A stretch of 41,884 nucleotides of DNA from an uncultured Candidatus Saccharibacteria bacterium (GTDB lineage Bacteria > Patescibacteriota > Saccharimonadia > Saccharimonadales > Saccharimonadaceae): NCBI GenBank assembly GCA_946415265.1, contig CAMKRV010000005.1, positions 1 through 41,884 on the forward strand, given 5' to 3'. The position numbers and the translations under genes are program-made. Numbering within the stretch: the stretch's first letter is position 1; every line of letters begins with the position of its first letter. The notes beneath the pieces are model-generated. The model had not been told where the DNA came from, did no database searches, and saw nothing but the letters and a program-made list of their open reading frames with translations. Positions 1-41,884 of the stretch are shown here, piece by piece.

Positions 1-1
1 T

Positions 2-553
2 AGTAGTGCCACTACTATAAACTTCCAGAATAATGGACCCATTTCTGGTTGGCAGGATAGCACTACTGCGCCATACACTGCTAGTAAGATAGATAGTACA
101 GAAACAGGCCATAATTCACTAGGTAATTACTATAACTGGACTACAGCTATAGCTTCTAATAACTCTTCTTCATTAACACAAGATACATTAAGCAATATAT
201 CTAAGAATCCTCAGAACTCTATCTGTCCTAAAGGATGGAGATTACCTACTATATCTAGTGAGTCCGAAACAATAGCTGGTTCTACTAATGAGTTTGGGAG
301 GTTAAACTTTTTATATAACAATGGTTCGACCGGCTCTGGTACTAAATTAACAGAATCCCCTTTATGGTTTATGCAGTCCGGCGTGGTAGATGGATCTTTA
401 TTAAACTACTTAGCCACTGCCGGGTATTACTGGTCTAGCACCATTAAAGATCGTAACGTATCGTATAATATGGACTTTAGTCAAAGCTACTTTAGTCAGG
501 CCCAAACTAGGTGGCGAAACACCGGCAGGTCTCTTCGCTGCGTCGCTCGCTAG
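2..553 (+). CDS. C-terminal part of a FISUMP/Fib_succ_major surface protein (5' truncated by window edge)
   Basis: Open frame from base 2: ..GHNSLGNYYNWTTAIASNN..NSICPKGWRLPT..GYYWSST..RSLRCVAR*, the FISUMP signature; paralogous to 11576..13096. Confidence 0.85.
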   Translation, partial: SSATTINFQNNGPISGWQDSTTAPYTASKIDSTETGHNSLGNYYNWTTAIASNNSSSLTQDTLSNISKNPQNSICPKGWRLPTISSESETIAGSTNEFGRLNFLYNNGSTGSGTKLTESPLWFMQSGVVDGSLLNYLATAGYYWSSTIKDRNVSYNMDFSQSYFSQAQTRWRNTGRSLRCVAR

Positions 554-594
554 CCTTCTTCCCTAATCCCCCAAAAAATGATATAATATATCCT

Positions 595-2394
595 ATGAGA
601 ATTTTAGTAGATGCATTAAAAGATTTCCTAGGTAAAACTGTAACTGTAGAAGGTTGGGTCAATTCCCGCCGCGACCACGGTGGCCTCATTTTCATAGATT
701 TGCGCGATCACACCGGTATTATTCAGTTAGTTATTACTCCAGAAACCAAAGATGCATTTGCTCTTGCCGAAACCATCCGTGACGAATTTGTCTTAAAAGC
801 TACTGGTACCATGCGCGAGCGCGAGCCAGATTTGATAAACCCCAACATCCCTACCGGCAAAATTGAGTTAGTAGTAGAAGATTTGGAATTATTAAACAAA
901 TCTGAGCCTTTGCCAGTCAACACTCACGACGACGGCGAAAAATCTTCCGAAGAAATGCGCCTCAAATACCGCTATCTAGACCTTCGTCGCCCAAGTATGC
1001 AAAATCTCTTAAAGCGTCGCTCCGAATATTACCGTTTCTTACGTAATTATATGTACGACCACGATTTTACCGAAATCACCACACCAATCCTTGCCAACTC
1101 TTCTCCCGAAGGCGCGCGTGATTTCCTCGTGCCTTCTCGCTTGCACCCTGGTAAGTTCTACGCTTTACCACAAGCCCCACAGCAATTCAAACAATTATTA
1201 ATGGTAGGCGGCGTAGACAAATACTTCCAAATCGCCCCATGCTTCCGCGATGAAGACCCTCGTGCCGATAGATTATACGGCGACTTCTACCAGCTAGATA
1301 TGGAAATGGCCTTTGTGGAAGATGGCGAAACTGTCCGCAGGGAAATAGAGCCGCTCTATATTTCCCTTGCTACCGATTTTGCTAATAAAAAACTTGTCAT
1401 AAATTCCGAACCCGCCAAAGCCTACATTCCAGAAGGTAGCGGAGTACCACGCTTGCCTTACGAATTCGCTATGGAAACTTATGGCGTAGACAAGCCAGAC
1501 CTCCGCTACGGTATGGAACTAGTAGATTTAACCGATGTGTTCAAAAACACTGAATTTAAAGTTTTCAAAACCGAATGTGTGAAAGCTATTTGTGTAAAAA
1601 ATGGTGCTTCACTCACTCGCCGCGAAATAGACGAATTTACCGACCAGGCTCGTAAGCTCGGTGCCGGTGGCTTAGCCTATATATTATATGTAGACGGCGA
1701 AGCCAAATCCCCTATTGCCAAATTCTTAACTGTCGAAGAGCTAAATGCCATTAAAGAAAAAACCGGCGCACAAGAAGGCGATGCCGTGTTCTTCGGTGCA
1801 GACGACAGAAAGAAAGTCAACAAAATCCTTGGTCAACTTCGCATCTCTTTTGCCGACCATTTCAAACTTAAAAATCCAGATGAAATCGCTTACTGCTGGG
1901 TGATGGATTTTCCATTTTACGAGTGGGACGAGACTAACAAAAAATTAGACTTTGGCCACAACCCATTTTCCATGCCAAAAGGCGGCTTAAAAGCTTTAGA
2001 AACTGCCAAGACCGATACCGAAAAGCTAGCCATCAAGGCAGACCAATACGATATGGTGATGAACGGCTATGAAGTTTGTTCTGGCGCCGTACGTAATTAC
2101 AACCCAGAAATCATGTACAAAGTTTTCAATATTCTCGGCTACAACAACGAATATGTCGAAGCTCGTTTTGGCGGTATGCTAAATGCCTTCAAATTTGGCG
2201 CCCCGCCACACGCTGGCTGCGCACCTGGCCTAGACCGTATCTTTATGGTACTAGAAGGCGTAGAAAATATTCGTGATATCGTAGCTTTTCCAAAGAACGG
2301 CTCCGGCGTAGATCTCATGATGAACTCCCCATCCCCAGTAGACCAAATCCAACTAGACGAAGCTCACCTCGCCATCATCCCCGAAGAAGATTAA
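595..2394 (+). CDS. aspS: Aspartyl-tRNA synthetase
   Basis: MRILVDALKDFLGKTVTVEGWVNSRRDHGGLIFIDLRDHTG..; class II motifs (FRDEDPRADR, GLDRIFM). The ATG at 595 lies 7 nt after TATAAT, preferred over the ORF start at 511. Confidence 0.95.
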   Translation: MRILVDALKDFLGKTVTVEGWVNSRRDHGGLIFIDLRDHTGIIQLVITPETKDAFALAETIRDEFVLKATGTMREREPDLINPNIPTGKIELVVEDLELLNKSEPLPVNTHDDGEKSSEEMRLKYRYLDLRRPSMQNLLKRRSEYYRFLRNYMYDHDFTEITTPILANSSPEGARDFLVPSRLHPGKFYALPQAPQQFKQLLMVGGVDKYFQIAPCFRDEDPRADRLYGDFYQLDMEMAFVEDGETVRREIEPLYISLATDFANKKLVINSEPAKAYIPEGSGVPRLPYEFAMETYGVDKPDLRYGMELVDLTDVFKNTEFKVFKTECVKAICVKNGASLTRREIDEFTDQARKLGAGGLAYILYVDGEAKSPIAKFLTVEELNAIKEKTGAQEGDAVFFGADDRKKVNKILGQLRISFADHFKLKNPDEIAYCWVMDFPFYEWDETNKKLDFGHNPFSMPKGGLKALETAKTDTEKLAIKADQYDMVMNGYEVCSGAVRNYNPEIMYKVFNILGYNNEYVEARFGGMLNAFKFGAPPHAGCAPGLDRIFMVLEGVENIRDIVAFPKNGSGVDLMMNSPSPVDQIQLDEAHLAIIPEED

Positions 2395-2395
2395 A

Positions 2396-2962
2396 ATGCC
2401 TCAGACCGACACCAAATCCAACCAAACCAAAGAAAAAATCGCTTCAACCTTTCTCCTACTTCTAAATACCTATCCACTCAACGAAATTTCTATCAAACAT
2501 ATCACCAAAACTTGCGGTATTAATCGCAATACTTTCTATTATCATTTCAACAATATCGCCGACCTCATCGAATATGTTATTAAAAATATCGTTGACGATA
2601 TCATAGAAAAACATCCACCCAAAATTAATTCCCTAGAAGATTGTTTTGTGGCAGCGGTAACTTTTGCCCGCGAAAACAAACAAGCCATTAATCATATTTA
2701 TCACTCCACCAATCGCGCTATTTTCGAACGTCATCTTTGGCATATTTGCGAATACTCCGTCAACGCATATCTTAATTCTGTTCCCCCAGAATTATTCCCT
2801 GTGCAATCTCCCGCAGAACGCGAAATCATTAAAGATTTTCTCAAATTTGAATGTTTTGGGTTTGCCATAGATTGGATTAACCACGATATGCCAGATGATG
2901 TAACCTCCAAAATCACCATTTTGGCATCTTTATTCAAGTCCAACGAGCTCAAACAGCCCTAA
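2396..2962 (+). CDS. TetR/AcrR-family transcriptional regulator
   Basis: N-terminal HTH: KEKIASTFLLLLNTYPLNEISIKHITKTCGINRNTFYYHF. Confidence 0.85.
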   Translation: MPQTDTKSNQTKEKIASTFLLLLNTYPLNEISIKHITKTCGINRNTFYYHFNNIADLIEYVIKNIVDDIIEKHPPKINSLEDCFVAAVTFARENKQAINHIYHSTNRAIFERHLWHICEYSVNAYLNSVPPELFPVQSPAEREIIKDFLKFECFGFAIDWINHDMPDDVTSKITILASLFKSNELKQP

Positions 2963-2979
2963 AAACACACTAAATTCTT

Positions 2980-3005
2980 CATTTTTAGGCACGTGCCTAA
3001 AAATG
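2980..3005. promoter_or_regulatory. 26-bp perfect palindrome, likely operator for the adjacent TetR regulator
   Basis: CATTTTTAGGCACGTGCCTAAAAATG equals its own reverse complement; lies between tetR and the MMPL gene. Confidence 0.75.
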
Positions 3006-3063
3006 TCTATTGATTTCTCTCTGTTTAACAGATACAATCACCATATATAATATATAGGTTTTT

Positions 3064-5142
3064 ATGGGAAAATTCGTTGTAAAATACCGCAAATTCATTT
3101 TGCTACTCGCCGTAATTTTAATTATTCCGGCGCTAATTGGCATGTTTAGCACCAAAGTCAATTACGATATGCTTAATTATCTTCCGGACAGTATGGAAAC
3201 CGTCATCGGCCAAGAAAAACTCATGGAAGAATTTCACAAAGGCGCCTTCTCCATGATTATCACGGAAGGTTTATCTAGCGATGCCGAAGCAAATCTAGAA
3301 ACTGAACTCAAAAAAGTAGAACATGTCGATACCGTTCTCGGCCTTGGCACTATCGAAAACGCTGGTCTACCTGCCGAATTTTTGCCAGACAACATTTATA
3401 ATACTTTCTACAAAGGCGACGAATCACTAATTGCTGTATTTTTCGACACCTCTTCTTCTGCCGAAGAAACTATCAATGCTATCAAAGAAATACGCCGTGT
3501 AGTAGACGGTAAAGCCTATGTTTCCGGTATGTCGGCTTTCACTACCGACCTTCGCGAACTATCCGGCAACGAAGAGCTATTCTATATCATAATTGCTGTA
3601 GCCTTAGCCCTCATCGTAATGTTACTTTTGCTAGACAACTGGCTCGCACCAATCCTGTTTTTAGTAAGTATTGGCGTAATGATTCTTTATAACCTCGGTA
3701 CCAATATTTTCCTTGGCGAGATATCCTACATTACCAAAGCTTTATCAGCCATTTTGCAACTTGCCGTTACTATGGATTATTCTATTTTCCTTTGGCACTC
3801 ATACCGCGAACATCTCGCCACCAACAATAACCCAGACCATGCCATGGAGCACGCCATCAAAGCCACACTCAGCTCTGTATTTGGCTCATCTGCCACTACC
3901 GTTGCCGGCTTCATCGCGCTATGTTTTATGACCTTTACGCTCGGCATAGATTTAGGTATAGTTATGGCTAAAGGCGTTATCCTCGGCGTTATCGGCAGCG
4001 TTACAATTTTACCAGCACTCATTTTAGCCTTCGATAAACCACTTCGTAAATTAGACCACAAATCTATCCTGCCAGATTTTACCAAACTCAGCAGCAAAAT
4101 CGTTAAAATTTTCCCCGTATTTGTTGTCATATTTGTCGCCATCATTCCGCCATTCCTTTATGGTTATCAAAAAACCAACGACAATGTTTACTATACCATC
4201 AGCGATAGTTTACCTAGCGATATGCCTTTTGCTATAGCCAACCAAAAACTCAGCGAAAACTTTGGTTTACAAAATGTCCACATGATTTTATCAGACTCTA
4301 ATCTAAGCACCGATTCCGCTCTCAATATGACAAATGATCTCAAAAATATCGCCGGCGTAAAATCTGTTCTCAACTTAGAAAGCGTCATTGGCGACCAAAT
4401 TCCCGCCGAAATCTTACCAACCGAAATTCTCGATATTCTAAAAAGTGAGAATTACGAACTAACCCTCGTTATTTCCGAATACAAAACCGCAACGCCAGAA
4501 ATCGCCGAACAAATCAACAGCATCAATCAAGTCATCAAAAAACACGATGCCTCAGCCCTCTTAGTTGGCGAATCCAGCCTAACCCAAGACATGATTAATC
4601 TCACTTCCGTAGATTTTCAAGTAGTAAATACTATTTCTATCGTTGCCATCTTTATCATTATCGCCATTGTTACAAAAAGCATTTCCCTGCCATTTATTCT
4701 CATTGCTGTTATAGAGTCCGCAATTTTCATCAACCTCGGCCTATGCCATTTTACCGGCACGCAGCTTTCTTTCATCACACCAATTTGTATTAGCACCATC
4801 CAGCTAGGCGCCACAGTAGATTACGCCATTCTTATGACTACCCGCTACAATCGCGAACGTATATCCGGCCTAAGTAAGCGTGATGCCGCCAAAATCTCTA
4901 TCAAAACTTCCCTACCCTCTATTATTGTTTCCGGCGCCGTCCTCTTTGCCGCCACCATTGGCGTAGCTATTTATTCACAAGCCGATATGATTTCCTCAAT
5001 GTGTATGCTTATGGCTCGTGGTGCCATCATCAGTATCTTTGTTGTCCCAACCTTCCTACCATCATTACTTATTCTCGCCGATCCATTCATTATTCGCACT
5101 ACCCTAGGTATGAAAAAATTAACGAAAGGGACCAATTCATGA
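3064..5142 (+). CDS. MMPL/RND-superfamily transporter
   Basis: 692 aa, two MMPL halves with repeated TM blocks and TMDYSIFLWHSYRE / TVDYAILMTTRYNRER motifs. Confidence 0.9.
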   Translation: MGKFVVKYRKFILLLAVILIIPALIGMFSTKVNYDMLNYLPDSMETVIGQEKLMEEFHKGAFSMIITEGLSSDAEANLETELKKVEHVDTVLGLGTIENAGLPAEFLPDNIYNTFYKGDESLIAVFFDTSSSAEETINAIKEIRRVVDGKAYVSGMSAFTTDLRELSGNEELFYIIIAVALALIVMLLLLDNWLAPILFLVSIGVMILYNLGTNIFLGEISYITKALSAILQLAVTMDYSIFLWHSYREHLATNNNPDHAMEHAIKATLSSVFGSSATTVAGFIALCFMTFTLGIDLGIVMAKGVILGVIGSVTILPALILAFDKPLRKLDHKSILPDFTKLSSKIVKIFPVFVVIFVAIIPPFLYGYQKTNDNVYYTISDSLPSDMPFAIANQKLSENFGLQNVHMILSDSNLSTDSALNMTNDLKNIAGVKSVLNLESVIGDQIPAEILPTEILDILKSENYELTLVISEYKTATPEIAEQINSINQVIKKHDASALLVGESSLTQDMINLTSVDFQVVNTISIVAIFIIIAIVTKSISLPFILIAVIESAIFINLGLCHFTGTQLSFITPICISTIQLGATVDYAILMTTRYNRERISGLSKRDAAKISIKTSLPSIIVSGAVLFAATIGVAIYSQADMISSMCMLMARGAIISIFVVPTFLPSLLILADPFIIRTTLGMKKLTKGTNS

Positions 5143-6479
5143 AAAAACCTTTAATCTTCGCATCAACTTTAATCGCTACTTTATTCTTAAGCAGCGCTGC
5201 TACTTTGGCAATTAATAATACTACACCAAATAATACAAACAACACACCCCAAAATCTTGTTGCCATAAATTCCAATCTCACCACCGATAATATTAATAAA
5301 TTATCCACTAAAGATGCCAACATTTATGCCATTACAGACACTACCGGCACCGTTAACAAAACTTTTATCGGCAACACTATCGCAAATGAAGAAACTTTAC
5401 CAGTAGAAATGCAAATTCGGTATTATTTAGACGGTACAGAAATTTCCGCTTCAGAACTAGCCGGCAAATCTGGCCACATTAAAATCACATATAATTTTTC
5501 CGCTACTTCCACTTATCAAAACAAGCTCGTACCATTTCTTACGGTCACTGGCCTAAATCTTGATAGCACTAAATTTAGTAATATCAAAATAGACAACGGC
5601 AAAATCATTTCCGAAAGTGACAGCATCACTCTAGTTGGCTACACTTTTGCCGGTCTTAGCCAAGATTTAAATGCTGATTTCTTGCCTTCTAGCTTCACCA
5701 TAGAAGCTGATACTACCAATTTCGAACTCGGCACAGTTTACAGTTTTGCCACTAACGAATTATTCGCCGAGTTAGATACTTCCAAACTCACTTCCGTAGA
5801 TGGCATCATCAATTCTATCAATGACCTTTCTAATGGCCTAGATCAAATCATTGCTGGCTCCAACGATCTAACAAATGGTATAGACACCCTCGCCGCCGGC
5901 ATTTCCAAACTCCAACTTGGTGCTAACAATTTAGAATCTGGCGCCAACAATTTAGCCACCGGTATCACCAGACTTTCTAATGGTCTTAATTCTGTCGTAG
6001 CTTTTGATAACGAAATACTCGCCAAAGCTTACGGCGTAGTAGATCAAGTTACCGCCACCACCGAAAACTTAATTGCAAAGTACGACCTAGATCCAGCTTT
6101 AGTCGCCGAGATCACAGCGCCCATCGTAGAATATTACAACAAAATCAATACCGCCGTCACCACTTACGCTGGCAATATCGAAGCTCTCGCTAATGGCGCT
6201 AGTGAATTATCTGTCGGCGCTAATAACTTGGCGGCTGGTACCACCGAACTTAAAAACGGCATTAACTCGCTTTCCGCCGGGGCCGCCCAACTTTCCGCCG
6301 GTAGCCACACTTTAAATCAAGGCTTAAATACTTTCAAAACTTCCGGTATAGATAAATTGGTAAACTTTGCTAATCAAGATGCCGCAAACTTCGTCTATAA
6401 TTTCCGTCAAACAGTCAGCGCCGCCAAAAGCTACACCGCCCACACCAAGTTCATTTTCAAAACTCCAAGTATCAAATAA
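5139..6479 (+). CDS. Secreted coiled-coil YhgE/Pip-like protein, translationally coupled to the MMPL gene
   Basis: Signal peptide MKKPLIFASTLIATLFLSSAATLA; repeated L..G...L..GA..L..G heptads; ATGA overlap with upstream stop. Confidence 0.65.
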   Translation: MKKPLIFASTLIATLFLSSAATLAINNTTPNNTNNTPQNLVAINSNLTTDNINKLSTKDANIYAITDTTGTVNKTFIGNTIANEETLPVEMQIRYYLDGTEISASELAGKSGHIKITYNFSATSTYQNKLVPFLTVTGLNLDSTKFSNIKIDNGKIISESDSITLVGYTFAGLSQDLNADFLPSSFTIEADTTNFELGTVYSFATNELFAELDTSKLTSVDGIINSINDLSNGLDQIIAGSNDLTNGIDTLAAGISKLQLGANNLESGANNLATGITRLSNGLNSVVAFDNEILAKAYGVVDQVTATTENLIAKYDLDPALVAEITAPIVEYYNKINTAVTTYAGNIEALANGASELSVGANNLAAGTTELKNGINSLSAGAAQLSAGSHTLNQGLNTFKTSGIDKLVNFANQDAANFVYNFRQTVSAAKSYTAHTKFIFKTPSIK

Positions 6480-7667
6480 TTATTTCTTCCAAAACTTTGG
6501 TTTTACTATCGAAAAGTTAATCGCATTCTTTTGAAATGACGTCACTGCTAATCTAATCACAATCGCAGCCGATACCGCCACCACCAAAATCCCCACACAG
6601 AGTTCCGCAACAGATATCGTACCAAATCCACTTCTCAACATCAACGCGATCGGTGCCGAAAACGGGAAATAAGTCATAATCTGCACTGCCATATTTGGCT
6701 CCGCCACCATAAACATTTGCATGAAATACAAGGGAAACACCATCGCAATGATCGCCGGTCCAATAAAAGACGATGCATCCTTCGCCGTAGATACTAGCGA
6801 CCCCACAAACGTACAAGTCCCTGCATAAAATATTACCGACACCATAAATAGCAGTAAACTCAGTATTATTGTCACTGGGTCAAATTCTATCGTAGACATC
6901 ATCATGCCAATCATTGGGTTGTCACGATTAATAAAGGCCAAAATCAGCACCGGCACCACTAGCGCCAAAATCTGTACCACACCTAGCACTAAAAGTGCAA
7001 TAATTTTCCCTACAATTAAATGTTTAGAAGACACCGAAGTCAAAATTAGTTCACTAATTCTATTTTCCTTTTCCTCTACCACATTTAACAAAAATCTATT
7101 GCCACATAGTGCTATAAACATAAAGAATACTATACCGAACGCAAACGGAATTATCGCTTTACCCAATGGATTTGCCGCCTCACCATTTTTATCCATTTTG
7201 TTATCTACGATTTCATAGCCACCAGTTAATGCCAATCCATCTAGCACACTTACTCGCTCCGTCGCATTCTGTAGCAATATCCCCTTCAAAATATTTCCAT
7301 CATTATTAAAAATATCTAGCCCTTCAGAAATATGATAAAACTCCGCCTTCTTGCTCTCCGCAAAATCCGCAGGGATATAAAAATACAAATCTACTTCCCC
7401 ATTTTTTACCATTTCTTTGCCTGTTTCTTTATCGCCGTCTATCACATATGGCGCATCGCTTGGCAAAATTCCCGCCGCGTCCGTAATCGCTATTTTAGTA
7501 TTTTCGTCTATCGTAGGATTTTGTTCTACACTTTGCGAAGAAATAAAACTAATCAAATATATTCCGCCAATCAACAAGGGAATTAAAAGCGTCGCCGCCC
7601 AAAAAGCCGGCTTTTTTAATTGCCGCATTATTTCAAATCTTGCTACTTTTAATGTCGCACTACGCAT
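6480..7667 (-). CDS. ABC-2 type permease (NatB-like)
   Basis: MRSATLKVARFEIMRQLKKPAFWAATLLIPLL..; EEKENRISELILTSVSSKHLIVGKI motif; ORF track extends to 7682. Confidence 0.9.
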   Translation of the reverse strand: MRSATLKVARFEIMRQLKKPAFWAATLLIPLLIGGIYLISFISSQSVEQNPTIDENTKIAITDAAGILPSDAPYVIDGDKETGKEMVKNGEVDLYFYIPADFAESKKAEFYHISEGLDIFNNDGNILKGILLQNATERVSVLDGLALTGGYEIVDNKMDKNGEAANPLGKAIIPFAFGIVFFMFIALCGNRFLLNVVEEKENRISELILTSVSSKHLIVGKIIALLVLGVVQILALVVPVLILAFINRDNPMIGMMMSTIEFDPVTIILSLLLFMVSVIFYAGTCTFVGSLVSTAKDASSFIGPAIIAMVFPLYFMQMFMVAEPNMAVQIMTYFPFSAPIALMLRSGFGTISVAELCVGILVVAVSAAIVIRLAVTSFQKNAINFSIVKPKFWKK

Positions 7668-8385
7668 TTTCGTTCTCCCCATAGATATCTATAAAAATTT
7701 GATCCAAAGATTTATTCTTAAATTCTTTTTTAATTTTACTAATCTCCCCATATGCTCTCGCCGCGCCATCTTTTAGTAAAAGCGCCCTATCGCAAAGTTT
7801 TTCCACCTCATCCATATAATGCGTAATCATAATTATCGCACAACCTTTTTTATGTTGCTCATCAATAATTTCCATTAAGAGTCGCCGGTTCATTGGATCG
7901 AACCCCTTAGTCGGCTCGTCCAAAATCAAAAGCTTCGGATTATTCATAATGGTAATCCCTAGCTGGATTTTCTGCTGCTGCCCACCGGATAATTTTTCTA
8001 CTCGCTCTTTGGCCTTATCTTCCAACCCTACTCGCTTCAAGTACTTCATACTCCACTCATACGGATTTTCTACGCCTTTTAACTCACCAAAATACACCAT
8101 TGTATCTATCACATTTTCTTTGCGATATAGCCCCCTTTCTTCCGGCAAATATCCCACTATCACTTCCGCATCTTCTGGGTCATATTTTTTACCATCGATC
8201 AAAAGCTCGCCGCTCGTAGGAGTATATAATCCTAAAAGCGCCCTAATGGTAGTAGTTTTCCCCGAACCATTTGCCCCCAGTAGGCCAAATATTTCACCCT
8301 TCCTTACTTCAAAACTTAGATCTTTAACAATAGTTTTATCGCCAAACATCATCTTGAAGTTTTTTACTTCAACAATATTCTTCAT
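7660..8385 (-). CDS. ABC transporter ATP-binding protein (NatA-like)
   Basis: Walker A GANGSGKTT, signature LSGGQQQK, Walker B LLILDEP; start MKNIVEV 6 nt after TATAAT. Confidence 0.93.
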   Translation of the reverse strand: MKNIVEVKNFKMMFGDKTIVKDLSFEVRKGEIFGLLGANGSGKTTTIRALLGLYTPTSGELLIDGKKYDPEDAEVIVGYLPEERGLYRKENVIDTMVYFGELKGVENPYEWSMKYLKRVGLEDKAKERVEKLSGGQQQKIQLGITIMNNPKLLILDEPTKGFDPMNRRLLMEIIDEQHKKGCAIIMITHYMDEVEKLCDRALLLKDGAARAYGEISKIKKEFKNKSLDQIFIDIYGENENA

Positions 8386-8407
8386 ATTTTCATTATACAA
8401 CAAAAAA

Positions 8408-8482
8408 TGGCGAGGCCGGCTGGAATCGAACCAGCATTGTATCCTTAGAGGGGATATGTCCTATCCGTTGAACGACGGCCCC
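8408..8482 (-). tRNA. tRNA-Arg(TCT), CCA encoded
   Basis: Cloverleaf on minus strand: GGGGCCG acceptor, GTTC/GGAC D arm, TATCC-CCTCTAA-GGATA anticodon arm, GCTGG-TTCGATT-CCAGC T arm, G-CCA end. Confidence 0.9.
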
Positions 8483-8583
8483 AAATGAGAAAATATACCA
8501 AAACTTGTTTTGAGTATATTTCCGAATGCCGGGAGTCAACGACTTTTAGTCGACGGCCCCGTCAATTCTCTATATATTATACC

Positions 8584-9333
8584 TTATTCTTCTGGTTTTC
8601 TCAACTTATAATAGATAGATGGTGCGAATCTCACACCAGCCAAAAGTTGCTGTGCCGAATCTTCCATTTTTACCAAATTCTTAGTACCAAAAACTTTCTT
8701 CAAACCTTTACTGCGGAAGTTGGATACAGATAATACTTTCTCGCGTTTAAATCCAACTTTATCAAAAATCTCTTCTACATACTTTGGATGATAATTATAA
8801 AATCCGTCTTTAGAAATTTCTTTATAGTTTGCTACTTTCTTATCAAATGGATTCACTCTGCTTCGTCCAGTCACATACCGTGCCATTTTTGGCAAAGTCC
8901 GCTTGTTGGCTACTTCTATCACCGCTACGCCACCTGGCTTCAATACGCGATATAATTCAGAGATCGCTTTATCCATATTTTTCAAATGGTGAGTTACTCG
9001 CACCATCAACAATCCATCTAATTCGTTATCTTTAAATGGCAGTTCATAAATATCACCGGCTTTGGTTTCTATTTTGTCACCATAAATTTCTTTTGCTTGC
9101 GCAAGTTCTGTTTTAGAATAATCAAAAATATAAACTTTACGTGCCCGCTTCAAATATTCATTTGCCAGCCTACCATAACCCCCGCCAATATCAGCAAATT
9201 TCTCCATCCGCTTCGGCAGTAATTTCCGTATCGCCATACGGTCTGCTTGGTCTTCGTACTCGCGGTCCGCATCTTCCCAAAAGATTTTTTTATAGTCATA
9301 ACCATTATAGTCAGAAATAACTTTTTCACTCAT
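8584..9333 (-). CDS. Class I SAM-dependent methyltransferase (Methyltransf_11-like)
   Basis: FADIGGGYGRLANEYLK, GDIYELPFKDNELDGLLMVRVTHHL, ELYRVLKPGGVAVIEV; start MSEKVISD 7 nt after TATAAT. Confidence 0.88.
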   Translation of the reverse strand: MSEKVISDYNGYDYKKIFWEDADREYEDQADRMAIRKLLPKRMEKFADIGGGYGRLANEYLKRARKVYIFDYSKTELAQAKEIYGDKIETKAGDIYELPFKDNELDGLLMVRVTHHLKNMDKAISELYRVLKPGGVAVIEVANKRTLPKMARYVTGRSRVNPFDKKVANYKEISKDGFYNYHPKYVEEIFDKVGFKREKVLSVSNFRSKGLKKVFGTKNLVKMEDSAQQLLAGVRFAPSIYYKLRKPEE

Positions 9334-9364
9334 ACGTTCCATTATACCATACCATTACCATCTA

Positions 9365-9482
9365 CTATTTAATTCCAACGGAATTAAATAGACATCATCA
9401 AAATTTGAAATGGAATTGACTTCCATTTCAAATTTCTTGCTAGCCTCTTTTGCTGGCCTTTTCTACCTCCGGAGAAAAGGCC
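9365..9482. repeat. Three tandem perfect-arm inverted repeats (hairpin cluster)
   Basis: CTATTTAATTCC-AAC-GGAATTAAATAG; AAATTTGAAATGGAA-TTGAC-TTCCATTTCAAATTT; GGCCTTTTCT-N8-AGAAAAGGCC. Confidence 0.9.
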
Positions 9483-9488
9483 AAAGAC

Positions 9489-11111
9489 TTATATCACACG
9501 CGAAACCTCTTCTAAAGTAGTTTCGCCACGAAGTACCGCCAACACACCCTTCTGCTCCAAAGTCAACATTCCGTTCCTGCGTGCCGTTTCTTCTATCGCT
9601 TTCGTATTAATATCCGTTACATCTCCCCGAATAAACGCTTGGATATCATCGTTCACCACCAGCTGCTCCATTATTACCGTACGGCCTTTGTACCCAAACG
9701 GATCCTCTTCCGTAGTTACCGGATCATAAAGTAACGGATTTTCCATATCAAAATCGGATAATATATCCGCGCTCACGCCTTTCATCACTTCGCGAATATA
9801 ATCACGTTCCGCTTCCGTTGCCGGCCGTGCTTTCTTTGCATCAGAAAGCTTCCTTACCAGCCTCTGTGCCACAATCAGCCGTATAGAACTTGCAAATATC
9901 GGGTTCACACCAATCAAATCTATCATCCTAGAAAATGCCGCACTCGTAGAGTTTGCGTGGAAAGACGAAAGCACCAAATGCCCCGTAATAGATGCTTGTA
10001 TTGCCGTCTTTGCCGTATCCGCATCGCGAATTTCCCCCACCATCACTACATCCGGATCCAAACGTAGCACCGAGCGTAATCCCTCTGCAAACGATCCACC
10101 CGCATTAGTATTAATCGGAATCTGCGAAATTCCCGTAATCCCATATTCGATCGGATCCTCCAAAGTAATAATTTTCTTATCCGAAGTATTCAAAGCGTTC
10201 AACATAGAATATAACGTAGTAGATTTACCAGAACCAGTCGGACCTACCATCAGCACTAGCCCGCGCGGATGCGAAATCACTTCATCTATCTCCGCCCGTT
10301 CTTCACGCGATAGTCCCAACAAATCCAAATTAAGCAGCGATTCATCAAAATTAAACAACCTTAGCACCGCATCTTGCCCATACATTGTCGGAATAGTTTC
10401 CACGCGAATATTAAGTAAATGCGTCGCCCCATCACGATGGATTTCTTTCTGCATATGCCCAGATTGTGGCTTATTGGCCGCCGTAGATATATTAGATCTA
10501 GACGAAAGCTCACCCATAAATATCCGATATCTATCCCTATCGATATTCGCCACCGGATGCAAAAGCCCATCTACACGCATACGAATACGAATTTCGTCAC
10601 GCATATTTTCAATATGAATATCTGACGCCCCCAACTTATCTGCTTGATCTAGCAAAAAGTCAAATACCTTTTCCGTAGATACAGTACTTAGCGTTTTAGA
10701 TACGCTAGCAATTGTTTCGCTATCACCCTCACCCGCAATTTTAATATCATCATATTGTATTACCTTTGGCGGGTCATAGCGCAACATAAATACCTTATAT
10801 GCGGAATTAGAAATCAAGAAAAAATCTACCCGCTCGCCTTCATTGGTGTATTCGTTACGCATTTTTTCTATCAATGTTCGTGGCGTCTGACTAGTCACCA
10901 TAAATTGATAATGCTCTTCACCACCACCTCGCTGCAGTGGAATAATAAAATCTTTGTGCATTTCTTGCACATCCAAAAGATCTAGCACTAGTGGTATTTC
11001 ATTTTCAAATTCTCTAGTATCTAAATATGGCAAACCCAATATTCTAGCACGTCCGGCAGTCGCTTGCTCTTCATTTTCCCGTCGTTTCAGCTGAATATCA
11101 TTTTCATCCAT
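9489..11111 (-). CDS. Type IV pilus / type II secretion assembly ATPase (PilB/GspE family)
   Basis: GLVLMVGPTGSGKSTTLYSMLNAL, LEDPIEY, LRLDPDVVMVGEIRDADTAKTAIQASITGHLVLSSFHAN; TATAAT 6 nt before ATG. Confidence 0.93.
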   Translation of the reverse strand: MDENDIQLKRRENEEQATAGRARILGLPYLDTREFENEIPLVLDLLDVQEMHKDFIIPLQRGGGEEHYQFMVTSQTPRTLIEKMRNEYTNEGERVDFFLISNSAYKVFMLRYDPPKVIQYDDIKIAGEGDSETIASVSKTLSTVSTEKVFDFLLDQADKLGASDIHIENMRDEIRIRMRVDGLLHPVANIDRDRYRIFMGELSSRSNISTAANKPQSGHMQKEIHRDGATHLLNIRVETIPTMYGQDAVLRLFNFDESLLNLDLLGLSREERAEIDEVISHPRGLVLMVGPTGSGKSTTLYSMLNALNTSDKKIITLEDPIEYGITGISQIPINTNAGGSFAEGLRSVLRLDPDVVMVGEIRDADTAKTAIQASITGHLVLSSFHANSTSAAFSRMIDLIGVNPIFASSIRLIVAQRLVRKLSDAKKARPATEAERDYIREVMKGVSADILSDFDMENPLLYDPVTTEEDPFGYKGRTVIMEQLVVNDDIQAFIRGDVTDINTKAIEETARRNGMLTLEQKGVLAVLRGETTLEEVSRVI

Positions 11112-11148
11112 ATTATTATTATACCATAAACATTTTCAAGCCAACAAA

Positions 11149-11175
11149 AAAGAGCCTAAGTAAAATAGGCTCTTT
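11149..11175 (-). terminator. Intrinsic terminator of the 34-aa ORF
   Basis: Minus strand AAAGAGCCTA-N7-TAGGCTCTTT followed by TTTTG. Confidence 0.8.
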
Positions 11176-11278
11176 AGCGACCATTTTTCAAGCGTGGGTG
11201 CTTGCGTTTATCGCTATGTTTGTGATTGTTGTTACGATTTTGTTTAGAAACAACTTTCATTTTAAATTTTCTTGCCAT
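11174..11278 (-). CDS. 34-aa basic small protein
   Basis: MARKFKMKVVSKQNRNNNHKHSDKRKHPRLKNGR; TATAAT 6 nt before ATG and its own terminator; ORF track lists a longer 60-aa form. Confidence 0.7.
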   Translation of the reverse strand: MARKFKMKVVSKQNRNNNHKHSDKRKHPRLKNGR

Positions 11279-11348
11279 ATTTACATTATAACACATTTTC
11301 TTCAAATTACGAATATTCACAAATAGTTTTAGCATGATATAATTAAAA

Positions 11349-11575
11349 TGCAACATTCTAATTTAAAAGAACCAGAGGTTTTTATTAGCCTATGGGATAT
11401 ATGCACAATATAATTGGCATCGTAAGGTTTCCAATTTGCGCATACTATGGGTTATATAACTTTGGTTCACAAATTAGGATGTTGCACCCCTTGCGGTGCC
11501 ATTTTTGTTAATCCCCATTAATATAGTGGCACCACATGGGGGAGTAGTAGTAATCATATATAAGTGAGGTAAAAG
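11349..11575 (+). ncRNA. Structured 5' leader RNA, copy 1
   Basis: TATAAT at 11338; P1 TGCAACATTCTAATTT (11349-11364) / AAATTAGGATGTTGCA (11471-11486); apical GGCATCGTAAGGTTTCC; GGTGCCA (11495) / TGGCACC (11527). Confidence 0.75.
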
Positions 11576-13096
11576 ATGGGCCACAAAGTAAAACAATCAT
11601 TAATGAGTAGTAGAATAGATTTCTTCTACTATGCTTTCCGTAATGTATTGTTAGTTTCTGTTCCTCTTCTCGTTATCTCTACCTTTATCCTTGGCTTCAG
11701 TGTTTCTCATAGCTCTGCTACAAACTCTGGTTCTGGCTCAGACAATCTCACTATTACTATCTCTTCTGCTTGTACATTAAGTAGTGTGGTAGATAGTGAA
11801 CATAGTACTAATACTAATGTGGGTACTTATACCAGTGATATAGGTAAAACTACCATTACCACACTATGTAATGATGGTAATGGGTATAGTGTATATGCAA
11901 TAGGATATAGTAATAATGAAGAAGGTAATAATAAATTAATCAATTCTGAAAGACCTGAGTATAGTATAGATACAGGATTGAATGCTAGTGGTCTTACATC
12001 TGCTTGGGCCATGAAACTGAATAATATACCAGACGATCCTTCTCCTACTCCACCTACTATAGAAAGTGATTACAATAATATTTATGGTATAGTACCACCA
12101 TATTGGACTAAGGTAGCTAGTAGAGCTTCTGGTACTACAGATATGGCACAAGGGTCTAGTTTTACTACTACTTATGCAGTATATGCTAGTTCTTCCCAGT
12201 ATGCAGGTACTTATCAGGGGCAGGTGAAGTATTTGCTGACGCACCCTAGTTCAGATGTAAAACATTTCTTTATGCAGGATATTGCTAACTGGGCTAATGA
12301 ACAAATACCCAACATAGGAGATACTATACGGGCCGTAGATCAAAGAGATTATAAAGGCTATTATGTTACCAGGCTAGCAGACGGGCATATCTGGATGACA
12401 CAAAACTTAGATTTTGACATAGCAGCCAATACTGTGTTTAACTCCCAAACTACAGACTTAAATGTAGCTTATGATTCTAGTACTGGACAATATGCAGAAT
12501 ATAGTGATGGATATACTGAAAATAATGGTACCATTTACTGGGAGCCAGCTAGCACAGCTACTACTATAGACTTTACTGGCACTACTGTTACTGATTGGCA
12601 GAATAGTAATACTGCACCATATACTGCTAATAAGACAGACGATACTGGTACAGGACATAATTCACTAGGTAATTACTATAACTGGAGTGCAGCCATAGCT
12701 TCTAATGACTCTTCTTCATTAACACAAAATACAGTAAGTGATATATCTAAGAATCCTAAGAACTCTATTTGTCCTAAAGGTTGGAGGTTGCCTACTACAT
12801 CTAATCAATCCGGAGCATTATCTGGCTCTACTAATGAATTTGCGAGGTTGAATTATTTGTACAATAACAATAAGACTACCACAGATGCAGGGATAATCGC
12901 ATCCCCATTGTACTTTAATAATTCGGGGATCGTCCTCAATAGTACCCTTGCTATGGGCGAGGGCGTATACTGGTCAAGTACAAATAATTCTTCAGGAAGC
13001 GCATATTTCTTCGCACATAAACCAGATCAGGTTAAACCAAAAGACGACTGGCATAGATATATCGGTATTTCCATTCGTTGCGTGACTAGAGAGTAA
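11576..13096 (+). CDS. FISUMP-domain secreted surface protein
   Basis: N-terminal hydrophobic segment (RNVLLVSVPLLVISTFILGFSVS), YYVTRLADGHIWMTQNLDFDI, ICPKGWRLPT, C-terminal SIRCVTRE. Confidence 0.85.
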   Translation: MGHKVKQSLMSSRIDFFYYAFRNVLLVSVPLLVISTFILGFSVSHSSATNSGSGSDNLTITISSACTLSSVVDSEHSTNTNVGTYTSDIGKTTITTLCNDGNGYSVYAIGYSNNEEGNNKLINSERPEYSIDTGLNASGLTSAWAMKLNNIPDDPSPTPPTIESDYNNIYGIVPPYWTKVASRASGTTDMAQGSSFTTTYAVYASSSQYAGTYQGQVKYLLTHPSSDVKHFFMQDIANWANEQIPNIGDTIRAVDQRDYKGYYVTRLADGHIWMTQNLDFDIAANTVFNSQTTDLNVAYDSSTGQYAEYSDGYTENNGTIYWEPASTATTIDFTGTTVTDWQNSNTAPYTANKTDDTGTGHNSLGNYYNWSAAIASNDSSSLTQNTVSDISKNPKNSICPKGWRLPTTSNQSGALSGSTNEFARLNYLYNNNKTTTDAGIIASPLYFNNSGIVLNSTLAMGEGVYWSSTNNSSGSAYFFAHKPDQVKPKDDWHRYIGISIRCVTRE

Positions 13097-13149
13097 ATAA
13101 CGAACAATCAAACCCTAGGTTTCCCAAATCTCAAAACCACTATAAAAAT

Positions 13150-13259
13150 TTGACATTTTCTTCATTTTTGCCATAATTAAAGTATAAAAAAGAAACTCCT
13201 TAGGAAAGTTTCTTTGAAGGGTTTTCTAGTTTGGATTATTTATCCGAACTAGATTTTTT
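13150..13259 (+). ncRNA. Candidate small RNA with its own promoter and terminator
   Basis: TTGACA (13150)-N16-CATAAT (13172); hairpin AAAGAAACT/AGTTTCTTT (13189-13215); hairpin CTAGTTTGGAT/ATCCGAACTAG (13226-13252) followed by TTTTTT. Confidence 0.6.
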
Positions 13260-13520
13260 CTTTGGTTTGTCGTCTTTTTTCCCAAAGTTGAAGATAACTA
13301 ATGCTATTTGCATAGCTCTCCTCTCTGAGACAACTTTAACTACCCTAGAAAAACCGTTTAGTAAGCCTCTCTCCGCCCACGAACCGAGAGCAGTTCGTGG
13401 ATTTTTGCTCACTAAATCCCAAAGAACAACCCAATTCTATTATTTCATATCTGTTATATTTTTTACAACCCCTGTTATAGCATCATCCACAATCTATAAA
13501 TCTTATGTTATAATATCCTT

Positions 13521-13901
13521 ATGGCTATTACCGAAATGTTTTTCTGGTGGTATTCTCGCGGGTGGCAAGTATTTATTTCCAAAGCTCGTACTTCCCTCAC
13601 CAGCATTACAGATTTCTTTTCGATGTCTTCACTTGTTCGCACTCTTTTCAAGCCTTACCGCCAAATCTCCGCCGAAACCGCTTCTAGCTCCGCATCATTA
13701 GATCTCAAATTCCACATGTTTTTAGATCGCCTAGTTTCACGTTTTATCGGTTTCTTATCCAGACTCATTTTACTTTTAGCTGGCACACTTATCATCATCG
13801 TTGGCGGTATTGCCAGTTTAATTCTTATCATCCTCTGGCCAATCATCCCCATGCTGCCAATCATCGGTATTATTCTAAGCATTGTGGGGCTAGCCATATG
13901 A
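13521..13901 (+). CDS. Small membrane protein coupled to the Clp-like gene
   Basis: 126 aa with C-terminal hydrophobic segments; TATAAT 6 nt before ATG; ATGA overlap with 13898. Confidence 0.65.
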   Translation: MAITEMFFWWYSRGWQVFISKARTSLTSITDFFSMSSLVRTLFKPYRQISAETASSSASLDLKFHMFLDRLVSRFIGFLSRLILLLAGTLIIIVGGIASLILIILWPIIPMLPIIGIILSIVGLAI

Positions 13902-16282
13902 ATAGTTCTTTTGACCCCAAAAATCCTCGCGTAAAAAAAGCGTATCAAAAACGCTCGCTAAATAATCCTCCAGTCTTGGCACTCACGCTCGTTATCTTCA
14001 TCGCTTTGCTTTTTGGCGGTATCGCCCTGCTATATTTCCAAATCGCACTAGGTTGGACATTAATTGGTTTTTCTGCTTTACCAGCCATGCTAGTTTTTTG
14101 GATCAAAAACGATTTAAACGAAATCCCCATCGGCAAATCAAGTAGTTTTACCAATCTACTTTCCGAAGATTTGCTTCTACTTTTGTCCCCCAATACCACT
14201 CCTGCAGATTTAATCAAAATCCTCCCCAAAACTCGCGGCGGGTCCTTCATCATGGCCAGATTTGGTTTACCAATCTCTTTCTTTCAGCAGGCCCAAGAGT
14301 TTCTCCCAGCCACTACCGATCCCATCTATGCCACCGCGCAAGACATTCTAAACTCTACCAATTCCGAAGAAATCACCGGCGCCATCTTGGCCGTAGCACT
14401 TGTGCAAAATCTTCCTAATGCCGAGCTCGTTCTCAACCAAATCAAACTCACCACAGCCGATCTTCACCAAGGCATCATTTGGTTCAATTATCTCACCGGT
14501 CTAGTAAAAGACGCCAAAAAGCCTGTGCGCTCTGGTGGTATTGGCCGCGATTTTGCTTTTGGCTACACGCCCACACTGCAGCGTTTTGCCATCAATCTTT
14601 CCGAACGCTATGCAAATTCTCACATCCAGCTTCAAATGGCCGACCACACTAAAATTATCGGCCAAATCGTAGAAACTTTCACTCATGGCGGTCGCCAAAA
14701 TGTTGCTCTTGTCGGGGCTTATGGCTCTGGTCGTTCCACTATCGTTAATTCCCTCGCCGAAACCCTCATGGATGCCAACAGCAAGATCCCCAATTCCCTA
14801 AAATATCGCCAAATTTTTGCTCTAGATGCACCTAGCCTTATTTCTGCCGCCAAAGACAATAGCGAGCTAGAATACTTAATGATCAACATTTTCAATGAAA
14901 TCTATTCCGCCAAAAACATTATCCTCTGCCTAGATAACGCCCACCTCTTTTTCGAAGAAGGCCCTGGTTCTGTAGATATTGCCAATTTACTTGTGCCAAT
15001 TCTAGAAGCTGGCCGCATCCGCATGATCCTCATTATGGACGACCAAAAATTCCTCGAAATTTCCGCCAAAAATCCCGCCTTGGCCAATTCTCTAAATAAA
15101 ATTGTAGTTACCCCAAGCGGCCGCGAAGAAACCCTCAAAATCCTAATGGACCAAGTCCCATTTTTCGAATATCAAAAAAATGTTATCTACACCTACCAAT
15201 CTTTATCCGAAGCTTACCGCCTCAGTGAACAATACATTCACGATGTAGAAATGCCCGGCAAAGCCAAACTACTCTTAGAAAGTGCTGCCGTTTATGCAGA
15301 AAACGGCCTAGTCACCGCAGAATCCGTTGCCACTGCCGTAGAAAAATCTTATGGCGTCAAGGTCAAAGTTGCCTCCGACACCAAAGACCGCGAAAAATTA
15401 CTAAACCTAGAACAACTTATCCACGAACGCATGATAGACCAAACGGAAGCCGTCTCTGCTGTTGCCAATGCCTTGCGTCGCGCCGGTGCCGGCGTCAAGC
15501 ACTCTGGCCGCCCTATTGGTACTTTCCTTTTCCTTGGCCCCACCGGTGTAGGTAAAACCGAACTCGCCAAAACCCTATCCGAAGTCTACTTCAACGGCGA
15601 AGACAACATCATCCGCCTAGATATGAACGAATTCGTTTCCGCCAGCGATGTTTCTCGCCTTATCAAAGACGGCGCCGAAGACGGCCTTAGTCTTACTGCC
15701 CAAGTTTCCAAGCAGCCATTCTCAGTTATTCTGTTAGACGAAATCGAAAAAGCCCACCCGTCTGTGCTCACCACTCTGCTTCAGGTACTAGACGAAGGCA
15801 TCCTTCGCGACGAAAAAAACCGCGAAATTAGCTTCCGCGACAGCATTATCATCGCCACCTCCAACGCTGGAGCCAATGAAATTCGCGAAAAAATCACCTC
15901 TGGCGCAAAAATCGACGATTTCAAAGAAGAGCTCATTGAAAACCTCATTTCTAGCGGTGAATTCAAACCAGAATTTCTCAACCGTTTTGATGAAATCTGC
16001 CTCTTTAAACCTCTATCTAAAGAAGACTTAGTCGGTGTATTAGACTTAATTATCGCTTCCACCAACAAAACTCTCGAACCTCAAAAAATCTCCGTAGTAG
16101 TAGATCCCGCTGCTAAACAAATCTTAATAGATAAAGGTTACGATCCCAAAATGGGCGCCCGCCCCATGCGCCGTATTGTCCAAAAAACCGTGGAAAATAT
16201 CGTCGCCGCCGCCATATTATCCGGCCACGCCACTCCCGGATCCACCCTTCACATCACCCCTAGCGAAATTGAGATAAGTTAA
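13898..16282 (+). CDS. Membrane-anchored ClpB/ClpC-like AAA+ protein
   Basis: N-terminal TM segments; D2 FLFLGPTGVGKTELAKTL, VILLDEIEKAH, GARPMRRIVQKTVENIVA; D1 degenerate (GAYGSGRST, CLDNAH). Confidence 0.88.
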   Translation: MNSSFDPKNPRVKKAYQKRSLNNPPVLALTLVIFIALLFGGIALLYFQIALGWTLIGFSALPAMLVFWIKNDLNEIPIGKSSSFTNLLSEDLLLLLSPNTTPADLIKILPKTRGGSFIMARFGLPISFFQQAQEFLPATTDPIYATAQDILNSTNSEEITGAILAVALVQNLPNAELVLNQIKLTTADLHQGIIWFNYLTGLVKDAKKPVRSGGIGRDFAFGYTPTLQRFAINLSERYANSHIQLQMADHTKIIGQIVETFTHGGRQNVALVGAYGSGRSTIVNSLAETLMDANSKIPNSLKYRQIFALDAPSLISAAKDNSELEYLMINIFNEIYSAKNIILCLDNAHLFFEEGPGSVDIANLLVPILEAGRIRMILIMDDQKFLEISAKNPALANSLNKIVVTPSGREETLKILMDQVPFFEYQKNVIYTYQSLSEAYRLSEQYIHDVEMPGKAKLLLESAAVYAENGLVTAESVATAVEKSYGVKVKVASDTKDREKLLNLEQLIHERMIDQTEAVSAVANALRRAGAGVKHSGRPIGTFLFLGPTGVGKTELAKTLSEVYFNGEDNIIRLDMNEFVSASDVSRLIKDGAEDGLSLTAQVSKQPFSVILLDEIEKAHPSVLTTLLQVLDEGILRDEKNREISFRDSIIIATSNAGANEIREKITSGAKIDDFKEELIENLISSGEFKPEFLNRFDEICLFKPLSKEDLVGVLDLIIASTNKTLEPQKISVVVDPAAKQILIDKGYDPKMGARPMRRIVQKTVENIVAAAILSGHATPGSTLHITPSEIEIS

Positions 16283-16290
16283 GTTAGAAA

Positions 16291-16314
16291 AAGCGCCGTC
16301 CTAAGACGACGCTT
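16291..16314 (-). terminator. Intrinsic terminator downstream of 16322..16654
   Basis: Minus strand AAGCGTCGTC-TTAG-GACGGCGCTT then TTTC. Confidence 0.7.
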
Positions 16315-16321
16315 ACATGAA

Positions 16322-16654
16322 TTAATCCGACACAGAAAACAACCAATAGGCATCAAAGCCCATCTCGCCATAACTAGGCGTGCAAAACTTCACTGACCAG
16401 CCTTGAGCTTCATATACCGACTCGATATCAAGCCAATGATTTGTAAAAAAGTCCTCTTGCGGAACACTCGTCCCGTCCGACTGCATCTTCTCAAGAGCCT
16501 TAGCGATAACTTCTTTCTGAGTGATTTTTATGGATGCGCCGTATCGCTTAGCGAGTAAATCATCAATCACCTCGTAGATTTCGTCAGGAACAAACTCTGC
16601 AAGGTGACGCCGTTTGGCTTCTTCCGGTGTGATAGGTTTATGTGCCACACTCAT
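16322..16654 (-). CDS. Hypothetical 110-aa protein
   Basis: MSVAHKPITPEEAKRRHLAEFVPDEIYEVIDDLLAKRYG..; preceded by AGGTGGTGAG SD; has terminator. Confidence 0.6.
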   Translation of the reverse strand: MSVAHKPITPEEAKRRHLAEFVPDEIYEVIDDLLAKRYGASIKITQKEVIAKALEKMQSDGTSVPQEDFFTNHWLDIESVYEAQGWSVKFCTPSYGEMGFDAYWLFSVSD

Positions 16655-16716
16655 ATTCTCACCACCTTTCGTTTTATTCTAGATTATGAGCGTCAACTCA
16701 TATCATATATTATTCT

Positions 16717-16800
16717 ACTGGTTTTGTCAAGGACCTTGGCTCGAATCTATTATTGAATCCGCCGGAGTTAAAATCGTCAAGATTGGTGTTTTCTTCTTGC
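16717..16800 (+). pseudogene. Decayed inverted copy of the tRNA-Ser 3' half plus trailer/terminator
   Basis: + strand GGCTCGAATCTATTATTGAATCCGCCGGAGTTAAAATCGTCAAGATTGGTG aligns with minus-strand tRNA-Ser GGTTCGAATCCTGTCCTTTCCGCCAAGTTAAAATCGCCAATCTCGGCG. Confidence 0.6.
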
Positions 16801-16858
16801 GAAGTGCTACTATTGGTAGAGCGAGCAAGAAAAAACGCCGAGATTGGCGATTTTAACT

Positions 16859-16944
16859 TGGCGGAAAGGACAGGATTCGAACCTGCGGACGTTTCCGTCT
16901 CTGGTTTTCAAGACCAGTGCCTTCAACCACTCGGCCACCTTTCC
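16859..16944 (-). tRNA. tRNA-Ser(TGA), CCA encoded
   Basis: GGAAAGG acceptor, CTGGT-CTTGAAA-ACCAG anticodon arm, long variable arm, GCAGG-TTCGAAT-CCTGT T arm, G-CCA. Confidence 0.93.
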
Positions 16945-17018
16945 ACCCACTATTATAACATATTAAGCCACTCAAAATCAATCCCCTACTCTCATTATAT
17001 CACACTTATGCTAAAATG

Positions 17019-18113
17019 TCAAATATCTGTATCCAGCACGGTATATACTTTATACCCAGGATACAATTTCTTAATTTTCCTTTGAATTTCTCGCATCTTC
17101 GCTACTGCATCTTTTTCTTCAAATGAAAACACCAAATCCAGAGATATCACTTTTTCTTCCTCGTCCACATAAAATCCATGCACTTGCACCACTGTAGAAT
17201 AATCTTTTACTATAGCTTCTATCTCTTGCTTCATTTTCTTATATTTACCACTTTCGTTCGCTGCATATACACCCAAAGTCAAAATAATGCCGTATTTTTC
17301 ATAAACCTGCACTTCTATCTGTCGTGAAAGCCGATGAATCTCCCTAGTATGTAGTTCGTCACCCACTTGTATATGCGCACTTGCGATAATCTTATTCGGC
17401 CCATAATTATGTAGAGCTAGGTCATACACCCCTTGCACTTCGTCAAACTTCTCAATCGTTTTCTTTACTCTAGCAATTATCTCGTCATCCACTCGCGCAC
17501 CAATCAAATCATTCACCGCATCGCGCATAATTTCTACCGCCGTCTTAATAATCATCACCGCAATCAATATGCCAATATAACCCTCCAAACTAATATGCCA
17601 AATAAAACTAATTATCGCACCCACCAGCACAGATAGCGAAAGTGCCGCATCCGATATCGCATCCACTCCACTCGCCACCAGACTTCCAGAGTTCAGCGAC
17701 TTTCCTTTATTCTTCACAAACCGCCCAAAGAAAAACTTTACCAGCACCGCCACCGCAATTATCACAAGCGACGCCACCGAGTAATCTGCTTCTTCTGGCG
17801 TAATAATCTTTTCAATAGATTCTTTAAATGCCATCACGCCTGCCGCTAGCACAATCACTGCTACCACCGCCGCCGAAAAATACTCTACCCTACCATAGCC
17901 AAACGGATGTTTGCGGTCTGGCCTTTTGGTTGCCAGTCTTAGCCCTACTATCGTCACCACGGATGACAATACATCTGTCAAGTTATTTACCGCGTCCAAG
18001 ATGATAGAAATAGAATTTGCAATCAGCCCCACCACAGCCTTAAAGCCCACCAAAACTAAATTGACCAAAATCCCGTAAATGCTAATTTTGACAATTTCTT
18101 TATTGCGTAGCAT
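17019..18113 (-). CDS. Cation diffusion facilitator (CDF) transporter
   Basis: SIILDAVNNLTDVLSSVVTIVGLRLATKRPDRKHPFGYGRVEYFSA; C-terminal cytoplasmic domain. Confidence 0.93.
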   Translation of the reverse strand: MLRNKEIVKISIYGILVNLVLVGFKAVVGLIANSISIILDAVNNLTDVLSSVVTIVGLRLATKRPDRKHPFGYGRVEYFSAAVVAVIVLAAGVMAFKESIEKIITPEEADYSVASLVIIAVAVLVKFFFGRFVKNKGKSLNSGSLVASGVDAISDAALSLSVLVGAIISFIWHISLEGYIGILIAVMIIKTAVEIMRDAVNDLIGARVDDEIIARVKKTIEKFDEVQGVYDLALHNYGPNKIIASAHIQVGDELHTREIHRLSRQIEVQVYEKYGIILTLGVYAANESGKYKKMKQEIEAIVKDYSTVVQVHGFYVDEEEKVISLDLVFSFEEKDAVAKMREIQRKIKKLYPGYKVYTVLDTDI

Positions 18114-18115
18114 TT

Positions 18116-18817
18116 TTACTCTGCGTTCGTGTAAACATTTGTCACGTCGTCGAGATCATCTATCGCACCCAGTAGTTTCTCTAGTTTTTCGGCCGCTTCA
18201 CCTTCTACTGGCACATAATTATTTGGTACATATTGTAATTCTGCCGAAGTAATCGTTAGTCCTGCATCCGCAAGAGCCGCTCGCACTTTCATTAAGTCCG
18301 AAGCCGCCGTATAAATTACGCTGCCTTCATCTTCTTCCGTTACGTCCTCCGCGCCAGCTTCTAGTGCTACCATCATTGCGTCTTCGCCCTTCTCAGAAAT
18401 TTCAATTACACCCTTCCTGGTAAACTGGAACATCACCGAACCTGGATCCGCCATCCGGCCACCAGATTTATCTAAAGTATGACGCACTTCTGGCATCGTA
18501 CGGTTTTTGTTGTCCGTAGCTACCTCTATAACTATGCCTACCCCACCTGGGCCATATGCCTCATAAACTTCTTCAATTAGCGCCGCCGCTGATTTATCTG
18601 CCGCGCGTGCTATCGCCCGCTCTATATTGGCTTTCGGCATATTTGCGTGCCGCGCCTTTTCTAACACCATCGCGAGTGATGGATTCATTGCCGGGTCAGT
18701 ACCCTGCCTTGCCGCAATCGCAATCTGATTTCCAATTTTCGTAAAAAGCGCCCCACGCTTGGCATCCACCACCGCTTTTTGTCGCTTCGTTGTCGCCCAC
18801 TTACTATGTCCAGACAT
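18116..18817 (-). CDS. yebC: YebC/PmpR-family regulator
   Basis: MSGHSKWATTKRQKAVVDAKRGALFTKIGNQIAIAAR..YEAYGPGGVGIVIEVATDNKNRT. Confidence 0.95.
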   Translation of the reverse strand: MSGHSKWATTKRQKAVVDAKRGALFTKIGNQIAIAARQGTDPAMNPSLAMVLEKARHANMPKANIERAIARAADKSAAALIEEVYEAYGPGGVGIVIEVATDNKNRTMPEVRHTLDKSGGRMADPGSVMFQFTRKGVIEISEKGEDAMMVALEAGAEDVTEEDEGSVIYTAASDLMKVRAALADAGLTITSAELQYVPNNYVPVEGEAAEKLEKLLGAIDDLDDVTNVYTNAE

Positions 18818-18832
18818 ATTTTCTCCAAATCG

Positions 18833-20290
18833 TTAAAATAATTGATAATTCTCTTCCCTTAATTTTACCATTTTTCGCCTAATAAGTCCAATCACGAGCG
18901 GCGCAAATATCACAAGATAAATCCCAAACACCCACTTCTGATACGGCTCTATTTCTATCAAAAAACTTTTCATCCCGCCAAAAAATTCCACCACCATAAT
19001 ATGAAAGTCTAATAATTTTGTCGCCATAAACCCCGCCACTGTCTCCACCAAAGGTACACCCGCCACCACACCAGTCAAAAACACTAGCCCCATCGCATAT
19101 GGCAAAGTCGGTAAAATTAATAAATTCGCAACTACCGAAATTAAAGACACCATACCGTAATAATACAAAATTATCGGCAACGTCATTAGTGTCGCCGCTA
19201 GCGTAGTAATTACCACCTCCGCCACAAACCCCGGCTTTTTCTCACCATAAAAAAATTTTGTCAGTCGTGGCCCCAATATCATAATCCCCGCAAAACTCGC
19301 AAAAGATAATAGCCACCCCAAATTAATAATAAACATCGGGTTCACTAACAATGTCCCCGCTGCCACTATCAAGATTATCCGCCACGGTGCAAATTTCCGC
19401 CCCACATACCAGGCAAATAGCGTTAATATCGTCATCACCCCAGCCCGCATAATAGACGGTGTCCACCCTACCATCGCCATAAAAAACACCACGAATATCA
19501 CAGAAAATAGTAACCCCGCAAACCGCGATAACTTTCCAAAAATCTTTCTCGCAATCTCTATCAAAATTGATAAATGCGCTCCGCTCGCCACTACTATATG
19601 TACCAGCCCTACCGTCCGCAAGTTTTCATCTAAATCATCCGGTAGCCCCGCTTTCATGCCTAGTAGATACGATAGCCCCAATTTTACTTGCGGCTCTGGT
19701 ACCAGCCTTGCCACTCGCTCCGCAAACCAATTCCTTATGCCCAGTACCCAGTCACCCGGATCTGGTTTTATAATCTTTTCTATGCTTGGCTTATACATAT
19801 ACCCCGCGTACGTACCAAATCCCTCTGTCAGCTTGCCCTTTAGTACCACATTGTCGCCCCGCGCCAAATCCTCATTTCTATATTCCGATACATACAAATT
19901 CCCACTCACCGCCACACCCTCCTCGCCAAATTTCAAATCTGTCAATTTTATTTTTGTACCACCTTCATCCGTTTCCGGATCCCCATCTATCCTTCCACTC
20001 ACCATCATTGTTTGATTATGAAACTGCCGAATATAATCTTCCCCATTTAATTCTTGTGAGCTTCGGTAAAACGCCAAAATCATCCCCGCCACCACCGCCG
20101 CTATTAACCAAAAAGTCTTCGGCCAAAAATATCCTATCACCATTATCCCCACTGCCACCCATATCCAAAGTTGCACCACAAAAAAGCTAATCCTAAACAC
20201 CAGCGCTAGTACCGTACCCATCACCACACCCACGCACATCGCCACCACCAGCCACGATTGGTGTATGTTCTTCGTGCAAAATCTTAGCAT
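18833..20290 (-). CDS. comEC: ComEC/Rec2-type competence membrane protein, no C-terminal metallo-beta-lactamase domain
   Basis: DDLDENLRTVGLVHIVVASGAHLSILIEIARK..GWTPSIMRAGVMTILTLFAWYVGR..; 485 aa. Confidence 0.88.
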   Translation of the reverse strand: MLRFCTKNIHQSWLVVAMCVGVVMGTVLALVFRISFFVVQLWIWVAVGIMVIGYFWPKTFWLIAAVVAGMILAFYRSSQELNGEDYIRQFHNQTMMVSGRIDGDPETDEGGTKIKLTDLKFGEEGVAVSGNLYVSEYRNEDLARGDNVVLKGKLTEGFGTYAGYMYKPSIEKIIKPDPGDWVLGIRNWFAERVARLVPEPQVKLGLSYLLGMKAGLPDDLDENLRTVGLVHIVVASGAHLSILIEIARKIFGKLSRFAGLLFSVIFVVFFMAMVGWTPSIMRAGVMTILTLFAWYVGRKFAPWRIILIVAAGTLLVNPMFIINLGWLLSFASFAGIMILGPRLTKFFYGEKKPGFVAEVVITTLAATLMTLPIILYYYGMVSLISVVANLLILPTLPYAMGLVFLTGVVAGVPLVETVAGFMATKLLDFHIMVVEFFGGMKSFLIEIEPYQKWVFGIYLVIFAPLVIGLIRRKMVKLREENYQLF

Positions 20291-20404
20291 ACGCTTTACC
20301 TACCACACCCCTAGTGTAATTTCAACCCCCACCCACACGCTTACGCTTAACCTCACGCCGCCTACGCTTTTTTGGTATCTTAAATTATGGTATAATTTAT
20401 TCAC

Positions 20405-20481
<77 letters not shown>

Positions 20482-20485
20482 AAAA

Positions 20486-20520
20486 CCAAAAATATAACTT
20501 GTTGTATTTTTAAGTTTTGG
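20486..20520 (+). terminator. Stem-loop after tRNA-Arg(CCG), possible terminator
   Basis: CCAAAAATATA..TGTATTTTTAAGTTTTGG. Confidence 0.4.
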
Positions 20521-20565
20521 ATACCGCCCGACTAGAGCCCTCATCGTACCGGGTATGCCACACAA

Positions 20566-20642
20566 GCACTCGTAGCTCAGCTGGATAGAGCGTTTGGCTT
20601 CGAACCAAAAGGTCGCACGTTCGAATCGTGTCGAGTGTACCA
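20566..20642 (+). tRNA. tRNA-Arg(TCG), CCA encoded
   Basis: GCACTCG acceptor, TTTGG-CTTCGAA-CCAAA anticodon arm, TTCGAAT T loop, CGAGTGT-A-CCA. Confidence 0.93.
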
Positions 20643-20709
20643 AATATCACATTCGTTGGTTCGCACCGAGCGCAGCGAGGTTCTTCATCCCTCCAAGTGT
20701 ACCAAATAT
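20634..20709 (+). repeat. 14-bp direct repeat starting in the tRNA-Arg(TCG) 3' end
   Basis: AGTGTACCAAATAT at 20634-20647 and 20696-20709. Confidence 0.8.
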
Positions 20710-20768
20710 TTCGTAAACTCATTATATTCCTTTGCCTTTCATATACTATAATAAAAAAGTTTTAGCAA

Positions 20769-21593
20769 ATGAAGAAAAAACATACCAAAAAGCTAGATTA
20801 CGACAAAACCATCAAAAAAGTAGAAAGCATCTCAAACAAAGTTGACGTAATCATGCGCAATAGATTAATCATCGCTTTCTTTCTTATAGTAGATGGCATT
20901 ACCTTCATGCTAAATCCAGAAACCACCCTGCCAGAAATGGCCAGAAATATCATCTTAATTATCCTCTTGGCTGCCGCCTCAATACTCATCACAAATCTTG
21001 CCGCCAAAACCAAAGACAAGAAAACAATCGCCATATCCCTAGCCATCATCGCGGCAGGCATATTTTTCTACTTCTATCCAGATCTTATCGCCGCCTACAT
21101 GCAACTCCTATTATCCCTGTTCATCATATACGACGGCATCACCAACATAGCAAACATTCTCCATCTAAACGACAAATTATCAAAATACACCAAGGCCATC
21201 TCAAGAAAATACAATAATCTCATCCACCGCAAAGTAAAAGACGAGAAAAAGAAACAACAACAACAAGAAAAATTCAAAGACATCGACAACAATATCAACG
21301 AGAATCTGGAACAACAAAAAGAAAAGCTCATCACCCCACTCCAGAATATGGTAAATAAAGCCAACAAATCTTCAGCTCTATACATCATTGCAAACATAAC
21401 ATCCATTACTTTCGGGATAATACTCCTTGTCTACCCAGATGTTTCCATGATGATATGGGGCCTCATATTCTTATATACAGGCCTATCCAACTTCTTTATT
21501 GCCGCCAAAACAATAGATCTCGTAACAAAAATCAAGCAAAAGAAATTCAAAGAAATCCTATTTAATACCGATAGCAAACAAGATCACAAATAA
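20769..21593 (+). CDS. HdeD/DUF308-like membrane protein with charged linker
   Basis: Two blocks of hydrophobic segments (FFYFYPDLIAAYMQLLLSLFIIYDGITNI; FGIILLVYPDVSMMIWGLIFLYTGLSNFF) separated by KDEKKKQQQQEKFKDID linker. Confidence 0.65.
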   Translation: MKKKHTKKLDYDKTIKKVESISNKVDVIMRNRLIIAFFLIVDGITFMLNPETTLPEMARNIILIILLAAASILITNLAAKTKDKKTIAISLAIIAAGIFFYFYPDLIAAYMQLLLSLFIIYDGITNIANILHLNDKLSKYTKAISRKYNNLIHRKVKDEKKKQQQQEKFKDIDNNINENLEQQKEKLITPLQNMVNKANKSSALYIIANITSITFGIILLVYPDVSMMIWGLIFLYTGLSNFFIAAKTIDLVTKIKQKKFKEILFNTDSKQDHK

Positions 21594-21683
21594 ATCAAAT
21601 GACATTACGCACCGGTTTTCCCGCCACGCCTCCCCTCTTCGGGGTATACCAAATTACAAATCTATGATATAATATGTACAAGT

Positions 21684-21760
21684 GGTACCGTAGCTCAGCT
21701 GGTTAGAGCGTGGGACTCATAAGCCCAAGGTCACTGGTTCAAGCCCAGTCGGTACTACCA
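21684..21760 (+). tRNA. tRNA with CAT anticodon (Met elongator or Ile2), CCA encoded
   Basis: GGTACCG/CGGTACT acceptor, loop CTCATAA, ACTGG-TTCAAGC-CCAGT T arm, A-CCA; TATAAT at 21668. Confidence 0.9.
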
Positions 21761-21770
21761 GATTACGAAT

Positions 21771-21799
21771 AAAAAGAATAAGCTTACTTATTCTTTTTT
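21771..21799 (+). terminator. Intrinsic terminator of the CAT tRNA
   Basis: AAAGAATAAG-CTTA-CTTATTCTTT with U run. Confidence 0.8.
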
Positions 21800-21866
21800 G
21801 AATAATCGCAGTAGCACCAAGCTTTAAACGCATAACGCTCAAAACTCTACTACCACAACCATAACC

Positions 21867-21947
21867 TTGACAATTTAGCATAAGTATGATACAATACAAT
21901 TACTGGTAAACTCCCGCTTGGTTTCTGGTGGCTCTTGCCACTTTTTT
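21867..21947 (+). ncRNA. Candidate ~45-nt transcript with consensus promoter and terminator
   Basis: TTGACA (21867)-N17-TACAAT (21890); terminator GTGGC-TCTT-GCCAC-TTTTTT (21928-21947). Confidence 0.55.
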
Positions 21948-21983
21948 GTTGCTTATAAAATGGCATTTATGGTACAATAAAAA

Positions 21984-22204
21984 TGCAACAATTAAATTTA
22001 TTTATCGCAATGCGCCAATATTTTTATATTGAGTATGTCAACAAAACGATAAACGGCACCGTAAGGAAATCCGACGTTTTGTTGGCCTATGCTAATAAAT
22101 AAGTTTGATTGTTGCACCCTTGCGGTGCCATTTTTGTTAATCCCCATTAATATAGTGGCACCACATGGGGGAGTTAGTAAAGCTAATTATAAGTGAGGTA
22201 AAAG
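21984..22204 (+). ncRNA. Structured 5' leader RNA, copy 2
   Basis: TACAAT at 21973; P1 TGCAACAATTAAATTTATTTAT / ATAAATAAGTTTGATTGTTGCA (22095-22116); CAACAAAACG/CGTTTTGTTG; GGCACCGTAAGGAAATCC; GGTGCCA/TGGCACC. Confidence 0.75.
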
Positions 22205-23764
22205 ATGGGCCACAAAGTAAAACAATCCTTAATGAGTAGTAGAATAGATTTCTTCTACTATGCTTTCCGTAATATATTGTTAGTTTCTGTTCCTCTTCTT
22301 GTGGTTTGTACTCTTATTCTTGGCCTTAGTGTTTCTCGCTCATCTGCGCGTATATCATCTAGTGATAATTTAGCTATTTCTGTTCCTAGTTCTTGTACTT
22401 TATCTAGTTCTGTAGATGAAGTTCATAGTGCTAGTATTATCAATGGTACTTATAGATCTAATATAGGAACCACTACACTATCTACCTTTTGTAATGATAA
22501 GAATGGTTATAGTGTTTATGCTATTGGTGATAGTTTTAATAGTGAAGGTAATAATACATTAGTTGGTAGTAATGGCAGTAATATAAGTAGTGGCACAGCT
22601 ACTTCAGGTGATACTTCTAACTGGGCTATGAAACTAGCTTTAAAAGCAGGTGATACTTCTACTACTCCACCTACTATCATTTCTCCATTCACTAATTATT
22701 CTACAGTACCTACTACTTGGACTAAAGTAGCTACTATACCATCTGGTACTACAGACATGGAAAAAGGATCATCCTTTACTACTACTTATACTACATATAT
22801 CTCTCCTACTCAAGCTGCAGGTACATACTTAGGGCAAGTCAAGTATCTACTTACTCATCCTTCAGCAGCAACTCCTACCAGTGCCTATATTATGCAGGAA
22901 GTAGCAAATTGGGAAGATGATTTATCTAGTCCTGGTGACAGTGTACAAGCTATAGATATTAGAGACGGCAAAGCATATTGGGTTACCAGGTTGGCAGATG
23001 GGCATATTTGGATGACACAGAACTTGGATTTTGATATAGACACCGCCAAAACTTATACTCATAACGATACGGACCTAGGCTGGGATCCAAATAGTTTTGA
23101 TAGTAATGCTACATGGAAACCAGATACCACTAATGGTAAATATAACCTACCAGTAAACGGTACTTCTGTTCCTGATTGGTCTAATCAAAATAACTATCCA
23201 TATTCTGCAGATCCAGGTGATGTATATTACTATACGTCTAATTCTGAAGCAAATGATATAAAATACAATTCACTATCTGAGTGTATAGCAGCAAATCATA
23301 CAGAAAAAGATTGTAAACGTTATCATGCTGGTAATTACTATAACTGGACTGCTGCTATAGCATCTAATAATTCTAGTAGTCTTACTACGCAGTACACTAA
23401 TGCTCCTAACTCTATCTGCCCAGCTGGCTGGCGATTGCCTATAGCTACTAATGCTGACCAATCCATTTATGAGTTTGGAGAAATGCTATATAGGCAAGGA
23501 ATAATAGGGAGTTCAGTGGATTATAAGTATACTACTAATGGGTTTAATAATATTCGTAAGGCTCCTTTATACTTAACTCGAGGGGGTTTTATAGATGGTA
23601 GTTCAATTATAAATAGTGGTTCCTATGGATCTTTACATGCAAGAACGACATATAATAATTCTGATTCTTATGGACTTATTTATGTCAAAACCGTCATCAG
23701 CATGCATAATTCATGGGATTTCTCTAAATCTTATGGAAAATTTATTCGCTGCCTGGCACAGTAA
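22205..23764 (+). CDS. FISUMP-domain secreted surface protein
   Basis: MGHKVKQSLMSSRIDFFYYAFRNILLVSVPLL; YWVTRLADGHIWMTQNLDFDI; NSICPAGWRLPI; KFIRCLAQ. Confidence 0.85.
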   Translation: MGHKVKQSLMSSRIDFFYYAFRNILLVSVPLLVVCTLILGLSVSRSSARISSSDNLAISVPSSCTLSSSVDEVHSASIINGTYRSNIGTTTLSTFCNDKNGYSVYAIGDSFNSEGNNTLVGSNGSNISSGTATSGDTSNWAMKLALKAGDTSTTPPTIISPFTNYSTVPTTWTKVATIPSGTTDMEKGSSFTTTYTTYISPTQAAGTYLGQVKYLLTHPSAATPTSAYIMQEVANWEDDLSSPGDSVQAIDIRDGKAYWVTRLADGHIWMTQNLDFDIDTAKTYTHNDTDLGWDPNSFDSNATWKPDTTNGKYNLPVNGTSVPDWSNQNNYPYSADPGDVYYYTSNSEANDIKYNSLSECIAANHTEKDCKRYHAGNYYNWTAAIASNNSSSLTTQYTNAPNSICPAGWRLPIATNADQSIYEFGEMLYRQGIIGSSVDYKYTTNGFNNIRKAPLYLTRGGFIDGSSIINSGSYGSLHARTTYNNSDSYGLIYVKTVISMHNSWDFSKSYGKFIRCLAQ

Positions 23765-23797
23765 CGTCCACCTGACAACCGAAACCTAAGTTCCCTA

Positions 23798-23976
23798 AAT
23801 CTCAAAACCAACTTTTTGTTTGCATAAAGCAAGCCCGAGAAAATTTTTCTAAATTTTAGAAAAATCGACGAGCGAACCCTCATCCGGCGTGAGACGAGCG
23901 ATTTTTCGTTAAAAAATTTAGAAAAATTCTTCCCGGCGCGCAGTGTAGGCGCAAACAAGAAGTTGGTTTTGAGATT
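23798..23976. repeat. ~180-bp palindromic element
   Basis: AATCTCAAAACCAACTTTTTGTTTGC (23798-23823) and GCAAACAAGAAGTTGGTTTTGAGATT (23951-23976), 25/26 complementary; inner A/T-rich and CTCATCCGGCGTGAG hairpins. Confidence 0.9.
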
Positions 23977-24142
23977 ACCGGATTTTTGTATGCAACGAAA
24001 CCGCTATAAAATATAGTTTAGAAGCTTATTGTAAAAACAAGCTCTGAAAGGGTTAGATTTGAGTTTACCCATTTACAGCGTAGACACAAATAAAACTCAG
24101 TTTTGAAATTAAAATACTTCCGAAAAATGGTATAATACCTTT

Positions 24143-24532
24143 ATGGACACAAAAAAAGGCTTTACCGTATTAGAAATCATCATCGTGGCCATATTCGCTA
24201 CGCTAGCACTCGTCCTTTTCTTCGTGCAAAAATCCAACATCGATGCCATGCAACGCGACGAAGACCGCAAGACCGCCATCAATGCTATGTATTACGCCCT
24301 AGAAGAAAGCTTTTACAAAGACCACGGCTATTACCCAGAATTCATTTCCGAGGAGAACATCAAAGTAATAGACCCAGCCCTCTGGACCGATCCACTCGGC
24401 TTCAACCTCGGTGATTCCCTCAGCTCTTATTCTTACACGCCAGCCAATTGTAATGAAGGCAAATGTAAAGAATACATCCTCAAAGCCGACCTAGAAAAAG
24501 AAGACGATTACATCAAATCCAACCGCAACTAA
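24143..24532 (+). CDS. Type IV pilin-like prepilin
   Basis: MDTKKGFTVLEIIIVAIFATLALVLFF class III signal; TATAAT 6 nt before ATG. Confidence 0.8.
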   Translation: MDTKKGFTVLEIIIVAIFATLALVLFFVQKSNIDAMQRDEDRKTAINAMYYALEESFYKDHGYYPEFISEENIKVIDPALWTDPLGFNLGDSLSSYSYTPANCNEGKCKEYILKADLEKEDDYIKSNRN

Positions 24533-24536
24533 TTAA

Positions 24537-25124
24537 TTATTCTTCTGTCTCTTTCTTTTTGCGACCACGCTTTTTAGCGTTAGAAATTAGATCTGTTACT
24601 TCTTTTAACTGTTCACCCGTAATATCCGAATACTTAAAAGTATAAGTTGTTTCATCGCCCACCGTAGACAATCGCAGCGTTCCGTAATGGAACAAACTTT
24701 GCAACAAATTCTCTTGCCTAAAGCTCGCGTCCTCCACCGAACTCAAATCAATAATATTTACCGAATTCACCACCGGCGAAGTCATCACCATCTGAATCAC
24801 CCGCCTATTCGTGATAAATAGCTTATTTCCTCGATGCACCGTCAGCGATATTAAACCAATAATTATCGCCGCCGCAAGTAGCGCCGCCAAAATAATAAAC
24901 AAGAAATTTCGCCCCATTTCATCTATCATGGATTGCCCCATTAACACCAATAAAAACGCCAGTAATACCACAGCTAGTCCAAGACCTACTCCACCGAATA
25001 TCAGAAAAAGACAAATCTTCGCTCGTTTAAAAGCAAATTCTACATACTCATCATCTTCTAGGCGAAGGCCCGGAAAATCTTTTTTACTCCGCTCGTGGCG
25101 AATTTTAGCTAGACTTTCGTCCAT
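24537..25124 (-). CDS. Membrane protein with bacterial PH-like domain
   Basis: Two TM segments followed by FITNRRVIQMVMTSPVVNSVNIIDLSSVEDASFRQ. Confidence 0.65.
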   Translation of the reverse strand: MDESLAKIRHERSKKDFPGLRLEDDEYVEFAFKRAKICLFLIFGGVGLGLAVVLLAFLLVLMGQSMIDEMGRNFLFIILAALLAAAIIIGLISLTVHRGNKLFITNRRVIQMVMTSPVVNSVNIIDLSSVEDASFRQENLLQSLFHYGTLRLSTVGDETTYTFKYSDITGEQLKEVTDLISNAKKRGRKKKETEE

Positions 25125-25169
25125 AATAGATTACTCCTTTTTAGGGTATCAAAAACCCACTTACTTACA

Positions 25170-26189
25170 TTATAGCACATTTTTCTCATTTTGTAAATGC
25201 CTCTTCCCCTTCTCTGTCACCATCCTCCCCCGTGGCGTACGCGCCAGCAAGCCTAATTGCAAAAGATACGGTTCGTAATAATCCTCTATCGTAGCTGCCT
25301 CATCACCGGTGAGCGCCGCAATAGTAGTAAGCCCCACTGGTTTGTCACCATAATTTTCATACATCAGCTTTAACATATTTCTATCCGCCGGATCTAGACC
25401 TAGATAATCTATTTCCATTAATTTAAGTGCATCCGTAGCTATCGCTGTATCTATAATTCCATCACCATTTACGTCCGCATAGTCCCGCACCCGCTTAAAA
25501 ATCCGGTTCGCAATGCGCGGCGTCAAGCGTGAACGTGTAGCCAAAAGCTCCGTAGCCTCCGGGGCTATCTTCGTTTTTAGTATCCCTGCCGTACGGTTAA
25601 TAATCTGCTCTATTTCTGGCTCTTTATAATACTCCAGCCGATGAATTATGCCAAACCTATCTCTCAGCGGCCCCGCAAGCGACCCCGTACGCGTGGTAGC
25701 GCCTATCACCGTAAAATGTGGCAAATCTAGCCGTACGCTCCGCGCCGCCGGCCCCTTGCCTATCACAATGTCCAGCTTATAATCTTCCATCGCAGAATAT
25801 AGCACCTCCTCCACCGCCCGCCGCAAACGATGGATTTCATCTATAAAAAGCACGTCACCATCTTTTAGATTGGTAAGAATAGATGCAAGGTCCCCCGCTC
25901 GCTCTATCGCCGGACCGCTCGTTACGCGTAGTGACGCGCCTAGTTCGTGCGCTATTACACCGGCCATTGTAGTCTTTCCTAGCCCCGGTGGACCATACAA
26001 AAGCACGTGGTCCAAAGTAGAACCATCACTCCGCTTCTTCACCGCCTCTATTGCTAGCTTAATATTATTCTTTAAATGCTCCTGCCCAATATATTCCTTA
26101 AAACTTGTAGGGCGAAGTGAAATCTCAATCTTTTCTTCTTCTGAATTACTTTCCGCCAGCGTCGGCTCCACTAACCTCTCTATTGCCAT
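25170..26189 (-). CDS. ruvB: Holliday junction branch migration helicase RuvB
   Basis: [81 protein letters not shown] 6 nt before ATG. Confidence 0.97.
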
Positions 26190-26240
26190 ACCCCCATTAT
26201 ACCAGATAACTTCCCTTGTTGCATTTTTTCCAGATTTTGC

Positions 26241-26316
26241 TATAATTAAATTGTACCAACTAGGTACATTTTCGGGGATACCCGCCCGTCCTAATGTAAA
26301 TTAGGACTTATTTTTT
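26241..26316 (+). ncRNA. Candidate ~64-nt three-hairpin small RNA
   Basis: TATAAT 26241; hairpins GTACC-AACTA-GGTAC, CGGG-GATA-CCCG, GTCCTAAT-GTAA-ATTAGGAC followed by TTATTTTTT. Confidence 0.6.
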
Positions 26317-26714
26317 GACTTAAAAAGGTTACGAAGTCCTGCCAATACCTTTTCCAAATCAGATTCCGGCACTTCACCCATTTTATAGTGCAACCTATAT
26401 ACACTTATATTTTCTACCTGTGCTACCACTGCATATTCATTTTTCTTTCTAAACATAAACTTTACATACCAATTTCCAATATGTTTTTTAGATGTTAGTG
26501 GTACACCCACAAAATTAAATCTACTAAGTTTATTCACTATTAACACAGGCCTTAGAAAATCTTCACCTTTACCGCAAATCTCACTACCCACATTCTCGCC
26601 AATTTTGCACCACCATATCTCACCCTCCTTAATAGTTCTTAGAGATTTTTGAAAATGAATTTTCTCCTTTATTTCCATCCACCCTTTAAAGTTTTTCTTA
26701 CTGTTTTTATTCAT
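26301..26714 (-). CDS. PemK/MazF-like toxin-family protein
   Basis: IKEGEIWWCKIGENVGSEICGKGEDFLRPVLIVNKLSRFNFVGVPLTSK. Confidence 0.75.
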   Translation of the reverse strand: MNKNSKKNFKGWMEIKEKIHFQKSLRTIKEGEIWWCKIGENVGSEICGKGEDFLRPVLIVNKLSRFNFVGVPLTSKKHIGNWYVKFMFRKKNEYAVVAQVENISVYRLHYKMGEVPESDLEKVLAGLRNLFKSKNKS

Positions 26715-26732
26715 AAAACTCCTTTAAATTAG

Positions 26733-26755
26733 AATTCGCCCACCGGTAGCGAATT
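26733..26755. promoter_or_regulatory. Inverted repeat between the MazF-like gene's -10 and SD
   Basis: AATTCGC-N9-GCGAATT; minus strand TATAAT overlaps its outer edge, SD GGAG follows. Confidence 0.5.
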
Positions 26756-26889
26756 ATAGGCATAGAGTGATAAAAATTTCAACCCCTGAGGTACACTTAC
26801 GCTTTTGCGGGAATGCGTTTGCGCTTTTTTCAAAAATGCTTGCGGCAAAAATCTTCCGCACAAACCCGAATAATATGGTATGATTAAAG

Positions 26890-27101
26890 TGCAAACATTC
26901 AGTAATATTAAAAAATGCGTCAAACATTTTTTAGGTAAATTATCCAACCGCAGAATTGGCATCGTAAGGTGTCCACGGTTGGGTATTTGACGCAATTGCT
27001 GGATGTTTGCACCCTTGCGGTGCCATTTTTGTATACGCCTTTTCATATACTACAAAGATGGCACCGCATCCTAAGTGAAAACTTTAAGTGAGGTATATAG
27101 G
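26890..27101 (+). ncRNA. Structured 5' leader RNA, copy 3
   Basis: P1 TGCAAACATTCAGTAAT/ATTGCTGGATGTTTGCA; P2 TGCGTCAAA/TTTGACGCA; P3 CCAACCG/CGGTTGG; GGCATCGTAAGGTGTCC; CGGTGCCAT/ATGGCACCG; CCGCATCCTA/TAGGATGCGG over the start codon. Confidence 0.78.
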
Positions 27102-28574
27102 ATGCGGAAAATATACATATTATATATAGCAACAATTAGTATATTAAGTTTAGTATATATTAACAATACTTCTGCCTTAGACTATTCTAGTAATGTAGGA
27201 GTAGGGTTTACCTTTAATCCTGCATTATCTATTAGTCTTAGTTCTAATGACTTAGTTATTCCTAATCTAGTTCCTGGTAGCATGGAAGATAGTAATAGTA
27301 TTAATGTAAGTGTTGCTACTAATGCAGCGTATGGGTATACATTGTCTGCTAATGTTAATGATGAGAATTTAGTACATAGTAATAATATAGATACATTCAG
27401 TAGTATAGCTACTAATGCAGGTCTAGCTAGTTTAGATGATAGTGAAGATAGTAATATATGGGGATACTCTACTTCATTAGACAGTGGTGCTACTTGGTCT
27501 AATTATAATGGCTTATCTAGCAGTAATAGTACTACGCTATTAGACGCTAATAGTAATGTTTCTAGTAACCTAGACTTTAAGATAGCTGCTAGAGCATCTA
27601 GTACTCAGGCTAGTGGAACATATACTGGAGTGATTAACTTCATTGCAGTATCCAATGTAGCACCAATGAGTTTATTAGATTCCTTTATAGCTTCAGGAGC
27701 AGAACAATTAAATGGATACTTCAAAATGCAGGATATGACACATGATATATGTAATAACGTAGATGTAGAAGAATCAGAGCTACAACTTATAGACGTAAGA
27801 GACAACAAGATTTATTGGGTAGCCAAACTCAAAGATGGCAATTGTTGGATGACACAGAATCTTGATCTAGATTTATCGCATGAGGTGGCTTTGACGTCAG
27901 AGAACACTAACCTCAAAACCTATGCTCAAACTGGACCATATTCGCCAGAAGGGGGCTACTACCAAGATGACACAAACACTATCTACTGGGCGCCAATTAG
28001 GAGCACTACTTCCTCGCTCAATAGAAATAATTTCCCAGCAACTGTCGATGCTAACAATACCCCATATTCATATGACCCAAGCTCATTATACTACTACTAT
28101 GGGCCACCTTCTAATCCTGCAAACCACACCTTTTACTCATTAAGTACCTGCCAAAACGAAAACTATCCCAATTGTGAACGTTATCCAGCCGGCAATTATT
28201 ACAACTGGTCCGCCGCAGTAGCTAGTGATAATACCATTGGTTTTACAGAAACTAACACCTATGCCGATAATTCCATTTGTCCTAATAATTGGAAATTGCC
28301 AACATCCAACAACTTTAATACTTTAACTAAAACTTATGATATAAACAATAAGAATTCTTTAGACCTACAACTTAGCCCTCTCTGGTTTGTTCGATCTGGG
28401 TATATTCAAAATGGAGGCTCATCACCCTCTGGCACCTATGGTTGCTATTGGACCAATATATCAAGCAGCGATGGCTCTTCGGCCCAAAACTTATCATTCT
28501 TCAACGGTTTTATTAGCTCAACCAATACATACCAACGGAATCTTGGCCTTACAGTGCGCTGCATAACTGAGTAA
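27102..28574 (+). CDS. FISUMP-domain secreted protein with a divergent N-terminal domain
   Basis: MRKIYILYIATISILSLVYINNTSA signal; IYWVAKLKDGNCWMTQNLDLDL; NYYNWSAAVASDN; NSICPNNWKLPT; LTVRCITE. SD AAGTGAGG supports ATG 27102 over 27075. Confidence 0.85.
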   Translation: MRKIYILYIATISILSLVYINNTSALDYSSNVGVGFTFNPALSISLSSNDLVIPNLVPGSMEDSNSINVSVATNAAYGYTLSANVNDENLVHSNNIDTFSSIATNAGLASLDDSEDSNIWGYSTSLDSGATWSNYNGLSSSNSTTLLDANSNVSSNLDFKIAARASSTQASGTYTGVINFIAVSNVAPMSLLDSFIASGAEQLNGYFKMQDMTHDICNNVDVEESELQLIDVRDNKIYWVAKLKDGNCWMTQNLDLDLSHEVALTSENTNLKTYAQTGPYSPEGGYYQDDTNTIYWAPIRSTTSSLNRNNFPATVDANNTPYSYDPSSLYYYYGPPSNPANHTFYSLSTCQNENYPNCERYPAGNYYNWSAAVASDNTIGFTETNTYADNSICPNNWKLPTSNNFNTLTKTYDINNKNSLDLQLSPLWFVRSGYIQNGGSSPSGTYGCYWTNISSSDGSSAQNLSFFNGFISSTNTYQRNLGLTVRCITE

Positions 28575-28657
28575 TAATAGTAGCCGTATATCAAATAATT
28601 CTCTGAGCTTTAAAACCCTATTTTTGAAGTTTTTATAAAAATATTCGAAAAAGATTA

Positions 28658-28684
28658 TTAGCACACTTGACAACCGAGTGCCAA
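28658..28684. promoter_or_regulatory. CIRCE-like operator 1, overlapping the -35
   Basis: TTAGCACAC-N9-GAGTGCCAA with TTGACA (28667-28672) in the spacer. Confidence 0.8.
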
Positions 28685-28704
28685 TGCGCTACAATAGAGG
28701 AAGA

Positions 28705-28731
28705 TTAGCACTCGCCACGCACGAGTGCCAG
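28705..28731. promoter_or_regulatory. CIRCE operator 2, downstream of the -10
   Basis: TTAGCACTC-N9-GAGTGCCAG; TACAAT at 28690-28695. Confidence 0.9.
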
Positions 28732-28779
28732 AAAAATCATTAAAATCGCAATAAAATAAACTCAAAAAGGAGGATCATA

Positions 28780-30669
28780 ATGAGCAAAATTATCGGTATC
28801 GACCTCGGCACCACCAACTCGGCATTTGCTTACATGGTGGCCGGCAAACCAGAAGTTATTACCAATAGTGAGGGTGATCGCACTACTCCATCTGTAGTAG
28901 CTGTCACCAAAAAAGGCGAGCGTTTGGTGGGTAAAGTTGCTCAACGCCAGCGCGTTACCAACCCAAAGAATACCATTTATGGCATCAAGCGTTTAATCGG
29001 CCGCAAATTCACCGACAAAGAAGTAGAGCGCGATAAGGAAATCAGCCCTTACAAAATCGTGAAAAAGGGCAACGGCGTAGCTGTAGAAATGGACGGCAAA
29101 GAATACACACCAGAAGAAATCAGCGCTATGATTCTTAGCAAAATCAAAGCTGATGCCGAAGCTTTCCTTGGCGAAAAGGTCACCGAAGCCATCATCACTG
29201 TGCCAGCCTATTTCGACGATTCTCAACGCCAAGCTACCAAAGACGCTGGCAAAATCGCTGGCCTCGAAGTCAAGCGTATTATCAACGAACCTACCGCAGC
29301 CGCTCTAGCCTATGGTCTAGAAGGCAAAAAAGACGAGAAAATCGCCGTCTTCGATCTTGGTGGCGGTACCTTCGATGTAAGCATCATGGATATCGGCGAC
29401 GGTGTGTTTGAAGTACTTTCCACCAACGGCGATACTCACCTAGGTGGTGAAGATTTTGACAACATTATCGTTAACTTCCTAGTAGATGAATTCAAGAAAG
29501 AATCCGGCATTGATATCAAGGGTGACGCTGCCGCTATGCAACGCGTCAAAGACGAAGCTGAAAAGGCTAAAAAAGAGCTATCTTCAAGCACTTCTACCGA
29601 TATCAATCTTCCCTTCCTTTCTGCCGATGCCGATGGACCAAAACATTTTGAATATACGCTCACTCGTGCCAAACTCGAAGAATTGGTTGCACCACTTCTA
29701 GATCGCCTAGCCGAGCCAGTAGAAAAGGCTCTAAAAGACGCCAAGCTCAAAACTTCTGATATCGACGAAATCGTGATGGTCGGCGGCATGACTCGTATGC
29801 CAGCCGTAGTAGAAAAAGTTAAAGCCATCTTCGGCAAAGACCCAATGCAGGGCGTCAACCCAGACGAAGTTGTAGCCGTAGGTGCAGCTATCCAGGGCGG
29901 CGTACTTCAAGGCGATGTCAAGGATGTATTGCTCCTAGACGTTACTCCACTTACTCTTGGTATCGAAACCATGGGCGGCGTTCGCACTCCATTGATTGAG
30001 CGTAACACTACTATCCCTACATCTAAGTCCGAAGTGTTCTCTACCGCCAGCGATAATCAGCCTCAGGTAGAAATTCACGTCCTCCAAGGCGAACGCGAAT
30101 TCGCTAAAGACAACAAATCCCTCGGCCGCTTTATCCTAGACGGTATCGCACCAGCTCCACGCGGCGTGCCACAGATTGAAGTTACCTTCAATCTAGACGC
30201 TAACGGCATCTTAAACGTTACTGCCAAAGACAAAGGTACCGGCAAAGAGCAATCTATCACCATCCAAAACTCCGGCAACATGAGCAAAGAAGATATCGAA
30301 AAAGCTCAAAAAGAAGCCGAACTTCACGCTGAAGAGGATAAAAAGAAAAAGGAAGGCATCGACGCTAAAAACCACCTAGAAAACACCATTTATCAAGCCG
30401 AAAAAATGCCCGATGAATACAAGGATAAAATTAGCGACGAAGATAAAGAGACTATCAAAAAAGCTGTGGAAGAGGCCCGCAAGGTACTAAACGACACCGA
30501 CGCCGACAAAGAAAAGTACGAAGAAGCCATCAAAGAGCTCTCCGATAAAATCATGCCTATCGGCGCAAAAATGTATCAAGCTTCTGCCGACGATGCTAAA
30601 TCAGAAGACAAAAAAGACGACAAGTCTTCCGACGACGAACCCGTCGAAGGCGAAGTAGTAGATAAATAA
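28780..30669 (+). CDS. dnaK: Hsp70 chaperone DnaK
   Basis: [40 protein letters not shown]..; SD AGGAGG. Confidence 0.98.
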
Positions 30670-30685
30670 TCTATTCCACTCTTCC

Positions 30686-30714
30686 AAAATAGCCCCACCT
30701 CCTGGGGCTATTTT
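30686..30714 (+). terminator. Intrinsic terminator of dnaK
   Basis: AAAATAGCCCC-N7-GGGGCTATTTT. Confidence 0.85.
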
Positions 30715-30732
30715 GTGTGCTATAATTTATCT

Positions 30733-31482
30733 ATGAAAATCCTCATACCAGAATTAGAAAACCCTATCATCCAAAAAGCCATCCAGGGTTTTCCAGAAAT
30801 AGAGTTCATCAACACTGAAAACCTCAACGATGCCAACGAAATATTAGCTCAAGGTCAAGCCGATTCCATGATCTCCGGTCTAGATTATTCTTCGCGCGAT
30901 GTCCTTATAGCATACAAAAACCACTTACCATTAAAATCTGATTATTTCTCTAGTTGTTTTATCTGTGAAAAAGAAGGCCAGCATTTCGCTCTCGCCGATG
31001 GCGGAGTCAACAAAATCCCCACCAAGGAACAACTGTATACTATAGTTGAAGATACTGCCAAAACTTATCAAACTTATTATAATGAACAGCCCAAAATCGC
31101 CATGCTTTCCTATTCCACCAATGGCAGTGGCGGCAAAAATCCCGATCTTGAAAAAATCCATTTCGTAATTGAAAAAATCCGCACCAGCCATCCAGATTGG
31201 CTAATTGACGGCGAAATGCAGCTAGATGCCGCGGTGAGTCCCACAATTTCCACCAAAAAGTTTCCCACTTCACAAATCAAAGGTGAAGCCAACATCCTTA
31301 TTACCCCAGATCTTAATTCTGGTAACATCTTCTACAAATCGCTCGAACAATTCGGCGGCTTCACTATCGCTGGGCCAATTATTCAAGGCTTCACCATCCC
31401 ACTCGCAGATTTATCCCGCGGCAGCACAGTCAATGATATTATACTCACTATTAATGTTTTAAGGAGCTTAATCAATGAATAA
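30733..31482 (+). CDS. Phosphate acetyltransferase-like (PTA_PTB) protein, short form
   Basis: PKIAMLSYSTNGSG..PDWLIDGEMQLDAAVSP..ANILITPDLNSGNIFYKSLEQFGGFTIAGPIIQGF; TATAAT 6 nt before ATG 30733. Confidence 0.85.
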   Translation: MKILIPELENPIIQKAIQGFPEIEFINTENLNDANEILAQGQADSMISGLDYSSRDVLIAYKNHLPLKSDYFSSCFICEKEGQHFALADGGVNKIPTKEQLYTIVEDTAKTYQTYYNEQPKIAMLSYSTNGSGGKNPDLEKIHFVIEKIRTSHPDWLIDGEMQLDAAVSPTISTKKFPTSQIKGEANILITPDLNSGNIFYKSLEQFGGFTIAGPIIQGFTIPLADLSRGSTVNDIILTINVLRSLINE

Positions 31483-31648
31483 CCGAATAATATCTTTAGA
31501 GACCGCACGCGACAACGGGAGCGGAATGAGCGAGGAGCCCCGTAACGACCGCCCCTTGGGACGCGGACGACCTATGGTCGACGGGCGCGACGAAGTGAGT
31601 CGAGAAAGATATTATCGGTTATTCTTAAAGAAAGGAATATTACTATGA
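31475..31648 (+). CDS. 57-aa small ORF inside a palindromic element, overlapping both neighbours
   Basis: MNNRIISLETARDNGSGMSEEPRNDRPLGRGRPMVDGRDEVSRERYYRLFLKKGILL*; AAGGAG 5' of ATG; ATGAATAA overlap with upstream stop and ATGA overlap with glmM start. Confidence 0.4.
   Translation: MNNRIISLETARDNGSGMSEEPRNDRPLGRGRPMVDGRDEVSRERYYRLFLKKGILL
31477..31624. repeat. GC-rich palindromic element
   Basis: Arms GAATAACCGAATAATATCTTT (31477-31497) and AAAGATATTATCGGTTATTC (31605-31624), complementary except one extra A; GC-rich core. Confidence 0.85.
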
Positions 31649-32964
31649 AATACTTTGGCACCGACGGTATCCGTCAAAAAGCCGATCAATTCACCCCAGA
31701 TTTTCTTACCAACATCATCAAAGGTCTCATCGATTATACCGGCGACAATGTCAAAGTCCTCATCGGCGGCGACACTCGTGAATCCACCGAATGGATCCTA
31801 GCCGATCTAGAAACCGCCCTTGAAACTTTCGGCATAGAATATGGCAATGTTGGTGTTTTGCCTACTCCGGCTATCAATTATTGTTTCACCAAGATGGGCT
31901 TCGATATCGCCATAGATGTCACTGCCTCCCACAATCCATACACAGATAACGGCATCAAAATCTTTGAACGCGGCCCTCACGACACCGGCATCAAACTATC
32001 CGAAAAAGGCCGCCAAACCATTGAAAATGCGCTAGATAATCCCCAAACTTATTCTACTATTTCTCCTAGTATTCGTGAAAGTTTGCATGAAGACGCCTTA
32101 GATATATACAAAGACCATCTACGCGAGCATCTCAAAGGTATCGATTTTTCCAACCTCCACATTGGCATGGATTGCGCCAACGGTGCCACTAGCACCATCA
32201 ATAAAACCGTATTTGAAGAATTCGGAGCCAAGGTAGAACTCATCAATGCCGACGATTCTTATAGCACCAAAATCAACCATAATTGTGGCAGTACTCACTT
32301 AGAGCAACTTCAAAATCTCGTCAAAAACCAAAAGCTAGATTATGGCGTTGCTTTTGATGGCGATGGAGATCGTGTCCTCATGATAGATGAAAATGGCGAA
32401 ATCGTAGATGGCGACCAAATTATTGCTATTCTTGCAGACTATCTGCATTTAGATTCCATTGCCGTTACTGTTATGGCCAACCAAGGCATCCTAAATTGGG
32501 CCAAAAATCATAAAATTAAGTTAGAAATTACCCCAGTCGGTGATTCCAATGTAGCCGCCGCCATGCGCGAAAAACATATCGCTATCGGCGGGGAGCAATC
32601 TGGACACGTCATTCTTCCTGGCGAAGCCACCGGCGACGGCATGCTCACTGCCCTCATTGTTACTAAAGCCATCGCCACTACCGGCAAAAGCCTTAGCAAA
32701 CTCGCTAGCATCATCACCAAATACCCCCAAGTTAATCTCACACTAGACGCCACGCCAGCACAAAAATCCAGCCTAGCGACGTCTAACGTCGTTAAAGATA
32801 TACTAGCACAATTTGAAGAAAAAGTCAAGTCTACAAATGGTCGCCTGCTTGTCCGCCCCTCTGGCACCGAAGATCTTATCCGTATTACCATGTGGGGAGA
32901 CGACAAAGCAAAAACCACCACCCTCGCCGAAGAACTCAAAACTAAATTAGGAGAAATCTTATGA
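31645..32964 (+). CDS. glmM: Phosphoglucosamine mutase-like (phosphohexomutase)
   Basis: MKYFGTDGIRQKAD, DVTASHNPYTDNGIKIF, AFDGDGDRVLMID, RPSGTEDLIRI. Confidence 0.88.
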   Translation: MKYFGTDGIRQKADQFTPDFLTNIIKGLIDYTGDNVKVLIGGDTRESTEWILADLETALETFGIEYGNVGVLPTPAINYCFTKMGFDIAIDVTASHNPYTDNGIKIFERGPHDTGIKLSEKGRQTIENALDNPQTYSTISPSIRESLHEDALDIYKDHLREHLKGIDFSNLHIGMDCANGATSTINKTVFEEFGAKVELINADDSYSTKINHNCGSTHLEQLQNLVKNQKLDYGVAFDGDGDRVLMIDENGEIVDGDQIIAILADYLHLDSIAVTVMANQGILNWAKNHKIKLEITPVGDSNVAAAMREKHIAIGGEQSGHVILPGEATGDGMLTALIVTKAIATTGKSLSKLASIITKYPQVNLTLDATPAQKSSLATSNVVKDILAQFEEKVKSTNGRLLVRPSGTEDLIRITMWGDDKAKTTTLAEELKTKLGEIL

Positions 32965-33401
32965 AAATTACCAAACTAGAAAAATACACCCCCGAAACCG
33001 CCGATCAAATCCGTAAACTCCTCATCCAACTATCTCGCAGTGGCAAAGACCGCGGTGAAATCCCTAAAGAATGGTTTGAAGAACTTATCGCTTCCCCTTA
33101 TCACGATATGTTGGTTGCCATAGACGACAACAATCAAATCATCGGCATTGCTACACTATCTATTCATATGGGGCCCATCATCCGCAAAAATGCCTATCTT
33201 GAAGATTTTGTCACCGACCAAACTGTCCGCGGCAAAGGTATCGGTTCCGCCCTCTGGGATGCTATGCTAGCCTGGGCTAAAGACAAAGGTTGTAACAACC
33301 TAGAATTTACTTGTGGCAACGGCCGCGAAGCATCTCAACAATTCTATAAAAATCACGGCGCCACTATTTACGATACAAACTTTTTCCGTCGCCAAGTATA
33401 A
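32961..33401 (+). CDS. GNAT-family N-acetyltransferase
   Basis: LEDFVTDQTVRGKGIGSALWDAMLAWAKDKGCNNLEFTCGNGREASQQFYKNHGA; ATGA overlap with glmM. Confidence 0.9.
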   Translation: MKITKLEKYTPETADQIRKLLIQLSRSGKDRGEIPKEWFEELIASPYHDMLVAIDDNNQIIGIATLSIHMGPIIRKNAYLEDFVTDQTVRGKGIGSALWDAMLAWAKDKGCNNLEFTCGNGREASQQFYKNHGATIYDTNFFRRQV

Positions 33402-34761
33402 CCATCAAAATCGCCGGCAACAAATATATGTGCAACGCGTTCGGTAATCCCGCAAAAAAGCATACCGTTATTCCGTACGCCAATATCAACGTCCAAATTA
33501 CTTCCCTAGCTGGATTTTTGTACACCGCCCGAACAATCAAAACCAGAGTCATTACCATTAACACCACGCCCACCAACCCAGTTTCTAGCAACAAACTCGC
33601 GTATTGATTTTGCACAATCTCCTTTGGTGCTGGCGATAGTTCATTTACATACAACGCTTGCCCAGCCCCACCTAACCCCACACCAAACATTATAGTATTA
33701 AAATCTTTTCGCCACACCGTTAGCGCCGCATCAGTTAACCGCACTCGCGTATCTGTAGATTCCTCCACATAACCATCGAACACCGCCTTATCTTCTTTAG
33801 CTTCTTCATCTACCGTTTCTAAAGTAGATGCATTCGCTTCCTCCGGTAAAATCTCACTTTTGTTCTCACGAATATCAATAACTCCTAACGACAATTGATT
33901 TATTACTTTTGCCACTCCATCCACATAAGTATCGTTAGTTGGACTAGCCTGTGCCATCACACCTTGCAAATTCAGCGTGAACAAAAACGCTGCGGCAATA
34001 ATCAAAAAAGCTTTACAAACCCTCCAATCTTTTTGTCGCACCCACTCAAATACTGTCATAAAAATCATTGCTACCACAAACGCATAAATCGCCCCTCGCG
34101 AAAATGTTAAAAATATTGTCACTGCAAAAATAAAAAACAACCAAAAATATTGTTTATTTTTCTTTAAACCAAACCACGCACTCACTGTCGCCGGCGCAAG
34201 CAGCAAATTCCCCATAAATTGTGGCTCTATTGCAAATCCATTCGGATGCGGAAACCCAAACATTTTATACGTACATCCTGCACACATCAAACTCCCCTCG
34301 CGTGGCAACCCTGCCAAATCCAAAACGCATTGCACCAAACACCACCCACACACCGCCAGTGCCGAACCAAAAAACATTTTCCAGAATATTTCTTTAACAC
34401 CCGCCTCCTTCAAAATACTCCGTAAAGAAAAAAACGCATATCCCGCAAAATATATAAACCATAATATTCCCACGGTTAATAATCCTCGCAAACTATTTAG
34501 CGACCACAACACCGACAATGTCACAAAAATAGGAAACAGCATCCATACCCACATTTTCCTGCAATCCCTAAATAGCATCTTTTTCTTTATCATTATTCCA
34601 AACGCCACCACATCAAAAACCACCAGCCAAATTAACGGCAAGGAAAGTTCAAAATTCATTGATTCACTCGCGCCCAATTTAATCACCGGATAATAAGAAA
34701 AAAACAACACCGCTGGCAATATATAAATCAATCCTCTATAAATCTTATTTATCTTTTGCAT
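33364..34761 (-). CDS. O-antigen ligase/polymerase-like polytopic membrane protein
   Basis: Multiple TM helices; FPHPNGFAIEPQFMGNLLLAPATVSAWFG..FLTFSRGAIYAF..GVGLGGAG. Confidence 0.8.
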   Translation of the reverse strand: MQKINKIYRGLIYILPAVLFFSYYPVIKLGASESMNFELSLPLIWLVVFDVVAFGIMIKKKMLFRDCRKMWVWMLFPIFVTLSVLWSLNSLRGLLTVGILWFIYFAGYAFFSLRSILKEAGVKEIFWKMFFGSALAVCGWCLVQCVLDLAGLPREGSLMCAGCTYKMFGFPHPNGFAIEPQFMGNLLLAPATVSAWFGLKKNKQYFWLFFIFAVTIFLTFSRGAIYAFVVAMIFMTVFEWVRQKDWRVCKAFLIIAAAFLFTLNLQGVMAQASPTNDTYVDGVAKVINQLSLGVIDIRENKSEILPEEANASTLETVDEEAKEDKAVFDGYVEESTDTRVRLTDAALTVWRKDFNTIMFGVGLGGAGQALYVNELSPAPKEIVQNQYASLLLETGLVGVVLMVMTLVLIVRAVYKNPAREVIWTLILAYGITVCFFAGLPNALHIYLLPAILMVILGDGKSLYRK

Positions 34762-35974
34762 TTTTCTTACCCGTCTTTTCCTTCACAAAATTCACAATTT
34801 CATTATCAAACCTCGCCACGCCAAAACCATCCACAGTTTTAGAAATCTTTTCACGATCAAATTTCATTTTTTCAAACTTCAAAATTGCTTCCGCCAAAGA
34901 TTTAGCCGTTTGTTCCTTAAACAAAATTCCATTTTTGCCATCTTTAATATAATCACGCGACCCGCCCTCAGCAAAGCCTATCACCGGGCACCCTGCCGCC
35001 AATGCTTCTACCGGTGCTATGCCAAATGGCTCCAAACTAGGGAATAAATATCCCTTCGCCTGCGCTAAATACACAGCCAATTCTTCTTTCTTCATCAACG
35101 GCAAAAATTTTATTAAATCCGAACCTTCTGCCATTTTTACCAGTTTTCTATGCTCGGGCCCCTCGCCTATTACCACTAGACGCCGTTGAGCCATCAAGCA
35201 GGCTTTCACCGCAAGGTCTAATCTTTTCCAGTTCACTTGACGCGCAGTAGTAATATATGTTTTAGCTAGGTCCAAGTTTTCCACAACCTGTGCAGAACCC
35301 ACCCCTTGTTTTTTCGTAGTTTTATTTCCCTGCTTCGTTTGCTTTTTGCTAGACTTTATTTTGAAATCGTCAATCTCCACTGGCGGGTGTATCACTACAG
35401 CTTCTCGCCCATAATACTTTTTTATCGCATCTTTCGCGTACTCAGAAATCGTCACATAATAATCCGGATTTTGCGCCGCCTTTAAATCTGCTTTCCGCAA
35501 AGGCCGCACCATCAGTTTAAAGAAAAACCTCACAAACGGATTCAGCACTCCAAACCCCGGGTTTTTCACGTAATCATCGTACATTTGCCAATAATATTGC
35601 GTCGGCACATGACAATAAGAGATGTGAAGTCCATTCGGGCACTTCACATCTTTCTTCCCCGCCTCGTGAAGGCACTTTCCAGACTTCACGGCTTTAGCTT
35701 CCGCCCCAGTTACCGATATAATCAAATCATAATCCGATAAATCCAAATGCGAAAAATACCATTGCCTAAAAGGCCCCAACACCCGCCGCATCTTGCTCGG
35801 GAACTTTTGCAACCACCCCGTCCGCACATCTGCATCCTTAAACCAATCAATCCCTTTCGGATCATATTTAGAAGTATAAATCGGCGCCACTGGATATAAT
35901 TCGTGAATCCTAAGGAGCACCTTCTCTGCTCCACCCACATTTGTCAGCCAATCACAAACCAGCGCAACTTTCAT
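34745..35974 (-). CDS. GT4-type glycosyltransferase
   Basis: MKVALVCDWLTNVGGAEKVLLRIHELYP, LHISYCHVPTQYYW, FGIAPVEALAAGCPVIGFAEGGSRDYI. Confidence 0.92.
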   Translation of the reverse strand: MKVALVCDWLTNVGGAEKVLLRIHELYPVAPIYTSKYDPKGIDWFKDADVRTGWLQKFPSKMRRVLGPFRQWYFSHLDLSDYDLIISVTGAEAKAVKSGKCLHEAGKKDVKCPNGLHISYCHVPTQYYWQMYDDYVKNPGFGVLNPFVRFFFKLMVRPLRKADLKAAQNPDYYVTISEYAKDAIKKYYGREAVVIHPPVEIDDFKIKSSKKQTKQGNKTTKKQGVGSAQVVENLDLAKTYITTARQVNWKRLDLAVKACLMAQRRLVVIGEGPEHRKLVKMAEGSDLIKFLPLMKKEELAVYLAQAKGYLFPSLEPFGIAPVEALAAGCPVIGFAEGGSRDYIKDGKNGILFKEQTAKSLAEAILKFEKMKFDREKISKTVDGFGVARFDNEIVNFVKEKTGKKNAKDK

Positions 35975-37398
35975 TATTTAGCACCTTCACCCTTAAAAAC
36001 CGCTGCAATCGTCTTAAAGAAAATAGAAAGATCTAGCATCAGTGACCAATTCCGTACATAATAAATATCTAGTGCCCGCCGCTCTTCAAATGATATATCG
36101 CGCCTACCACTCACCTGCGCAAACCCAGTTAATCCAGACTTCACAGTAAGCAGTAAAGATCTGTCACCATAATCGCGTAACTCTCCTGGCAGTAACGCCC
36201 TCGGCCCAATCAACGAGATATCCCCCTTCAATATATTAAACAATTGCGGTAATTCGTCCAAAGATGTCTTCCGAATAAACTTCCCTATCTTGGTAATTCG
36301 CGGATCATTTTTCATATAATCGCCATCCCGCCGGTATTTTTTAATTAATTCTGGCTTCCCCATTTTGATGAACGCTTCTTCCGCCGTCAGCCCAGAATAT
36401 TCAGATTTCATAGATCTAAACTTATAGCATTTAAATTTCCGGTTGTATTGTGTTAGCCTATCATCTGCATACATCGGCGAATGTTTAAAATCGGAAAACT
36501 TAATTATCAGCCAAATTATCGCCATCGGTATCAACGTAATTATTATCGCCACAATACTAAATACAATATCAAACGTGCGTTTTACTACCGCATACCCGCC
36601 AGTTAGCGGCGTTGCCATTACTAGCACTGCTGGAGTATTCCCCACTAACTCCAATTCACCAAAATGCGAAGAAAGCGCCGTCTCGCTCGGCACAAAATAA
36701 TACAAAAGATGTCGCGCAATAGCCTGTTTATATACATATTCTGTACTTTTTTCATCCGTCTGAAAAATCACGTCTGCCCGCGCCTTTTTCAAAGCATCTT
36801 TGAGCGATGAATATTGGTGTGTTTTCAAATCTCGCGGAATATATTTGCGGTTCGCTACAATCCCCGCCAATCTATAACCACATTCCGGTGTAGCGGTGAT
36901 ATAATCCGCTAAATATTCTGTATTTTTATGATTTCCAATTATCACCACCCGTTTCGTACCATAATCATTTCTAAAAATCCGTCGCACAATAAATCTTACC
37001 AGTATCCGCTCCATCAACAAAAACACAAAACATAACGCCATTGCCGTCACAGCCATCACTCGCACTGGAAACAAATTCTCTCCCACAAAGAAATCATATA
37101 CAATTAATGCCGCTACAGACAACACCGCTGCTAGCACCAGGCGCATTCTTTCTGGAAATCTAGACCGCCCCAAAAAAATAGATTTTTTATATAATCCTAG
37201 CGCCGCCAATATCACCAGCATTATTGGCACCAAAAACACTATCGTCCAAGTAAACTCCAAAAGTTGCGACTCAAATGCATACGGCCGCGGATCTACATGC
37301 ACCCGGACAAAATAAGCCATCGCAAAAGACAATATCAGTGCCAATGCGTCCCCCACAATTAAACAGAATCTTAAAATAAAATCGGACTTTTTCCGCAT
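35974..37398 (-). CDS. Undecaprenyl-phosphate sugar phosphotransferase (WcaJ-type)
   Basis: KRTFDIVFSIVAIIITLIPM..KFRSMKSEYSG..FIRKTSLDELPQLFNILKGDISLIGPRALLPGEL; TATAAT 6 nt before ATG. Confidence 0.93.
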   Translation of the reverse strand: MRKKSDFILRFCLIVGDALALILSFAMAYFVRVHVDPRPYAFESQLLEFTWTIVFLVPIMLVILAALGLYKKSIFLGRSRFPERMRLVLAAVLSVAALIVYDFFVGENLFPVRVMAVTAMALCFVFLLMERILVRFIVRRIFRNDYGTKRVVIIGNHKNTEYLADYITATPECGYRLAGIVANRKYIPRDLKTHQYSSLKDALKKARADVIFQTDEKSTEYVYKQAIARHLLYYFVPSETALSSHFGELELVGNTPAVLVMATPLTGGYAVVKRTFDIVFSIVAIIITLIPMAIIWLIIKFSDFKHSPMYADDRLTQYNRKFKCYKFRSMKSEYSGLTAEEAFIKMGKPELIKKYRRDGDYMKNDPRITKIGKFIRKTSLDELPQLFNILKGDISLIGPRALLPGELRDYGDRSLLLTVKSGLTGFAQVSGRRDISFEERRALDIYYVRNWSLMLDLSIFFKTIAAVFKGEGAK

Positions 37399-37430
37399 AT
37401 CTTAATTATACAATAAACACCTATTTTCTT

Positions 37431-38285
37431 CTACTGTGCTGCTTTCTTTTTCTTGTGGCTGTGGATTGTTTTTACGATTTTTGCCACAATAGCCATCACC
37501 AACAATACAACCAACATCAAGAACCAAATCGGGCAAATCAACACATTTTTCTCTGTCGTAGACACTTCGCCATTATAATAAATATCTTGTCTCACATTTA
37601 CAATCCCTAGAAGTGGCAGTTCATCTATTTTCTTACTTACAAATTTCTGAGAATCCGGCATGATTAACTCTGCATAAGCACCATTGTCAAGTTCTGCAGA
37701 AGCAATCGTTTCGCCAGTAAACACATTCGTAGCTTTGATTACAATTTCTGCTATTTCATGAACATTCCCAGTATTTGTAATTAATGAACTTACCGTTATA
37801 GGATTTTCCACCAAAAACCCTGGCACATTATTTTCTACGACTCTACCCTCGTGAATAGTTTCACCATTTACTTTAGCATAAAGCACGCTCGCAATCTCTA
37901 ATATATTATTAACTGTCGTTTTCTCATACGTATCTTTATCGTTATCTTTACTTATAATAATAGCAACATATTGTCCACCACCAGGCGCATCTTCCGGCAC
38001 CGTTATGGTGTATTCAATTTCTTTAGTTTCATTTGGCGCCAACGTCCCGTTAGGCTCATGTATAGTGATCCAGTCCGTCATACGAGTATGATCCGTTTTT
38101 GTAGTGACGTCCGCATCGTATTCTGCATTCGCCACACTATATGGCGCCGCATAAGCCTTATAATCAAAATTCTTAACCGAATTAGCCGGATTTGACACGG
38201 TCACAGAAAAATTATAAGTTTCACCAGGATTCAATTCTATCATTCGGTTCATTGGCGTCACTGAAAACTCATTACTACTCTGCAT
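37431..38285 (-). CDS. DUF916/WxL-interacting-like Ig-domain protein with C-terminal TM
   Basis: SVTPMNRMIELNPGETYNFSVTVSNPANSVKNFDYKAYAAPY..; C-terminal PIWFLMLVVLLVMAIVAKIVKTIHSHKKKK. Confidence 0.6.
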   Translation of the reverse strand: MQSSNEFSVTPMNRMIELNPGETYNFSVTVSNPANSVKNFDYKAYAAPYSVANAEYDADVTTKTDHTRMTDWITIHEPNGTLAPNETKEIEYTITVPEDAPGGGQYVAIIISKDNDKDTYEKTTVNNILEIASVLYAKVNGETIHEGRVVENNVPGFLVENPITVSSLITNTGNVHEIAEIVIKATNVFTGETIASAELDNGAYAELIMPDSQKFVSKKIDELPLLGIVNVRQDIYYNGEVSTTEKNVLICPIWFLMLVVLLVMAIVAKIVKTIHSHKKKKAAQ

Positions 38286-38381
38286 AATTCTCCACTTTTT
38301 TTACCTATACCTATTATATCTTTTTTAGCTGTTTTTAAAAAGTCAAAAACAAAATCCAACCTCTCCCTTACGAAATATTAA

Positions 38382-39353
38382 TTAATTCTTCTTCCAATAA
38401 GCATAAAGCGTAAATATTTCACCACTTGTAGCAGATGCATCGGGGTTAGCCGGCAAGGTTGCTTGATTAGCATAACTCACACCCTTACAAGTAGTTTGTG
38501 GATTTTGGGTAGTGGCACTAGTATCCTGGACTGTACACCATCCAGCAAAAGTATATCCACTAAGCTTATAAGTATTAGCTTTCAATGTGTGAGTTTCGTA
38601 ATTTTTAATCCCAGTTTCATTAGACATACTCACACTACTGGCGCCATTTCCATTATACACCAGCGTATATGTTCCCGGTACCAAAGTAGCTGGATGCACC
38701 AAAAGATATTTCACTTGTCCCACATAAGTATCTGCCGCCTGCGAAGCAGATGCCGACGCCGCATAAGTCGTTTGTAATTTAGACCCTAAAGTCCGATCTG
38801 TAGTAGAAGGACCACTGGCTGCCTTATAAGATGCCACCTTAGTATAATCTCTCGGCACCACGTTATAATCATCATATTCATTTTCAATAGACAAATTTTC
38901 CGGGTTATACACAATAGGATCACCAGAAGTTGGGTTCGTTACTTTAATAAGCTTCATCGCCCAGTTACTTACGCTGCCTGTATCATCAGTACCGGTAGGA
39001 ATAGTCTGGCTAGACGTTTGTCCTACCAAATTAGTGTTTCCATCCATATTGTTAGAAGCGCCTATCGCGTAAACAGCAAATCCGGCAAAATCATTACAAA
39101 AAACCTGAACGTCAGTAGTGCCAATATCAGCCTTGTATTCGCCCGGCATTAGTGTCTCAGTATGCTCATGACCCTGACTAATCGTACCAGACATCGAACA
39201 CGCCGCCGGGATCATCACGGTTATTTCATCCACCACCGTAGTATCATCAGCTTTCACTCCTGCAGAAGCCAAAACACCACCAGATATCAACGTCACAAAA
39301 ACCAATAATCCTATAATTACATTATCAGTCTTTAATTTAAATACATTTTTCAT
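38382..39353 (-). CDS. Secreted protein: FISUMP-paralog N-terminal domain plus InlB/Listeria-Bacteroides repeat
   Basis: N-terminal CSMSGTISQGHEHTETLMPGEYKADIGTTDVQVFCNDFAGFAVYAIG parallels 11576/22205 proteins; C-terminal YTLVYNGNGAS..YKLSGYTFAGWCTVQ..FTLYAYWKKN. Confidence 0.8.
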   Translation of the reverse strand: MKNVFKLKTDNVIIGLLVFVTLISGGVLASAGVKADDTTVVDEITVMIPAACSMSGTISQGHEHTETLMPGEYKADIGTTDVQVFCNDFAGFAVYAIGASNNMDGNTNLVGQTSSQTIPTGTDDTGSVSNWAMKLIKVTNPTSGDPIVYNPENLSIENEYDDYNVVPRDYTKVASYKAASGPSTTDRTLGSKLQTTYAASASASQAADTYVGQVKYLLVHPATLVPGTYTLVYNGNGASSVSMSNETGIKNYETHTLKANTYKLSGYTFAGWCTVQDTSATTQNPQTTCKGVSYANQATLPANPDASATSGEIFTLYAYWKKN

Positions 39354-39431
39354 GTTTATCCAAAATACCGCTAATTATCCTATCTACAATTATACATAAG
39401 TATAATCAAAATATCAAACAATATTTTTACG

Positions 39432-41258
39432 TTATTCTACCGTCACGGATTTCGCAAGGTTACGCGGTTGGTCTACGTTATAGCCCTTCGCTATCGTCAT
39501 GTAGTAAGCAAACAGTTGCGACACCAAATTCATCAAGATTGGCGCAAATACTTCTATAGATGTTGTAATTTTAACAACATCCTCTACCGGCAAATCAAAA
39601 TCATCGGCATTGGTAACCACTATCACATGTCCACCTCGCGCCATAACTTCTTCTATATTAGAAATCGCTTTATCGTACAATACCCCCTTCGGCAAAAGTG
39701 CGAATTCAAAGAATCTATCATCCACTAGTGCCAACGGCCCGTGCTTCAATTCTCCAAATGCATACGCATTAGCATCTACATATGAAATTTCTTTGAGCTT
39801 CAACGCACCTTCCATCGCCGTAGGATAAGCTGTGTCTCGCCCCAAATATATCGCATGATCGTATTCAGCATATTTCTTCGCAATCTTTTCCACTTCCGGC
39901 CGTGCCACTTCTAGCACTTTGCCAATTTCTGCCGGCAGCTTAGCAATTTCTTCTACATAGCTTCGCAAAACTCCTGGTTTTACCCCCTTCGCTTGCGCAA
40001 TAGTCAGCCCAAACATTACCATCGCAATCGCTTGCGAAGTAAATGCTTTAGTAGACGCCACCGATATCTCTGGCCCCACATGTACATATGTACCGCCATC
40101 TACCTCACGCGCAATGGTTGAACCAATCGCATTTACTATGCCAATCGTTTTAATTCCCTGTTTCTTAATTTCACGAAGGCACGCCAAAGTATCGGCCGTT
40201 TCCCCACTCTGCGATACAATCAGCGCCACCGAATCTTTCGGAATATAAGCAGACCTATAACGATATTCGCTAGCTATTACCGTCTCTATCGTAACCTCCG
40301 GCGTAAATTGCTCTATATAGTAGCCAGCCAAAAGTCCCGCGTGATACGCCGTACCACACCCCACTATTATCAAATGTTTAATTTTACGAAGTTCCGCTTC
40401 ACTTAGCCCTGGCCCACCTAAATGCACCGTACCATCTTTTAGATTCACCCGCCCACGCAAAGTTTCCTTTAAGGAACTCGGTTGTTCCATTATTTCCTTC
40501 AGCAAGAAATGCTCATACCCACCTTTTTGTATCGCCGCCAAGTTTGTTTCAATCTCTTCCACTTTTGCCGATACTGGCTCCGCATTCAGAGTTTTTACTT
40601 CAATACTATTTTTGGTAATCCGCGCCACCTCACCATCATTTAAATAAATCGCCCGCTTAGTGTGTCCCACCAACGCCGAAGCGTCACTAGCGATCAAAGT
40701 TTCGTCATTTCCTATACCTATCACTAGTGGCGAGCCACTACGAGCCACTACTATCTCATCCGGATTTTTTCGCGACACCACCGCAATGCCATATGTACCT
40801 TGCACCAATTTTAATGCCTGCACCACCGCATTTACCAGCGGATATTTACCATCTTTATAGAATGAATTAATCAGTGCCGCCAAAACTTCCGAATCCGTCT
40901 CCGATTTAAAATCGTGTTCCGTTAGAGTCTTCTTTAGTTCTTTATAATTTTCAATAATACCGTTATGTACCACAAATATATCACCAGCCTGGTGTGGATG
41001 TGCATTTTCTTCGCTTGGCTCGCCATGTGTAGCCCACCTCGTATGTCCAATGCCAATTTTATCATCGCGTTTGTTTTTTGCCAATTTCTCTTCCAAATTT
41101 ACAATTTTACCTTTTGCGCGGATTAGCGTTGCCTCGCCATCCTCCGCCAAAGTTACCATCCCCGCTGAGTCGTAGCCACGATACTCCAACCGTTTCAGCC
41201 CAGACAGCAAAAACCCTTGGGCCTCATTTTTTCCCACATACCCCACAATTCCACACAT
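39432..41258 (-). CDS. glmS: Glutamine--fructose-6-phosphate aminotransferase
   Basis: MCGIVGYVGKNEAQGFLLSGLKRLEYRGYDSAGM..PRNLAKSVTVE; SD GGAGGTG before ATG 41258. Confidence 0.97.
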   Translation of the reverse strand: MCGIVGYVGKNEAQGFLLSGLKRLEYRGYDSAGMVTLAEDGEATLIRAKGKIVNLEEKLAKNKRDDKIGIGHTRWATHGEPSEENAHPHQAGDIFVVHNGIIENYKELKKTLTEHDFKSETDSEVLAALINSFYKDGKYPLVNAVVQALKLVQGTYGIAVVSRKNPDEIVVARSGSPLVIGIGNDETLIASDASALVGHTKRAIYLNDGEVARITKNSIEVKTLNAEPVSAKVEEIETNLAAIQKGGYEHFLLKEIMEQPSSLKETLRGRVNLKDGTVHLGGPGLSEAELRKIKHLIIVGCGTAYHAGLLAGYYIEQFTPEVTIETVIASEYRYRSAYIPKDSVALIVSQSGETADTLACLREIKKQGIKTIGIVNAIGSTIAREVDGGTYVHVGPEISVASTKAFTSQAIAMVMFGLTIAQAKGVKPGVLRSYVEEIAKLPAEIGKVLEVARPEVEKIAKKYAEYDHAIYLGRDTAYPTAMEGALKLKEISYVDANAYAFGELKHGPLALVDDRFFEFALLPKGVLYDKAISNIEEVMARGGHVIVVTNADDFDLPVEDVVKITTSIEVFAPILMNLVSQLFAYYMTIAKGYNVDQPRNLAKSVTVE

Positions 41259-41306
41259 ATTCACCTCCACTTAAATATAGCTACATTATAGCACAAATTT
41301 TACGCT

Positions 41307-41884
41307 CTACCTCGCCACACATCGTACAGACATTCCATAATATCTACCCTCATATCCGATTGTAATTGGGTTTACCCTCCCATTACCAAAACCCAGCATA
41401 TATGCGCTTGGTGTGGTATTATTAAACAGTCCCGCCGTGCTTGACCAGTAATAACCCTTTCCAGAACATGACTCATTACCGGACTCAACGCAACCGCTTT
41501 TTGTAAGCCATAAAGGACCTATTATTAAACCATCGTCTGCGGTTATAGAATTATTGTTATATAAATAATTCAACCTCGCAAATTCATTAGTAGAACCAGT
41601 TATTGTTTCAGACTGGTTAGATATAGTAGACAATCTCCACCCTTTAGGACATATAGAGTTCTTAGGATTCTTGGATATATCATTTATAGTATCTTGTGTT
41701 AATGAAGAAGAGTTATTAGATGCTATAGCTGCAGTCCAGTTATAGTAATTACCCAGTGAAACATGTCCTGTTTCTGTATCGTCTGTTTTATTAGCAGTAT
41801 ATGGTGTAGTATTACTATTTCGCCAACCGGAAATGGGTCCATTATTCTGGAAGTTTATAGTAGTGGCACTACTAGCTGGCTTCC
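41307..41884 (-). CDS. C-terminal part of a FISUMP surface protein (truncated by window edge)
   Basis: ..GHVSLGNYYNWTAAIASNN..NSICPKGWRLST..GYYWSST..MSVRCVAR*. Confidence 0.85.
   Translation of the reverse strand, partial: KPASSATTINFQNNGPISGWRNSNTTPYTANKTDDTETGHVSLGNYYNWTAAIASNNSSSLTQDTINDISKNPKNSICPKGWRLSTISNQSETITGSTNEFARLNYLYNNNSITADDGLIIGPLWLTKSGCVESGNESCSGKGYYWSSTAGLFNNTTPSAYMLGFGNGRVNPITIGYEGRYYGMSVRCVAR

Follow-up and report, generated by a model that had tools for sequence, protein, structure and literature searches.

A multiplied leader RNA in front of FISUMP-type surface-protein genes of Saccharibacteria, probably an attenuator or riboswitch-like switch

How is a surface-protein gene controlled when its start codon lies within a perfect 10-bp helix? 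The question is raised by leader copy 3 in the window analysed here, a contig of 41,884 nt (C5) from a Saccharibacteria genome of 772,665 bases (G000; assembly GCA_946415265.1). A preliminary description had taken this copy for a regulatory leader in which the start-codon helix and an overlapping upstream helix compete as an expression platform. According to our comparisons, copy 3 belongs to a family of cis-acting leader RNAs that has not been catalogued and whose members probably attenuate transcription or act as a switch of riboswitch-like kind.

The leader is an RNA of about 140 nt with its own −10 box and a P1-P2-P3-P4 hairpin. The features of the window are as follows.

11349..11508, + strand: leader copy 1 (type 1); its gene lies at 11576-13096
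21984..22137, + strand: leader copy 2 (type 1); its gene lies at 22205-23764
26876-26878, + strand: extended −10 TGG, read directly from the sequence
26879..26884, + strand: −10 box TATGAT, 5 nt before P1, read directly from the sequence
26890..26906, + strand: P1 5' strand; 17 pairs, all with double-sided changes in 80 independent copies
26916..26924, + strand: P2 5' strand, from predicted fold and covariation
26941..26950, + strand: P3 5' strand, from predicted fold and covariation
26958..26969, + strand: segment A GGCATCGTAAGG, in apical hairpin P4 and complementary to B, from pairing counts in G000 and covariation elsewhere
26976..26985, + strand: P3 3' strand, from predicted fold and covariation
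26986..26994, + strand: P2 3' strand, from predicted fold and covariation
26995..27011, + strand: P1 3' strand, from predicted fold and covariation
27009..27032, + strand: terminator-like hairpin T, GCACC-CTTGC-GGTGC followed by CATTTTTGT, from a terminator scan (27009-27023)
27013..27024, + strand: segment B CCTTGCGGTGCC, partner of A, of the P1 end (in T) or of C, from complementarity, covariation and duplex energies
27058..27069, + strand: segment C ATGGCACCGCAT, a competing partner for B further downstream; its duplex with the P1 3' strand, B and U tract has an energy of about −29 kcal/mol
27064..27073, + strand: 5' arm of the start-codon helix, from direct sequence, sibling comparison and shuffles
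27086..27093, + strand: Shine-Dalgarno sequence AAGTGAGG, read directly from the sequence
27098..27107, + strand: 3' arm of the start-codon helix, with the ATG at 27102-27104 within it, from direct sequence, sibling comparison and shuffles
27102..28574, + strand: gene after copy 3, encoding a surface protein of 490 aa with an N-terminal hydrophobic segment and a FISUMP-like (PF09603) C-terminus

The gene downstream of copy 3 is a member of the FISUMP family: the 490-aa protein scores 25.4 bits against PF09603 alone (cut-off 33.9) and 36.5 bits with its neighbours in frame. Immediately upstream of the leader, a PemK/MazF-like toxin gene (26301-26714, minus strand) is transcribed divergently. 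In public genomes, the conserved 3' segment of the leader was matched exactly mostly in Saccharibacteria assemblies, many of which came from small-intestine samples of cattle, goats and sheep.

Direct reading of the sequence bore out every position given in the preliminary description. The arms CCGCATCCTA (27064-27073) and TAGGATGCGG (27098-27107) form the start-codon helix and enclose the Shine-Dalgarno sequence in its loop, while the upstream helix pairs CGGTGCCAT (27018-27026) with ATGGCACCG (27058-27066). The P2 3' strand adjoins the P1 3' strand with no gap, and this 0-nt junction makes coaxial stacking of P1 and P2 plausible. The leader folds far below the energy of shuffled sequences (z = −8.4), and the start codon is 95% paired in the prediction. 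Base shuffles of the leader tail gave a Watson-Crick helix of 10 bp or more across the start codon in 1 of 3,000 trials and one of 9 bp or more in 5 of 3,000. Since the Shine-Dalgarno and start region is locked in this helix, copy 3 should translate poorly unless it is opened.

The proposed competition between the two helices held up less well. Their 3-nt overlap is present, but the minimum free energy structure holds both together, with a GGTGCC...GGCACC hairpin followed immediately by GCATCCTA/TAGGATGC and a loss of 1–2 bp per helix; the competition is therefore energetically marginal. The start-codon helix is also not a feature of the family. Sibling leaders mostly have 5–9 bp over the start codon, and no consistent helix was found there among the leader copies of other genomes. 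Among the 19 type-2 copies (start ATGCGG), the median helix run is 5 bp and the median predicted start accessibility 0.55; copy 3, at 10 bp and 0.05, has the longest helix and the least accessible start. Leader L104, which precedes the orthologous gene in another genome (G080), keeps 9 bp over the start codon with a different spacer, a single comparison that hints at selection on the helix. The lock is thus real, but it is a local extra of one leader copy among about 37. The earlier interpretation holds in part: it was right about a structured, regulatory-looking leader with mutually exclusive helices, but its choice of helices was weak, the start-codon lock being copy-specific.

The family itself was delimited by several searches. 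A DNA search of G000 returned 37 related places, from which 37 leaders were extracted and read. A covariance model made from copy 3 alone (R1) found 37 copies in G000 and 38 in G080, counts that refer to draft genomes whose contigs are often broken at the leader repeat. Many G000 contigs (e.g., C4, C16, C18-C22 and C24) terminate shortly 3' of a leader, so that the copy number and some of the genes are probably undercounted. In the genus, R1 detected leader copies in 17 of 60 genomes, and a second model (R2), built from 80 copies of other genomes, detected the leader in 21 of 40 sampled genomes. Across the order, R2 found it in at least 29 of 293 genomes, including other genera and three other families, mostly once per genome outside the genus; the order and phylum searches scored 10 and 16 candidates per genome, respectively, and their counts are lower bounds. 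Among 191 genomes drawn across the phylum, matches were confined to the same genus under stricter filters that lose weak hits. Rfam 15 gave no relevant match for the window or for ten distant homologues, and assignment to a known Rfam class was rejected. Among the openly licensed literature, we found no paper on riboswitches or similar leaders of Saccharibacteria.

The leaders of G000 and G080 nearly always precede FISUMP-type surface-protein genes. In G000, the spacing between the −10 box and P1 is constant among the leaders, and a similar surface-protein gene follows wherever the contig extends far enough. Outside the genus, the downstream genes are heterogeneous and unrelated. The genes behind the leaders point to no ligand.

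The genes behind the leader carry the C-terminal domain of FISUMP/Fib_succ_major surface proteins or relatives of it, a domain (PF09603) that also occurs in targets of diversity-generating retroelements (PMC4159848). The leader RNA is part of none of the FISUMP or retroelement systems described in the papers found. Two such retroelements (L267 and L268; contigs C14:17908-20412 and C3:2133-5691) were observed in which a reverse transcriptase with the YVDD motif lies beside FISUMP genes; the differences between template and variable repeats fall at template adenines in 20/20 and 18/19 cases, and the template repeat and the gene have opposite orientations. The idea that leader-driven FISUMP genes are present retroelement targets was rejected: L029 differs from the template by 36 changes, and because 12 of these fall outside template adenines, it is not a simple current target.

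Stem alignments were taken from R1, as MAFFT alignments (A1 and A2) put P2 and P3 out of register. In 80 copies from other genomes, G000 excluded, 95.4% of the cells of P1-P3 and A:B were paired, and the covariation score was 0.738, slid partners reaching 0.074 at most; the alignment is fitted to P1-P4, which biases the pairing counts of these stems in their favour, whereas A:B was left out of the covariance model used for alignment. The stems are hypervariable in sequence yet remain paired across independent copies. For A:B alone, 96.7% of the cells in other genomes were paired; double-change cells numbered 18, compared with 2.9 in shuffles.

Within G000, A and B pair in 37/37 copies at 11 of their 12 positions and in 36/37 at the remaining one. 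The edge of the pairing is sharp, the next two positions being paired in 0 and 3 copies, and in L015 both the A and the B sides have changed. Furthermore, within genomes each A is a closer match to its own leader's B than to that of other leaders, the observed value being reached in 2 of 20,000 within-genome shuffles; the pairing is therefore in cis. The P4 hairpin, which covaries as well, uses the same A bases, and segment A accordingly has two fates on comparative grounds, P4 or A:B.

Strand B is claimed a second time by hairpin T, a GC-rich stem of 5–6 bp followed by U5, with the 3' half of B as its 3' arm and the P1 end as its 5' arm. Because both A:B and T need strand B, they are mutually exclusive. 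Among 123 copies of the genus, the T stem measures 5–6 bp in 98 and 2–4 bp in 25. A GC-rich hairpin with a U run thus lies upstream of the gene, as in an intrinsic-terminator attenuator, and A:B supplies an alternative structure, supported by covariation, that excludes it. Rough energies were about −14 kcal/mol for A:B, net of opening P4 and with the pseudoknot penalty not counted, and about −7.5 kcal/mol for T, a range in which a modest input could tip the choice.

Segment C is the third claimant. In most copies of the genus, its duplex with the P1 3' arm and B reaches roughly −16 to −44 kcal/mol, and C matches the copy-specific P1 3' strand in G065 (p = 0.0002) and G014 (p = 0.011). Copy-specific pairing of C was not significant in G000 (p = 0.19), where C is generic. 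The competition that evolution backs is that of A, the terminator 5' arm and C for B; the preliminary description had not noticed A:B.

Ten homologues from other genera or families retain an A:B pairing of 10–11 bp in altered sequence (CGGCACCGCA/TGCGGTGTCG, TGGCACCACGT/ACGTGGTGTCA and GGGCACCGTG/CACGGTGTCC are such pairs) together with a T stem of 5–6 bp. In each, a same-strand ORF begins 1–42 nt beyond the U run; in other families the gene start closely follows this run and there is no C strand. In distant homologues L251, L253, L257-L259 and L266, a strand like CTATGC or TGCGG stands in place of the U-rich J23; it can pair with A and is a further candidate partner.

Conserved leader bases lie mostly in A, B and the U run, with the U-rich J23 partly conserved within the genus. 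No highly conserved ligand pocket was seen in the leader copies, and A:B and T account for most of the conserved bases. The loop GGCRYCGYRAGG is GNRA-like within G000, but a GNRA tetraloop as the main constraint was rejected, since other genomes have ATTA, ATAG or ACTA there with A:B still paired. Between the 10th and 90th percentiles, P1 spans 15–21 bp and P2+P3 14–27 bp, and this variation in P2+P3 lessens confidence in a constant fold-back geometry. The position of TATAAT-like hexamers shows a sharp peak 11 nt upstream of P1, with a match of at least 5/6 in 66 of the 86 copies outside G000. In six copies (L019, L030, L071, L072, L082 and L101), an extra stretch of about 120–240 nt separates C from the gene and places the leader far from the start codon; some copies of this stretch have an inverted repeat of their own, e.g., TGATGTGATAA...TTATCACATCA.

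The probable attenuator could work as follows. Transcription would start at P1, and the RNA would fold into the long P1-P2-P3 hairpin with apical segment A held in the small hairpin P4. As B emerges right after P1, it could pair with A as a pseudoknot beside P1, or join the P1 end to form T with its U run. We infer that the pseudoknot would let the polymerase read through and that T would stop it, an input signal (ligand, protein, temperature or folding kinetics) biasing the choice. In many copies of the genus, the downstream strand C could then capture the P1 3' arm and B in read-through transcripts. Several observations count against this reading: the missing conserved ligand pocket, the variable length of P2+P3, the weakness of T and its shortened stem in some copies, the mixed genes that follow the leader outside the genus, and the covarying use of the A bases in P4.

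The main rival, which we consider unlikely, is a constitutive structural leader without switching, its hairpin and pseudoknot serving to shield the 5' end or to fix the expression level. The very stable fold, the promoter-like box at a fixed distance and the lack of an evident conserved pocket would suit it; against it, A:B, T and C share B in many copies and are each conserved or covarying, for which simple protection has no need. Distinctly improbable is the translational riboswitch of the preliminary description, with the start-codon helix competing against CGGTGCCAT/ATGGCACCG. The predicted pairing of the start codon, the rarity of a 10-bp helix by chance and the 9 bp retained in L104 speak for it, but the small overlap accommodated in a single structure, the absence of the long helix from most siblings and the genes of other families that begin just past the U run without a C strand speak against it.

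Short terminated RNAs that would use A and B to act on other leaders in trans are very improbable: the leader does have its own promoter and terminator-like end, and A and B are nearly universal within the genome, but they match copy by copy as cis pairing predicts, and the ten distant homologues likewise lie directly 5' of a same-strand ORF. Least probable is a DNA-level element, a recombination hot spot swapping promoters and leaders among surface genes, which would fit the mosaic build of copy 3 but leaves the compensatory changes that keep pairing, G-U included, and the precise promoter spacing unexplained. This mosaic emerged when 26876-27871 was compared with L071 and L104 of G080: copy 3 agrees with L104 in its gene half (27013 onward) and with L071, the leader of a different gene, in its aptamer half (26876-27033), and the two halves join within conserved B. 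Leader units have thus swapped their aptamer and gene halves at this point.

Little is known about how Patescibacteria regulate their genes, and genetic tools for them are scarce. About 37 copies of one structured RNA in a genome of 0.77 Mb, most of them in front of surface-protein genes, point towards common control of the proteins that face outward, an idea that ordinary RNA biochemistry could test with no culture of the organism. Should a ligand exist, it would be a signal by which these cells change their surface, and the leader would lend itself naturally to the building of inducible expression tools, which have been named as a need (PMC11665869). What is new is a previously uncatalogued structured leader RNA of switch-like build, multiplied onto a surface-protein family. 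More tentatively, it may represent an undescribed, order-wide class of Saccharibacteria RNA switches, with about 38 copies in some ruminant-gut lineages, through which one signal would set the expression of a large surface-protein repertoire in a probable episymbiont by a three-way choice of B between pseudoknot, terminator and downstream strand.

Among known systems, riboswitches of the preQ1-I, fluoride and ZTP types have a 3' strand that pairs into an upstream loop, the pseudoknot excluding an intrinsic terminator. The leader resembles these attenuators in that its 3' strand B pairs back upstream and sets a pseudoknot against a terminator. It differs in its much longer and variable hairpin (P1-P3, about 40 bp), the lack of an evident ligand pocket and of an Rfam match, the extra downstream competitor strand in the genus and its roughly 37 copies per genome. 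GEMM-I (c-di-GMP/cGAMP) riboswitches of Geobacter relatives place one RNA class before many surface or extracellular genes of a genome. Unlike GEMM-I, the leader has no match in Rfam scans and its copies precede one homologous gene family; like GEMM-I, it is multiplied over many surface genes in one genome.
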